From: Bifidobacterium erythrocebi
Lineage (GTDB): Bacteria; Actinomycetota; Actinomycetes; Actinomycetales; Bifidobacteriaceae
Length of the DNA: 64,000 nt
NCBI RefSeq assembly: GCF_012932675.1
Contig: NZ_JAAIIF010000006.1
Span: 186,001 to 250,000 of the forward strand
Direction: 5' to 3'
The number at the start of each line of letters is the position of its first letter. Within the stretch, counting starts at the first letter, position 1. A program made the translations under genes and the position numbers. The notes beneath the pieces are model-generated. The model had not been told where the DNA came from. It was given only the letters and a program-made list of their open reading frames with translations, and ran no database searches. Positions 1 through 64,000 of this stretch are shown piece after piece.

Positions 1-228
1 CTCGACATCGATGCCGAATGGGACGACGAGAACGGGGAACACCACAAGGAACGCATGCACGGTTGGCCGGCCCGCATCTTCCAGCATGAAACCGACCATC
101 TGAGCGGTGAGCTGTACATCGACCAGGCCGAGATCCGTTCGCTCACCACCTATGAGAACCTTGAGGATTTCTGGTGCGAGGACCCCGTCCCCACACAGGC
201 CGCCAAGGAGCTCGGTTTCAAGCTGTGA
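1..228 (+). CDS. def: Peptide deformylase, C-terminal part (cut by window start)
   Basis: This is the last 75 codons of a reading frame that enters from the left edge. It carries the metal-binding motif QHETDHLSGELYID, the HExxH-type site of peptide deformylase. Its His and Glu residues bind the metal and activate water to remove the formyl group from the initiator methionine of new proteins. The tail after the motif is short and acidic, as in actinobacterial deformylases. The N-terminal half with the GxGxAAxQ and EGC(L) motifs lies outside the window. The family call rests on this single but diagnostic motif. Confidence 0.85.
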   Translation, partial: LDIDAEWDDENGEHHKERMHGWPARIFQHETDHLSGELYIDQAEIRSLTTYENLEDFWCEDPVPTQAAKELGFKL

Positions 229-242
229 CGGCGGAAGACGGC

Positions 243-1622
243 ATGACCTGGCGGAACGAGGCAAAAGGCGATATTGGGCAATGGCAGCTCGCCATGCCCA
301 AGGATGCGGATGGAAACACCATCGACTGGCAGTGGATCGGCTCGCTTGACCTGGATCGGGGCATCGGGTGTCTTGCACCGGAGGAGACTTCGGAATCGCT
401 TGACCCGCAACGCATCCATGACATGTTGCGCGACGACTACGCCACCCGCGACAGGCTTGAGCCGATCATCGCCCAATGCAGCACGTCGTTCATGACCGAT
501 TTCGACAGGCATATCGATTCATACCGGCTGCCGCGCGCGCTTGCTTATGCCAACCGTCGCCTGAACGACGAAATCGATCTGCTGCTGCTTGCCGGCGAAC
601 GGCTGAAGCTATGGACGGTGTCCCGTAAACGCCAGGGGCGCGGCACAGCCGTGGTGCTGGGAGCCCCCGAGCCGGGAGGGCATTTCCCTCCCGGTGTCGA
701 AGTCGACGATATCCGCGATCGTACGGCGGACATTCTCAACGAGCGCGCCGAGCGACGCAAGGCCGAACGCGCCCAACGTGCATCCGCATCCGCGCTCAGG
801 GAACAGGCCAGTCTTTCGGGAGTCGGCGGGGCGGCACATGCCGAAGGTGCAAGCCAGCCGACCGGGAAATCCACGCATGACTGGCGCAATGCATATCTGC
901 CCGGTCGCGACATCGACACGGTGATGGGCATCGACATCGAGACGACCGGAACTGACCCCGCCAGAACCTACATCATCGACGTCGGCTTCGAATACATGAA
1001 CATGCGTTCGCCTCGGCCGTCCGCAATGCCGGGCGGCTACGCATACGCCGAATCCCGGTATGCCTCGGGCGAGGCATATGGCCAGTCCAGGCTGAGTTTC
1101 GGCGTCACCGAACGGAACGCCGAGATCGGCAATCCGTTCATCGCCAAGCTCACCGGCATCGACGTGCATGACCGCGGTCCGGCCAGCGGATGCCGCATGT
1201 TCGACGAGTGGCCAGAAGCGCAGGCCGGCCTGCTGCAGCGTCTCATCCAGCAGCCGTATGTGGCACACAACGCCACCTTCGAACATGGTTTCTTCATGCT
1301 GAACGTCGCCGGATACGCCGAAGCCTACCGTGCCGGCGGCATCGTGATCGTCGACACGATGCCGATGAGCAGGCAATGGGACCCGGGCTCCGTGGCAAGC
1401 GACAGCCATCCGTATGGGGACAACACCCTGGACGCCTATGCCAAACGGCAAGGGGCCTTGAGCGCCGACCAGAACGAGCGGCATCTGGGATTGGAGGACG
1501 CCCATATCATGCTGGTGGCCATGAAGCATCATCTCGATTGGCTGCGTGAGCAGGGGAGTGGGCCCTGGGGCTCGGATGGCAGGCCGGGCGTCGGCGGCAA
1601 GCAGTGCGGGCGGCGCTACTAG
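243..1622 (+). CDS. DEDDh-family 3'-5' exonuclease
   Basis: A 459-residue protein whose C-terminal half is a DnaQ-like exonuclease domain. Exo I is IDIETTGTDP (D231, E233). Exo II is AHNATFEHGF, where Glu replaces the more usual Asp. Exo III is HLGLEDAH, giving the DEDDh signature of proofreading-type 3'-5' exonucleases. The first 220 residues match no family I recognise and are rich in Arg, Ala and Glu. An upstream in-frame ATG at 174 lies inside def; the ATG at 243 follows a GGAAG ribosome site and sits 14 bp after the def stop. Cotranscription with def is plausible. The substrate (repair DNA, oligonucleotides or RNA) cannot be read from the sequence. Confidence 0.8.
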   Translation: MTWRNEAKGDIGQWQLAMPKDADGNTIDWQWIGSLDLDRGIGCLAPEETSESLDPQRIHDMLRDDYATRDRLEPIIAQCSTSFMTDFDRHIDSYRLPRALAYANRRLNDEIDLLLLAGERLKLWTVSRKRQGRGTAVVLGAPEPGGHFPPGVEVDDIRDRTADILNERAERRKAERAQRASASALREQASLSGVGGAAHAEGASQPTGKSTHDWRNAYLPGRDIDTVMGIDIETTGTDPARTYIIDVGFEYMNMRSPRPSAMPGGYAYAESRYASGEAYGQSRLSFGVTERNAEIGNPFIAKLTGIDVHDRGPASGCRMFDEWPEAQAGLLQRLIQQPYVAHNATFEHGFFMLNVAGYAEAYRAGGIVIVDTMPMSRQWDPGSVASDSHPYGDNTLDAYAKRQGALSADQNERHLGLEDAHIMLVAMKHHLDWLREQGSGPWGSDGRPGVGGKQCGRRY

Positions 1623-1651
1623 CGGCGGCTGGCCACGAGCGTGGCGGTACC

Positions 1652-2815
1652 ATGGAAGCCATGCACAAGCAACAGCAGCCGCAGGGCGGCAAGCTCACCA
1701 TCGCAATGGTGGTCGATTCGGTGGGCAACCAGGGCAACGGCACGTCGAATTCGGCGCTGCAATGGGCGCATGAACTGGAACGGCAAGGCCACCATGTGAG
1801 GCTGGTTGGCATCGGAGCCCCCGTCTACGCCGCGCGCGTCCGCCATGTGCCCCTGGTTTCCTGGGTGGCCGCGAAGCAGCAGATGCAGTTCGCGCAGCCC
1901 GATGACGATCTGTTCCGCCGTGCCTTCAACGGCGTGGATGTGGTGCATGTCTACATGCCCTTCGCATTCGGGCGCAGAGCCGCCGCAGTCGCCAGGCAGA
2001 TGGGCATCCCGGTAACGGCCGGCTACCATGTGCAGCCGGAGAACGTACTATATTCCGCCGGGCCATTGCGATACGTCCCCGGCTTGCCCCATCTGATCTA
2101 CCGTCTGTTCCACTATTGGCTGTATCGCGACATCCGGCACATCCATGTGCCCACCGACATGACCGCGCGTTTGCTGCGCAGGAACGGATACCGGGCGAAG
2201 CTCCACGTGATCTCGAACGGGTATTCGCCGCGGTTCACGCCGTCCCCGTCGTCCCGGCGATCCGGTGACGGCAAGCCGTTCCGCATCATCGCGTCCGGCA
2301 GGCTGACCCACGAGAAGGACCACATCACACTGATCAAGGCGATCGAACGCAGCAGGCATGCGCAGGACATCGAGCTGGTCATTGCCGGCACCGGACCGCT
2401 GCGGCATTATCTCGACATCCAGGCGCGTCGCAGGCTCAAACGCCCGGCAAGTATCGGCTTTCATCGCAACGCCGACATGCCGGACCTGCTCTGTTCGGGC
2501 GATCTGCTGGTGCATTGCTCCATAGCGGACATCGAATCCATCAGCGTCATCGAAGGCATGGCGTGCGGTCTGGTGCCGGTCATCGCGGTATCCGACCTGT
2601 CCGCGGCAGGCCATTTCGCGCTGCTCCCGCAATCGAGGTTCCCTGTGCGTGACGCGGCGGCGCTCGCCAAGCGCATCGACTGGTGGATCGAACACCCGGA
2701 GGAGCGAGCCGAATGGAGCGAACGATATGCGCGGCATACGGCGCAATGCTATTCCGTGCGCTCCAGCGTGCAGGCCTTCGTGGCCATGGAACGCGAGGCT
2801 ATAGCAGATCGATGA
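1652..2815 (+). CDS. Glycosyltransferase family 4 (GT-B fold)
   Basis: A 387-residue GT-B glycosyltransferase. The N-terminal half shows the acceptor domain with VVDSVGNQGNG and VHVYMPFAFGRRAA. The C-terminal half has the donor-binding signature GRLTHEKDHITLIKAIE and the E-x7-E motif region IESISVIEGMACGLVPVI, typical of GT4 enzymes that move a sugar from an NDP-sugar to a lipid or polysaccharide. The chosen start at 1652 is 29 bp after the exonuclease stop; another ATG in frame follows at 1661. The 3' end overlaps the convergent threonine aldolase gene by 17 bp. The acceptor is unknown; cell-envelope glycolipid or polysaccharide synthesis is the likely role. Confidence 0.8.
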   Translation: MEAMHKQQQPQGGKLTIAMVVDSVGNQGNGTSNSALQWAHELERQGHHVRLVGIGAPVYAARVRHVPLVSWVAAKQQMQFAQPDDDLFRRAFNGVDVVHVYMPFAFGRRAAAVARQMGIPVTAGYHVQPENVLYSAGPLRYVPGLPHLIYRLFHYWLYRDIRHIHVPTDMTARLLRRNGYRAKLHVISNGYSPRFTPSPSSRRSGDGKPFRIIASGRLTHEKDHITLIKAIERSRHAQDIELVIAGTGPLRHYLDIQARRRLKRPASIGFHRNADMPDLLCSGDLLVHCSIADIESISVIEGMACGLVPVIAVSDLSAAGHFALLPQSRFPVRDAAALAKRIDWWIEHPEERAEWSERYARHTAQCYSVRSSVQAFVAMEREAIADR

Positions 2816-3824
2816 GCTGATCGGTCTGCTCCTTCGTGGTCGCCCAGCTGGTGCAGATGCGCATCACCGTATGCGTGTCGTCCGCCTTCTGTGTGAAGCC
2901 GAGCAGCACATGCTCTTCGAGCCGCATACGTGTCGGCTCGTCCAAGGTGACGAAGATCTGATTGGTCGGTGCGTCGAAGGTCAGCGTATAGCCCTTCTCG
3001 CGCAGCGCCTTGCGGATCCGATCCGCGCATTCGTTGGCGTTGCGGGCGATGCGGAAGTACAGGTCGTCGGTGAACAGCGCATCGAACTGCACGCCCAGTA
3101 GGAAGCCCTTGGCCAGCAGGGCGCCATGCTGCTTGATCAGGGTCAGGAAATGCCTGGGCGTGTTGTGCTTCGTGAACACCACCGCCTCGCCGAACATGGC
3201 ACCCACCTTGGTGCCGCCGATGTAGAACACGTCGGCGATGTCGGCCAGGTCCTGCAACGTCATGTCGCAGCCGGTCGCGGTAAGCGCGTAGCCGAGACGC
3301 GCGCCGTCCACGAACAGCGGCATATCGTATTTGTGCGCCACGTCGGCGATGGCCTGCAGACGCTCCTTGGAATATACGGTTCCGTATTCGCTCGACTGCG
3401 ATACATAGACGCAGCCGGGGAAGACCATGTGCTCGTAGTTGCCGTCCGCATAGAACGTCGCGCAGAACTCGTCGAGTTCCTTCGCGTCCATCAGACCGTT
3501 GTGGTGGGGGATGGTGAGCACCTTGTGACCGGAATACTCAATGGCACCGGCCTCATGCACGTTCGGATGCCCGGATTCGACGGCGACCACGCCCGCGTAC
3601 GGCGGGGTGATGGCGTCGATGACCACCTGGTTGGTCTGCGTGCCGCCGACAAGGAACCAGACATCGGCGTCCGGCTTGCCGCAGGCTTCACGGATCTTGG
3701 CCTTGGCCTGGTCGCAGATGGCGTCGCTGCCATAGCCGGGGTAGGAGTCGGTGCCGATGGCGTTGAGCGCATCGAGCACGGCCGGGTGCGCAGCCTGGGA
3801 GTAGTCGTTTTCAAAATGCAGCAT
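2799..3824 (-). CDS. ltaE: Low-specificity L-threonine aldolase family (PLP-dependent)
   Basis: A 341-residue fold-type I PLP enzyme of the beta-eliminating lyase/threonine aldolase family, which cleaves L-threonine or allo-threonine to glycine and acetaldehyde. It begins MLHFENDYSQAAHPAVLDAL and contains SYPGYGSD near the N-terminus, VDGARLGYAL with the cofactor-ring Asp, and the Schiff-base lysine in YIGGTKVGAMFGEA. The start at 3824 has a good ribosome site (AGGAAAGAG). Longer upstream extensions would run into tRNA-His. The gene lies 40 bp downstream of the tRNA-His terminator on the same strand. Substrate preference is inferred from the family only. Confidence 0.85.
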   Translation of the reverse strand: MLHFENDYSQAAHPAVLDALNAIGTDSYPGYGSDAICDQAKAKIREACGKPDADVWFLVGGTQTNQVVIDAITPPYAGVVAVESGHPNVHEAGAIEYSGHKVLTIPHHNGLMDAKELDEFCATFYADGNYEHMVFPGCVYVSQSSEYGTVYSKERLQAIADVAHKYDMPLFVDGARLGYALTATGCDMTLQDLADIADVFYIGGTKVGAMFGEAVVFTKHNTPRHFLTLIKQHGALLAKGFLLGVQFDALFTDDLYFRIARNANECADRIRKALREKGYTLTFDAPTNQIFVTLDEPTRMRLEEHVLLGFTQKADDTHTVMRICTSWATTKEQTDQLIDLL

Positions 3825-3865
3825 GGTGTCTCTTTCCTGCGTGGCTTGTGATTGGTTCGGATACG

Positions 3866-3893
3866 AAAAAACCCTTCCGCAGGGGAAGGGTTT
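3866..3893 (-). terminator. Rho-independent terminator of tRNA-His
   Basis: A perfect 10-bp inverted repeat (3869-3878 with 3884-3893, five-base loop) is followed on the minus strand by a run of T. It begins three bases beyond the encoded CCA of tRNA-His. Confidence 0.85.
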
Positions 3894-3895
3894 CG

Positions 3896-3972
3896 TGGGG
3901 TGGATAACGCGGCTCGAACGCGCGACCTTCTGAACCACAATCAGATGCTCTACCAACTGAGCTATATCCACC
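3896..3972 (-). tRNA. tRNA-His (anticodon GTG)
   Basis: On the minus strand the sequence folds into a full cloverleaf. The acceptor GTGGATA pairs with TATCCAC. The D arm is GCTCAGTTGGTAGAGC. The anticodon stem TCTGA/TCAGA encloses the loop TTGTGGT with anticodon GTG, and the T arm contains GTTCGAGCC. The extra 5' G at position -1, the histidine identity element, is encoded, and the 3' CCA is encoded too. A terminator follows directly. Confidence 0.95.
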
Positions 3973-4295
3973 ATGTTCATGTGAACGGCGAACCGTTTCG
4001 CACAACGAGTGATTACTATACACGGTTTTTCGTCTTCGTGTGCATCGGCGTGTTGCGGATACGCGTCGTGCATATGTCTTGCGTGCGTTATGGGGCAGAT
4101 GCGGCATATATGACGGGTTTTTCTCGTTCATAATATGAATGCTCCGATACATGGAAAGCGCTGCTGGGGCAAGGTGGGACGCGCTGTCCGAAGAACATGC
4201 CCAAAAGGCACAGCGGTCATGCCGGCGGCGGAGTGATCGGTTTTGTCCGCCCGGCATATGGAAAGAGAACACAAGAAGAGTACAAGAAGAGGAAA

Positions 4296-5345
4296 ATGCA
4301 GAAAGTCAAAGCCTTTGGAGATTGGCTTACCAAATGGTTCACTGCGATCGTGATCGTGTGGGCCGTCTTTAACTACTTCGTGCCGCAGACGAGCCTGTGG
4401 GGGAAGTCCTATACGGGGTACTTCCTGGGCGTCGTGCTGTTCGGCATGGGATTGACGCTGACGCTTGACGATTTCAAGCGCATCCTGACCCAGCCGCTGA
4501 TGGTGATCGTCGGCACCGTCGCGCATTTCGTCATCATGCCGCTCGTGGCGGTGCTGCTGTGCTGGATCTTCCATCTTGACGGTGCACTCGCCGTCGGTGT
4601 GATCCTGGTCGGCTGCTGCCCGTCCGGCACCTCGTCCAATGTGATGAGCTACCTGAGCCGTGGCGACGTGGCCCTGGACGTGTCCATCGGCATCCTGTCC
4701 ACGCTGTGCGCACCGTTCATGATCCCGCTGCTGATGCAGTGGCTCGCGTCCCAGTACGTGACGGTTCCCGCCCAGTCGCTGTTCCTCAATGCCGTCAAGG
4801 TGGTGCTGTTCCCGATCGCCCTTGGTGTGATCTGCCATGCCATCTTCAAGGAGAAGATCGAGAAGGTCACGGTCGCGCTGCCGATCGTTTCCCAGGTCGC
4901 CATCCTGCTCATCATCGGCGTGGTGGTCGCAGCCAACGGCCCGAAGCTGTTCGTGGCCTCCTCCCTGCTGGCCATTCCCGTGGTCATTCTTCATAACCTG
5001 TGCGGCTATGCGCTGGGCTTTGGTTTCTCCAAGCTCATGTACAAGGTGTATCCGAAGGGCTTCCGCTATGCGCAGCAGAAGGCCATCACCTTCGAGGTTG
5101 GCATGCAGGATTCCGCTTTGGGCGCGACCCTGGCGCTGACGTCGTTCGCGTCCAATCCGCTGGCCGCGGTTCCGTCCACGTTCTTCAGCGTGTGGCACAA
5201 CATCTCCGGTTCCGTGCTGTCGAGCTGGTGGCGTGAGCATGACGACAAGCATCAGATCCACCCGGATTCCGATAACGGAGAGAAAGGATCCGCTGCGAAG
5301 GCGCATGCCGACGGTGCTTCCGATACGAAGCCTGCCAACGCCTGA
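4296..5345 (+). CDS. Bile acid:sodium symporter (BASS) family transporter
   Basis: A 349-residue integral membrane protein with about nine or ten hydrophobic helices. Family features include FGMGLTLTLDDFKRILTQP in the second helix region and GCCPSGTSSNVMSYLSRGDVALDVS, which corresponds to the conserved sodium and substrate crossover region of BASS proteins. The charged C-terminal tail is cytoplasmic by prediction. The start at 4296 was chosen because AAGAGG sits just upstream; an ATG at 4197 would add a non-hydrophobic extension. It is a single-gene unit with its own terminator. Substrates in this family range from bile acids to pantoate and other organic acids, so the substrate is not assigned. 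Confidence 0.85.
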   Translation: MQKVKAFGDWLTKWFTAIVIVWAVFNYFVPQTSLWGKSYTGYFLGVVLFGMGLTLTLDDFKRILTQPLMVIVGTVAHFVIMPLVAVLLCWIFHLDGALAVGVILVGCCPSGTSSNVMSYLSRGDVALDVSIGILSTLCAPFMIPLLMQWLASQYVTVPAQSLFLNAVKVVLFPIALGVICHAIFKEKIEKVTVALPIVSQVAILLIIGVVVAANGPKLFVASSLLAIPVVILHNLCGYALGFGFSKLMYKVYPKGFRYAQQKAITFEVGMQDSALGATLALTSFASNPLAAVPSTFFSVWHNISGSVLSSWWREHDDKHQIHPDSDNGEKGSAAKAHADGASDTKPANA

Positions 5346-5362
5346 CGGCGAACGAGGCAGGC

Positions 5363-5412
5363 AACAGCCCCTGAACCGCGCAGAACGGATCAGGGGCTGT
5401 TCGTTTTCGTTG
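5363..5412 (+). terminator. Terminator after BASS transporter
   Basis: A 12-bp perfect inverted repeat (5363-5374 with 5390-5401) is followed by a T-rich stretch. Confidence 0.8.
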
Positions 5413-5523
5413 ATGGAAAACGATAAAATGTTCGTTTTTGTTCATTTGGTATTATTGCCATGATATGTTGAAAATATTGACGTTATGACCTGTTGCATGC
5501 CGTGTCGTATGTTCGGAATGATG

Positions 5524-5529
5524 TATACT
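5524..5529 (+). promoter_or_regulatory. Candidate -10 box (TATACT) of the structured RNA
   Basis: TATACT would place a start near 5536, just before the first helix of the structured RNA. No convincing -35 hexamer is present 16-18 bp upstream; TTGACG at 5477-5482 is too far away. The call therefore rests on the -10 alone. Confidence 0.35.
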
Positions 5530-5535
5530 GTAACC

Positions 5536-5800
5536 GAAGGCCGGAGTTGCAGACTGGTCGAGAATTCGTCAGATCGCAACGAAGCGCCATGGCCGTGAGG
5601 TACAAGCGCAACGCCTTCGAAATAATTGAAGATAGCAGGCATGCAAGCGGCGAGAAGTCAGCAAAGAGGCTGGGCCGCTGAAACGAGGTGATTGGTTCCG
5701 AAGCGCAGCGCAAGGTGGCGCGGACGCTCGGAAGCGAAACGATGAGATGGATAGCAGGAGGGTGGCTCCGGCAGCGGAATTGCCGGAGCCACCCTTTGTT
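5536..5800 (+). ncRNA. Candidate structured non-coding RNA, about 265 nt
   Basis: This stretch has no credible coding frame but folds into a chain of strong hairpins. GTTGC (5546-5550) pairs with GCAAC (5576-5580), with an inner CTG/CAG and CGA/TCG. GCCT (5613-5616) pairs with AGGC (5637-5640). AGCGGC (5646-5651) pairs with GCCGCT (5674-5679) around an inner CAGC/GCTG. TTCCG (5696-5700), AGCG and GCGC pair with GCGC, CGCT and CGGAA (5718-5733). The RNA would end in a 14-bp terminator hairpin. GATAGCAGG occurs twice (5631, 5750), and GAAACGA follows both of the last two hairpins. I do not see RNase P, SRP or tmRNA signature sequences. The class is unidentified; functional RNA is an inference from structure plus terminator. 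Confidence 0.6.
5760..5800 (+). terminator. Strong terminator of the structured RNA
   Basis: A 14-bp perfect GC-rich inverted repeat (5760-5773 with 5781-5794, seven-base loop) is followed by TTTGTT. Confidence 0.85.
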
Positions 5801-6018
5801 ATGTGCCGTTATGTGCCGCATGATTTTCATTGCAGATTCGTGATTGGCCTTGCTGGAGACCGCCGATGCGGCGGTTGATTCGCAACACCGATGTTGCCTT
5901 CGGGCGAGCCGGTTATGGGCGTGGTGATGGCGGTTCGCTCTTATTCGGTTTCATGGTTTCACATCTCTTGTACGGCAACAACGTGTTCTGTGTCTGGAGG
6001 TAGCTGTGATTCGTGCCA

Positions 6019-6487
6019 AGCCGCGCCAATCAGTCTCCTGCGTGGCGATTTCTGAATAGGTTCCACATTTGGCTGTGCTGAGATGTCGCCAGCGTAGCCG
6101 TTTCCGTATGGAGGCCAGGTCCGACCATGGGAGCAGGTCCCAGGTGCAGCCGTTGTGTAATGGTACCCGGGTTTTGCCACGCTGAGGGATGGTATATGAT
6201 GCCTAATCCGGCTGTGTTCCGTAGTTTGCCATGCTGAGGTGCAATACGTGATATCAAGCGCGGCTGGGATCCGTGTCTTGCTTCGCAGGATGCCCATTAG
6301 CGAGGCATGCCCGGAATAGGATCCGTGTCCTGCTGCGCTGAGCAGCCTTCTGTATGGCAGTTGTGGGCTACGCCCCATGTTTTGCCACGTTGGACTACCG
6401 TCAGTGGGTCTGTTTCCGGATGGGTTGCGGATTTGGCTTTGCGTGAGTGGAATCCGTATGGCTTGGTCCGGTAGTTTTCGCAATCCT
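6019..6487 (+). repeat. Degenerate tandem repeat array A, period about 52 bp
   Basis: A core resembling GGCCACGCTGAG recurs at about 6019, 6071, 6123 (weak), 6176, 6228, 6280, 6332, 6384 and 6436, giving steps of 52-53 bp. About 10 bp before several cores stands a second conserved block close to ATCCGTGT (for example 6270 and 6320). Units are only partly identical to each other. No open frame is shared by the units, and 52 is not a multiple of three, so the array is not a coding repeat. The flanks (5801-6018 and 6488-6777) hold nothing else I can identify. The same repeat returns at 7869-8284 and 56181-56542. Confidence 0.75.
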
Positions 6488-6777
6488 CCAGGGGGACTCC
6501 CCTCGATGCCACTGCAAGTAGCGCCTGTGGCTTGCTGCGTGGAAAAGGCGGGCTGGTGCTCTATTCAGGCGGATACTTCTACGTCTACCTCGGACATTGA
6601 CTGTATCTTGATGTATTGCTCTGCCGTTGGCGAGACAGCATTCGGGCGATGGTTTGGCCGCATGGTTGGCTGTATGGTATCGCCGAACCTTCCTCCGGCG
6701 AGTTATCCACAATCGTGGAACTATTGGAACACGCGTGCTTGGAGGGGGTCAATCCACATTTCTCCGAATGTCGCACC

Positions 6778-7782
6778 ATGCGAAGCGTGCTGGGTTATGT
6801 TCATTCCATGAGAAAACACACACGAATACGCGAACTGATATCGGATGCCACGGCGCAGCGGCGGTGCGTGCACTCGTCGGTGAGGTCGGAGGCGGCGGCG
6901 CTGCAACGAAGAGCCCAGGAAGGAGAGGAATTGATCCGCGTGGCTCCGGGGTATTATGCGCCGCGCGAATACTGGCAGGATCTTCGGCCTCCGGATCGTA
7001 CATTGCACTTGGCCCGGGCCGTGGGAATGAATCATCCGCAATGGGTGTTCACCGGTGCGGCTGCTGCGGCGGCATATGGCCTTGAACATCAGTGGACGGT
7101 GCATGACGGGACGCTTGCCATAACGGATGCCAAGCAGAATGATTTTTGCCGGGGAAGTGGGATCCGCAGACTGTACATACCGGTGGGCTATATGCAACCG
7201 GTCGAAGTGGTACATGGGATACGTGTTCCCGGCGTGGTGCAGACCGTACTGGATTGTGCGAGGCTGTTTGAGTTCTGCAACGCGATCCCGGTCGCGGATT
7301 CCGCATTGGCGCGGGGTGTGAAATACGACGAGCTGCTAAGTGGATGCATAGGGCTGAACGGTGAGCTACCCAAGGTGATGCGTGTGCTGAACCATGCCGA
7401 TGGGGCAAGCGAGAATGGCGGGGAATCGCTGGCTCGGGCGACGATTATCGAAGGCGGTTATGACAGACCGTTGCTGCAGATGCCGTTCGTCGATCCTGAA
7501 TCCGGCCGATGTTATAGGGCGGATTTCGTATGGGTGCTTCCGGACGGTTCGATTGTCATCGGCGAATTCGACGGCACCGGTAAGTATGTCGATCCTCTGA
7601 TGACCGATCGTAAAAGCATTCAGGCGACGGTCCACCTGGAGCGTGAACGTGAGACCGCTCTTCGTCGGGCTGGAGCACGAATGATCGTGCGCTTCACCTA
7701 TGACGATGTCGTGCGCCGTACGCCGTTGTGGCGCAAACTTGCGCAGGCCGGCGTACCTCGGTCCGATAGTGTGCGTGGCTGA
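6778..7782 (+). CDS. AbiEi-like winged-helix / DUF559-type nuclease-like protein
   Basis: A 334-residue protein. The N-terminal half resembles AbiEi-type antitoxin and transcriptional regulator domains: a helical start, then GEELIRVAPGYYAPREYW, a hallmark of the winged-helix wing, and later TVLDCARLFEF. The C-terminal third resembles DUF559/Vsr-type PD-(D/E)xK folds, with GESLARATIIEGG, YRADFVWVLPDGSIVIGEFDGTGKY (Asp, then Glu-x-Asp and Lys) and ERETALRRAGARMIVRFTYDD. No toxin partner lies next to it. The start is uncertain: 6778 has no clear ribosome site, and 6808 (MRKHTRIREL) is an alternative. It stands alone between two 52-bp repeat arrays. Function is unproven; a regulator or nuclease of a defence or mobile locus is possible. 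Confidence 0.6.
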   Translation: MRSVLGYVHSMRKHTRIRELISDATAQRRCVHSSVRSEAAALQRRAQEGEELIRVAPGYYAPREYWQDLRPPDRTLHLARAVGMNHPQWVFTGAAAAAAYGLEHQWTVHDGTLAITDAKQNDFCRGSGIRRLYIPVGYMQPVEVVHGIRVPGVVQTVLDCARLFEFCNAIPVADSALARGVKYDELLSGCIGLNGELPKVMRVLNHADGASENGGESLARATIIEGGYDRPLLQMPFVDPESGRCYRADFVWVLPDGSIVIGEFDGTGKYVDPLMTDRKSIQATVHLERERETALRRAGARMIVRFTYDDVVRRTPLWRKLAQAGVPRSDSVRG

Positions 7783-8603
7783 GATGACCGTTGGTGCCGA
7801 AGGCGGCGCTGAGTCTGTCGCCGAGTGCGCCATGTCGGTGTGGCAATATTTGGGTGCTATGCGAATGTCGTCATGCTGGTTATCTGCTGGCGGGGCTGTT
7901 TTCGGAAGGAGATTCTGCTCGGCTGCAGTGGGCGGTTGCTGCCGAAACCGCCGTGCGGCGACATCCGGTTCTCGCTACGCTGCCGGGTGGCGCGCGATGC
8001 CAAAACCGGTCGCCATCCGTGTCTGGTCACGTCGAGGAATCTCCAGCGTGGCGATATCCGGGTGGCGCGCGGATTATGCGATGCTGGTTGATTCCCTGCG
8101 TAGCTGGTTCCGGACGATGGTTAGGTTCGGCTGCGGTAGGGGAGTCCCGGAGGAACCGTTACGGGATAGCGTCCGGCTTTCGCGCCATTGAGCGAACATC
8201 AGTGGGGCGAAAACCGGATGCCATGCGGCTGCGGCCACGTTAAAGTGCTCGCCGACGGAGCCTGCCTGCAAGATGCAGATGAATTCGGTCGCGATCGGCG
8301 ATGCGATAGAGAGTGGTGCGTTGTCGGCCGCGACACGTCGGGGGAGGATTTGTCCGACGTTGCCGTATAGTTGTAATTCGTGTGTGCCAACAGCATGCCT
8401 TATGTAACAGGCGGGCTGGTTGGGATATCCCGAGAATCGTTTGGATCGCGGGCAGTAATGCCGCGGCGAGAGAGGATTGGGTCATCGGGCCGGTGAACAG
8501 TGGCTATCTTTCCGATTCGGGCGCTTGCCCGTGCAGTGGGAGAGTGTGGCTGCAGTGCGGCGGCCTCACAGGTAAGAAGAACCACTGAATCGGAGAATTC
8601 AAG
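7783..8603. other. Long intergenic region upstream of the str operon
   Basis: These 820 bp hold repeat array B (7869-8284) and presumably the str operon promoter. Several small frames exist, but none has a ribosome site or a recognisable product. A TATAGT hexamer lies near 8366 without a convincing -35 partner, so I do not assign a promoter. Confidence 0.6.
7869..8284 (+). repeat. Degenerate tandem repeat array B, period 52 bp
   Basis: Cores related to GGCCACGCTGAG start at 7869, 7921, 7973, 8025, 8077, 8129, 8181 and 8233, eight steps of 52 bp. Units 7973 and 8181 also share an AAACCGG block in their second half, and unit 7973 ends in CCATCCGTGTCT, matching array A. Individual units are strongly diverged. 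The array is non-coding and lies about 320 bp before rpsL. Confidence 0.75.
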
Positions 8604-8975
8604 TTGCCTACTATTGAACAGCTCGTCCGCAAGGGACGTTCGCCGAAGCCGAAGAAGTCCAAGACTTTGGCGCTGAAGGGCAGCCCGCTGCGTCGCGGCG
8701 TGTGCACCCGTGTCTACACCACCACCCCGAAGAAGCCGAACTCCGCTCTGCGTAAGGTCGCCCGTGTGCGTCTTTCCTCCGGCATCGAAGTCACCGCTTA
8801 CATCCCGGGTGAGGGCCACAACCTGCAGGAGCACTCCATCGTGCTCGTGCGCGGCGGCCGTGTGAAGGATCTGCCGGGTGTGCGTTACCACATCGTGCGC
8901 GGCGCACTCGATACCCAGGGCGTTAAGGACCGCAAGCAGGGTCGTTCCCTGTACGGAGCAAAGAAGGCGAAGTAA
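8604..8975 (+). CDS. rpsL: 30S ribosomal protein S12
   Basis: A 123-residue S12, the decoding-centre protein of the small subunit and the classic target of streptomycin-resistance mutations. It starts [15 protein letters not shown] and contains [21 protein letters not shown] and the [11 protein letters not shown] loop around the hydroxylated Asp. Translation starts at a TTG codon: CGGAG stands at a normal distance, and no in-frame ATG would preserve the conserved N-terminus. It is the first gene of rpsL-rpsG-fusA-tuf, with five bases between its stop and rpsG. Confidence 0.98.
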
Positions 8976-8980
8976 GAGAT

Positions 8981-9451
8981 ATGTCACGTAAAGGACCTTC
9001 CAAGAAGCATCAGCTGCTGCCGGATCCGATTTACGGCTCCACCGTTGTGGCACAGCTCATCAACAAGATCCTCCTCGACGGCAAGAAGTCGATCGCTGAG
9101 GACATCGTGTACTCCGCACTCGATATGGTCAAGGAAAAGACCGAGCAGGAGCCCGTGGCCGTGCTGAAGCGCGCCCTCGACAACATCCGTCCGTCCCTCG
9201 AGGTTCGCTCCCGCCGTGTCGGTGGCGCCACCTACCAGGTGCCGGTCGAGGTGAAGCCCGCCCGTGCGAACACCCTGTCCCTGCGCTGGCTGACCGACTT
9301 CTCCCGCGCTCGTCGTGAGAAGACCATGGCCGAGCGTCTCGCCAACGAGATTCTCGACGCCTCCAACGGCCTGGGCGCTTCCGTGAAGCGTCGCGAGGAC
9401 ACCCACAAGATGGCCGAGGCCAACAAGGCCTTCGCCCACTACCGCTGGTAA
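8981..9451 (+). CDS. rpsG: 30S ribosomal protein S7
   Basis: A 156-residue S7, which nucleates assembly of the 30S head and binds 16S rRNA near the E site. It starts [20 protein letters not shown] and carries the family block [26 protein letters not shown]. Length is normal. It follows rpsL after five bases, so translational coupling is likely. The ribosome site before its ATG is weak. Confidence 0.98.
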
Positions 9452-9484
9452 TCACTCGGACCTTTAGAAAGTTAAGGAATAAAA

Positions 9485-11611
9485 ATGGCTGAAGAGGTGC
9501 TTTCGGACCTTCATCACGTCCGCAACATCGGCATCATGGCTCACATCGATGCCGGTAAGACCACCACTACCGAGCGTATTCTGTTCTACACCGGCAAGAA
9601 CTACAAGATCGGCGAGACCCACGACGGCGCTTCCACCATGGACTTCATGGAGCAGGAGCAGGAGCGTGGTATCACCATCCAGTCCGCCGCTACCACCTGC
9701 TTCTGGCACCGCCAGTCCCACGACACCAAGGACAAGTTCCAGATCAACATCATCGATACCCCTGGCCACGTGGACTTCACGGCCGAGGTGGAACGTTCCC
9801 TGCGCGTGCTCGATGGCGCCGTTGCCGTGTTCGACGGCAAGGAAGGTGTGGAGCCGCAGTCCGAGACCGTGTGGCGTCAGGCCGATAAGTACGGCGTTCC
9901 GCGTATCTGCTTCATCAACAAGATGGATAAGCTGGGCGCGAACTTCTACTACTCCGTCGACACCATCAAGGACAAGCTGGGTGCGACCCCGCTCGTGATG
10001 CAGCTGCCGATCGGTGCCGAGAACGACTTCACCGGCGTTGTCGACCTGGTTGAGATGCAGGCCTACGTGTGGAACGGCACCGAGGAGCTCGGCGCCAAGT
10101 ACGACACCACCGAGATCCCGGATGATCTGAAGGACAAGGCCGAGGAATACCACAACGCTCTGATCGAGGCCGTCGCCGAAACCGACGACGCCCTGATGGA
10201 GAAGTTCTTCGGTGGCGAGGAGATCACCAAGGACGAGATCCGCGCCGCTGTCCGCAAGCTGACCATCAACAAGGAAGCCTTCCCGGTCTTCTGCGGTTCC
10301 GCGTTCAAGGATAAGGGCGTTCAGCCGATGCTCGACGGTGTGGTTGACTACCTGCCGAGCCCGGAGGACGTTCCGGCCATCCAGGGTTACGACCCGCAGG
10401 ATGAGTCCATCGAGATCGACCGCAAGCCGCTGAAGTCCGATCCGTTCTCGGCTCTGGTCTTCAAGATCTCCACCCACCCGTTCTACGGCAAGCTCGTGTT
10501 CGTGCGTGTCTACTCCGGCTCCGTCAAGCAGGGCGATTCCGTGCTCGACTCCACCCGTGGCAAGAAGGAACGCGTCGGCAAGATCTTCCAGATGCACGCC
10601 GATAAGGAAAACCCGATGGATGAGGCTTCGGCAGGCAACATCTACACCTTCGTTGGCCTGAAGAACGTCACCACCGGCGACACCCTGTGCTCCATGGACG
10701 CTCCGATCTCCCTGAACTCCATGACCTTCCCGGATCCGGTGATCGAGGTGGCCGTGGAGCCGAAGACCAAGGCCGATCAGGAGAAGATGGGCATCGCTCT
10801 GGCGAAGCTGTCCGAAGAGGATCCGACCTTCCAGGTGAAGACCGACGAAGAGTCCGGCCAGACCCTGATCTCCGGCATGGGCGAGCTTCAGCTCGACATC
10901 ATCGTCGACCGTATGCGTCGTGAGTTCAAGGTGGAGTGCAACCAGGGCAAGCCGCAGGTTGCCTACCGCGAGACCATCCGCAAGGCCGTTATGGACCAGG
11001 GCTACACCCACAAGAAGCAGACTGGTGGTTCCGGCCAGTTCGCAAAGGTCCTGATGAACTTCGAGCCGCTCGAGACCACCGACGGCAAGACCTTCGAGTT
11101 CGAGAACGCCGTCACTGGCGGCCACATCTCCCAGGAATTCATCCCGTCCATCGAGGCTGGCGTCAAGGAAGCCATGGAATCCGGTATTCTCGCCGGCTTC
11201 CCGGTTGTGGGCGTCAAGGCCACCGTCACCGACGGTCAGATGCACCCGGTCGATTCCTCCGAAATGGCCTTCAAGCTCGCAGGCTCCATGTGCTTCAAGG
11301 AAGCCGCTCCGAAGGCCAAGCCGGTCATCCTCGAGCCGATCATGGCCGTCGAAGTCCGTACCCCGGAAGAGTACATGGGCGAAGTCATCGGCGATCTGAA
11401 CCAGCGTCGTGGCAGCATCTCCCAGATGTCCGACGCCACCGGTGTCAAGGTCATCGACGCCAAGGTCCCGCTGTCCGAGATGTTCGGCTACATCGGCGAT
11501 CTGCGTTCCAAGACCCAGGGCCGTGCAATGTTCACCATGCAGATGGACTCCTACGCCGAGGTGCCGAAGAGCGTCTCCGAAGAGATCATCAAGGCTCAGC
11601 GCGGAGAGTGA
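9485..11611 (+). CDS. fusA: Elongation factor G
   Basis: A 708-residue translocation GTPase. The P-loop is AHIDAGKT (residues 19-26 region), switch II is DTPGHVDF, and the guanine motif is NKMDKLGA. The C-terminal domains IV and V include [17 protein letters not shown] and RRGSISQM. It uses GTP hydrolysis to move tRNA and mRNA through the ribosome. AAGGAA precedes the ATG. The downstream spacer carries a hairpin before tuf. Confidence 0.98.
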
Positions 11612-11644
11612 CACACGTTGCCACGCGTGAGGTGGCGCCAGTCT

Positions 11645-11678
11645 CCAGTCAGCGGTAATATCTTGTATCGCTGACTGG
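11645..11678 (+). other. Hairpin between fusA and tuf
   Basis: A perfect 10-bp inverted repeat (11645-11654 with 11669-11678) encloses a 14-base loop. No T run follows, so it is not a normal terminator. It could be an RNA processing site or attenuator that lets tuf be expressed at a different level from fusA. Confidence 0.5.
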
Positions 11679-11748
11679 GTTCTGGCTCATCAATGTGGCA
11701 CAACCCAGAAACCCAGTAAACCTACGAAACGTCCAGGAGGACAAAGTA

Positions 11749-12948
<1,200 letters not shown>

Positions 12949-12994
12949 TTTTCCTCAGGTCGATACGATCGACACGCTGTGAACTAGCGTTCTG

Positions 12995-13031
12995 AACGGG
13001 TCCCTTGGATTTCCAAGGGGCCCGTTTTGTT
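12995..13031 (+). terminator. Terminator of the str operon
   Basis: A long inverted repeat (about 12995-13008 with 13013-13026, one mismatch, four-base loop) is followed by TTTTGTT. Confidence 0.9.
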
Positions 13032-13078
13032 ATCCGTCGAGATTCACCGGTACCTTGCTTCGATTCGCCGGAACTAGT

Positions 13079-13465
13079 ATGGGGTTCATGGATGAACGTA
13101 CGTGGATCGCAGAGACGATGGAACGTCTGTCACATTCGAAGTTCCGTTCCAAATTCGTGCTGTCGGACAAGGACAGGGCCTATGCCAGGGCCAAAGGCAA
13201 GGAGACCATCGACCGTCATGCCCACGAACTGCTGCGTTCGAGGCTCGGGGCGGCGCACCCCGCCAAGGACGGCAAGCAAACGCCGTGGAGGGGGCATCCG
13301 GTATTCACCGCCCAACATGCCACTGCCACCTGTTGCAGGGGCTGCATCGAGAAATGGCATCATATCGCACAGGGCAGGGAACTGACCGACGAACAGATCC
13401 AATGGCTTGCCGACCTGGTTATGGCCTGGATCGAGCGTGATCTGACGCAACATCCCGTTGCATAG
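13079..13465 (+). CDS. DUF4186 family protein
   Basis: A 128-residue protein resembling the DUF4186 family of small conserved proteins of unknown function. It contains the block GHPVFTAQHATATCCRGCI with two cysteines and several histidines, then KWHHIAQGREL and a C-terminal helix VMAWIERDL. The Cys/His block could bind metal, which is inference only. The start is ambiguous: ATG 13079 has GGAA upstream, while ATG 13088 gives MDERTWIAE. It lies alone between the str operon and his operon. Confidence 0.65.
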   Translation: MGFMDERTWIAETMERLSHSKFRSKFVLSDKDRAYARAKGKETIDRHAHELLRSRLGAAHPAKDGKQTPWRGHPVFTAQHATATCCRGCIEKWHHIAQGRELTDEQIQWLADLVMAWIERDLTQHPVA

Positions 13466-13763
13466 GGAGTCGCTGCGCAGGAAAGCGTTGCGTGTAGGGG
13501 AATGTTGTGCAGGGGAGCGGGGAGCGGAATGCCCTCCGTCTGACACCATTGCCGTATCCCTCCAAACGTTACAAGGATGTAGCGTAAATACAGGTGGAAG
13601 CGATGCGACGGCCGCGCATATATCGGTCACATGCGTTTACACATGACCGTATATCCGCGATATACCGCCGTTATCGGCACCATATGCCCCATCTGTCTCA
13701 CGATTTGGGTTTTGGTGAGATAATGGCGTTCCCCGTCACGAAGAGAACTTACACTGGAGAGCT
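13466..13763. other. Intergenic region before hisD
   Basis: About 300 bp without a supported gene. It must contain the his operon promoter. A GATAAT hexamer lies near 13718, and there is a short inverted repeat CTCAC/GTGAG around 13700-13722, but no complete promoter or T-box leader can be recognised. Confidence 0.5.
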
Positions 13764-15161
13764 ATGAGCGAAAACATTATGCGAATCATTGATCTTAGGG
13801 GCAAGAACCTCTCCCGTGCCGAGCTGCTTGCCGCCATGCCGCGTGCCGCAATGGGCACTTCCGAAGCCACCGATCTGGTGCGTCCCATTCTCGAAGACGT
13901 GAAGGCCCGTGGCGCTGCCGCGCTGCGTGACTTCGGCGAGAAGTTCGACGGTGTCCGTCCCACCAATCTTCGCGTCCCCGCAGAGGCGATGAAGAACGCT
14001 CTCGAAACCCTCGACCCCGAAGTGCGTGCTGCCATCGAGGAATCCGTGCGTCGCGCCCGCGCCGTGGCCAAGAGCCAGGTGCCGAAGGACTTCCACACCG
14101 ATCTGGCGGAAGGCGCCCGTGTGGCCGAGCGTTGGATCCCGATCCAGCGCGTCGGTCTGTATGTGCCGGGCGGCAAGGCCGTATACCCGTCTTCCGTGAT
14201 CATGAACACCGTGCCGGCACAGGCCGCCGGCGTGGAATCGCTCGCCATCGCGACCCCGCCGAGCAAGGGCGATCCGGACGGCCTGCCGAACAAGACCATC
14301 CTGGCCACCTGCGCCATCCTCGGTGTCGAGGAAGTGTACGCCGTGGGCGGTGCCCAGGCCATTGCCATGTTCGCCTATGGTGCCAAGGGCAGCGAGCCGC
14401 AGGACGGCGAGATCCTGTGCGATCCGGTCGATAAGATCACCGGCCCGGGCAACATCTTCGTGGCGACAGCCAAGTCCCTCGTCTCCGGTTTCGTCGGCAT
14501 CGATGCCGTCGCCGGCCCGACCGAAATCGGCATCATCGCCGACAAGACCGCCAACCCGAGCCTGCTGGCCGCCGATCTGATCGGCCAGGCCGAGCACGAC
14601 GAGCTCGCCGGTTCCGTGCTGTTCACCGATTCCACCGATATCGCGGACAAGGTCCAGGAGAATCTGAACTACCGTGTGCCGCGCACCGAGCACGCCGAGC
14701 GCGTGCACACCAGCCTGTCCGGCACCCAGTCCGCCATCGTGCTGACCGACGATCTCGACCAGTCCATCGACGCGGCCAACGCCTACGCGGCCGAGCACCT
14801 GGAGATCCAGACCGCCGATGCCGACGCCGTAGTGCCGCGCATCAAGAACGCCGGCGCCATCTTCCGCGGCCCGTATTCCCCGGTTCCGCTGGGCGATTAC
14901 ATGTCCGGTTCGAACCACGTGCTGCCCACCGGCGGCACCGCACGTTTCGCCGCCGGCCTTGGCGTGCACACCTTCATGAAGCCCGTCGAGGTCATCGAAT
15001 ACGACGAGCAGGGACTGAAGGCCATCGCTGCGCGCATCAACGCGTTCGCCGTCTCCGAGGATCTTCCCGCCCACGGCGAGTGCGTGCTCAGCCGTTTCAT
15101 CGACGATCCGTACGACAAGGCGACCATCGTCGAGCAGGAAAAGAAGGCCGGTCTGCGATGA
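13764..15161 (+). CDS. hisD: Histidinol dehydrogenase
   Basis: A 465-residue zinc enzyme that oxidises L-histidinol to histidine in two NAD-dependent steps, the last reactions of the pathway. Family blocks include VGLYVPGGKAVYPSSVIMN, EVYAVGGAQAIAMFAYG, GPGNIFVATAK and GPTEIGIIAD, with the zinc-ligand region QAEHDELAGSVLFT and the C-terminal PAHGECVLSRF. GGAG precedes the ATG at 13764. It is the first gene of the his operon and overlaps hisC by four bases (ATGA). Confidence 0.97.
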   Translation: MSENIMRIIDLRGKNLSRAELLAAMPRAAMGTSEATDLVRPILEDVKARGAAALRDFGEKFDGVRPTNLRVPAEAMKNALETLDPEVRAAIEESVRRARAVAKSQVPKDFHTDLAEGARVAERWIPIQRVGLYVPGGKAVYPSSVIMNTVPAQAAGVESLAIATPPSKGDPDGLPNKTILATCAILGVEEVYAVGGAQAIAMFAYGAKGSEPQDGEILCDPVDKITGPGNIFVATAKSLVSGFVGIDAVAGPTEIGIIADKTANPSLLAADLIGQAEHDELAGSVLFTDSTDIADKVQENLNYRVPRTEHAERVHTSLSGTQSAIVLTDDLDQSIDAANAYAAEHLEIQTADADAVVPRIKNAGAIFRGPYSPVPLGDYMSGSNHVLPTGGTARFAAGLGVHTFMKPVEVIEYDEQGLKAIAARINAFAVSEDLPAHGECVLSRFIDDPYDKATIVEQEKKAGLR

Positions 15162-16318
15162 GCTCCATTCCCTCGAATCTGCCGCTGCGCAACGATCTGA
15201 TCGGCGAGGAGCCGTATGGCGCCCCGCAGTTGGACGTGCCGGTGTGCCTGAACGTCAACGAGAACCCGTACGCGCCCGATCCCGCCGTGTGCGAGGCCAT
15301 CGCCAAGCGCGTGCTGGCCATCGCTCCCACGCTGAACCGATACCCCGACCGCGAGCATATCGAGCTTCGTCAGGCGTTCAGCGATTATCTGGACCGTGAG
15401 TCCGGTGTCCGCTTGGATGTGGACGAGCTGTGGGGTGCCAACGGATCCAATGAGATCATGCTGCAGCTGTTCCAGGCCTTCGGCGGCCCCGGACGCGTGG
15501 CCCTCGGTGCCGATCCGACGTACTCCATGTACCCCGAATACGCCCGTGACACCTTCACCGGCTGGCAGCTGGCCCACCGCAATGCCGACTTCACGCTGAA
15601 CGTCGACGCGCTGATCGAGCAGATCAAGGCGGTCAAGCCGTCCATGGTGCTGCTGACCAGCCCGAACAATCCGACCGGCACGCCGCTGCCGATGAGCGAC
15701 ATCGAACGCGTGCTTGCGGTATGCGAGTCCGCGCAGGTCGCCGGAGCCGCCGAAGGCGTGCACCCTATCGTCGTCATCGACGAGGCCTATGTGGAGTTCC
15801 GCAACCCGGGCACCCCCAGCGCGGTCACCCTGATCAAGGACCACCCGAATCTGGCCGTCTCGCGCACCATGAGCAAGGCCTTTGCCTTCGCCGGCGCGCG
15901 CGTGGGCTATCTCGCCGCGTCCAAGGGCATCATCGACTGCGTGCGCATCGTGCGCATGCCGTACCACCTGAGCGCCGTCACGCAGGCCGCCGCACTGGCC
16001 GCCTTCGAACACACCGACGAACAGCTCAGCCGTGTGGAGCATCTTCGTCAGACGCGCGAAGCCACCGCGGCATGGCTCAAGACGCAGACCTACAAGGGCA
16101 AGCCGCTTGCCGTGGCCGAATCCGAATCGAACTTCCTGCTGTTCGGCGGGTCCTTCGACGACCGCGACGCCATCTTCGACGAACTGCTCAAGCGCGGTGT
16201 GCTCATCCGCGTGGTCGGGCCGGACGGATGGCTGCGCGTGTGCATGGGCACCGACGAGGAGATGGAACGTTTCCGCACGGCGCTTACCGAAGTGCTGCGC
16301 ATCGTGGAAGCGAAATAA
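15158..16318 (+). CDS. hisC: Histidinol-phosphate aminotransferase
   Basis: A 386-residue PLP aminotransferase that converts imidazole acetol phosphate to histidinol phosphate. It begins MSSIPSNLPLRNDLIGEEPYGAPQLD and includes LNVNENPYAPD, the substrate-phosphate and PLP region GANGSNEIMLQLF, SPNNPTGTPLP, DEAYVEF, and the Schiff-base lysine in SRTMSKAFAFAGARVGY (about K240). The start overlaps the hisD stop as ATGA, implying translational coupling. Confidence 0.96.
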   Translation: MSSIPSNLPLRNDLIGEEPYGAPQLDVPVCLNVNENPYAPDPAVCEAIAKRVLAIAPTLNRYPDREHIELRQAFSDYLDRESGVRLDVDELWGANGSNEIMLQLFQAFGGPGRVALGADPTYSMYPEYARDTFTGWQLAHRNADFTLNVDALIEQIKAVKPSMVLLTSPNNPTGTPLPMSDIERVLAVCESAQVAGAAEGVHPIVVIDEAYVEFRNPGTPSAVTLIKDHPNLAVSRTMSKAFAFAGARVGYLAASKGIIDCVRIVRMPYHLSAVTQAAALAAFEHTDEQLSRVEHLRQTREATAAWLKTQTYKGKPLAVAESESNFLLFGGSFDDRDAIFDELLKRGVLIRVVGPDGWLRVCMGTDEEMERFRTALTEVLRIVEAK

Positions 16319-16415
16319 CGTGACGGGTGCGGGGTACGGGCGTGCTGCCCGCCCCCACACCCATGAATATACGGGTGAATAACCGACTAACCACTGTTGC
16401 CGTAAGGAGCGCAAT

Positions 16416-17015
16416 ATGGCAAGAACCGCACGCATCGTTCGCGAGACCAGCGAATCGCATATCGAACTTGAACTCAACCTTGACGGCACCGGAAAAACCG
16501 ATATCGACACGTCCGTGCCGTTCTACAACCATATGATGACCGCACTGGGCAAGCATTCGCTGATCGATCTGACCATCCATGCCCATGGCGACACCGACAT
16601 CGACGTGCATCACACCGTGGAGGACACCGCGATCGTATTCGGCGAGGCCCTCAAGCAGGCTTTGGGCGACAAGCGAGGCATCCGTCGTTTCGCCGACGCC
16701 ACCGTGCCGCTTGACGAGGCGCTGGCCAAGGCCGTGGTCGACATCTCCGGGCGTCCGTACTGCGTGTGCTCCGGTGAGCCGGAAGGCTTCGAATACTGCA
16801 TGATCGGCGGCCACTTCACCGGTTCGCTCGTGCGTCATGTGATGGAATCCATCGCCATGCATGCAGGCATCTGCCTGCATATGCAGGTGCTCGCCGGGCG
16901 CGACCCGCATCATATCGCCGAAGCCGAGTTCAAGGCGTTGGCGCGTGCGCTGCGCTTCGCCGTGGAGCCCGACCCGCGCGTGGAGGGCATCCCCAGCACC
17001 AAGGGTGCGCTGTGA
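16416..17015 (+). CDS. hisB: Imidazoleglycerol-phosphate dehydratase
   Basis: A 199-residue monofunctional dehydratase without a phosphatase domain. It has duplicated metal-binding blocks: [24 protein letters not shown] with [11 protein letters not shown], and [25 protein letters not shown] with [17 protein letters not shown]. It makes imidazole acetol phosphate from imidazole glycerol phosphate. AAGGAG precedes the ATG. A 97-bp gap separates it from hisC, and its stop overlaps the next gene. Confidence 0.97.
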
Positions 17016-17803
17016 TGGCCGATATGCCTGACGATACGAACGATAAGGACATCAATCCGGACGAGCCGCTGTTCTCCGATGAGGAGCTCGACGCGGCCAT
17101 GTCCGATTTCGAACGTGAGTTCGCACAGTCCGACGATGCAGCACAGAGCGATCTGAGCGAGCAGATCAAGCAGAACGATCAGAATGGCCAGATCGACGGC
17201 GAAACGAACGGCGACCATGCCGAAACCCCGGCGGCCGGTGATATCGACTTCGACTCCATCGACATTCCCGACGATGCTTCGGAAATCGACCCGTCCGTAG
17301 GATTCGAGGATGAGCTTGCCGGACTGATCGGCAACAAGGCCAAAAGGGCCGCGTTGATCACCCGGATCGCATCGGCGGAGCTGCTGGCGGCATTCTGCCA
17401 GCTTTCCGATATCTCCGCGGACTGCGTGGGGTCGAATCAGGGGGCCGTGGCCGTGCTGCGCAACCTTGACGGTGATGGTCCGGAGGCCGCGGCCAAGGAC
17501 ATCACCACCGTGGTTTCCGGCATGTCGGTGATTCTGGGCGTGAACCGCGCGGACAAGCTCGAAGTGACGATGTACGCGGGAGGCAAGCCGGGACCCACGC
17601 TGGCACCGCCCATCCTGTTCAACTCCACCCCTCGGTTCGTGGAGGACCTGATGCTGGGCATCGTCACCGCGGCCCAGCTGAAGGAACAGGGACTTGAAGT
17701 GGTCGATTCGGGTCGATTCGACCATGCGTCGGCCATGCAGGTGATCGCCCGGCATACCCGCCCGGGCAAGGGCGGCAGCGTGCACGGCGCGAGCATCGAG
17801 TAG
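17012..17803 (+). CDS. Uncharacterised acidic protein inside the his operon
   Basis: A 263-residue protein I do not recognise. The first 90 residues are strongly acidic and probably disordered (for example [21 protein letters not shown]). The remainder looks folded, with short hydrophobic strands ([35 protein letters not shown]). It has no signal peptide or membrane segment, so it is cytoplasmic by prediction. The start is GTG 17012 (GTGA overlap with hisB) or ATG 17015. Coupling to hisB on one side and hisH 21 bp downstream suggests a role linked to this operon, but nothing shows a catalytic function. Confidence 0.75.
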
Positions 17804-17824
17804 CGAAAAAGCAAAGGGGAGACA

Positions 17825-18469
17825 ATGACCACGGCAGTTGTATTCGATTACGGTTTCGGCAATGTGCGATCCATGGTTCGTGCGATGGCGCGTCTGGGTG
17901 TCGACACCACGCTGACATCCGATTACCGTCAGGCCTTGGAGGCGGACGGCTTGGTCGTTCCGGGCGTCGGTGCGTTCGACGCGTGCATGGAAGGATTGAA
18001 GGCCGTGGACGGTGACAGGGTGATTCTCGACCGTCTTCGCGCAGGCAGGCCCGTGCTCGGTGTATGCGTCGGCGAACAGGTGATGTTCGAGCTGGGGCGT
18101 GAACATGGCGCGGACGCTCCCGGACTTGGCCTGATCGGCGGCAGCGTGGATCCGCTGGACGCCGATGTGGTGCCGCATATGGGCTGGGACACGGTGGAAG
18201 CGCCTGAAGGCTCGCAGCTGCTGCACGGCATCGAGAACGAGCGATTCTATTTCGTGCATTCCTGCGCCGCGCATGAGGCCCGCGAGCTCGACCTGTCCGA
18301 CCGCGATGTCGATCTGAACGCCCATCAGAAGGTGACCTGGTGCGAATACGGACGCAGCCGTTTCGTCGCCGCGTATGAGCGCGGCCCGCTGTTCGCCACC
18401 CAGTTCCACCCCGAAAAGTCCGGTGACGCCGGTGCCCAGCTGCTGAAGAACTGGATCGCGACGTTCTGA
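17825..18469 (+). CDS. hisH: Imidazole glycerol phosphate synthase, glutaminase subunit
   Basis: A 214-residue class I glutamine amidotransferase that supplies ammonia to HisF. The nucleophile elbow reads VLGVCVGEQVMFELG (Cys in GVCVGE), and the catalytic His-x-Glu pair is in ATQFHPEKSG. The N-terminal FDYGFGNVRSM matches the HisH start. GGGGAG precedes the ATG. Its partner hisF is not in this window. Confidence 0.95.
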   Translation: MTTAVVFDYGFGNVRSMVRAMARLGVDTTLTSDYRQALEADGLVVPGVGAFDACMEGLKAVDGDRVILDRLRAGRPVLGVCVGEQVMFELGREHGADAPGLGLIGGSVDPLDADVVPHMGWDTVEAPEGSQLLHGIENERFYFVHSCAAHEARELDLSDRDVDLNAHQKVTWCEYGRSRFVAAYERGPLFATQFHPEKSGDAGAQLLKNWIATF

Positions 18470-18555
18470 TTACAGCGTTCCGGCTGGGGCGAGCGTAGGC
18501 CTTAGCAAGACGGCAATTCATCAAGTCATATCAAACGCTATATAAGGAGAAAACC

Positions 18556-19281
18556 ATGTCCCTTACCCTTTTGCCCGCAGTGGATGTTCGCGACGGCAAG
18601 GCAGTGCGTCTGCGCCAGGGCGAATCCGGGTCGGAAACCGATTACGGCTCCCCGCTGGAGGCCGCCCGCACGTGGGTCGAATCCGGTGCGGAATGGATCC
18701 ACCTGGTCGATCTGGATGCCGCCTTCGGTACCGGCGACAACCGTGACCAGCTGCGTGCCATCGTCAAGGAGCTGGGCGACAAGGTGAACATCGAGATGTC
18801 CGGCGGCGTGCGTGATGACGCTTCGCTGGAAGCGGCGCTGGAAGCCGGAGCCGCCCGTGTGAACATCGGCACCGCCGCTCTGGAGAACCCAGATTGGACC
18901 GCTTCCGTCATCAAGAAGTACGGCGATCGCGTGGCGGTGGGCCTTGACGTGCGTGGCCATACGCTTGCCGCCCGCGGCTGGGTGAAGGAAGGCGGCGATC
19001 TGTTCGAGACCATGAAGTTCCTCGACTCCGTCGGCTGCTCCCGGTACGTGGTCACCGATGTCGCCCGTGACGGCATGATGAGCGGCCCGAACATCGATCT
19101 GCTGCGTGAGGTCGCCGAACGCACCGACGCGAAGGTCACCGCATCCGGCGGCATTTCCAAGCTCGACGATCTGCGCAACATCAAGCAGCTTGCCGAGCTC
19201 GGCGTGGACTCCGCGATTCTCGGCAAGTCGCTGTACGCCTGTGCATTCACGCTCGAAGAGGCGCTTGAGGTCGCTCGCTGA
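18556..19281 (+). CDS. hisA: ProFAR isomerase HisA, probably bifunctional PriA
   Basis: A 241-residue (beta/alpha)8 isomerase that converts ProFAR to PRFAR. The N-terminal [19 protein letters not shown] carries the catalytic Asp of strand 1, and the second Asp lies in [15 protein letters not shown]. Two phosphate sites are GGVRDD and [10 protein letters not shown]. In actinobacteria this clade often also serves tryptophan synthesis (PriA, TrpF activity); the sequence alone does not prove that here. AAGGAG precedes the ATG, and a terminator closes the operon. Confidence 0.93.
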
Positions 19282-19302
19282 TTTCGGGCACAGCTCAAAT
19301 CC

Positions 19303-19352
19303 AAAAGGCTCGTTTCCGGCTGGGAAAACCCCAAACCGGAAACGAGCCTTTT
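19303..19352. terminator. Bidirectional terminator between hisA and the DUF2252 gene
   Basis: A 17-bp perfect inverted repeat begins AAAAGGCTCG and ends CGAGCCTTTT. A and T runs on opposite sides allow it to serve both converging genes. Confidence 0.9.
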
Positions 19353-19401
19353 CGTGGATCCGAACCGAGCGGTGCCAGGTGCCGGACAGCGGGTTATCGT
19401 C

Positions 19402-20853
19402 CTACTTCTTGGAGCAGGGCAGCTCCCCGGATTCGATGAGCGAACGGAACAGCGCGTAATCCTCATCGTTCTGATCCGCATACGAATCGGCGAACGACAC
19501 GATCGCCCTGTCGAATTCGTCGGTGCGACCCAAATAGCTTGAGATCGCGATGCTGTCACCGGTACGCGCATGGGCATGCGCCAAGCACCGCGCGCACATA
19601 CGCGACAGATCGCTCAGCGTGTACTCGTTAAGATGATCGATGTCGATCGAGCCCTTGCCGTTCCACAGCTGACGAACGTAATAATCGCGCCGCTGCCCGT
19701 CATCCGCATTGAAATTCGCCCAGCCGAGCAGCACGTCGGCGGTCGACTGGATGAGCTTCTGCCCCTGCACCACGCGCTCGCCGTGCGTGGCGTATCTGGA
19801 ATGCCCGACGAACCGTTCCAGCACCGACTCCGTGGCCTCCTTCATCTGCAGCATCAGCGGATCGTCCAGATCGCGCCCCGTCAGAATCGACACCCATGCC
19901 CGCGTGCCGACGGAACCGACGCCCACCACCTTGCGGGCGGTGTCGTGGTAGCGGTACTGGTCGAACACATGGCGGCGATCCTCGTACAGGCTGTGGCGGT
20001 AGTCGTTCATCAACGCCTCCAGCCTGGTCTGTATGGTCTCCAGATCGGCGTAATCCTGCAGCTCGTTGATCGGCACCAATGCCGGCGGCTTCGATTTGAA
20101 CCGCAGCTTGTCGCCGTCAAGGTAGGTGAGCTTGGCGGCGGCGCTGCTCGAATCCTTCATCATCGCCTTGGCGGCCGCCGCGCGCAGCGTACGATTACGT
20201 TTGCCGTTTTGCGTGTATTCATAGCGATCCAACGACTCCTGAACATCCAGATGGTCGTACCACATATCGAGATAGTTCATATGGGAGTACTGCTCGATGC
20301 GCTCGCGATAGGTGTGCACGCAGCGTGCCACGGCCTCATGGCATGCTGCGGGGCTCAGCTTGTTCGCGCGCCCGCAGATCTCCACGGACACGGCAAGACG
20401 CTTGACATCCCACTCCCAAGGCCCGGTGGTGGTCTCGTCGAAATCGTTGATGTCGAACACCAGACGGCGCGAGGGAGAGAAGAACATGCCGAAATTGCCG
20501 ATATGCGCGTCTCCCACGCACTGCACGGGAATGCCGGTCACAGGGGTCGTCGCCAGATCGTTGGCCATGATCAGCGCGGTACCGCGGTAGAACGTGAATG
20601 CGGATGCGCTCATGCGATAGTAGCGCAACGGCACCAGCGCCTGCACGCGTTGACGCGACTGCTCCTCAAGCAGGCCGATGATGTCGCGTCTGTTCTTGCG
20701 CACACGCCATATGGCGTGGCTGGAGAGCGGCACCCGGCTGCGCACCTCAAGACCTGCGCGGGCCCGCTGTTCGGCTGAGGAGGCCTGCTTCCATGATGTG
20801 ATGTCCACAATAGGCCGATCCGCGTCGGCTCTGACTACATTCGTATCGTTCAC
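19402..20853 (-). CDS. DUF2252 family protein (kinase-like fold)
   Basis: A 483-residue cytoplasmic protein of the DUF2252 family. The central motifs CVGDAHIGNFGMFF and VFDINDFDETTTGPWEWDVKRL resemble the catalytic HxD-x4-N and DxD motifs of aminoglycoside-phosphotransferase-like kinases. The N-terminal FYRGTALIMANDLA and the C-terminal GWANFNADDGQRRDYYVRQLWNGKGS are also typical of the family. The substrate is unknown. It is a single-gene unit divergent from glnA, with 199 bp between the two starts. Confidence 0.8.
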   Translation of the reverse strand: MNDTNVVRADADRPIVDITSWKQASSAEQRARAGLEVRSRVPLSSHAIWRVRKNRRDIIGLLEEQSRQRVQALVPLRYYRMSASAFTFYRGTALIMANDLATTPVTGIPVQCVGDAHIGNFGMFFSPSRRLVFDINDFDETTTGPWEWDVKRLAVSVEICGRANKLSPAACHEAVARCVHTYRERIEQYSHMNYLDMWYDHLDVQESLDRYEYTQNGKRNRTLRAAAAKAMMKDSSSAAAKLTYLDGDKLRFKSKPPALVPINELQDYADLETIQTRLEALMNDYRHSLYEDRRHVFDQYRYHDTARKVVGVGSVGTRAWVSILTGRDLDDPLMLQMKEATESVLERFVGHSRYATHGERVVQGQKLIQSTADVLLGWANFNADDGQRRDYYVRQLWNGKGSIDIDHLNEYTLSDLSRMCARCLAHAHARTGDSIAISSYLGRTDEFDRAIVSFADSYADQNDEDYALFRSLIESGELPCSKK

Positions 20854-21052
20854 AACCGGTATCGTATAGCGTTTTACACGCCGATGAAGGCCGTAACGGA
20901 GCTAAACTACCGGGGCAGGGGCTGCAACCGTTGGCATTTTCGCGGCGTTCCGACAGGCGGATACGGGATGGACGGGCAGCCGGAACAGGCGCGGAACGGA
21001 CACGACTTGTGTTAACGATGCTCGTAACACTCGCATGGAACCATAGGGCACT

Positions 21053-22390
21053 ATGGATAAGCAGCAGGAGTTTGCTCTGCGCACGGTCGAAGAACGCGAC
21101 GTGCGCTTCATTCGGTTATGGTTCACCGACGTGCTCGGCACACTGAAATCAGTCGCCATCGCACCTGCGGAACTTGAAGCGGCATTCGAGGAGGGACTCG
21201 GTTTCGACGGATCTGCCATCGAGGGCATGACCCGTGTCTCCGAAGACGACATGATCGTCAAGCCCGATCCCTCGACGTTCCAGATTCTGCCGTGGCGTGG
21301 CGGCCCTCAGGGCACGGCCCGCATGTTCTGCGACGTATTGACCCCGGACGGGGAGCCGAGCCTGGGAGACCCGCGCCACGTGCTTAAGCGCGCGCTCGCG
21401 AAGGCGAAGGAACGTGGCTTCACCTTCTACGTCCATCCGGAGATCGAGTTCTATCTGTTCGAAAGCCAGAACGATTGGTCGCAGACCCCCAAGCCCATCG
21501 ACGAGGGCGGCTACTTCGACCACGTGCCGCGCAGCCCGGGCATGGACTTCCGCCGCGCCACCGTGAACATGCTCGAACAGATGGGCATTTCGGTGGAGTA
21601 TTCCCACCACGAGGGTGGGCCCGGCCAGAACGAGATCGATCTGCGCTATGCGGACGCGCTCACCACGGCCGACAACATCATGACCTTCCGCACCGTCGTC
21701 AAGGAGATTTCGCTGGAGCGCGGCATTCATGCCAGCTTCATGCCCAAGCCTCTGGCCGATGCCCCCGGTTCCGGCATGCACACGCATCTGAGCCTGTTCG
21801 AAGGCGATTCCAACGCCTTCTACGAGGCGGGCCAGGAATTCAACATGTCCCTCACGGCACGCCAGTTCGCCGCCGGCATTCTCGCCCACGCGGCCGAGAT
21901 CTGCGCGGTGACCGACCAGTACGTGAACTCGTACAAGCGTCTGTGGGGCGGCAACGAGGCGCCGAGCTACATCTGCTGGGGCCATAACAACCGTTCCGCG
22001 CTGCTGCGCATCCCGCAGTACAAGCCGGGCAAGGGCAATTCCGCGCGCATGGAGTTCCGTGCGCTCGACCCGGTGGCCAACCCGTATCTCGCGTATTCGG
22101 TGTTGCTGGCGGCCGGTCTTGACGGCATCGACAAGCAGATGACGTTGGGCGAGCCCACCAGCGACGACGTATGGGAGTTCACCGACGCCGAACGTCAGGC
22201 CATGGGCATCGCGCCGCTGCCTACCTCGCTCGGCGAGGCGCTGGAGATCATGGAGAAATCCGACTTCGTGGCCGACGTGCTCGGCGAGCATGTGTTCGAG
22301 TACTTCCTGGCCAACAAGCGCCAGGAATGGCATGAGTACAACCGTCAGGTCACGCCGTTCGAGCTGAAGAAGTATCTGCCGAAGCTGTGA
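21053..22390 (+). CDS. glnA: Glutamine synthetase, type I (short form)
   Basis: A 445-residue glutamine synthetase that makes glutamine from glutamate, ammonia and ATP. Family blocks are FDGSAIEGM, the metal-site ligands in HPEIEFYLFE, GPGQNEIDLRY, the ATP site GSGMHTHLSLF, NSYKRLWGGNEAPSYICWG and ARMEFRALDPVANPYLAYS. The C-terminal region lacks the tyrosine motif (NLY-D-LPP) that is adenylylated in GSI-beta enzymes, so regulation by adenylylation is not expected. It is monocistronic with a strong terminator. Confidence 0.95.
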   Translation: MDKQQEFALRTVEERDVRFIRLWFTDVLGTLKSVAIAPAELEAAFEEGLGFDGSAIEGMTRVSEDDMIVKPDPSTFQILPWRGGPQGTARMFCDVLTPDGEPSLGDPRHVLKRALAKAKERGFTFYVHPEIEFYLFESQNDWSQTPKPIDEGGYFDHVPRSPGMDFRRATVNMLEQMGISVEYSHHEGGPGQNEIDLRYADALTTADNIMTFRTVVKEISLERGIHASFMPKPLADAPGSGMHTHLSLFEGDSNAFYEAGQEFNMSLTARQFAAGILAHAAEICAVTDQYVNSYKRLWGGNEAPSYICWGHNNRSALLRIPQYKPGKGNSARMEFRALDPVANPYLAYSVLLAAGLDGIDKQMTLGEPTSDDVWEFTDAERQAMGIAPLPTSLGEALEIMEKSDFVADVLGEHVFEYFLANKRQEWHEYNRQVTPFELKKYLPKL

Positions 22391-22468
22391 CGCTGTGATA
22401 TTGGTCGCGGATGCCGCACCGTACGGCTGATTGGCGACCATGTGCTGCGGTCATCCGCAGCAGACAGG

Positions 22469-22510
22469 AGGCCGCCACCGGGTGTCATACCCGGTGGCGG
22501 CCTCTATATA
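22469..22510. terminator. Terminator between glnA and the convergent membrane-protein gene
   Basis: A 15-bp perfect GC-rich inverted repeat (22469-22483 with 22489-22503, five-base loop) is followed by an AT-rich tract. Confidence 0.85.
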
Positions 22511-22524
22511 TTCTCGTTGTTGTC

Positions 22525-23925
22525 TTAATCGATGCTGTTGACGGACGGGTCGAAGGTTCTGCGCATCGAAAGCTTATCGTCGTCGGTTATGGTGAATGTG
22601 ACGGGGGAGTGCTCGTCGTTGAGCTGGAACATGAACACGCCTGTCGTCTGCACGCCGTTTTCGGTATTGGGATCGTGCCAGAGGACGCAGTCGAGCTTGT
22701 TGCCGTTCTGTGACGCCTTGACATACGCATAGTCTATGAAGTTGTCGTATAGTTTGAAGCGGTTGTCGATATACCGGGGGATACGGATCATGGCAACGGG
22801 ATTGCCCTTGCTGTCGTGCAGTTTGGCCATGGAATCGATGCGGAAGTGCATGCTGGTGTTTCTCTTCTTGACGGTGCCGTCCTCATGGAATGCCGACTTG
22901 TCGACCTGCGGCGGCTTCGGGACGCTGGTATAGGCCACGCGCTTCAGGCGGGTTCCGGTATTGCGTTCGGTGCCGATTGCGTCGAGGGTGAATGCGGAAC
23001 GTACGATATTCGCATGCCCGAGGTTCGACAGCAATACGGTGATGGGAGCGTCCGACTTGGGGAGGAGGTAATAGACGACGTATCTGGAGGATTCGCGTGG
23101 TTTGAGTTCGTCTCTGTTGAGATTCCGCGTTGCGGCACCGGGCACCGTCGTCTTGGTCAGTTCGACGCCGTTCTGCGCGACGAAGGTATTCATCTCCAGT
23201 CCCGGCGCGAATGTCTTGATACTGATGTTCTTGCACTCATAGGTCACCGCGACGGTATCTTCCTTGTAGGATGTCTTCGGCCCGATGCGCACGTCGGCGA
23301 TGCCGACATGCATGCCGGTGCCGTTGTCGTAGCCGTACAGATTCCCTGCATTCTCGTATGTCGTTTCATGCTGTGCGTACTTTGAGTAGTCATCGGTCTT
23401 CATCTCGAACGAGTAGACGAGGTTGTCGAAGCGTTCGGTCAGTGTGCCCGGGCCGCATTTGATCAGTCCGGTGATGAATACCAAGACTGCGATCAGCACT
23501 AAGGGAACGACCCACATCATGAGCAATAGGTCCGTCGAGGATCGTTCTTGCAGGGGGTCGGTTTCCGATGCATCGGACGGTTCCGGATCATCGTCCAGAT
23601 CCTCGTCCGGATCTTCGTCCGATTCGTCCGGAAAGTCGTCATCGGCGTCGTTCAGGAACTCCTCGCCCCGGTGGTTGGCCTTTGCCTCGCTTCCCGAATC
23701 GTTCCCGAAGATATTCGCTCTATTCTCCGGATGCTTTGCGGCATCCTTTTCCGGTTGTGCTTCCGGATCGTTCCGCGACTTCTGCGGGCTTGCGTAGCGT
23801 TGCTGCTCGCGTGCCTCGCGCAGTGCATGCTCGCGATCGACATCATCGGACAGCTTGCCGGCATTCGTGCCGGGATCGACGTAATCATTTCCCCCGAACG
23901 GGTCGATATAGTCGTTATGCGACAT
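22525..23925 (-). CDS. Membrane-anchored protein with acidic cytoplasmic region and DUF5067-like domain
   Basis: A 466-residue protein. Residues 1-130 are hydrophilic and very acidic, with Asp/Glu runs near 93-125 and a DYIDP/DYVDP repeat at the start. One membrane helix spans about 133-155. The outside part contains an Ig-like beta domain similar to DUF5067 (VAVTYECKNISIKTF, GVELTKTTVPGA, SRYVVYYLLPKSDAPITV). By family analogy it is displayed on the cell surface; function is unknown. The start at 23925 has AAGGAG 11 bases upstream. The divergent neighbour at 24156 is also a membrane-anchored protein. Confidence 0.7.
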   Translation of the reverse strand: MSHNDYIDPFGGNDYVDPGTNAGKLSDDVDREHALREAREQQRYASPQKSRNDPEAQPEKDAAKHPENRANIFGNDSGSEAKANHRGEEFLNDADDDFPDESDEDPDEDLDDDPEPSDASETDPLQERSSTDLLLMMWVVPLVLIAVLVFITGLIKCGPGTLTERFDNLVYSFEMKTDDYSKYAQHETTYENAGNLYGYDNGTGMHVGIADVRIGPKTSYKEDTVAVTYECKNISIKTFAPGLEMNTFVAQNGVELTKTTVPGAATRNLNRDELKPRESSRYVVYYLLPKSDAPITVLLSNLGHANIVRSAFTLDAIGTERNTGTRLKRVAYTSVPKPPQVDKSAFHEDGTVKKRNTSMHFRIDSMAKLHDSKGNPVAMIRIPRYIDNRFKLYDNFIDYAYVKASQNGNKLDCVLWHDPNTENGVQTTGVFMFQLNDEHSPVTFTITDDDKLSMRRTFDPSVNSID

Positions 23926-24155
23926 CCCCAGTGAAGCTCCTTCGTCTTCGTTTCCTCTCCGCGGACATCCTATCCAAAGCCTCCTGTGCCCGCCGGGCGA
24001 ATATCACATCGCAGATGGAATGTTTTCGTATTCGTCGCAACCGGCGGATACGTCCAAGGCGGTGTCTCTCTCCTTTCCCCCGCGTTTTGTGATTATTCGG
24101 TTCCGAATCCAAGGCGTATGCCGATCGCGACGGGTCTTGTGCGAAGGTGGAACGG

Positions 24156-25079
24156 ATGGCAGATACACGCAAGAAGAAGACAGGCACGGCGCGCGGCAAA
24201 GGCTCCGCGCCGAAAGGCCGCAAGCGCAGGAAAAAGGTCACGCTGACACAGCGTTGGAAACGTGCCAGCTTCGCCAAGCGTTTCAAGATCGTCTCCATCG
24301 GCACGGTCGTCGTGGTCGTCGTGGTGGCGCTGGTGACGGGTCTCGTGCACTTCCTACGCTGGTACAACGATCTGCAGGCCGCCGAGGCGCGGCAGTTGGA
24401 ATTGGCGCAGCAATACAACTTCGACCCCGGCAACATCATCTCGGACGGTCAGTTCTTCAACGGCAATGCCATGAGCGAGGCGGAGATTCAATCCTTCCTC
24501 GAATCCAAGGGCGGTGCCATCGCCTCGATGAGGTTCGATACGAAAACCCAGAAGGCCGACGACCTATGCGGCGAATATCGGGGCGCGGCCAAGGAAAGCG
24601 CCGCAGCGATCATCGAACAATCCGGCCGCGTCTGCAAGGTGAGCCAGAAGGTGCTGCTCACCGTGCTGCAGAAGGAACAGCATCTCGTCACCGCCACCGA
24701 TCCGAGCGACTTCCAGCTCAAGGCGGCCATGGGATTGAGCTGCCCGGACGACGACAGCTGCGACCCGCAGTATGCGGGGTTCTTCAACCAGGTGTTCGGC
24801 GCGGCGAAACGCTACCGGTACTACGTCAAGCATGAAAACGACTACGGGTACCAATCGGGAAAGCTCACGCCGATTCTGTACAATCCGAACCAGGCATGCG
24901 GCACTGCTGATGTCTACATCCGTAACAAGGCGACGGCCCTGCTGTACATCTACACGCCGTACCAGCCCAACAAGGCGGCGCTTGAGGCCGGCGACGGCGA
25001 GGGCGACGACTGCTCCAGCTACGGCAATCGCAATTTCTCGAACATCTACAGTTACTGGTTCGGCAATCCTCGCAAATAA
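24156..25079 (+). CDS. Membrane-anchored extracytoplasmic protein of unknown function
   Basis: A 307-residue protein with a very basic N-terminus (residues 1-43, rich in Lys and Arg), a Val-rich membrane helix at about 44-66, and a 240-residue outside domain. That domain includes ISDGQFFNGNAMSEAEIQSFL, VCKVSQKVLLTVLQKEQHLV, ACGTADVYIRNKATALLYIYTPY and the C-terminal SNIYSYWFGNP. This pattern recurs in secreted actinobacterial proteins of unknown role, sometimes annotated as hemagglutinin-like. Four cysteines outside the membrane could form disulfides. ATG 24156 follows AAGGTGG and is preferred to 24147. Confidence 0.7.
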   Translation: MADTRKKKTGTARGKGSAPKGRKRRKKVTLTQRWKRASFAKRFKIVSIGTVVVVVVVALVTGLVHFLRWYNDLQAAEARQLELAQQYNFDPGNIISDGQFFNGNAMSEAEIQSFLESKGGAIASMRFDTKTQKADDLCGEYRGAAKESAAAIIEQSGRVCKVSQKVLLTVLQKEQHLVTATDPSDFQLKAAMGLSCPDDDSCDPQYAGFFNQVFGAAKRYRYYVKHENDYGYQSGKLTPILYNPNQACGTADVYIRNKATALLYIYTPYQPNKAALEAGDGEGDDCSSYGNRNFSNIYSYWFGNPRK

Positions 25080-25099
25080 CGGAGATCGGGTTGGTTGTT

Positions 25100-25142
25100 C
25101 GTGCCCGGCATGGTCATCGTCCATGCCGGGCACGATTGCTTT
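25100..25142 (+). terminator. Terminator after the membrane-anchored protein
   Basis: A 14-bp perfect inverted repeat (25100-25113 with 25121-25134) is followed by a T-containing tract. Confidence 0.75.
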
Positions 25143-25333
25143 CAAACAGCCTAGGCACGGTCCTTTCCCGGGCCGGCTGGGCTGGGAGGGGAACGGAACC
25201 CATGCCTGCTGTAGACTGAAGTACGGTCGTTCCGCAACAGAGGCGGATCGGCGCGACGGTTCCTTCGGTGATCGTCGTTCATTGTGCAGACCATGGGAAG
25301 AGCGTCTGCCATATGTAACCGATAAGGGAAGAG

Positions 25334-25840
25334 ATGAGAGTACATTCGGCTCGTGCCATGGCGGCACTGGCAACGGTATTGGCGATGGTTTGCCTGTGCT
25401 GCACGGCATGCGGCCCAGAGCCGAAGGTGGATGAGGAAACCGTCAGATCGGTGGAGACATCATTGGCTAAACGGATTGTGGGCAGCTACACCGGCATACG
25501 CATCATCGTCTTTACGGATTTTCAGTATTCAAGCCAGAACAAGGCGACCACATATTATATGAACGTCAATGGCTGGAAATATTCGTACGATGTGGATGGC
25601 AGGCCCGGCAATGATGCGGGAAGCTACCGGGCGGGAACATCGTCGAGCAGCGATTGGTTCGGCAATAAACAGCTGCGTGATGTCGCACAGCGCAATCCAG
25701 CGGTTGCGGACAGCGACATCGCGGGCGTATCGCTCGACGGCGTGCAGGTGGTCTACCGTACGCAGCCGGCGGGTCACACATCGACGGGTAACACCACACA
25801 TCACCATCGGCACCGTCATTTCAGGCATCATCATCACTGA
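25334..25840 (+). CDS. Putative lipoprotein with histidine-rich C-terminus
   Basis: A 168-residue secreted protein. The N-terminus is a signal peptide (MRVHSARAMAALATVLAMV) running into a Cys-rich end; C26 in CTACG is the likely lipidated cysteine, although the lipobox has Cys instead of Leu at -3. The middle (residues 40-145) is a small unrecognised domain. The last 15 residues are mostly His and Arg, ending HHHH, which suggests metal binding or a pH-sensitive tail. AAGGGAAGAG precedes the ATG. It is a single-gene unit between two terminators. Confidence 0.65.
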   Translation: MRVHSARAMAALATVLAMVCLCCTACGPEPKVDEETVRSVETSLAKRIVGSYTGIRIIVFTDFQYSSQNKATTYYMNVNGWKYSYDVDGRPGNDAGSYRAGTSSSSDWFGNKQLRDVAQRNPAVADSDIAGVSLDGVQVVYRTQPAGHTSTGNTTHHHRHRHFRHHHH

Positions 25841-25876
25841 GACGATGCGCGGCGGATACGATGACAAGATATGACG

Positions 25877-25912
25877 ATGGCCCGTCTTCCCAAGCAGGGG
25901 AGACGGGCCATT
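25877..25912. terminator. Terminator between the lipoprotein gene and serA
   Basis: An 11-bp perfect inverted repeat (25877-25887 with 25901-25911) is followed by TTT on the plus strand. The two genes converge on it. Confidence 0.75.
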
Positions 25913-25950
25913 TGCGTACGTTGCGTATATCCGAAACGAGGCGGGCTATG

Positions 25951-27150
25951 TCAGCTGATCACGCGCATGCGGATGGTGCCCTCGATGGACTGCAGGGCTT
26001 CGAGCGTCTTGGGGCTCGGGCGCTGCGCCACATCGGTGACCACGTAGCCGAGCTCGCCCTCGGTGCCAAGGGCCTGAGCCGCGATGTTGATGTTCTCCTC
26101 GCCGAGCACATGGTTCACGCGGGCCAGCACGCCGGGCAGGTTCGAATGCAGGTGCGCGATGCGCGCCACGCCACGGTTCTCGCTCAGGTTGATCTGGGGC
26201 AGGTTCACCGACAGGGACGTGGATCCCTTCTCCCAGTAATCCTCCAGACGCTGCGAGACGAAATGGCCGATGGATTCCTGCGCCTCCAGAGTGGAGCCGC
26301 CGATATGCGGGGTCAGGATCATGTTGTCCTCATCCGCCAGCACCGTCTCGAACGAATCGCCGCTCTTCTTCGGCTCGACGGGGAACACGTCCACAGCCGC
26401 GCCGGCGATATGGCCGGAATCCAGATGCTGCTTCAACGCATCCAGGTCGGCCACGAAACCGCGGGACAGATTCAGGAAGATGGAATCCTGCTTCATATGC
26501 GCGAACTGATCCTCGCCGAAGAAACCGGTGTTGGACTTGCGGCCGTCCACGTGAAGCGTCACGATATCGGACTGTTCCAGCAGCTCGTTCAGGGTCTCGC
26601 AGCGCCGTGCGTTGCCCAGGGCAAGCTTCTCCTCCAGATCGTAGAACACCACGCGCATGCCGAGCGCCTCGGCCAGCACGGACAGCTGGGAGCCGATATT
26701 GCCGTAGCCGATGATGCCCAAGGTCTTGCCGCGGACCTCATGGGAGCCGGTGGCGGACTTGTCCCACATGCCGTGCTTCATGTGATGCGTGTGCGCGGGG
26801 ATGCGGCGCAGCAGACAGATGATGTCGCCGATGACCAGCTCCACCACGGAACGGGTGTTCGAATACGGTGCGTTGAACACGGCGATGCCGCGCTCGCCGG
26901 CGTAGTCAAGGTCGACCTGATTGGTGCCGATGCAGAAGCAGCCGACGGCGCTGAGGTTCGGTCGTGCGTCGATGACCTTCTTCGTGACGGTCGTCTTGGA
27001 CCTCACACCGAGCAGATCGACGCCATCGAGCGCTTCGATGAGCTCATCCTCGCTCAAAGCGCCCTTCATGGTGGTGACGGTGAAACCGTGATCGCGCAGC
27101 GACTTGGCCGCGTCGGGATGGATGTTTTCCAATAACAGTGCTTGAGGCAT
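25951..27150 (-). CDS. serA: D-3-phosphoglycerate dehydrogenase
   Basis: A 399-residue enzyme catalysing the first step of serine synthesis. It has the NAD-binding glycine motif GIIGYGNIGSQL, catalytic Arg/Glu/His blocks (NLSRGFVADLDAL, DVFPVEP, TPHIGGSTLEAQ) and a C-terminal ACT regulatory domain (HLHSNLPGVLARVNHVLGEENINIA) for serine feedback. Size matches the short SerA form with one ACT domain. AAGGTGGG precedes ATG 27150; a longer start at 27201 would overlap the upstream gene. Only ten bases separate it from the helicase gene, so the two are probably cotranscribed. Confidence 0.93.
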   Translation of the reverse strand: MPQALLLENIHPDAAKSLRDHGFTVTTMKGALSEDELIEALDGVDLLGVRSKTTVTKKVIDARPNLSAVGCFCIGTNQVDLDYAGERGIAVFNAPYSNTRSVVELVIGDIICLLRRIPAHTHHMKHGMWDKSATGSHEVRGKTLGIIGYGNIGSQLSVLAEALGMRVVFYDLEEKLALGNARRCETLNELLEQSDIVTLHVDGRKSNTGFFGEDQFAHMKQDSIFLNLSRGFVADLDALKQHLDSGHIAGAAVDVFPVEPKKSGDSFETVLADEDNMILTPHIGGSTLEAQESIGHFVSQRLEDYWEKGSTSLSVNLPQINLSENRGVARIAHLHSNLPGVLARVNHVLGEENINIAAQALGTEGELGYVVTDVAQRPSPKTLEALQSIEGTIRMRVIS

Positions 27151-27160
27151 GTTTCCCACC

Positions 27161-29440
27161 TTAGAGTTCGAGGTCCCGTTCGTCCAGCGATGTCCGAACA
27201 ATGGCCAGACGCTGGGTCGGACGGGTCATGGCCACATAGAGGTCGGCGGCCGATACTAGGCGGCTCGGCGCCTCCTGATCGATCAGCCCCGGCTCGACCA
27301 CTACAACGGCATCATATTCAAGGCCCTTCACCGTTTCGGTGTCGCTCACCATGATCTGCCTGTCCCAGGAATCCTGGGCACGCAGTCGACGGGCCTCGTC
27401 CGCGCCGAATACACGTTCCAACTCGGCGTACACGTGGGCCTCCAGCTGCTCCAGCAGCTGTCTCGGGCCGATCACCGCCACGCGTCCCGTGCCATCCTGG
27501 GAGACGAACTCCTGCGCAAGCTTCGCGGTCTCGCCGGCAACGGCGTCGAGCAACGCCGGACGATCCTCCACGGTGATGCGCTCGACCGAATCCGCAATGC
27601 CTCGCACGGCATGCACGGTGGAGATATACAGTCCCTGCTTGGCAGCGAAATCGGAAGCGAGCTGGGAGACCTCCTGCGGGTTGCGGTAGTCGATGGTCAG
27701 CTCGTTCACATCCCAGTGCCCGTGGCCGAACAGACGATCCATGGTCTTCGCCCAGGATCGAGTACCGCCCAGAGCCGAGGTCTGCGCGACATCGCCCACA
27801 ATGGTGAACGAACGCGACGGGCAGCGGCGCATCAGCATGCGCCAGTCCATCGCGGTGAGCTCCTGCGCCTCATCCACCACGATATGGCCGTACGTCCACT
27901 CACGGTCGTTGGCCGCACGCTGGGCGGCGTCCTCGGGGGAGCTGCCATTGATATTGTCCAGCAGCATCTGCGAGGTGACGATGCCATTGCCGATGCCGTT
28001 CTGGGCGAGCGTGTCCTTGGCGAACTGGATCTCCTCGTCATGCTTCGCCTCAAGACGCTTGCGCCGTGCCGCCACCTTCGGATCCTCGCCCAGCAGCTGC
28101 ATCGCCTCGTCCAGCAGGGCGATGTCGGAACGGGTCAGCGGCGAGCCCTTCTTGCGGGTCAGCGCCCGCACCTGCTCGTCGGTCAGCCACGGGGCGTAAC
28201 GGCGCAGCTTGTGGGGCTTGGACAGCATGTCGTCGAGCATCCACTGCGCGGTCATCGGCAGCCAAGCCAGATTTAGCGCCACACGGACCTGATCGTTCAT
28301 ACGCAGCAGGGAGACCGCACGGTACAGCTCGTCCTGATCGGGCGTATAGTCCAGCTGCTCCTCATAGCGCATGCGCATGGCGGACAGCATGGACTTGACG
28401 AACGTCTCACGCGCCTTGTTATGCGGCTGATGCGTGCGACGGGCGTCGCCAAGCGCCTGCTCCACATCGACGGCCAGCATGGGCACCTCGATGCCGTTGA
28501 TGCGCACGACCGGCAGATTCGAAGGGACGCGCTCGCGGTCCGCCACCGCATTGCGGATCGCGGTGACCATGCGGCGGTCGCCTTTAAGATAGGCGACCTG
28601 CGGGGTGTCGACCGCAGTGGCGACCACGCCGGGGATCAGGTCCGCGATGGTGCGGCTTACCACGCCGGTCTCGCCGAGCGAAGGCAGCACCTGATCGATG
28701 TAGTGCAGGAACGCCGAGCTCGGGCCGACGACAAGCACGCCGGATCTGGACAGCGTGCGGCGGTGCGTATACAGCAGATAGGCGGCACGATGCAACGCGA
28801 CGGCCGTCTTGCCGGTGCCGGGGCCGCCCTGCACCACCACCGCGCGATCGATGGGGGAGCGGATGATCTTGTCCTGCTCGCCCTGGATCGTGGCGACGAT
28901 ATCGGTCATCTTGCCGGTGCGACGGGAGCTGAGCGAGGCCAGCAGCGCGCCTTCGCCGGTGAGTGTTCCGGAGGTGGAAGCCTCGTCGACGGACTTCGAA
29001 TGGATGTCCAGCACCTCGTCCTCCAGCGCCACCACGTCGCGGAAGTGCAGGGTGATATGGCGGCGCATCACGATGTCTCCATGATGCGACGGCGTGGCCT
29101 CGTAGAACGGGCGTGCGGCTTCGGCTCGCCAGTCGATCAGCATGGGCGTGTGCTGCTCGTCGGTCAGGCCGATGCGCCCGATGTACAGGCGTTCGTTCCT
29201 GGTGTTGTCGAGACGCCCGAATACCAGACGATCCTCCACGCCACGAAGCTGGATCAGACGATCCTCGTACATGGTGGCGAAGGAGTCGCGCTCGGTGCGC
29301 TGCGTGGGCGATCCGTGGGACCCGGCGGCCCTGACCGCGTCAAGCCGCTGCTTCGTCTCTGCGCGTAACGCGTCCAAACGGTTGTAGGCGCGGGTGACCG
29401 CGCGCTGTTCTTCCTCAAGTTGCGAGGCATAGGTCGACAT
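27161..29440 (-). CDS. helR: HelD/HelR-type RNA polymerase-associated helicase-like ATPase
   Basis: A 759-residue UvrD-like superfamily 1 ATPase. A long N-terminal coiled coil (LEEEQRAVTRAYNRLDALRAETKQRL) precedes Walker A GGPGTGKT at residues 205-212. Walker B is VVDEAQELTAMDW, motif III is FTIVGDVAQTSA, and the late motifs include TVHAVRGI and VSDTETVKGLEYDAVVVVEPG. The N-terminal coiled coil and the block FGRLDNTRNERLYIGRIGL fit the HelD class, which binds RNA polymerase and recycles stalled complexes; HelR members can counter rifamycins. The HelR subtype is inferred. The adjacency to serA is unexplained. Confidence 0.8.
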   Translation of the reverse strand: MSTYASQLEEEQRAVTRAYNRLDALRAETKQRLDAVRAAGSHGSPTQRTERDSFATMYEDRLIQLRGVEDRLVFGRLDNTRNERLYIGRIGLTDEQHTPMLIDWRAEAARPFYEATPSHHGDIVMRRHITLHFRDVVALEDEVLDIHSKSVDEASTSGTLTGEGALLASLSSRRTGKMTDIVATIQGEQDKIIRSPIDRAVVVQGGPGTGKTAVALHRAAYLLYTHRRTLSRSGVLVVGPSSAFLHYIDQVLPSLGETGVVSRTIADLIPGVVATAVDTPQVAYLKGDRRMVTAIRNAVADRERVPSNLPVVRINGIEVPMLAVDVEQALGDARRTHQPHNKARETFVKSMLSAMRMRYEEQLDYTPDQDELYRAVSLLRMNDQVRVALNLAWLPMTAQWMLDDMLSKPHKLRRYAPWLTDEQVRALTRKKGSPLTRSDIALLDEAMQLLGEDPKVAARRKRLEAKHDEEIQFAKDTLAQNGIGNGIVTSQMLLDNINGSSPEDAAQRAANDREWTYGHIVVDEAQELTAMDWRMLMRRCPSRSFTIVGDVAQTSALGGTRSWAKTMDRLFGHGHWDVNELTIDYRNPQEVSQLASDFAAKQGLYISTVHAVRGIADSVERITVEDRPALLDAVAGETAKLAQEFVSQDGTGRVAVIGPRQLLEQLEAHVYAELERVFGADEARRLRAQDSWDRQIMVSDTETVKGLEYDAVVVVEPGLIDQEAPSRLVSAADLYVAMTRPTQRLAIVRTSLDERDLEL

Positions 29441-29760
29441 CTGTTAGTTTCCGTCCCCTCACGATGCGTGAAAACTCAGACGTTCCAATGTACTCCGTCC
29501 CTAGGTCATTTCACTGCCGGCGCGGATGCCGCAGCTTGGATGAATGGTCAATATATATAGGCGCGATGGTGGCCGGAGAAGTCCTGCACCACCGTGCCAT
29601 GGGACGGTACGCATGGCCGCGGAAAAGGCAAGTGTGTCTTTTATGCGTCGAAATGGCTGAAAAGAGCGCCGCTATGGGGAGAAATGGGGAGAGGTGGGGT
29701 AAAGTGGGGCGCAGTGTGTGAGTAAGGCTATCCAATTTCGTTGTCAGGGAGGTGGGAGCA
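29441..29760. other. Divergent intergenic region helR / mraZ
   Basis: These 320 bp carry the start region of helR on the minus strand and the MraZ operator (29675-29709) before mraZ on the plus strand. The ATATATATAG tract near 29550 is the most AT-rich part and a candidate promoter segment. No gene is supported here. Confidence 0.5.
29675..29709 (+). promoter_or_regulatory. MraZ-binding operator: four TGGGG boxes at 10-bp spacing
   Basis: TGGGG occurs at 29675, 29685, 29695 and 29705, each separated by exactly five bases. MraZ is known to autoregulate the dcw cluster by binding tandem TGGG(N) boxes with N5 spacers upstream of mraZ. This is a textbook match with four units, about 50 bp before the mraZ start. 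Confidence 0.85.
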
Positions 29761-30267
29761 GTGGCTGAAAAGTCAATGGATGATGCCGCGGTTTCCTCCA
29801 TGCCCGACGAGATGATGGCGGGGCTGCCGCCCCTGCTGCTGGGTACGTACACTCCGAAAATCGATGCCAAGGGACGTATGGCGCTGCCGGCGAAGATGCG
29901 CCCGCAGTTCGGCGGCGGACTGGTCATGGCCCGTGGGCAGGAGCATTGTGTATATCTGCTTCCGGGGTCGGAATTCCGCCGCATCGCCATGCAGATCCAG
30001 CGCACCTCGATGGTCAACAAGGCGGCACGCGAATACCTGCGTGTGTTCCTGTCCGGAGCCAGCGAGCAGAGCCCGGACAAGCAGGGGCGTGTGCTGGTGC
30101 CACAGATGCTGCGCGACTATGCCGACCTTGGCAGCGACATCGTGGTGATCGGCGTGGGCACGCGCGCCGAGATCTGGAATCGAAAGGCTTGGGAAGAGTA
30201 CTTGGCCGATACGGAACAGGATTATGCGGATATTGCCGATGATGTGCTGCCGGAGGTGGGATTGTGA
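29761..30267 (+). CDS. mraZ: Transcriptional regulator MraZ
   Basis: A 168-residue MraZ with the duplicated AbrB-like fold. The first repeat is GTYTPKIDAKGRMALPAKMRPQF; the second is SGASEQSPDKQGRVLVPQMLRDYA. The conserved DxKGR and DKQGR loops are the DNA-binding signatures. It represses or tunes its own cluster through the TGGGG boxes just upstream. A GTG start at 29761 fits AGGGAGG; the GTG at 29752 is the alternative. About 20 non-conserved residues precede the first domain. It overlaps rsmH. Confidence 0.93.
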   Translation: MAEKSMDDAAVSSMPDEMMAGLPPLLLGTYTPKIDAKGRMALPAKMRPQFGGGLVMARGQEHCVYLLPGSEFRRIAMQIQRTSMVNKAAREYLRVFLSGASEQSPDKQGRVLVPQMLRDYADLGSDIVVIGVGTRAEIWNRKAWEEYLADTEQDYADIADDVLPEVGL

Positions 30268-31328
30268 TGACGAGCAACCGTGACGTTTCCACTATTCACC
30301 AGCCTGTGCTGCTTGAGGATTGCGTGCGTCTGGTCACCGGCGGGCTGCCGCGCAGGCAGTCGCCGACCATCGTGGACTGCACGCTGGGTCTTGCCGGGCA
30401 TGCCACCGCGTTCCTCAAGGCCGCGCCGCAGGCGCGTCTGATCGGCATCGACCGCGACGCCGAGGCGTTGGCGCTCGCAACGGAACGCATGAAGAGCGAA
30501 GGCCTTGCCGACCGGTTCATCCCGGTGCATGCGCCGTTCGACGAGTTCACCCGCGCCTTGGATGACAACGGCATCCATCATATCGATGCGGCGTTCATGG
30601 ATCTGGGATTGTCGAGCCTGCAGATCGACGAGACGGAACGTGGATTCTCCTATTCGCATGACGCCCCGCTCGACATGCGCATGGACGTCAGCCAACCGCT
30701 GACCGCCGAGCAGGTACTGGCCGAATACGACGAGCGTGACCTGGCCCGCATCTTCAAGGTGTATGGCGAGGAACGTTTTGCACGCCCCATCGCGCGTCGC
30801 ATCGTGGCCCAGCGTACTCAGGAGGGGCCGTTGACCACGTCCGCCGAACTGAACAGGTTGGTCGACGAGGTGATTCCGAAGGCCCACCGCCCCGCGGGCA
30901 ACCCCGCCAAGCGTGTGTTCCAGGCCCTGCGCATCGAGGTGAACGGGGAGCTTGACAAGCTCGCCCGCACATTGCCGCAGATTGCGCTCAAGCTCAACAA
31001 GGGCGGGCGCATTGTGGTGGAGTCCTATCACTCCCTGGAGGACAAGACCGTCAAATCCTTCATGGCGCAGGGGCTTACGGCGCGCGTGCCGGCGAATATG
31101 CCGATCGTGCCGCCCGAAGCCATGCCGTTCTTCAAGGAGCTGACGAGGGGCGCGATCAAGGCCGATGAGCAGGAGATCGCCGGCAACCCGCGTTCGGCTT
31201 CCGTGCGGTTGCGTGCGGTCGAACTGACCAGGCCGCTGCCTCAGGATATTCGTCGTCAATTCACGGAACGGGTCGTTGCACCGCGCAAGGCGATGCATGC
31301 TCGTCATGCCCAAGGAGAAGGCATCTGA
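30267..31328 (+). CDS. rsmH: 16S rRNA (cytosine-1402-N4)-methyltransferase
   Basis: A 353-residue SAM-dependent methyltransferase of 16S rRNA C1402. Motifs are HQPVLLEDCVRLV, DCTLGLAGHATAFL (SAM loop), LIGIDRDAEAL, FMDLGLSSLQID, ERGFSYSHDAPLDMRM, and the late block GNPAKRVFQALRIEVNGEL with VESYHSLEDK. The start overlaps the mraZ stop (ATG 30267, or GTG 30264). It is the second gene of the dcw cluster, as usual. Confidence 0.96.
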   Translation: MTSNRDVSTIHQPVLLEDCVRLVTGGLPRRQSPTIVDCTLGLAGHATAFLKAAPQARLIGIDRDAEALALATERMKSEGLADRFIPVHAPFDEFTRALDDNGIHHIDAAFMDLGLSSLQIDETERGFSYSHDAPLDMRMDVSQPLTAEQVLAEYDERDLARIFKVYGEERFARPIARRIVAQRTQEGPLTTSAELNRLVDEVIPKAHRPAGNPAKRVFQALRIEVNGELDKLARTLPQIALKLNKGGRIVVESYHSLEDKTVKSFMAQGLTARVPANMPIVPPEAMPFFKELTRGAIKADEQEIAGNPRSASVRLRAVELTRPLPQDIRRQFTERVVAPRKAMHARHAQGEGI

Positions 31329-31329
31329 G

Positions 31330-31785
31330 ATGGCCACAGCACGTACGATTCGTTCCTCATCCAACCCGTCCGCGCGGAAGGCCTCGCCCGACATCAGGCC
31401 GGCGTCTCGCCCCGAGCTTCGCGTGGTGGCGGGAGGGAAAAGCGCGGAGGCGGGTGCCGGCCGTGCATCCAGGTTCGAGCGCCTGATCGCATGGGTCAGC
31501 AGCCGCAGGGCGCCGGCCATGCATGTGGTGGTGGCGGTGGCGTTTCTTGCCGCCACGCTGGTCGCCGCGCTGATGCTGCGCACGCAGATGGTGCAGAATT
31601 CCTTTGAATCCTCCGAGCTGGAGGTCTCCATCAGCCGCCTGACGCAGGATGTGCAGGACGATCAGGCCAAGCTGAGCCAGTTGCAGGCCTCACTGCCGCA
31701 GAAGGCGACCGATATGGGCATGGTCCCGCAGCAGGGATCGGTGTCGATCGACCTGAACGGCTACAAGAAGGGCGGACAGCAGTAA
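31330..31785 (+). CDS. ftsL: FtsL-like septum protein
   Basis: A 151-residue bitopic protein. The basic cytoplasmic N-terminus (about residues 1-60) is followed by a membrane helix at about 62-82 (MHVVVAVAFLAATLVAALML) and a short coiled coil rich in Ser, Leu and Gln (SRLTQDVQDDQAKLSQLQASL). Size, topology and position between rsmH and ftsI fit FtsL, which with FtsB and FtsQ recruits FtsW/FtsI. Sequence conservation in FtsL is low, so the call leans on context. The start is two bases after the rsmH stop and the stop overlaps ftsI (TAATG). Confidence 0.8.
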   Translation: MATARTIRSSSNPSARKASPDIRPASRPELRVVAGGKSAEAGAGRASRFERLIAWVSSRRAPAMHVVVAVAFLAATLVAALMLRTQMVQNSFESSELEVSISRLTQDVQDDQAKLSQLQASLPQKATDMGMVPQQGSVSIDLNGYKKGGQQ

Positions 31786-33599
31786 TGTGGCAACGTCTGC
31801 GTGGCGTGTGTCGTTCCCTCGTCAAGGACGGTTTCCTAACCCGTTGCATCGCGATCGGCGCGTTGCTGGCTGTTGTGGCCTGCGCATGTTTCATCAGGCT
31901 GATCCAGGTGCAGCTGCTCGACGGCCAGGCGACCGCCGCGGCCGCCGTGAGCTCGCGTACGTCCAAGGTGACCATCAGCGCCAAGCGCGGCCGTATCCTC
32001 GCCTCCAACGGCACCGTGCTCGCCCAGAGCGTGGAACGCTACAACATCATCGGCGTGCCCGACGCGGCCACCTCGTTCACGCCGGTCGACTGCGGCACCA
32101 AACAGGCCAAGGCGCTGGGATACTGCCATTCCATCGACGGCAAACCCGTCGGCGTCAGCGGTGCGGCGGCCGTGGCGCGTCTGCTTGCGCCGCTGCTGCA
32201 TATGGACGCGATGGAACTGGGTGCCGATCTGAACGGCACCAACCAGTACGTGATCCTGAAGAAGGACGTCACCCCGCGGGTGAAGCGCGCCATCGACAAG
32301 CTCAACCTGGGCGGCATCGTATATGGCGAGCTGAGCAGCCAGCGCGTGTATGCGGAGAACACGCTGATCGGCGCGCTGCTCGGCGGTGTGAAGGACGACG
32401 GCAGCGGGGCATCGGGGCTTGAGCTGAGCCTGAACAAGCAACTCAGCGGTACCGACGGCTATACCGTGTATCAGCGCGGCAACGGGGGAGAGGTGATTCC
32501 CGGCACCGTAAGCAAGACCAAGGCCGCGCAGGACGGCAGCGACGTGACGCTCACCATCGACTCCGACGTGGACTGGTACGTCAAGAAGGTGCTGACCGAG
32601 GGCGTCGCGTCCAGCCACGCCAAGTGGGGCATCGCGGTGGTCGAGGACGCCCTTACCGGCGAGATCCTCGCGCTGGAGGATAGCGACAATATCCAGGCAG
32701 GTTCCAACGAGGCCAAGGCCAACGCCTCCCGCGCCGTCTCCCAGACCTTCGAACCCGGCTCGATCGGCAAGGTCCCCGCACTGGCGGCGATCCTGCAGAA
32801 CGGCGTGCATAAGATCGACGACCATTTCACCGTGCCCTACGAATACACTTCCGAAGGACAGAAGTTCCATGATGCCGTCTACCATCCGGACGAGCACTGG
32901 ACATTGGCAGGCATTCTGCAGAACTCCTCGAACTCCGGCATGGTCATGGCCGCGGAGAAGCTGACCAGCCAGCAGCGCTACGACATGCTCACCAAATTCG
33001 GCATCGGGCAGTCCACGGGTCTGGACCTGCCCGGCGAATCGCGCGGCGTGCTGGGCAATCCGAGCTCCTGGGACGGCCGTACCAAGAACACCGTGCTGTT
33101 CGGTCAGGGGTATACGGTGAACGCGCTTCAACTGAGCCGCGTCGTGTCGGTCATCGCGAACAAGGGCGTGAACCGGCAGCAGTCGCTGATCAAATCCATC
33201 ACCGACAAGAACGGCAAGCCCGTCGACATGCTCAACCGGTCCGCCACCAGGGTGCTGGACGAGAAGATCGCGAACCAGATCAGGAACGCCATGGAATCGG
33301 CCCTTGAGGAATACAAGGACGTGGCCGGCGTGAACGGGTACCGCGTGGCCGTCAAATCCGGCACCGCGGAAGTGGTGGGCGACGACGGTACGCTCAGCTC
33401 GATCATCGCTGATTTCGCCGGCATTATTCCCGCCGAGAACCCGCGATTCGTCATCACCGTGGTGATGCAGGATCCGGACGGCTCGTACGGCGGCACCACC
33501 TCGGGTAAGCTGTTTGCGAAGATAGGTGAATTCCTTATGCAGAAGTACGATGTGCCGAATTCACCGGCACGCACCGATGCTATTCCGGTGGAATGGTGA
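31785..33599 (+). CDS. ftsI: Septal penicillin-binding protein (FtsI/PBP3-type transpeptidase)
   Basis: A 604-residue class B PBP that cross-links septal peptidoglycan. An N-terminal membrane anchor (CIAIGALLAVVACACFIRLI) precedes the dimerisation domain starting KRGRILASNG. The catalytic serine lies in EPGSIGK (SxxK, S326), the second motif is SSNSG, and the third is KSGTAE. It starts with ATG overlapping the upstream stop by one base. It is followed after 30 bp by the MurE-like gene. Confidence 0.95.
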   Translation: MWQRLRGVCRSLVKDGFLTRCIAIGALLAVVACACFIRLIQVQLLDGQATAAAAVSSRTSKVTISAKRGRILASNGTVLAQSVERYNIIGVPDAATSFTPVDCGTKQAKALGYCHSIDGKPVGVSGAAAVARLLAPLLHMDAMELGADLNGTNQYVILKKDVTPRVKRAIDKLNLGGIVYGELSSQRVYAENTLIGALLGGVKDDGSGASGLELSLNKQLSGTDGYTVYQRGNGGEVIPGTVSKTKAAQDGSDVTLTIDSDVDWYVKKVLTEGVASSHAKWGIAVVEDALTGEILALEDSDNIQAGSNEAKANASRAVSQTFEPGSIGKVPALAAILQNGVHKIDDHFTVPYEYTSEGQKFHDAVYHPDEHWTLAGILQNSSNSGMVMAAEKLTSQQRYDMLTKFGIGQSTGLDLPGESRGVLGNPSSWDGRTKNTVLFGQGYTVNALQLSRVVSVIANKGVNRQQSLIKSITDKNGKPVDMLNRSATRVLDEKIANQIRNAMESALEEYKDVAGVNGYRVAVKSGTAEVVGDDGTLSSIIADFAGIIPAENPRFVITVVMQDPDGSYGGTTSGKLFAKIGEFLMQKYDVPNSPARTDAIPVEW

Positions 33600-33629
33600 T
33601 GTGCATGATGACGATCGGAAGGCCAGAAT

Positions 33630-34520
33630 ATGAGTGCGATTAACGAGTCCATCATGCAACGGACCACGCTCGGGCAATTGGTCGAGCATTACGGCTGGGA
33701 CTTGGTTCCGGCATTCGCGTCCGGTGTCACCATCACTTCGCTGGCAAGCGATGTGGAATCGGTGACGCCCGGGGCATTGGTGATCCTGGGCGATGACGCC
33801 GACGTGGACAAGCTGCATCGTGCCCGCGCCCGCGGCGCATACGCGGCACTGGTTCCCCCATCCACGCGCGCAACGTTGCTTGCGGACGCGGACCTGCCGC
33901 TGCTGTTCGCCAATCCCACATCGCAGCAGCTGGGACTGCTTACCTCGCGCATGGCGGGCAACCCCTCCGCCTCGCTGGCGGTGTTCGCGGTATGCGGCAG
34001 CACGGCGCGTCAGAACGCCGCCGTGGTCTCGCAGCTCACCCGTTTCCTGCATATGCTCGGCAATCCCGTGGGCATGCTGAGCGTGGCCGGCTCCTATTCG
34101 CTGGAGCGCGATCTGAACCTCACCTACCCGCTGAACATGCTTGACGTGCAGCGTTCCCTGGCGGTATGCAGCGAGGACGGCGTGGCGGCTGTCGCGGTCT
34201 CCCTGGACGACCTCACCATCTCGGCGCACGGCATGCAGGCCGTGAACGTGGACGTGCTCGGCTCCATGCAGCCGGTGCCGCCGAATGCGGATCAGGCGTT
34301 CATCGAGCGTTTGCAGGACGAGTACGGCTTCAGGACCGAGAACCCCATCAAGGTGACGGTGCGCACCTTGGAATCGGACGCGCTGGCAAGGCAGGCCGCC
34401 GGGGCGCTCAGTCAGGAGGACGAGCAGCGATTGTCGCTGGCCATCGCCATGGTACTGGCGGCAGGCGTCCATCGCACGAACATCCGCAGCGCCCTGCGCA
34501 TGGCGAAGGAACTGCGGTAA
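33630..34520 (+). CDS. MurE-like protein without ATP-binding motif (probable pseudoenzyme)
   Basis: A 296-residue protein at the place where murE stands in canonical dcw clusters. Its N-terminal part resembles the MurE UDP-MurNAc domain (ITSLASDVESVTPGALVILGDDADVDKLHRARARGAYAAL). The following segment resembles the start of the Mur ligase central domain, but the GTNGKT P-loop is replaced by GSTARQN (residues 123-129), and the long C-terminal ligase domain is missing. Mur ligases normally have about 450-500 residues. The frame is intact, so it is probably retained as a non-catalytic protein. A functional murE would have to lie elsewhere in the genome. Confidence 0.7.
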   Translation: MSAINESIMQRTTLGQLVEHYGWDLVPAFASGVTITSLASDVESVTPGALVILGDDADVDKLHRARARGAYAALVPPSTRATLLADADLPLLFANPTSQQLGLLTSRMAGNPSASLAVFAVCGSTARQNAAVVSQLTRFLHMLGNPVGMLSVAGSYSLERDLNLTYPLNMLDVQRSLAVCSEDGVAAVAVSLDDLTISAHGMQAVNVDVLGSMQPVPPNADQAFIERLQDEYGFRTENPIKVTVRTLESDALARQAAGALSQEDEQRLSLAIAMVLAAGVHRTNIRSALRMAKELR

Positions 34521-34607
34521 GCCGCGCGTGCGCATCACGCGCCACGCAGACGGAACAACAGACAGACGGAACATAGACGAGCAACACGGAAAGACGAGGA
34601 ATCCGAA

Positions 34608-36086
34608 GTGACAAGCAAGATGATGCCGATGACCATCACCCAGGTGGCCGAGGCCGTTGCCGGACGAGTGGTGGCGGGCTCCGACGGCGTGCCCGAAGGC
34701 GCTGTGGCGCTGCATGCCGTGAGCGATTCGCGGCAGGTCGAACAGGGCAGCGTGTTCGTGGCGATCAAGGGCGAACGCGTGGACGGCCACGATTACGTGG
34801 CATCCGTCGGTGCCAAGGGCGCGGTGGCGGCGATCGTGGACCACGAGGTTCCCGATGCCGGCATAACGCAGATTGTGGTCGGCGACACCGTCGAGGCGCT
34901 GGGCGATCTGGCCAAGGCCAATCTGAAGCTCCGCCGTGCCAGCGGCGAGCCGTTCACCATCATCGGCATCACCGGCTCGGTGGGCAAGACCACCACGAAG
35001 GATCTGACTAAGGCGCTGCTGTCCACCATGGGACCGACCGTGGCTCCGGTCGGCTCGTTCAACAACGAGATCGGACTGCCGCTCACCGCATTGACGGTCG
35101 GCGAGCACACGCGCTATTTCGTGGCCGAGATGGGAGCGAACCATGTCGGCGAGATCGCGCATCTGACCACCATCGCTCCCCCCGACATGGCGGTGGTGCT
35201 CAAGGTGGGCGTGGCGCATCTGGGCGAGTTCGGCTCCGTCGAGCGTATCGCGCAGGCCAAGACCGAGATCGTGCGTGGACTGCTGCCGAACGGCATCACC
35301 ATGCTGAATACCGATGACGAGCACGTTGAAGCCATGTCTGCGGTGGCACCCGGCGAGGTGCTGCGTTTCGGCATCGACGAGGCCAATGCCGGCCGCGATG
35401 CGCTGCATGCTCGGGACATCGTCACCGACGGTTTCGACAGGGCAAGCTTCACCATGGTCGCCGATGACGGCGAACAGGTCCAGGTCGCGCTGGCCATTCC
35501 CGGTGCCCACAATGTGATGAACGCGCTGGCTGCCGCGACGGTTGCCCACAGGCTCGGCATGCCGCTGGCGGATATCGCCCGCGTGCTTGGCGAACAGCGC
35601 CATATCAGCCCCCACCGCATGGCGGTCTCCACCGTGGAACGGGACGGGGCGCGCTTCACGCTGATCGACGATTCGTTCAATGCGAACCCCGATTCGATGC
35701 ACGCCGGTCTGGATGGCCTGGCTCGCTGGTCCGACGGTGTGCAGTACCGTGTGGCCGTGCTGGGCGCCATGCTTGAGCTCGGCGGTGACGAGAAGCAGCT
35801 GCACCGCGCGATCGGTGCCTATGCCGCCGAGCATGGCATCGACGAGGTGGTGGCCGTCGGCAGCGAGACCGATCAGACGCTTGACATGCTGGCCGGGGAA
35901 CTGGCGCAGGGTACGAAGGATGCCGGCGATGCCGTGGCCGTGGAATGGGCTCATAGCGCCGCGCAGGCGGACGAGGCGATCACACGCATCGCCCGCGAGC
36001 ATGCCGGTACGGTGGTGCTGCTGAAAGGTTCGCACGCATCCGGTCTGAGTGCGCTTGCCGAACGCTGGTCGGCAGACGTGCAATAA
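34608..36086 (+). CDS. murF: UDP-N-acetylmuramoyl-tripeptide--D-alanyl-D-alanine ligase
   Basis: A 492-residue Mur ligase that adds D-Ala-D-Ala to the stem peptide. The N-terminal domain holds AVSDSRQVEQGSVFVAIKGERVDGHDY; the P-loop is GITGSVGKTTTKDL; further blocks are FNNEIGLPLTAL, EMGANHVGEIAHLT, NTDDEHV and DDSFNANPDSM. The lysine of GKTTT and the FNNE block are MurF-type. It starts at GTG 34608 with GAGGA upstream; internal ATGs follow closely. An 87-bp spacer separates it from the MurE-like gene. Confidence 0.96.
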   Translation: MTSKMMPMTITQVAEAVAGRVVAGSDGVPEGAVALHAVSDSRQVEQGSVFVAIKGERVDGHDYVASVGAKGAVAAIVDHEVPDAGITQIVVGDTVEALGDLAKANLKLRRASGEPFTIIGITGSVGKTTTKDLTKALLSTMGPTVAPVGSFNNEIGLPLTALTVGEHTRYFVAEMGANHVGEIAHLTTIAPPDMAVVLKVGVAHLGEFGSVERIAQAKTEIVRGLLPNGITMLNTDDEHVEAMSAVAPGEVLRFGIDEANAGRDALHARDIVTDGFDRASFTMVADDGEQVQVALAIPGAHNVMNALAAATVAHRLGMPLADIARVLGEQRHISPHRMAVSTVERDGARFTLIDDSFNANPDSMHAGLDGLARWSDGVQYRVAVLGAMLELGGDEKQLHRAIGAYAAEHGIDEVVAVGSETDQTLDMLAGELAQGTKDAGDAVAVEWAHSAAQADEAITRIAREHAGTVVLLKGSHASGLSALAERWSADVQ

Positions 36087-36132
36087 CGGAAAATAACGGA
36101 ATAGGAACTACCGAGGGAAAAGAGACGTTTAC

Positions 36133-37239
36133 GTGATCGCGCTCATCATTGGAATTCTGGTGTCGTTCATCGTCACGATTGTGGGCACCCCATTGCTTAT
36201 CAAGCTGGTGCATCGCCTGCACTACGGCCAGTACATTCGCCAGGACGGCCCGCAGTCCCACCTGGTCAAGCGTGGCACGCCCACGCTTGGCGGTGTCGTC
36301 ATCAACCTGGCCATCCTGCTCGGCTGGCTTGCCAGCGCGCTCTACCGCTATTGCCGTAGCGGTGACGTGCCGTCCCCCTCGGCATTGCTGGTGCTGTTCG
36401 CCATGCTGTCCATGGGCATGCTCGGATTCATCGACGATTTCGCCAAAGTACGCAAGAAGCAGAGCGAAGGGCTGACCGTCCGCGGCAAGTTCATCGGTCA
36501 GTTCATTCTCGCCACCATCTACGCGGTGCTGGCTCTGATGATCCCCACCAAGTCCGGCTTCGCCAGCGCGCAGGCAGGCATCAGCTTCGTGGAGACGCCG
36601 TTCCTCAGCTTCGAATTCGCGGGGAAGGTGGTCGCCATCGTCCTGTTCGTCATCTGGGTGAACTTCCTTATGGCCGCATGGAGCAACGCCGTGAACCTGA
36701 CCGACGGCCTGGACGGTCTTGCGGCCGGTTCCTCGATGATCGCCTTCGTGGGCTTCGCCGTTATCGCCTTCTGGGAAAGCTACCATCTGAAGGGTGGCGA
36801 CCATGGCGGATTCTCCTATGCGGTGTCCGATCCGCTTGATCTGACCATCATCGCGGTGTGCGCCGCGGTGGCCTGCTTCGGATTCCTGTGGTACAACACG
36901 AACCCTGCGTCGATCTTCATGGGCGACACCGGTTCCCTGGCGCTGGGCGGTCTGTTCGCGGCCCTGTCCATCGCCACGCACACCGAGGTCCTTGCCGTCA
37001 TTCTCGGCGGCCTGTTCGTCATCGAAGCGATGAGCGACGTGATCCAGGTCGGCTACTTCAAGATGACGCACAAGCGCGTGTTCAAGATGGCGCCGATCCA
37101 CCACCACTTCGAGCTGCTTGGCTGGCAGGAGTCGAAGGTCGTCGTGCGTTTCTGGATGATCGAGCTGATGTTCGTGCTGATCGCGCTGGTGGTGTTCTAC
37201 GGCGACTGGGCCGCACGGTCCGGCCTGCTGTTCAGCTAG
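36133..37239 (+). CDS. mraY: Phospho-N-acetylmuramoyl-pentapeptide transferase
   Basis: A 368-residue polytopic membrane enzyme making lipid I from UDP-MurNAc-pentapeptide and undecaprenyl phosphate. Signature loops are GTPTLGGVVI, GFIDDFAKVRKKQSEGL (DD motif), NLTDGLDGLAAG, GFLWYNTNPASIFMGDTGSLALGG and the histidine loop APIHHHFELLGWQESKV. About ten membrane helices are evident. It starts at GTG 36133, the only start preserving the first helix. Confidence 0.96.
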   Translation: MIALIIGILVSFIVTIVGTPLLIKLVHRLHYGQYIRQDGPQSHLVKRGTPTLGGVVINLAILLGWLASALYRYCRSGDVPSPSALLVLFAMLSMGMLGFIDDFAKVRKKQSEGLTVRGKFIGQFILATIYAVLALMIPTKSGFASAQAGISFVETPFLSFEFAGKVVAIVLFVIWVNFLMAAWSNAVNLTDGLDGLAAGSSMIAFVGFAVIAFWESYHLKGGDHGGFSYAVSDPLDLTIIAVCAAVACFGFLWYNTNPASIFMGDTGSLALGGLFAALSIATHTEVLAVILGGLFVIEAMSDVIQVGYFKMTHKRVFKMAPIHHHFELLGWQESKVVVRFWMIELMFVLIALVVFYGDWAARSGLLFS

Positions 37240-37314
37240 GCCCGGCAGAGCCAGACCAGTGGTGGTCGGTAGCGACCAGAAACGAACCGTATAGAGGTTT
37301 TTGAAGGAGCAATA

Positions 37315-38769
37315 ATGGATTTCACCAATGCAACAGTGCTGATCGCGGGTCTCGGGGTTTCCGGCACCTCGCTGGCCGAAGTGCTTGCCGAGCGCGGTGC
37401 CCGGGTGATCGGCGTGGACGAGCGCAAGCCGACCGCCGACCTGCACTCCTTCGACGAGGTGGACTGGAGCAAGGTCGATTATGTGATGGCCTCCCCGGTG
37501 TTCAACCCGCGCACCCCGTTCATCCTTGAAGCGACCAAGCGCGGCATCCCCGTGATGAGCGAGGTCGAATTCGCCTGGCAGCTGCGCGTGGACACCGAAC
37601 GTACCGGCAAGCCGGCACCGTGGATCGGCATCACCGGCACCAACGGCAAGACCTCCACCACGGAAATGACCTCGGCCATGCTCACGGCCTGCGGTCTGGA
37701 CGCGCCGACCGCCGGCAACATCGCCTCCGGCAATATGGCCATGAGCCTGTCGCGATGTGCCACCAACCCGAAGCATGACGTGCTGTGCGTGGAGCTCAGC
37801 TCCTTCCAGATGCACTTCACCGATTCGATGGAACTGGATTGCGCGGCGATCACCAATATCGCCGACGACCATCTTGACTGGCATGGTGGTCGAGAGAACT
37901 ATGCGGCGGACAAGGCCAAGGTCTTCCATCGTGTCAAGCGTGCCCTGGTCTACAACGCCGACGATGCCGTGGTCAGCGCCAAGGCTGCCGAGGCCGAAAC
38001 GGCGGAAGGCTGCCGCAGGATCGGCTTCACACTCGGCGAGCCCAAGGACGGGCAGATCGGTGTGGTCGACGGCTGGATCGTCGACATGAGCGGCGTCGCC
38101 TCGGGCGAGCCCGGCGTCGCGAACCGTCTCGCACCCATCGGCGAATTCACCCACCTGAGCGAACCAGACGGCACCATCTACCCGCATCTGCTCGCGGACG
38201 CACTGACCGCGCTGGCCTTGGCGCTGGGACTCGGCGTGGATACCGGCAAGGCTCTGGAGGCGCTGAAGGCCTTCACCCCGGGAGGCCATCGCATCGCCAC
38301 GGTCGCCGCGACGAAACCGGACGCGCAGGGCAAGACCATTCGTTTCGTGGACGATTCCAAGGCGACCAACGCGCACGCCGTGAAGGCGTCCATCTCCAGC
38401 TTCGCTCCGGGCAGCGTGGTGTGGATCGCCGGCGGCCTTGCCAAGGGAAGCCGTTTCGAGAATCTGGTGGCGTCCCAGTCCAAGGCATTGCGCGGTGCGG
38501 TCATCATCGGCACCGACCAGGCCCCCATGCTTGAGGCGTTCGCCTCGCAGGCCCCGCACATCCCGCTGGCGATCATCGATCCGGCGACGCCGAAGGACCA
38601 GGTGATGCAGCGGGCCGTGCAGGAGGCCGGGCGAATGGCGCAGCCGGGCGATGTGGTGCTGATGGCACCCGCCTGCGCATCCTTCGACCAGTTCAAGTCG
38701 TACGCGGATCGTGGCGACAAATTCGCCCAGGCTGCACAGCAGTGGGTGGTGGGTCGTGACGCGTGCTGA
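37315..38769 (+). CDS. murD: UDP-N-acetylmuramoylalanine--D-glutamate ligase
   Basis: A 484-residue Mur ligase adding D-Glu to UDP-MurNAc-Ala. The N-terminal Rossmann part is [22 protein letters not shown]. The P-loop is [14 protein letters not shown], followed by ELSSFQMHF and [12 protein letters not shown]. The C-terminal domain has [12 protein letters not shown] and [18 protein letters not shown] precedes the ATG. Its 3' end overlaps ftsW by 14 bases. Confidence 0.96.
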
Positions 38770-40063
38770 GTCATCGAAGTCAAAGCCGAAGCAGTCGCGC
38801 AAGGCGTCGTCGACAGGCAAGGTGACGCGGCGTACAACGTCGTCGGCATTGGCCGAGCAAGATCGGGTCGGCAAGGAACGGTCCGATAAGGGCGGTGCCC
38901 AAGGGGCGGATCGACGCTCCTTCGGCGTTAACAGCCTGTTCAATCCGTTGTGGTGCTACCACGGGTTCCGTATGGCGGTGGTCGGGCTAAGCGTGTTCGG
39001 CGTGATCATGGTGTTCTCCAGCTCGGCCGTCACCGCGGCCTCGGCAGGCAAATCGCCGTTCCTGTCGTCCATGAGCCAGCTGGCGTTCTGCGTGGCCGGA
39101 CTTATCCTCGGCGTGGGCTGCTCCTTCGTGCCTGTGAACTGGTATCGCCGGTTCGGCATTCTGGCGGTGCTGGCTTCCGGGCTTTTGCAAGGGCTGACGC
39201 TTACGTCGCTTGGTGTGGGCCAGTACGGCAACAACGGCTGGATCCAGCTTGGTCCGATTACTTTGCAGCCCGCGGAATTCGTGAAGTTCGCGCTATGCAT
39301 ATGGATGCCATCCGCGTTGTCCGTGGCGAAGAAAAAGTACGAGGAAAAGGGAATCCGTGCCTACTTCGTTGCCGGCGGCGTATATTTTGCCCTGCTGGGG
39401 CTGATCCTCGCCGGCAAGGATCTTGGTACGGCCCTGATCGTCGTCGCCATAGGCGTTGTGGCGTTCGTCGTCTCCGGCATGCCTTTCAAGCTGATGGGAG
39501 GCATAGCCTGTGTGCTGGTTGCAGGCGTTGCGGCTCTGGTGTTGACGAGCCGGAACCGTCTCGACCGTATCCTCGCCGCCTACTCGACATGCTCGGCCGC
39601 GGATGCGCAAAGCATCTGCTATCAGTCCACGCACGCCCGCTACGCCATCGCCTCCGGTGGGCTGTTCGGCGTCGGCTTGGGCAATTCACGCGAGAAATGG
39701 AATTATCTGCCCGCCGCGCATAACGATTTCATCTTCGCCATCATCGGCGAGGAGACCGGCTTCATCGGTGCCGCCATGGTGATCCTCGTCTTCGTGGTGC
39801 TCGGCTGGTGCCTGGTGTTCAGCGCGATACAGATCAGGCAGGATTACAGCTCGGTGGTGCTGATGTGCGTCGCCACATGGCTGGTGGGACAGGGCATGGT
39901 GAACATCGCCGTCGTGGTCGGTCTGTTCCCGGTGTTCGGCGTGCCGATGCCGTTCGTCTCGGCAGGCGGATCGTCCATGATCATGTGCCTGATGATATCC
40001 GGCGTGGCGACCAGCATGATGCGTCAGCAGCCGGAGATCAAAGCCGCGTCGCAACGCGTTTAG
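38756..40063 (+). CDS. ftsW: Septal peptidoglycan polymerase FtsW
   Basis: A 435-residue SEDS-family glycosyltransferase that polymerises lipid II at the septum with FtsI. After about 70 basic cytoplasmic residues come ten membrane helices. SEDS motifs are [64 protein letters not shown] and [14 protein letters not shown]. The start is uncertain: GTG 38756 (MTRAESSKS) with GGTGGG upstream is preferred; an ATG at 38711 would overlap murD by about 60 bases. Confidence 0.93.
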
Positions 40064-40086
40064 CTTACGGACTATGCTCGGAGATT

Positions 40087-41259
40087 ATGAAGAAGATTGT
40101 TCTTGCAGGCGGTGGCACCGCCGGTCATGTCAACCCGCTGCTTGCTGTAGCCGACGCCATTGTCAGGCTTGATCCTGAGGCCAAGGTGAGTGCGCTTGGA
40201 ACCGAGGTCGGCTTGGAGAAGGACCTCGTTCCCGCCGCAGGCTACGAACTCGACACCGTGGAAAAGGTGCCGTTCCCCAGGCGTCTGAACAAGGCGGCGT
40301 TCCAGTTCCCCGCAAAATGGAGTAGGGAATGTGCCAGGACCCGCGAGATCCTGGAACGGCGCGAAGCCGATGTGGTCGTCGGTTTCGGCGGCTACGCGTC
40401 GGCCCCCGCATATTCCGTGGCGCACAAGATGGGCATTCCCGTGGCGATCCACGAGCAGAACGCGCGTGCGGGCATGGCCAATAAGCTCGGTGCCCGGTAC
40501 GCCGATTTCGTCGGCACCGTATACGAGGGGACTGGCCTGAAGGTCGGCAGCAAGGGAACGATCGAACGCGTCGGCCTGCCGTTGCGCCCCGTCATCGCAC
40601 ACCTGGCTTCCGAACTGGAAACGGATCGAGCCCAGGCGCGCGCGGACGCGGCCAAGGAACTCGGCATCGACCCGAACCGACCGCTCGTGCTGGTGACCGG
40701 CGGCTCTCTGGGTGCGGTAAGCCTGAACCGTGCGGTCGCGGCGGCATCCAAGGATGTACTGCCCGTCGCACAGGTCGTGCATCTGACCGGCCGGGGCAAG
40801 GCCGACGAAGTGCGCAAGCTGGTCGAAGTGAATGCCGGCGAGGGGCACGCTACCGGTCTTGGCCCGCAATACGCGGGCCAGGGCGACTACCATATCGCCG
40901 AATATCTGGAACGCATCGACCTGGCATTCGCCTGCGCCGATCTGATCATCTGCCGATCCGGTGCGGGAACCGTCGCGGAACTCACCGCACTGGGACTGCC
41001 CGCCGTATACGTGCCGCTTCCCATCGGCAACGGCGAGCAGCGATTCAACGCGCAGCCCGTAGTGGATGCCGGCGGCGGCGTGATGGTCAGCGATGCCGAA
41101 CTGACCCCCGCCTGGGTGCGCGGGCACATCCCCGCACTGCTGAGCGATACCGAGGCATTGCAGGCGATGGGAAGCAAGGCATGGGAATACGGCATCCGTG
41201 ACGCCGCGGAAACCATGGCCCGCCGCATTCTCGACCTGGCGGAACACCATACCGCGTGA
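40087..41259 (+). CDS. murG: UDP-GlcNAc:lipid I N-acetylglucosaminyltransferase
   Basis: A 390-residue GT-B enzyme converting lipid I to lipid II at the membrane face. It starts [20 protein letters not shown] (glycine loop) and contains [52 protein letters not shown] and the donor site [40 protein letters not shown] precedes ATG 40087. A conspicuous hairpin lies before murC. Confidence 0.96.
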
Positions 41260-41270
41260 ACCTAGCGTAC

Positions 41271-41309
41271 AGCCATGGACTCTTCGTTTCGAGACGATCG
41301 TCCATGGCT
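41271..41309 (+). other. Intercistronic hairpin between murG and murC
   Basis: AGCCATGGAC (41271-41280) pairs perfectly with GTCCATGGCT (41300-41309). Inside it TCGT (41284-41287) pairs with ACGA (41294-41297), giving a nearly continuous long stem. There is no T run, but an ATAATG sequence follows, so it may be a processing site, a protein-binding site or part of an internal promoter for murC-ftsQ. Confidence 0.55.
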
Positions 41310-41351
41310 CATAATGAACACAGCTGAATCAATCCAACAAGGAGCGTTGTC

Positions 41352-42869
41352 GTGACTGCAACCATCACCCTTACCCCCGCCACTGCGGCATTCGGCGCCG
41401 ATGAGCGCATCGAAGTGCTGGGGCATACCTATTTCATCGGCATCGGAGGCGCCGGCATGAGCGTCCTCGCCGAAATGCTCCATCAGCGAGGCGTCGAGGT
41501 CGACGGTTCGGATCGTGAACGCAGCGCCAAAACCGATCGTTTGGAATCCCTGGGCATCACCGTGCAATTCGGCCAGCGCGCCGAAAACGTGGCCGAAGCG
41601 GACACCGTCGTGTATTCCAGCGCCATCAAGCCCGATAACCCGGAGATCGTCGCCGCCGCGCAGAAGGGCGCCCGCATCGTGCACCGCAGCGACATCCTCG
41701 CCCTGCTGATGAACGGCCGCCGCGCCGTCACCGTCGCCGGTGCGCACGGCAAGACCACGACCAGCTCGATGCTGTCGCACATCCTCGTGCAGACGGGCAA
41801 GGACCCGAGCTATGCCATCGGCGGTTCCATCCAGGCGGCCGACGGCACGACGCTCGACGGCGGACATGTCGGCGCGGGCGATGCGCTGGTGGCCGAGGCC
41901 GACGAATCGGACGGCAGCTTCGACAAATACCACCCGGAGATCGCCATCATCACCAACTGCGAAGCCGATCATCTCGACCATTACGGCGACGAGGCCCACT
42001 ATCGTGCCGCGTTCGTGCGCCATGCGGGGCATGCGACCGGTCACGTGGTGATCTGCGCGGATGACGCCGACGCGCTCGCCGTGCTCAACGCCCTGCCTGC
42101 CGAAACGGCGGCCAAGGCCATCGCCTATGGAACCACCGACCCGAACGGCCTTGATCTCAACGGTGCCGCGTATGTGCACATCGTGTCGGAGCATGAAAGC
42201 GCAGGCAGCGGCGTGGAACGGTTCACGCTGCGCATGCCCGCCGGCGTTGCGGGGGAGGAGCCCTGCGAGGTGCCGGTGGAGCTGTCCGTACCGGGCGTGC
42301 ACAATGCGCGTAACGCCGCTGCCGCGCTGACCGCGGCCATGCTGCTGGGCGTCGACTCCGGCGAAGCGGCCAAGGCCATCACCGGGTTCCTTGGCGCCGC
42401 ACGTCGTTTCCAGGTGCGTGGCACCGTCAAGCAGGTCACGGTGGTCGACGACTATGCGCATCATCCCACCGAGATCGCAGCGCTGCTGGATGCCGCCCGT
42501 CGCCGTTACCCGGACCGCACGATCCATGTGCTGTTCCAGCCGCACCTGTTCTCCCGTACGAAGTTCTTCGCGCATGAATTCGCCGAAGCGCTCGGCAAGG
42601 CCGACGATGTCATCGTCACCGGTGTGTTCCCCGCACGCGAGAAGCAGGAGGATTTCCCCGGTGTGGGGCCCCTGACCATCGTGCGCGAGGCCAAGGGCAT
42701 GCAGGGTGCCGAATTCAACGCGCAGGAAGACATGCGTGTGGCGGCCCAGATGATGGTGATGCGTGCGCATCATGGCGACGTGATCTTCACGGTGGGTGCC
42801 GGCGACATCACCGATATGGGTCCGGTGATGCTGCATGCGCTGGAAGCGCACCGCGAAGGATGTGAGTGA
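41352..42869 (+). CDS. murC: UDP-N-acetylmuramate--L-alanine ligase
   Basis: A 505-residue Mur ligase adding the first amino acid of the stem peptide. The N-terminal domain shows YFIGIGGAGMSVLAEMLHQRG and GSDRERSAKTDRLESLG. The P-loop is VAGAHGKTTTSSML, then EADESDGSFDKYHPEIAIITNCEADHLDHYG, and the C-terminal domain has DDYAHHPTEI and QPHLFSRTK. It starts at GTG 41352 with AAGGAG at ideal distance. The stop overlaps ftsQ. Confidence 0.96.
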   Translation: MTATITLTPATAAFGADERIEVLGHTYFIGIGGAGMSVLAEMLHQRGVEVDGSDRERSAKTDRLESLGITVQFGQRAENVAEADTVVYSSAIKPDNPEIVAAAQKGARIVHRSDILALLMNGRRAVTVAGAHGKTTTSSMLSHILVQTGKDPSYAIGGSIQAADGTTLDGGHVGAGDALVAEADESDGSFDKYHPEIAIITNCEADHLDHYGDEAHYRAAFVRHAGHATGHVVICADDADALAVLNALPAETAAKAIAYGTTDPNGLDLNGAAYVHIVSEHESAGSGVERFTLRMPAGVAGEEPCEVPVELSVPGVHNARNAAAALTAAMLLGVDSGEAAKAITGFLGAARRFQVRGTVKQVTVVDDYAHHPTEIAALLDAARRRYPDRTIHVLFQPHLFSRTKFFAHEFAEALGKADDVIVTGVFPAREKQEDFPGVGPLTIVREAKGMQGAEFNAQEDMRVAAQMMVMRAHHGDVIFTVGAGDITDMGPVMLHALEAHREGCE

Positions 42870-44221
42870 TGTCGGGAAGGGTGGTTCGCTCGGGCCCCGA
42901 TCATCAGGGACGCAAGCCACGCACCCTCACCGGCAAGGAGCGGAACGCCTCGACGCCGGAGCAAACCGCCGGCGGCAAGCAGGAGGCCAGGCATCCCATT
43001 AAGCCGAGCACCCGCACCCAGTTGCGCAGGGCGGGTGCAGTCGGCTCGAAGCAGCGTCCGAATGCGAAGACCAGCACGAAGGCCAATGGCAAGGCTGTAA
43101 AAGCGGGTGCCGCAAGGAACGTCGCGTCGCAAGGCGCGCAGCGCGGCTCAGCAACCGGTCGGAACGTTTCCGGCGGTACGAACGGGCCAAGAAGACGGAC
43201 CCCGTACAAGTCCTCGACAGGCGCGGGTAACGCGAGAAATGCGCGGTCTGCGGGTGCCGTGGCCGTCCCCGGCCAGCGTCGCAGCGTTTCAGGCAATGCC
43301 GGTGGCGCCAGGCGCACGGTGGAATCGCATGGCGGCGCTGCGGGCGGTCGCATCAGCAGAAGCGAGCCGGGCTCCTTCGTCGATGCTCGGCAGCTTGCCA
43401 GCGAGGATCTGGTTGCCAAGACGTTGCGGGAAAGCTCCGGCACGTTCGGCATGGCCGCTCGCCCGAAGGTCGTGGATTTCACCGCCCGCGCCAAGGAACG
43501 CAAACGGGTGAACGCGCGTATCATCATAGGGCGCATCATCATTGCGGTGGTGAGCGTTCTTGCGGTGATCGGGCTTGGCTGGCTGCTGTTCTTCTCTCCG
43601 GTGCTGCAGTTGAACTCGGCGCAGATCAGTGTGGAAGGGCTCAACGGTTGGGTCTCCGAATCGGAGGTGCGCAGTCTGGCCGTGGAGCAGGTGGATCGTT
43701 CGTTGCTGCTGGTGGATACCTCGAAGATCGCCTCGCAGGCCAGGGACATTCCGGGTGTCTCGGATGCCAGGGTCTCCAGGGCGTTCCCGCACGGTCTTAC
43801 CATTTCGCTGACGACGCAACGCCCTGCGGCGATGCTGAAGACGCCGAGCGGCACGGTCGCAGCCGTCGATTCGCAGTACCGTGTGTTGAACGTCATCTCG
43901 CAAAGCGATAGCGTCGGCATCCCGGTCATCGAGGTCGGCGACATCGAATCCAGCGTGAAGAACCGTTCCGTCAAAGAAGCGGTGAAGATCCTGGACTCCC
44001 TGCCGGAGTCGATGCGCAAGCAGATCACCAAGGTGAGCGCGAAGACCCAGGATTCGGTGACCACCGAGCTCAACGATGGCGAACATTCCGTGGTGTGGGG
44101 CGATTCGTCGGATATCGAACTGAAGAAGGCCGATGTCGACAAGATCCTCTCCAATCCGAACGTCATCGGCGACAAGAAGCAGGTGGATGTGTCGTCGCCG
44201 TACCATCCGGTGCTGCGCTGA
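42869..44221 (+). CDS. ftsQ: Cell division protein FtsQ with long basic N-terminal region
   Basis: A 450-residue bitopic division protein. Residues 1-213 form an unusually long, low-complexity cytoplasmic region rich in Gly, Ala, Arg, Ser and Lys. A membrane helix at about 215-238 (IIIGRIIIAVVSVLAVIGLG) leads into the POTRA domain (LNSAQISVEGLNGWVSESEVRSLAV) and FtsQ beta domain (VSRAFPHGLTISLTTQRPAAML). FtsQ binds FtsB/FtsL and brings FtsW/FtsI to the septum. The start is ATG 42869, or GTG 42866 overlapping the murC stop. It is the last gene of the dcw cluster here; ftsZ is not in the window. Confidence 0.88.
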   Translation: MSGRVVRSGPDHQGRKPRTLTGKERNASTPEQTAGGKQEARHPIKPSTRTQLRRAGAVGSKQRPNAKTSTKANGKAVKAGAARNVASQGAQRGSATGRNVSGGTNGPRRRTPYKSSTGAGNARNARSAGAVAVPGQRRSVSGNAGGARRTVESHGGAAGGRISRSEPGSFVDARQLASEDLVAKTLRESSGTFGMAARPKVVDFTARAKERKRVNARIIIGRIIIAVVSVLAVIGLGWLLFFSPVLQLNSAQISVEGLNGWVSESEVRSLAVEQVDRSLLLVDTSKIASQARDIPGVSDARVSRAFPHGLTISLTTQRPAAMLKTPSGTVAAVDSQYRVLNVISQSDSVGIPVIEVGDIESSVKNRSVKEAVKILDSLPESMRKQITKVSAKTQDSVTTELNDGEHSVVWGDSSDIELKKADVDKILSNPNVIGDKKQVDVSSPYHPVLR

Positions 44222-44267
44222 GCCAGTAGCGGCGTCGCTTCGGCCACGCCGCTACGCTCACGGCGTA

Positions 44268-44296
44268 TTGCACGGATCGGCGATGAGGTGTATTCT
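44268..44296 (+). promoter_or_regulatory. Promoter of tmRNA gene
   Basis: TTGCAC (44268-44273) and TATTCT (44291-44296) are separated by exactly 17 bp. The start would be near 44303, giving a leader of about 35 bases before the mature tmRNA end. Confidence 0.65.
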
Positions 44297-44337
44297 GAAA
44301 AGTCCGGTTCAAAACCGGGGCTTGATAATTCAAGATT

Positions 44338-44731
44338 GGGGCTGATCGGTTTCGACGGTGACCTGTTCGTCGCAGGGAAGCGTGCCGAGAACGCAGGGTC
44401 CGCTCGCGATGCCCCCTGCAAAAGAATAAGTGCTAAATCTAACCGCACTGAGTTCGCTCTCGCTGCCTGAGCTTCGCGCCAGGATTAACCAGTGAGCAGC
44501 TGCTCCGTTCACTCCTCCTCGTCTTTGGGAGGATGCTGAGCGTCGTTTAGAAGACTTGCCCTACCAGTTGAGCCACAGGGCCGGTAGGGGACTTGTACTG
44601 TAGATATGCTCGCCAACAGTTGTCTGCGACATCGTTGGGGGCAGAAAAATCGCCATCTTGGCCAGCAGACTACGCACGTAGAAGACTGAGGGTACGGTCA
44701 TCGGACCGGGGTTCAATTCCCCGCAGCTCCA
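44338..44731 (+). ncRNA. ssrA: Transfer-messenger RNA (tmRNA)
   Basis: The 5' end GGGGCTGATCGGTTTCGACGG is the classic tmRNA start, and the 3' end carries a T arm (GGGGTTCAATTCCCC) and CAGCTCC pairing with the 5' acceptor strand. The tag frame at 44432-44470 encodes AKSNRTEFALAA followed by TGA, ending in the Leu-Ala-Ala degradation signal. The middle contains several hairpins and presumed pseudoknots, for example CCCTACC/GGTAGGG near 44568-44587. CCA does not appear to be encoded after the discriminator A. tmRNA rescues stalled ribosomes with SmpB. Confidence 0.96.
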
Positions 44732-44739
44732 CAAACAGA

Positions 44740-44766
44740 AAGCCGCCAGAAATGGCGGCTTTTCTT
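44740..44766 (+). terminator. Terminator of tmRNA
   Basis: A 9-bp perfect stem (44740-44748 with 44753-44761) with a GAAA loop is followed by TTCTTG. Confidence 0.9.
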
Positions 44767-45015
44767 GTATTTGCAGGTTTGGGGAGTCCAGGTGAACGGC
44801 TGTCTCATGCGAATCGTGCGGCATGTCCAGCATCTGGGAATGCAATCGATTGCGAACACCGGATATGGTACCTTCAGCAAGGTGTTTCGTCGTTTTGACG
44901 TCTAGGTTCCCGTTTGTGGTTCGGGTTTCCAAGGGGTACGCGCATGACAGCGCATTATCGGTCAGTACGCGAAGCATGCTCACAACGTATCAACGGTCAC
45001 AACGAGGGAGAAGAT

Positions 45016-46158
45016 ATGGCCGAAGACAACGCAAATCCGATGCCGCCGATGGAGAACAATCCCAACGGCAATCAGCCGAACGATTACGGCAATGCCGCTG
45101 CCGATGGCGGCACCCAGCCCGGCGGGTACGTTTCCGTGGACGGCAACACCCAGCCTATGGGGTATGCGCCGGTGGAAGGCAACGCCCAATTCAACGGGTA
45201 TGCGCCGGCGGATGGCACCCAGCCCGGCGGATATGCCCCGATGAACGGCTATGCGACCCAGCTTCCCCATGGCGGCGCTTCGGCAAACGGCGGTTATGCG
45301 GGCGGTCAGCCGTACGCGCCTACGCAGCCGATGCAACCCGTGCAACCTGTGCAGTCCTCGCAGAATAGCCCGTTCGCCAATCAGCAGCTTCCCGTGAATG
45401 GTAGGCCGCCAAAAGACAAGCCGCAGGCCGATACCTCGAAGATCATGCAGTACGCCACCCTTGCCATCAGCATCGTCGCGCTGATACTGGGCATCGCGGC
45501 GAACGTGCATGTTGTCAAGCCATACCGTCTTGCCAGCGTATCCGCTCCCACATCCGTGGGCGATAGCGCGAAGAGCAAGAAGGATTCGGATTCCAAGGCA
45601 AAGGATTCCGAAACAAAGGACTCCACAGCAAAGTCCGAATCCGAATCGACCGGCGATGATTCGTCGGCCGGAACCTCCGGTAAGGACCTCTTGGGCAAGT
45701 ACGCGGGCACCGTCGATGGCAAGAAGATGTACGAGCTCAATCTGCCGGGGGCGAGGGGCGGCAATTCCCAGAGCGGCGATTCGAAAAGCAGCGGTTCGAG
45801 AGGCAAGGGCTACACCGTGTCCGCCGATTCCAACCTTGACGGCGACTATGAGCTCGGCGACTACAACCTGCACCTGGAGATAACGAACTTCGAAGCGACC
45901 GGCACCTCCGCGACGCTCACCACCGAAGTGACCAACAACGGCACCTCCGGTCAGACCGCGAACTTTGTCGCCACGCTGTCGCAGAACGGCAAGGCGGTTG
46001 ATCTGGAAGGCATCGATACCGCGGGCAAGACCATCGAACCTGGCCATAAGGCGATCATCACCACGAAGTTCAGGCTTAACGACCCGTCCCAGCCGGTTAC
46101 CATCGAGATTCCACTGGCCGGCGAGAAGATGCGCATCACCTTCACCCCGCAGTCGTGA
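45016..46158 (+). CDS. Membrane protein with Gly/Pro/Tyr-rich repeat region and DUF5067-like domain
   Basis: A 380-residue protein. Residues 20-105 carry imperfect repeats around GGYAP, GTQPGGY and NGYAP, typical of disordered Gly/Pro/Tyr-rich cytoplasmic regions. One membrane helix lies at about 145-163. A Ser/Lys/Asp-rich linker (about 178-222) leads to an Ig-like domain (DYNLHLEITNFEATGTSATLTTEVTNNG, GKTIEPGHKAIITTKFRL) of the DUF5067 type. The overall plan matches the protein at 22525-23925. GAGGGAGAAG supports ATG 45016. Function is unknown; a surface-exposed role is inferred. Confidence 0.7.
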   Translation: MAEDNANPMPPMENNPNGNQPNDYGNAAADGGTQPGGYVSVDGNTQPMGYAPVEGNAQFNGYAPADGTQPGGYAPMNGYATQLPHGGASANGGYAGGQPYAPTQPMQPVQPVQSSQNSPFANQQLPVNGRPPKDKPQADTSKIMQYATLAISIVALILGIAANVHVVKPYRLASVSAPTSVGDSAKSKKDSDSKAKDSETKDSTAKSESESTGDDSSAGTSGKDLLGKYAGTVDGKKMYELNLPGARGGNSQSGDSKSSGSRGKGYTVSADSNLDGDYELGDYNLHLEITNFEATGTSATLTTEVTNNGTSGQTANFVATLSQNGKAVDLEGIDTAGKTIEPGHKAIITTKFRLNDPSQPVTIEIPLAGEKMRITFTPQS

Positions 46159-46190
46159 CGACGGACCGGTCCATAACCTCCATATAGCGT

Positions 46191-46220
46191 GAAAGCCGCC
46201 CCTCAAAGGCGGCTTTCGTG
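46191..46220 (+). terminator. Terminator after the DUF5067-like gene
   Basis: A 10-bp perfect inverted repeat (46191-46200 with 46208-46217) ending in TTTC. Confidence 0.75.
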
Positions 46221-46316
46221 TATTTCCGGCGTACCGTTCCCGGTATTCCGCTATCGCATATGTTCGGTGCCGGGCCGTCGCAATTTGCCGGTGTGCGGCG
46301 GGATCTCTACTGCTTT

Positions 46317-46404
46317 GCGACAAAAGAGCGGCTGCTTTGTCGCGTTTTTCCTGCAAGTGCCGCGGCTCATGTCAGGTCGCGACAAATAGGGCGCTGTTTG
46401 TCGC
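46317..46404. repeat. Two tandem GCGACAAA/TTTGTCGC dyads
   Basis: Two 26-27 bp units (46317-46343 and 46379-46404) each consist of perfect 8-bp arms GCGACAAA and TTTGTCGC around 10-11 bases that both contain a GCG/GC-CTG-like centre. A further half site (TTTTGCGACA) lies at 46436-46445. The first unit is followed by GTTTTTCC and could act as a terminator. They lie between two converging genes, in an otherwise empty 306-bp gap. Confidence 0.65.
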
Positions 46405-46464
46405 AACATGCAAGCTGGCAACGGGATTCATGCGGTTTTGCGACATATCGGGCTGGCTCGCACG

Positions 46465-48183
46465 CTATGCGAAGTAGAAGCCCTGGAAGTCGTACAGGTA
46501 CACGCGGTAGATGTACGAGGTGGCGAGCTTCATCGCATACTGCGCCTGCAGGGTGCCGTCCGAATCATAGACGCCGAACAGGCCCTGCATGCCCGAATCC
46601 ACCAGGTTCAGCCCATCGTCGATTTCCTGCACGGAACTGACATAGGGGGAGTAGGGCACCTCGAAGGAGTTCACCTCGGTGTAGGTGCCGTCGTGCTCAT
46701 TCACCAGGTACTTGCGCAGCCGGGATCGCGAGTCCGCATCGGTGGCGCTTTGCGAGGTGCTCAGCCCCTTGATCGCCGTCCAGTCGTAATCCGGGCGCGT
46801 CATCGCATACCCGAAGCTGTTGTCGAACAGCGTGAGATAGTAGCTGCCGCTTTCCAGCGAATCATCCGTGCTGTACGTTACGGAATGCTGGCCTCCGGTA
46901 TCTGCGAAATCGCCGTTCTTGGCAAGGAAGGAGGCCTGGTACTGCGTGCCGTCCCACACGCTCGTCTCGCCGATCATGTATTGCAGCTTCGGCGTGCCTT
47001 CGATGTCCGCCACCTTGATGATCGTGGACGTCTCGCGTGCCGAAAGAATCGCCGAACCGTCGTCCAGCAGCTGGATGGTGTTGCAGTGGATCCAATCCCA
47101 GCGGTTCTTGGCGCTCATGTCGGATTCGTCGATGCCCGAATGCGTGGTCGAGGACTTGTAGTCGGGGAACATCGTGCCCAAATCGAGCAGCAGCGTGGTT
47201 TTGCCGGTGGTGGTGTCGAGCTTGACCACCTGATCCTGCACCGCGTGGTCGGAACGCGTCAGATCGGTGGCGAGCAGTACCAGATTGCCGTCGGAATCGA
47301 GCGCGTAATCATGGTGGAGAATGAACTGACTGTCAAGGTCGAGGATCTTCTCCAGCTTGCCGAGCCTGTTCATGCCGACCATGGTGTGCGTGGACGCGGA
47401 GAACCACATCAGGCCGTTCCTGTCGAACAGCAGACGGTGCGAACGGTAGTATTTCACCGGGATTTCGCCGCGGATCACGCCGTTGACGTCGTAGTAGTAC
47501 ATGAAGACCTGGTCGTCGGAATCGTTGCCGAGGATCGCGTACAATCCGTTGCCTACGCTTTGCGTTGCCGCCGAGGTTGGCTTTCTTTGCTGTTCGAGCT
47601 GCGTCTCCTCGTCGCCGAGGAGCTTCGGGCCTTTGCAGGTGATCTGCTTGGTCGCCACGGTGGTTCCGCTGGCGTTGGCGAGTTTCAGTGTGATGGTGTT
47701 GGTCTTCTTCGGAATAAGGCCGAGCACGGTGAATTCGTGGGTGGTGGCGTAATCCTTGCCCTGGTTGGCGGTCGCGGTGAAATCCGGGTAGCCTTCGGCG
47801 TGCACGGTGTAGGTGACGTTGGTGGCCTCGCTTGTGGTGAAGTACACGTACATCGATGTGGTGTTGGTGCCGTAGGGGTTGACTGCGGTGAACGGATCGT
47901 CCAGTGTGGCGGTGGCCTTGTCTCGGTTCGTGATGAGCGTGGCGTCGGCGTCCTGCTGGTATGCGGTGGTGTAGATGTTGGTGATTGTGGCGTTTAGGCG
48001 TTCGATCCGATTGCGTTCGATGGCTTCGCTGATCTTGGCGGTGCCGCCAAGGGGGAACATGGCGATGATGATCGCCACTGCCGTGGCTGCGGCGGCGATG
48101 GTGATGATGCGTTTGCGCGTGAATGGGGTGCCTGTTGCATTCGCTGTTGCGTTTGCGCGTGAATGCGGTCGCAGTGGTCTCAT
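46465..48183 (-). CDS. Arylsulfotransferase (ASST) family protein, membrane-anchored
   Basis: A 572-residue protein with a basic N-terminus and a membrane helix or uncleaved signal at about 26-46. Next comes a beta-rich N-terminal domain (MYVYFTTSEATNVTYTVHAEGYPDF), then a beta-propeller typical of ASST enzymes. Propeller strands include HRLLFDRNGLMWFSAS, HHDYALDSDGNLVLLATD and DWIHCNTIQLLDDGSAILSARET. These carry the histidines that correspond by position to substrate and active-site residues. ASST enzymes move sulfate between phenolic donors and acceptors without PAPS. The actual substrate is unknown. GAAGG precedes the ATG. Confidence 0.75.
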   Translation of the reverse strand: MRPLRPHSRANATANATGTPFTRKRIITIAAAATAVAIIIAMFPLGGTAKISEAIERNRIERLNATITNIYTTAYQQDADATLITNRDKATATLDDPFTAVNPYGTNTTSMYVYFTTSEATNVTYTVHAEGYPDFTATANQGKDYATTHEFTVLGLIPKKTNTITLKLANASGTTVATKQITCKGPKLLGDEETQLEQQRKPTSAATQSVGNGLYAILGNDSDDQVFMYYYDVNGVIRGEIPVKYYRSHRLLFDRNGLMWFSASTHTMVGMNRLGKLEKILDLDSQFILHHDYALDSDGNLVLLATDLTRSDHAVQDQVVKLDTTTGKTTLLLDLGTMFPDYKSSTTHSGIDESDMSAKNRWDWIHCNTIQLLDDGSAILSARETSTIIKVADIEGTPKLQYMIGETSVWDGTQYQASFLAKNGDFADTGGQHSVTYSTDDSLESGSYYLTLFDNSFGYAMTRPDYDWTAIKGLSTSQSATDADSRSRLRKYLVNEHDGTYTEVNSFEVPYSPYVSSVQEIDDGLNLVDSGMQGLFGVYDSDGTLQAQYAMKLATSYIYRVYLYDFQGFYFA

Positions 48184-48694
48184 AATGGTCGCCTTCGCAT
48201 TGGTCCAAGTGGTAGCAGGTTCGTCAATGGATTGACGGATTGTTCGCTAATAGCGTCATACATCAGTCCACGGATTGTGTGTGGTCTTGCTGTGCGTGTC
48301 GATGGTATGTGCTGATTGTTCTCTGAAAAGGGTGCCGCTTTGCTTCCTGTTCCCATCGGTTCCCAAACTGCCGACGCTGATGGTCCTCTCACCATCGATA
48401 GTTTGGGCATTCCTCAAGCTGTTGACGGTGGGAGGGGAGTCACCGTCGACAGTTTGGGAGGATGGTGTCTCTTTCCCAAACTGTTGACGCTGGCGGCTCT
48501 CTCACCGTCGGTGGTTTGGACGTTCCTCAGTCTGCCGACGATAGGTGGGGAAGAGGGGGGGTAACACGGCGGGCCGAACGAGGTCGGCGAATCGCATAAC
48601 GAGGCGTAACAAAGGTGTTCTAGGGGTGGTGGCATAATAGCCAAGGCAATTTTTAGGGTTTGCCCTTGAGGATCAACAGTATAGGTGAGTAAAC
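48184..48694. other. Intergenic region with hairpin repeats upstream of efp
   Basis: About 510 bp without a supported gene. The left part serves as start region for the arylsulfotransferase gene. The middle holds three related hairpin units (48362-48519). The right end contains a CATAAT sequence near 48630 that could be the efp -10 box. Confidence 0.55.
48362..48519. repeat. Three related imperfect hairpin units with CCCAAACT/AGTTTGGG ends
   Basis: Unit 1 (48362-48407) has arms CCCAAACT and AGTTTGGG. Unit 2 (48415-48456) has a nearly perfect 16-bp stem built on CTGTTGACGGTG and CACCGTCGACAG. Unit 3 (48475-48519) reads CCCAAACTGTTGACG and returns with CACCGTCGGTGGTTTGG. A fourth partial unit (CTGCCGACG) follows near 48532. 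The units share sequence and symmetry, so they are copies of one dyad element. There is no transposase nearby. Confidence 0.65.
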
Positions 48695-49252
48695 GTGGCA
48701 CAGACTACCAATGACATCAAGAACGGTTCCGTTCTGAACCTTGACGGCCAGCTGTGGACCGTCCTGAAGTTCCAGCACGTCAAGCCGGGCAAGGGCCCCG
48801 CTTTCGTGCGCACCACCATCAAGAACGTGCTGAGCGGCAAGATCGTCGACAAGACCTTCAACGCCGGCATGAAGATGGAGTTCGAGACCGTGGATAACCG
48901 TACGCTCCAGTACTCCTACGAGGACGGCGACAACTACGTGTTCATGGACATGACCACCTACGATCAGATCATGGTCCCGAAGAACCTGGTCGACAGCAAG
49001 TTCCTGCTTGAAGGCACCGACTGCATCGTGTCCTTCCACGACGGCACCCCGCTGTCCGTCGAACTGCCGGCTTCCGTCATCCTGACCGTCACCCACACCG
49101 AGCCGGGCCTGCAGGGCAACCGCTCCAACGCCGGCACCAAGCCCGCCACCGTCGAGACCGGTGCCGAGATCCAGGTTCCGCTGTTCATCAACGAGGGTGA
49201 GCGCGTTAAGGTCAACACCACCGACGGCTCCTACCTCGGACGCGAAAACTGA
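48695..49252 (+). CDS. efp: Elongation factor P
   Basis: A 185-residue EF-P, which relieves ribosome stalling at polyproline. Domain I carries the modification loop [14 protein letters not shown] with lysine at the tip. Domains II and III end with [30 protein letters not shown], the family signature. It starts at GTG 48695, since [13 protein letters not shown] is the conserved beginning. nusB follows after 31 bases, a common actinobacterial pair. Confidence 0.97.
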
Positions 49253-49283
49253 GTTACGACCAAGGTAAAGGACTGACGGCTGT

Positions 49284-49697
49284 ATGGCACGTTCCACTGC
49301 CCGTAAGAGGGCTCTGAATACGTTGTATGAAGCGGATGAGAAGGGGCAGGACATCCTGTCCCTTCTGGAGGAGCGCATTGCGGTTCCCGGCGCACAGACG
49401 CCGCTGCCGGAATACGCCATCGAAATCGTCCGTGGCGTCGCCGAGCATCGCCATGATATCGACGCGACGCTTGACGAGCACTCCACTGGTTGGAAGATCA
49501 GTCGTATGGGTGTCGTCGATCGCAATATTCTTCGCATCGCCGCATGGGAGATCATGTACAACGATGAGGTACCCGACAAGGTAGCCATCGATGAGGCCCT
49601 TGGCCTGGCGAAGTCGCTATGCGATGACGAATCGCCCGCTTTCATTCATGGACTGCTGTCCGCTGTATGCACGGCTCGTGAGAAGCCGTTGGATTGA
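49284..49697 (+). CDS. nusB: Transcription antitermination factor NusB
   Basis: A 137-residue all-helical NusB, which with NusE/S10 binds boxA RNA in rRNA transcripts. It starts MARSTARKRALNTLYEADEKGQDIL (Arg-rich RNA-binding start) and contains EIVRGVAEHRHDIDATLDEHSTGWKISRMGVVDRNILRIAAWEI and DKVAIDEALGLAKSLCDDESPAFIHGLL. Length is normal. A strong terminator follows. Confidence 0.96.
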   Translation: MARSTARKRALNTLYEADEKGQDILSLLEERIAVPGAQTPLPEYAIEIVRGVAEHRHDIDATLDEHSTGWKISRMGVVDRNILRIAAWEIMYNDEVPDKVAIDEALGLAKSLCDDESPAFIHGLLSAVCTAREKPLD

Positions 49698-49705
49698 TAT
49701 TTGTT

Positions 49706-49742
49706 GAACGCCTCCCGTTATTGCACGGGGGGCGTTCTTTTG
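49706..49742 (+). terminator. Terminator of efp-nusB
   Basis: An inverted repeat of about 13 bp with one mismatch (GAACGCC... with ...GGCGTTC) is followed by TTTT. Confidence 0.9.
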
Positions 49743-49912
49743 AGATGTGACAAATCGTGTATCGGGTTTCGTTCCGTGGGCGCACAGGGCATAGAACGAT
49801 ACAAGCGTGAGAGAATCGAAGTAGTCAGGTAATACGCCCGGTCGGCGTGTGAATTCGTGATGAACGTTACTCTTGGCTTGAATAACCCGAATGAGAATAA
49901 GGGGGTTGCGCG

Positions 49913-51109
49913 GTGAGCGACAAACCAATCTGTGACCAGAATGAGGCCATTCTCGTTCTGGAAGATGGCCAGGTATATGTAGGTGAGCCTTACGGGGCCG
50001 AAGGTAGGACGACCGGCGAGATCGTGTTCGCCACTGCCATGACCGGCTATCAGGAGACTCTTACCGATCCGAGCTACGACCGTCAGATTGTGGTGCAGAC
50101 CTTCCCGCATATCGGCGATACCGGTGTGAACAGCGAGGATCCCGAATCCGCCCGTATCTGGGTCGCCGGCTATGTGGTCCGCGATCCCAGCCCGAACGTG
50201 AGCAACTGGCGTGCCGAAGGCAGCCTCGACGATGATCTGACGAAGCAGGGCATCGTGGGCATCAGCGGCATCGACACCCGTAAGCTGGTGCGTCACCTGC
50301 GTTCCGCCGGTGTGATGCGCGCCGGTGTGTTCTCCGGTGAGGCGCTGCTGGATGCCAAGGGCAAGGTCAAGGAACTGGACGAGTTTCTGGCGGATGTGAA
50401 GGCCACCGCGCAGATGCAGGGGCTGAGCCTGTATGAGGAGGTCAGCACCAAGGAGGCGTACACCATCGAGCCGTGCGACGAATTCGAGGGCAAGGAGCCG
50501 CTGTACACCGTGGCCGCCGTCGATCTGGGCATCAAGGCCATGACCCCGCACCGCATGGCCGAGCGTGGCTGCCGCGTGCACGTCGTGCCCTCCAGCATCA
50601 CGTTCGAACAGCTGCAGGAGCTCAACCCCGACGGCGTGTTCTTCTCCAACGGCCCGGGCGACCCGGAGCAGGCAGGCCCCGAAGTCGAGCTGCTGCGCAA
50701 GGTGCTTGACGCCGGCTACCCGTTCTTCGGCATCTGCTTCGGCAACCAGCTGCTGGGCCGTGCACTCGGTTTCGGCACCTACAAGCTGAAGTTCGGCCAC
50801 CGCGGCATCAACCAGCCGGTGAAGGACATGACCACCGGCAAGATCGAGATCACCGCCCACAACCACGGCTTCGCGGTCGACGCCCCGATCGGCGAGACCG
50901 TGGACGCCCCGTTCGAGAACGGCAAGTACGGCAAGGTGTTCGTCTCGCATATCGATCTGAACGACAATGTGGTGGAAGGCCTGCAGTGTGTGGATATCCC
51001 CGCGTTCTCCGTGCAGTACCACCCGGAGGCCGCCGCCGGCCCGCACGACGCGGCATACCTGTTTGATCGTTTCGTTGAACTGATGAAGAATTCCAAGGAA
51101 GGTAAGTGA
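49913..51109 (+). CDS. carA: Carbamoyl-phosphate synthase, small (glutaminase) subunit
   Basis: A 398-residue glutamine-hydrolysing subunit that feeds ammonia to CarB. The N-terminal half has [21 protein letters not shown] and [18 protein letters not shown]. The C-terminal glutamine amidotransferase has the nucleophile in [14 protein letters not shown] (C275) and the catalytic His-x-Glu in [21 protein letters not shown]. It starts at GTG 49913. carB begins one base after its stop. Confidence 0.96.
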
Positions 51110-51110
51110 C

Positions 51111-54494
<3,384 letters not shown>

Positions 54495-54495
54495 G

Positions 54496-55425
54496 ATGAA
54501 CGACGTCATTGCCAGCAGCCACGAGGATCAGCTTCGTGCGGAACGCTCCAATTTCGGCCTGCGTCTGCACAACTCCATGAGCAAGTACGGTCCGCTGTGC
54601 GTTGGCATTGACCCGCATCGCAGACTCCTGACGGACTGGGGCTACAACGTTGACGCGAACGGCGCGGAGATGTTCTCGATGCGCATGCTGCAGGCCGCGA
54701 ACGGCCGCGCCGCCGCCGTCAAATTCCAGATGCCCATGTTCGAACGGTACGGTTCCAAAGGCTTTGCCGTATTGGAACGGCTGCTCTACGCGGCGCGGCA
54801 GATGGGTGTGATCACCATCGTGGATTGCGTGCATGGAGGTCTTTCCACCACCATCTCCGCCATCGCCGACGCGTATTTCAAGCCTGGTGCGCCGATGAAG
54901 GCCGATGCGATCACGCTGCTGCCGTATTACGGTGAGCGTTCGCTACGTGGCCTGATCGACGACGCCCTCGACAACGGCGGCGGTGTGTTCATCGCCTCGC
55001 TCACCTCGAACGAGGAAGGGCGCAGCGTGCAGAGCGCCATTCGCCAAAGCGGCTCCTACAAGGGGCAGACCGTGGCCTATGGCATCGCCGCCGCCGCGCA
55101 GAAGCACAACGCCGAGCATGAGGGCATGGGCTCTGTCGGCCTGATCGTGGGCGCGACGGTGGGGCAGTGGATCGAACAGACCGGCGTCAATCCAGCGCAT
55201 TTCACCGGTCCGATTCTTTCCCCGGGCTATGGCTGGCAGGGTGCCGAGGCTGAGGATCTGAAAACCCTGTTCAAGGGCACGCATGGCAACGTACTGGTCA
55301 CCGTGTCCCGTTCCATCGCCACCAAGGGACCGGCCATCGCCGATCTTGCGGCGGCCACCGAATCCATCGCCCTGGATGTGCGCCAGGCCATGATGGAAGC
55401 CGAAGACGAAACCATGGAGGTATGA
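54496..55425 (+). CDS. pyrF: Orotidine 5'-phosphate decarboxylase (type 2 family)
   Basis: A 309-residue decarboxylase producing UMP. It belongs to the longer actinobacterial type, with LCVGIDPHRRLLTDWG, the catalytic Lys region AVKFQMPMFERYGSKGFAVLERLL, VDCVHGGLSTTISAIADAYF and the phosphate loop ILSPGYGWQGAEAEDLKTLF. Its location directly after carB makes an operon for UMP synthesis. It overlaps gmk by four bases (ATGA). Confidence 0.93.
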   Translation: MNDVIASSHEDQLRAERSNFGLRLHNSMSKYGPLCVGIDPHRRLLTDWGYNVDANGAEMFSMRMLQAANGRAAAVKFQMPMFERYGSKGFAVLERLLYAARQMGVITIVDCVHGGLSTTISAIADAYFKPGAPMKADAITLLPYYGERSLRGLIDDALDNGGGVFIASLTSNEEGRSVQSAIRQSGSYKGQTVAYGIAAAAQKHNAEHEGMGSVGLIVGATVGQWIEQTGVNPAHFTGPILSPGYGWQGAEAEDLKTLFKGTHGNVLVTVSRSIATKGPAIADLAAATESIALDVRQAMMEAEDETMEV

Positions 55426-56015
55426 GCAGAGTGACGAACGGACGTCTTATCGTGCTGAGCGGTCCGACTGCGGTCGGCAAGGGCACGGTGGAGCAGAAGC
55501 TGCTTGCCGATCACCCCGAGATCTGGGTGTCGGTATCCGCCACCACCCGCGACCCGCGACCCGGCGAACAGGACGGCGTGAACTACTGGTTCATGACCGA
55601 GGACGAGTTCGTGGCGGGGGAGCGCGAAGGCAAGTTCCTGGAGACCGCCGTGGTACACGGCATGGCCCATTACGGCACGCCGTTGGAACCGGTGAAGGAG
55701 CATCTGAGCAGGAACGTTCCCACGCTGTTGGAGATCGATCTGCAGGGTGCGCGGCGTGTACGCGAACGTGCCGCCGAGCTCGGGCTTGAGGTGGTGAGCG
55801 TGTTCATCGCGCCGCCGTCGTTCGAGGAGCTCAAGCGTAGGCTGGTCGGGCGTGGTACCGAAACCGCCGATCAGCAGGCCAAGCGGTTGGAGACCGCGAA
55901 GGTGGAGCTTGCGGCCGAGAACGAGTTCGATGTGGTCATCGTCAACGACACCGTGGATAAGGCCGCGGATGATCTGTGGAAGGTGATCGCCGAGGAGTAC
56001 GGCCTGCAGAAGTAG
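55422..56015 (+). CDS. gmk: Guanylate kinase
   Basis: A 197-residue kinase converting GMP to GDP. The P-loop is LSGPTAVGKGTVEQKL; GMP-binding residues lie in SVSATTRDPRPGEQDGVNYWFMTEDEF and the lid in VFIAPPSFEELKRRLVGRGTE. ATG 55422 overlaps the pyrF stop, so expression is coupled to pyrimidine synthesis. Confidence 0.97.
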   Translation: MSRVTNGRLIVLSGPTAVGKGTVEQKLLADHPEIWVSVSATTRDPRPGEQDGVNYWFMTEDEFVAGEREGKFLETAVVHGMAHYGTPLEPVKEHLSRNVPTLLEIDLQGARRVRERAAELGLEVVSVFIAPPSFEELKRRLVGRGTETADQQAKRLETAKVELAAENEFDVVIVNDTVDKAADDLWKVIAEEYGLQK

Positions 56016-56050
56016 CGTGCCGTTTCTGGTTGCGCATTGTTGTTCGTTGC

Positions 56051-56092
56051 AGCGGGCGGAAGTCGATTATGGCTTCCGCCCGCTTTTCGTTT
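56051..56092 (+). terminator. Terminator of the carAB-pyrF-gmk operon
   Basis: A 12-bp perfect GC-rich stem (56051-56062 with 56073-56084) is followed by TTTCGTTT. Confidence 0.9.
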
Positions 56093-56180
56093 GGCGGCCT
56101 GCGGCATGCGTGGCTGTGTGTGGCTGCATATGCAATATGCGGGGTGCGGGCGTGACGATTGCCGGATGACGGCCGTATGT

Positions 56181-56542
56181 GGCTGTGCTGGCGATGCTGT
56201 GTGTGGCGGTGTGCGTGATGTATCCGCATATAGCCATGCTGGTAGGCATTGTGCGTGGCCAAAACCGGATGAGAGACGCGTCTGGCTGCGCTAGGGGCCA
56301 ATAGTGGGGCGATAGACGGATGATATCTGCAAGCGGCTACGCTGAAGGATGCCGTGTGTGGTGATTCGTGGATGATACCTGTGTACGGCCACGCTGAGAA
56401 GCGATGAGCGTAGCCGTAATCGGATGAGTTGCAGGTTTGGCTGCGCTGAGGGCGAGTATGTGCGGCTGTAGCTGAATGCCATCCGTATCCGGCCACGCTG
56501 GCTGGTGGGGGGACTGCGGGTGAGGGATGTCCGAATGTTTAC
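56181..56542 (+). repeat. Degenerate tandem repeat array C, period 51-52 bp
   Basis: Cores related to GGCCACGCTGAG start at 56181, 56232, 56284, 56335, 56387, 56439 and 56491. Several units also have a GGATGA block (for example 56369, 56422) and an ATCCGTAT block (56480) before the next core. These match arrays A and B in sequence, spacing and orientation. The rest of the gmk to thiamine-gene gap (56093-56180 and 56543-56684) holds only a G+C-rich hairpin. Confidence 0.75.
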
Positions 56543-56550
56543 ATATGGCA

Positions 56551-56594
56551 ATGCGCCGGCAAAACGGATCGATGGTTCCGCTTTGCCGGCGCAT
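56551..56594. terminator. Hairpin after array C, possible terminator of the thiamine operon
   Basis: A 13-bp perfect inverted repeat ATGCGCCGGCAAA / TTTGCCGGCGCAT with an 18-base loop. A clear T run is lacking on either side, so terminator function is a guess. Confidence 0.45.
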
Positions 56595-56684
56595 TTGCGT
56601 ATCAGTGCCGTTATCGGCGCGGGCTGGGAACAGCAACCGTACTACGGCGGTCATTCCCAGCCCACGATACGGGTCGGTAACACG

Positions 56685-57071
56685 TCAGTCCTGCTTGTCG
56701 CCCTGCTGCTCGCCGAGGATCTCGTCCACCAGCTCCTGCTTGGCATGGATCTGGCCTTCGAACCCGGGGCGGATGTCAAGACGGATCACCACATCGGTGC
56801 GGTAGCCCTGGCCTGCGAGCTTCATCGTCGCGTCACGGATCACCTTGAGCACATCGTCGATATCGCCTTCGATGTTCGTGAACATGGCGTTCGTCTCGTT
56901 CGGCAGACCGGACTGACGGATCACATCCACCGCCTGCGACACGTACGTGGATTTCTCCGGGCTTGCGCCGGCCGGGCTGATGGCCACGGCCGCCAGCGTG
57001 TTGATGTACGGTTTGCCGGTCTTCGGATCGATGGGGACTTCCTGCTTTTCGGCATTGCGGTCAAGAGCCAT
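56685..57071 (-). CDS. Thiamine-binding protein, MTH1187/YkoF-like family
   Basis: A 128-residue ferredoxin-like protein of the MTH1187 (DUF77) family. It contains LAAVAISPAGASPEKSTYVSQAVDVIRQSGLPNETNAMFTNIEGDIDDVLKVIRDA, a pattern shared with small proteins that bind thiamine or its precursors. ATG 57071 follows GAGGAA; the frame stays open upstream without another good start. Its position as last gene of the thiamine operon supports a role in handling thiamine or HMP. The biochemical function in bacteria is not firmly settled. Confidence 0.8.
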   Translation of the reverse strand: MALDRNAEKQEVPIDPKTGKPYINTLAAVAISPAGASPEKSTYVSQAVDVIRQSGLPNETNAMFTNIEGDIDDVLKVIRDATMKLAGQGYRTDVVIRLDIRPGFEGQIHAKQELVDEILGEQQGDKQD

Positions 57072-57178
57072 TGCATTCCTCGTTTCTCTTGGTGCTGTAT
57101 GGGTGTTTCTATGTGATACGCCGCAGCGGCGAAACCGCGCGCCGCGGCATGGGGATGTTGTGCGATGCTGCGTAACGC

Positions 57179-57231
57179 GAAAACGCCCGTGCATCAAGTG
57201 GAACGGATTCCACTGTGATACACGGGCATGG
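57179..57231 (-). terminator. Hairpin with T run after thiD
   Basis: GCCCGTG and CACGGGC (57221-57227 with 57185-57191) enclose an inner GTGGAA/TTCCAC stem. On the minus strand it is followed by GTTTTCG. It would end part of the transcripts before the thiamine-binding protein gene. Confidence 0.7.
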
Positions 57232-57233
57232 CG

Positions 57234-58034
57234 TCAGCGCCAGCGCCAGGCGTGATCCATCGGGCCGGAGCCGTGGCCCAGGTCAAGCTGCGCGTTCAAC
57301 GCGCCGGTCAGGTACGCCTTGGCGCTGCGGATGGCTTCGGGCAGCGTTTCGCCAAGCGCCAGATGCGAGGCGATAGCGGAGCTCAGCGTGCAGCCGGTGC
57401 CGTGCGTGTTCGGATTGTCCACGCGCTTGCCTTCGAACCAGGTGATGGTGCCGTCGGTCTGCGCCAGCACGTCGTTCGCGTCGTTCGTGTTGTGCCCGCC
57501 TTTGACCAGCGAGGCGCAGCCATACTGCCGGGTGAGTGCCAGCGCGGCACGTTCCATGCCTGCCGCGTCGTCGATATCCAGTCCGGTCAGCGCACAGGTT
57601 TCCGGAATGTTCGGCGTGATCACCGTGGCGAGGGGGAACAGGCGGCTTGTGAGCGCGTCGATGGCGTCGTCGCTGATGAGCTTTGCGCCCGAGGTGGCCA
57701 CCATAACCGGGTCGAGTACCACGTTGGTGGCGTGATGGGCGGTGAGGCGATCGGCGATGGCGTTGATGAGATCCACCGAGGAGACCATGCCGATCTTCAC
57801 CGCGACCGGTGGAATATCGTCGAATACCGCATCGATCTGATCGGCGAGGATCGACGGTTCGGTGTCTTGAATGGAACGCACGCCGGTGGTGTTCTGCGCG
57901 GTGAGCGCGGTGATGGCGCTCATGCCGAATACGCCGTTGGCCAGCATGGTCTTCAGATCGGCCTGAATGCCTGCGCCGCCGGAGGAATCCGATCCGGCGA
58001 TGGCGAGTACCGGTTGCAATGTCGTGTGTTCCAT
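57234..58034 (-). CDS. thiD: Hydroxymethylpyrimidine/phosphomethylpyrimidine kinase
   Basis: A 266-residue ribokinase-fold enzyme that phosphorylates HMP twice to HMP-PP. It starts with VLAIAGSDSSGGAGIQADLKTM (substrate site) and has ITALTAQNTTGV, VKIGMV, LDPVMVATSGAKLISDDAI, TPNIPETCALTG and the catalytic NTHGTGCTLSSAIAS. AAGGAG lies before ATG 58034. It follows the ThiE-ThiC gene after 50 bases on the same strand. Confidence 0.95.
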   Translation of the reverse strand: MEHTTLQPVLAIAGSDSSGGAGIQADLKTMLANGVFGMSAITALTAQNTTGVRSIQDTEPSILADQIDAVFDDIPPVAVKIGMVSSVDLINAIADRLTAHHATNVVLDPVMVATSGAKLISDDAIDALTSRLFPLATVITPNIPETCALTGLDIDDAAGMERAALALTRQYGCASLVKGGHNTNDANDVLAQTDGTITWFEGKRVDNPNTHGTGCTLSSAIASHLALGETLPEAIRSAKAYLTGALNAQLDLGHGSGPMDHAWRWR

Positions 58035-58084
58035 TCATGTCTCCTTGGTGTGTGGTTCTCCGCTTTCAGCCTACTCGCAGTCGC

Positions 58085-61760
<3,676 letters not shown>

Positions 61761-61767
61761 TGCGCTG

Positions 61768-61852
61768 CTCCCTACGTTGGTCCTAACCAACAGGTTCAAA
61801 GGGTCAGGCGTTCGCCTATCTCAGCTTTCCGCGTGTGCGGGAAGCCCCCCTG
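61768..61852 (-). promoter_or_regulatory. TPP riboswitch (THI element)
   Basis: On the minus strand the conserved THI-box parts occur in order: GGGGGGC, then CTGAGATAGG, ACCCTTTGAACCTG, GTTAGGACCAACGTAGGGAG. CTGAGA and GAACCTG are the diagnostic TPP-binding sequences. The terminal GGGAG doubles as the thiM ribosome site, so TPP binding should hide it and block translation initiation. The element begins 48 bp after the stop of the DUF805 gene. Confidence 0.93.
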
Positions 61853-61899
61853 CATGTACAAGATACGGTTTTCAACGTATACAAGGGTGTTGACACAGG

Positions 61900-62610
61900 C
61901 TAGTGGCGTGTGGCTGGGCTCTTGCTCGGCAATGCCATGAACACGATGTAGGCGATTTTGGAGCCGGATGTCAGCAACAGTGCGATGGCGGCCATGCCAA
62001 GGCTGGCGCTCGTGTCGTCAATCGTATGTATTGCGCCATGGCTGATTGTCAATCCCACGGAATCTCCCAAAAGCGTGCCAGCGAACGACATGATCAGCAA
62101 CACGGCAAACGTCTTGCCGCCGTGACCGGAATCATGCAATCGGCGAATGGAAAGCGCGATGAATGGAATAATCGTCGCCATCTTCCACATGAGCGGGAAT
62201 TTGCCGAAAATCGCACTGGGGAAGCCGCTTCCGCCGATGCTCCTGTACAGCGCTGCGATGGCGAAGCTCGCCGCGATTATGATGAGAAGATCGCACAGCA
62301 TCCACCACCAGAATTCACTGCGTGATGCGCGTCCTCTGAAATCAAGAGCCTTCTTCCAGAATCTCAGGAACGCTTCACGCATACTGCAACCGTATGCAGG
62401 CTGATTGATGGACGGGACGAAGTGGGGGCGACTATGCCCACCGTCCGTCTGCCATGCGTACGTGGATGAGTCGCTTTCCGACGTGTGGTGTACGCCGAAT
62501 TGCGGCCGTGCGTGTTGTACGCTGCTCGAATCATTGAAGTCATAATGGTCCTGAGGAGTGTATTGGTAATCGCTCTGATCGGAAGATCGGTATTGGTTCG
62601 GGGTCGACAT
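61900..62610 (-). CDS. DUF805 family membrane protein
   Basis: A 236-residue protein. The first 75 residues are hydrophilic, rich in Ser, Gln, Tyr and His. The rest has about four membrane helices with the DUF805 signature: MREAFLRFWKKALDFRGRASRSEFWWWML at the first helix and IALSIRRLHDSGHGGKTFAVLLIM later. The family role is unknown. It lies upstream of the thiamine operon on the same strand, so read-through into the riboswitch is possible. Confidence 0.8.
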   Translation of the reverse strand: MSTPNQYRSSDQSDYQYTPQDHYDFNDSSSVQHARPQFGVHHTSESDSSTYAWQTDGGHSRPHFVPSINQPAYGCSMREAFLRFWKKALDFRGRASRSEFWWWMLCDLLIIIAASFAIAALYRSIGGSGFPSAIFGKFPLMWKMATIIPFIALSIRRLHDSGHGGKTFAVLLIMSFAGTLLGDSVGLTISHGAIHTIDDTSASLGMAAIALLLTSGSKIAYIVFMALPSKSPATRH

Positions 62611-62715
62611 GGCATGCCTTTCGATTTCCGGGGCTTCGACTCTGAATATATGAAAACGTTAGCAGGACATAATGCGGCCCCAGTGGAGTAATCCCACAGG
62701 TTGGGATATCCTGCT

Positions 62716-63159
62716 TCAGACCTCCTGCGTCGTGTTGATGACGTTGCTGCAGTATGCCGTCCTGCCGGCGGTCACATCTTCATAGAAGCGCTGCTTTTCG
62801 TCGATGTAGGCGATGGCTTTACGCAGTTCCTCCAGTTGCGTTTCGAGGTGCTCGCGTTTTTCGGCGAGGATTTCCTGTCGTTCCGGTATCGATGACTCAC
62901 CTTCGAGACAGAGCTGCGTGTAATGTTGCATTTCTTTGATTCCGAGACCGCATCGCTTGAGACATGTCAGACCGTTGATCCAAGCGATGCATCGCTCATC
63001 GAAGACGCGTCGGTTGTTCTGATCCCGTTTGAGTCCCGGCACAAGCCCGGAATTGCAATAGAACTTCAATGCTTCGTAGTTCATGCCGGTCAGCTCGCAG
63101 GCCTGTTTCATCGTATAGGTTTTCATGTTCGCGCGGGGTGGTATTGCCGTGATTGCCAT
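62716..63159 (-). CDS. MerR family transcriptional regulator
   Basis: A 147-residue regulator. The winged helix-turn-helix is YTMKQACELTGMNYEALKFYCNSGLVPGLKRDQNNRRVFDERC (residues about 15-57), followed by a long dimerisation coiled coil (LAEKREHLETQLEELRKAIAYIDEKQRFYED). There is no obvious metal-binding cysteine loop, so the effector is probably organic or redox. ATG 63159 has AAGGAG at ideal distance. It is divergent from the aldo/keto reductase, its likely target, with dyad operators in the gap. Confidence 0.9.
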   Translation of the reverse strand: MAITAIPPRANMKTYTMKQACELTGMNYEALKFYCNSGLVPGLKRDQNNRRVFDERCIAWINGLTCLKRCGLGIKEMQHYTQLCLEGESSIPERQEILAEKREHLETQLEELRKAIAYIDEKQRFYEDVTAGRTAYCSNVINTTQEV

Positions 63160-63271
63160 ATAGAGTCTCCTTGCGGATATTGTGCGGTAGAGCGTTCGTC
63201 GGGTGTTGTCGGGATGAGGCCGGGTTGTGCCCGCACATTGTTCTTTTTCTGATCCCCATCATGCCACGCTT

Positions 63272-63333
63272 CCGGTTGTACTTACCGGTAGATAGTACCG
63301 GCGTGTTGCGGTTTGACCGGTAGCAGCTACCGG
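63272..63333. promoter_or_regulatory. MerR operators: CCGGTA-N5-TACCGG dyads
   Basis: Perfect sites are at 63285-63301 and 63317-63333, with centres 32 bp apart (about three helical turns). An imperfect third site at 63272-63288 (CCGGTT-N5-TACCGG) overlaps the first by four bases. The right-hand site lies between a TTGACC -35-like hexamer (63313-63318) and a TTTTAT/TATCGT -10-like region (63335-63344) facing the aldo/keto reductase, the usual place for MerR activators. Binding by the adjacent MerR protein is inference. Confidence 0.8.
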
Positions 63334-63404
63334 ATTTTATCGTTAAGGCCATGAACGGCATACATGCCGGCATACGAAATCAACGAATCCACGGAAGGAA
63401 AACA

Positions 63405-64000
63405 ATGGAGTATGTGAAGCTTGCCAATGGCGTCGAAATCCCGAAGATCGGTTATGGCGTCTTCCAGATCAGCAAGGACGACGCACCACGTTGCGTGTGC
63501 GAGGCCATTGAGACCGGGTACCGTCATATCGACACCGCGCAGTCGTACTTCAACGAGGCCGAAGTCGGCCAGGGCATCAAGGATTCCAGCATCGACCGCA
63601 AGGAGCTGTTCCTCACTACCAAGATCTGGATCAGCAACTACGGCTATGAGAACACGCTGAAGTCCGTCGATGTGTCCTTGAAGAAGCTCGGCACCGACTA
63701 TCTCGACCTGGTACTGCTGCATCAGCCGTTCTCCGATACCTACGGCGCATGGCACGCGCTTGAAAAGCTCTACAAGGACGGCGTGATCCGTGCCATCGGT
63801 GTAAGCAACTTCTACCCGGATCGTCTGGCCGACATGGTCGCCTTCAACGAGATCGCCCCCATGGTCAACCAGGTCGAGACCAATCCGTTCAACCAGCAGA
63901 TCGAAGCTCGCAAAAACATGATCAGGCGTGGCGTGGCGCAGGAAGCATGGGCGCCGTTCGGGGAAGGCATGCAGAACATGTTCTCCAACCCCACCCTGGC
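63405..64000 (+). CDS. Aldo/keto reductase (cut by window end)
   Basis: The first 198 codons of an NADPH-dependent aldo/keto reductase, open at the right edge. The catalytic tetrad is visible: D43 and Y48 in HIDTAQSYFNE, K73 in LTTKIW and H106 in LLHQPF. Further family blocks are NGVEIPKIGYGVF, IRAIGVSNFYPDRL and MVNQVETNPFNQQ. AAGGAA precedes the ATG. The intervening dyads suggest control by the divergent MerR protein; the physiological substrate is unknown. Confidence 0.93.
   Translation, partial: MEYVKLANGVEIPKIGYGVFQISKDDAPRCVCEAIETGYRHIDTAQSYFNEAEVGQGIKDSSIDRKELFLTTKIWISNYGYENTLKSVDVSLKKLGTDYLDLVLLHQPFSDTYGAWHALEKLYKDGVIRAIGVSNFYPDRLADMVAFNEIAPMVNQVETNPFNQQIEARKNMIRRGVAQEAWAPFGEGMQNMFSNPTL

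Follow-up and report, generated by a model that had tools for sequence, protein, structure and literature searches.

The closest described relatives of the system analysed here are the AbiEi proteins and their operators, known from abiE of S. agalactiae and Rv2827c of M. tuberculosis (type IV toxin-antitoxin). AbiEi monomers bind two 23-bp inverted repeats that lie 3 bp apart; the binding is positively cooperative and bends the DNA, and the promoter of Rv2827c contains four repeats with wider gaps (PMC7319586). Another arrangement is that of REP/BIME elements with RAYT transposases (REPtrons), in which the gene is flanked by its own palindromic repeats, the repeats are dispersed between genes, several unrelated sets occur in one genome, and repeat and protein co-vary. 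A homing endonuclease gene lies inside its own target, and relatives carry gene-free alleles. Plasmid partition centromeres, such as sopC of F, and chromosomal parS are made of dyad sites in tandem and in helical phase, to which a DNA-binding protein attaches.

We studied a window of 64,000 nucleotides from the gut bacterium Bifidobacterium erythrocebi (contig NZ_JAAIIF010000006.1, positions 186,001 to 250,000), in which the following features are relevant.

5523-5799: conserved intergenic element with a strong terminator-like hairpin at its end (5759-5795).
5994-6461, plus strand: array A, nine 52-bp units, or 18 sites of 26 bp in alternating orientation, on the upstream side of the AbiEi-nuclease gene, with a faint continuation to about 6503; from lag-52 autocorrelation, a lag map and a unit weight matrix.
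6808-7782, plus strand: AbiEi-nuclease gene (324 aa) between arrays A and C, encoding a candidate array-binding protein; from homologs beside arrays, alignment and the match of the model and fold.
7844-8259, plus strand: array C, eight units of 52 bp between the AbiEi-nuclease gene and the rpsL promoter region; from the lag-52 map, an identity of 0.59 at lag 208 and the weight matrix.
56156-56517, plus strand: array B, seven units of 51-52 bp, intergenic, after 55422-56015 and facing the convergent gene of a thiamine-binding protein; from the lag map and the weight matrix.

With AbiEi systems this locus shares the predicted protein fold and a row of alternating inverted repeats upstream of the gene (23-bp repeats with a 3-bp gap, i.e., 26 bp, in the AbiEi operator). 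It differs in an extra C-terminal nuclease-like domain, in the lack of a visible AbiEii partner beside the gene, and in having about 16 sites per array, with arrays dispersed over the chromosome, instead of two or four sites. It resembles REPtrons in all the respects named above but has an exact 52-bp tandem register and an AbiEi plus Vsr-like protein in place of the transposase. Identity with REP/RAYT was rejected, as the Y1 transposase (PF01797) is absent from seven genomes and present in control genomes. As in homing endonuclease genes, a nuclease-like gene lies inside a presumed target and gene-free alleles occur in relatives; here, however, the target is a dispersed tandem array rather than one conserved site, and cleavage and gene conversion are hypothetical. 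The phased tandem dyads and a lean towards the origin suggest an analogy with sopC and parS, from which the system differs by its many dispersed arrays, its protein fold and the absence of an adjacent partition gene in the 64-kb window. We propose that the arrays are extended AbiEi-type operators, that is, rows of putative binding sites for AbiEi-nuclease proteins, and give this reading a probability of about 0.72.

The first-pass annotation had described a non-coding repeat with a 52-bp period at 6019-6487 and had called for autocorrelation at lags 50-54 against shuffled controls. In this stretch the identity at lag 52 is 0.504 against a background of about 26% (z = 11.8, dinucleotide shuffles), with harmonics at lags 104 and 156 (z about 7.6 each); the 95% limit of the shuffles for the best of all lags is 3.4. 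Lags 50, 51, 53 and 54 stay at the background level. Tandem Repeats Finder did not detect array A even at score 30, just as had been anticipated for ordinary repeat finders. A 36-bp tandem repeat (2.3 copies) was reported by this program at 45136-45217 of the window; its period is a multiple of three, so it is possibly coding.

The 12-base core quoted in the annotation holds only in part: it is strong at about 6071, 6175, 6227 and 6331 (9-11 of 12 bases) and degenerate at the other five quoted places (5-8 of 12 bases), though the 52-base register is exact. The structured RNA proposed near array A is real as an element, namely 5523-5799, but is separate from the array and incidental to it. Many species of Bifidobacterium keep the core of this element between a permease gene and rpsL, with no array seen there, and the element is probably a non-coding RNA gene unrelated to array A; an Rfam search gave no match for it and no known RNA at array A itself. 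A repeated peptide is ruled out, as originally stated, by a period that is not a multiple of three and additionally by spacings of 51 and 53 and the absence of a coding signal from the arrays.

The spacing is conserved in relatives. Of 270 spacings between successive units in four other species, 234 are exactly 52 and most others 51 or 53; the identity between units is about 50%, yet indels are few. An exact register combined with drifting sequence in several species suggests selection on spacing, in line with the initial idea. Analysis of the 52-bp unit gave just one reflection symmetry in each of the five species studied (r 0.84, 0.81, 0.45, 0.82 and 0.65; next best at most 0.28). One reflection per period means that 26-bp sites follow each other in alternating orientation; thus the true repeat unit is a 26-bp site, and 52 bp are two opposed sites. 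The helix makes about 2.5 turns from one site to the next and five turns between sites of like orientation. The site in the window's genome is approximately CATCCG.AT.TGGCCACGCTGA. Among 14 array types, 11 have a reflection symmetry above the 95% null (best symmetry of each). The length of the site equals the AbiEi operator spacing (23 + 3 = 26 bp), an agreement that was not used in building the alignment, and the inverted repeats lie upstream of the gene, as in an AbiEi operator.

The start of the 6808-7782 gene was chosen by comparison of homologs. Its product has no Pfam match of its own, and its predicted model has a pLDDT of 93. In the model, residues 2-198 match AbiEi of S. agalactiae (6y8q; Z 9.9, rmsd 6.5, 180 aligned residues); among the 43 members of the family, 27 are hit by AbiEi profiles (best E 3.7e-16; 0.0037 for the window protein). 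By model and profiles the protein qualifies as a member of the AbiEi family, which is recognized by a winged helix-turn-helix together with the AbiEi C-terminal domain. Residues 199-317 match Vsr/DUF559-like nucleases (1vsr, Z 6.1; 3hrl, Z 7.2), values that are modest and alone no proof. Nucleases of this kind are marked by a PD-(D/E)XK fold and conserved acidic residues; in the alignment of 43 homologs D239, E253, D255, G256 and K259 are invariant and E206 is nearly so. Pfam gave no nuclease match for this domain, and a search of the sequences of solved structures with the family profile found none. Type IV toxin-antitoxin systems of the AbiE kind have AbiEii in the same operon; here no AbiEii (DUF1814) lies beside the gene. 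Downstream of it come array C and rpsL, no other gene being called before rpsL, and in this the locus departs from that class. The family is matched in 136 of the 198 Actinomycetes genomes sampled, and as far as we found in open-licence papers no role has been assigned to it.

The genes of this family are associated with arrays. In six other array-bearing genomes (G045, G074, G015, G067, G021 and G031) the closest homologs directly adjoin relatives of the window's arrays, and paralogs have periodic arrays of their own, unrelated in sequence, with periods mostly of 52, 53, 61 or 62. When 900-bp flanks were compared with shuffles and z > 6 was counted as an array, arrays were found upstream of 21 and downstream of 12 of the 46 Bifidobacterium family genes; of 176 control slices one had such an array. 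The more identical two proteins are, the more alike their arrays tend to be (Mantel r 0.65; none of 2000 permutations as high), and the array period goes with the protein tree as well (11 changes, where shuffles average 20.4; none of 200 as low). Shared descent of an adjacent gene and array explains part of this correlation, but it does not explain why far-off dispersed arrays share the type of the gene-adjacent array. Eighteen of the 43 members of the family, most of them from separate clades, have no detected array. Two members from clades without a detected 45-67-bp array, G000:C20:83428-84378 and G000:C10:68913-69866, may carry arrays of some other period (signals at lags of 118 and about 102 occur) or none. 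Outside Bifidobacterium the family is broad, yet none of 29 homologs (58 flanks) has an array; therefore, in this sample at least, the array habit looks like an elaboration of Bifidobacterium.

The window's own 2.29-Mb genome contains about 15 arrays with approximately 100 units, as counted by a sequence-only model of double units; the 52-bp arrays have one consensus at about 15 places. BLAST of an array against its own genome gives weak matches only because the units are too diverged. The arrays lie between genes of many kinds, for which reason regulation of particular neighbours was rejected. An origin from phages or plasmids was also rejected, with one partial phage match and two weak plasmid matches only. 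Among 112 Bifidobacterium genomes, the first array model has matches at E <= 1e-6 in 6 (including the genome of the window). A second model, derived from other species, picks up 26 of the 112 at E <= 1e-5; many genomes match neither. A second array type (type 2), unrelated in sequence, is dispersed too and matches the array beside a paralog, and one genome can carry several unrelated types. In open-licence papers we found neither a 52-bp intergenic repeat of Bifidobacterium nor an AbiEi-nuclease with arrays.

Both types are mostly origin-proximal and largely co-oriented with replication. In complete genomes starting at dnaA, arrays are on the plus strand in the right arm and on the minus strand in the left one in 12 of 12 cases in G015 and 9 of 9 in G074, and type-2 arrays tend to do likewise, though not without exceptions (about 11 of 16 in G020, about 19 of 21 in G060); these hand counts are not independent, as many array places are orthologous. 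In G015 all arrays are confined to roughly the origin-proximal half of each arm, and those of G006 extend further out. One array of the window's genome is on the plus strand while both of its neighbouring genes are on the minus strand; hence transcription of the neighbours does not set the orientation. Since the arrays are more skewed than the leading strand at 4-fold sites, mutation bias is probably not the whole cause either, with 4-fold sites, rather than neutral non-coding DNA, as the basis of this comparison.

At two loci there are alleles without the gene. At the rpsL locus genome G006 lacks the gene; a short array lies there between flanks shared with the window, which are about 376 bp apart in G006 and about 2530 bp in the window. 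At a type-2 locus G020 has an array-gene-array arrangement (about 1.46 kb), and between the same flanks G040 has two array units in direct succession. From these alleles the gene looks like an insertion within an array, as would be the case for a homing gene interrupting its own site, the cleavage site being presumed. Gene loss by recombination between the flanking arrays would leave identical alleles. By profile search of complete genomes the family gene is absent from G060, G040, G019 and G001, though type-2 arrays are present there, numerous and regularly spaced at 53 bp; in G060, G040 and G019 the spacing is as regular as in gene-bearing G020. Either the gene was lost recently or the arrays have a role without it.

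This persistence of regular arrays without the gene, together with their origin-proximal placing and orientation with replication, is what would be expected if the arrays were elements of the host chromosome (for nucleoid organisation, segregation or replication) bound by some other conserved protein, and the AbiEi-nuclease genes were parasites homing in and using them as landing sites or promoters. We regard this main rival as unlikely. A conserved host protein is not expected to read so many sequences, but array sequences differ between paralogs in step with the protein tree, a single genome can hold several unrelated types, and many Bifidobacterium genomes match neither of the two models; moreover, the 26-bp geometry is that of AbiEi. 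Neutral satellite-like tandem duplications, decaying and functionless, would account for units that are much diverged and variable in number and for neighbouring genes of many kinds. They would hardly keep 234 of 270 spacings at exactly 52 with few indels at about 50% identity, nor a consistent orientation, one consensus at about 15 places and a tie to one gene family, and we consider this explanation very improbable.

The idea that the arrays act through dyad hairpins, as RNA or as DNA cruciforms, draws on near-perfect dyads in several species, on an excess of G.T over A.C mismatches on the plus strand, and on the RNA of array A folding slightly better than shuffles (z = -2.05). It is largely refuted by the dyads themselves and is, in our estimate, very improbable. 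Within the dyads there is no positive covariation in any well-sampled species and a D1 deficit in three; Watson-Crick pairs do not exceed the expectation of independence in G000, G045 and G067, and the small excess in G015 is non-significant. As pairing is not above the expectation from column frequencies, each half is kept, or decays, independently, and this fits protein sites better than hairpins or cruciforms. In addition, hairpins have no need of a fixed 52-bp spacing, one array is opposed to both neighbouring genes, and leading-strand base skew would also give the G.T excess. The annotation's suggestion of an array of protein sites gains from the exact spacing with drifting sequence, from dyads without pairing covariation and from a gene for a DNA-binding type of protein beside the arrays; the sites themselves are putative.

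If the arrays are indeed extended AbiEi-type operators, each would offer about 10-40 putative sites of 26 bp to an AbiEi-type protein, their alternating orientation making the pattern repeat every 52 bp, or five helical turns. Monomers may sit side by side along the array and interact, as published for AbiEi on a two-site operator; such interaction would explain why the spacing is kept while the bases drift. The cognate protein would be the 324-aa product of 6808-7782, with its AbiEi-like part and Vsr/DUF559-type nuclease domain, and the array upstream of the gene would probably serve its autoregulation. The sites would then have spread to about 15 intergenic places. An insertion-like gene and gene-free alleles in relatives suggest to us a life cycle like that of REPtrons or homing genes, with the nuclease perhaps promoting the copying of gene and array into related sites; beyond autoregulation we favour such nuclease-driven spread, but only tentatively. 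We see about even odds that this is an undescribed class of bacterial genetic system, in which an AbiEi protein fused to a nuclease is paired with a species-specific array of sites 26-30 bp long in alternating orientation. The arrays would be spread over the origin-proximal chromosome and oriented with replication, and each genome would hold several orthogonal pairs of protein and array, co-evolving and moving in the manner of a selfish, or of a chromosome-organising, element. A family with no published role that we could find is now tied to a concrete candidate DNA target of published geometry. If the arrays are bound, many chromosomes of Bifidobacterium, bacteria of wide human use, would have platforms, a dozen or more each, on which several proteins stand in phase, most of them towards the origin; this would matter for how chromosomes are organised, how selfish genes spread and how DNA-binding specificity evolves.

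Other repeats were seen in the genus. Intergenic arrays with a 61-bp period and strong dyads occur in several Bifidobacterium species (L221:3841-4145, L228:3501-3744, L209:2441-2684, L091:301-545 and L120:14422-14604), and those adjoining family genes belong mostly to one protein clade. Behind gene ends there are copies of a palindromic repeat, GGCTCCCC..GAGGGGAGC(T)GTCAGC..GCTGACTGAGGGGAGC, in B. miconisargentati (L113:8044-8244) and a repeat with a 95-bp period and dyads CAGTCCAA..TTGGACTG in B. tibiigranuli (L136:2745-3000).
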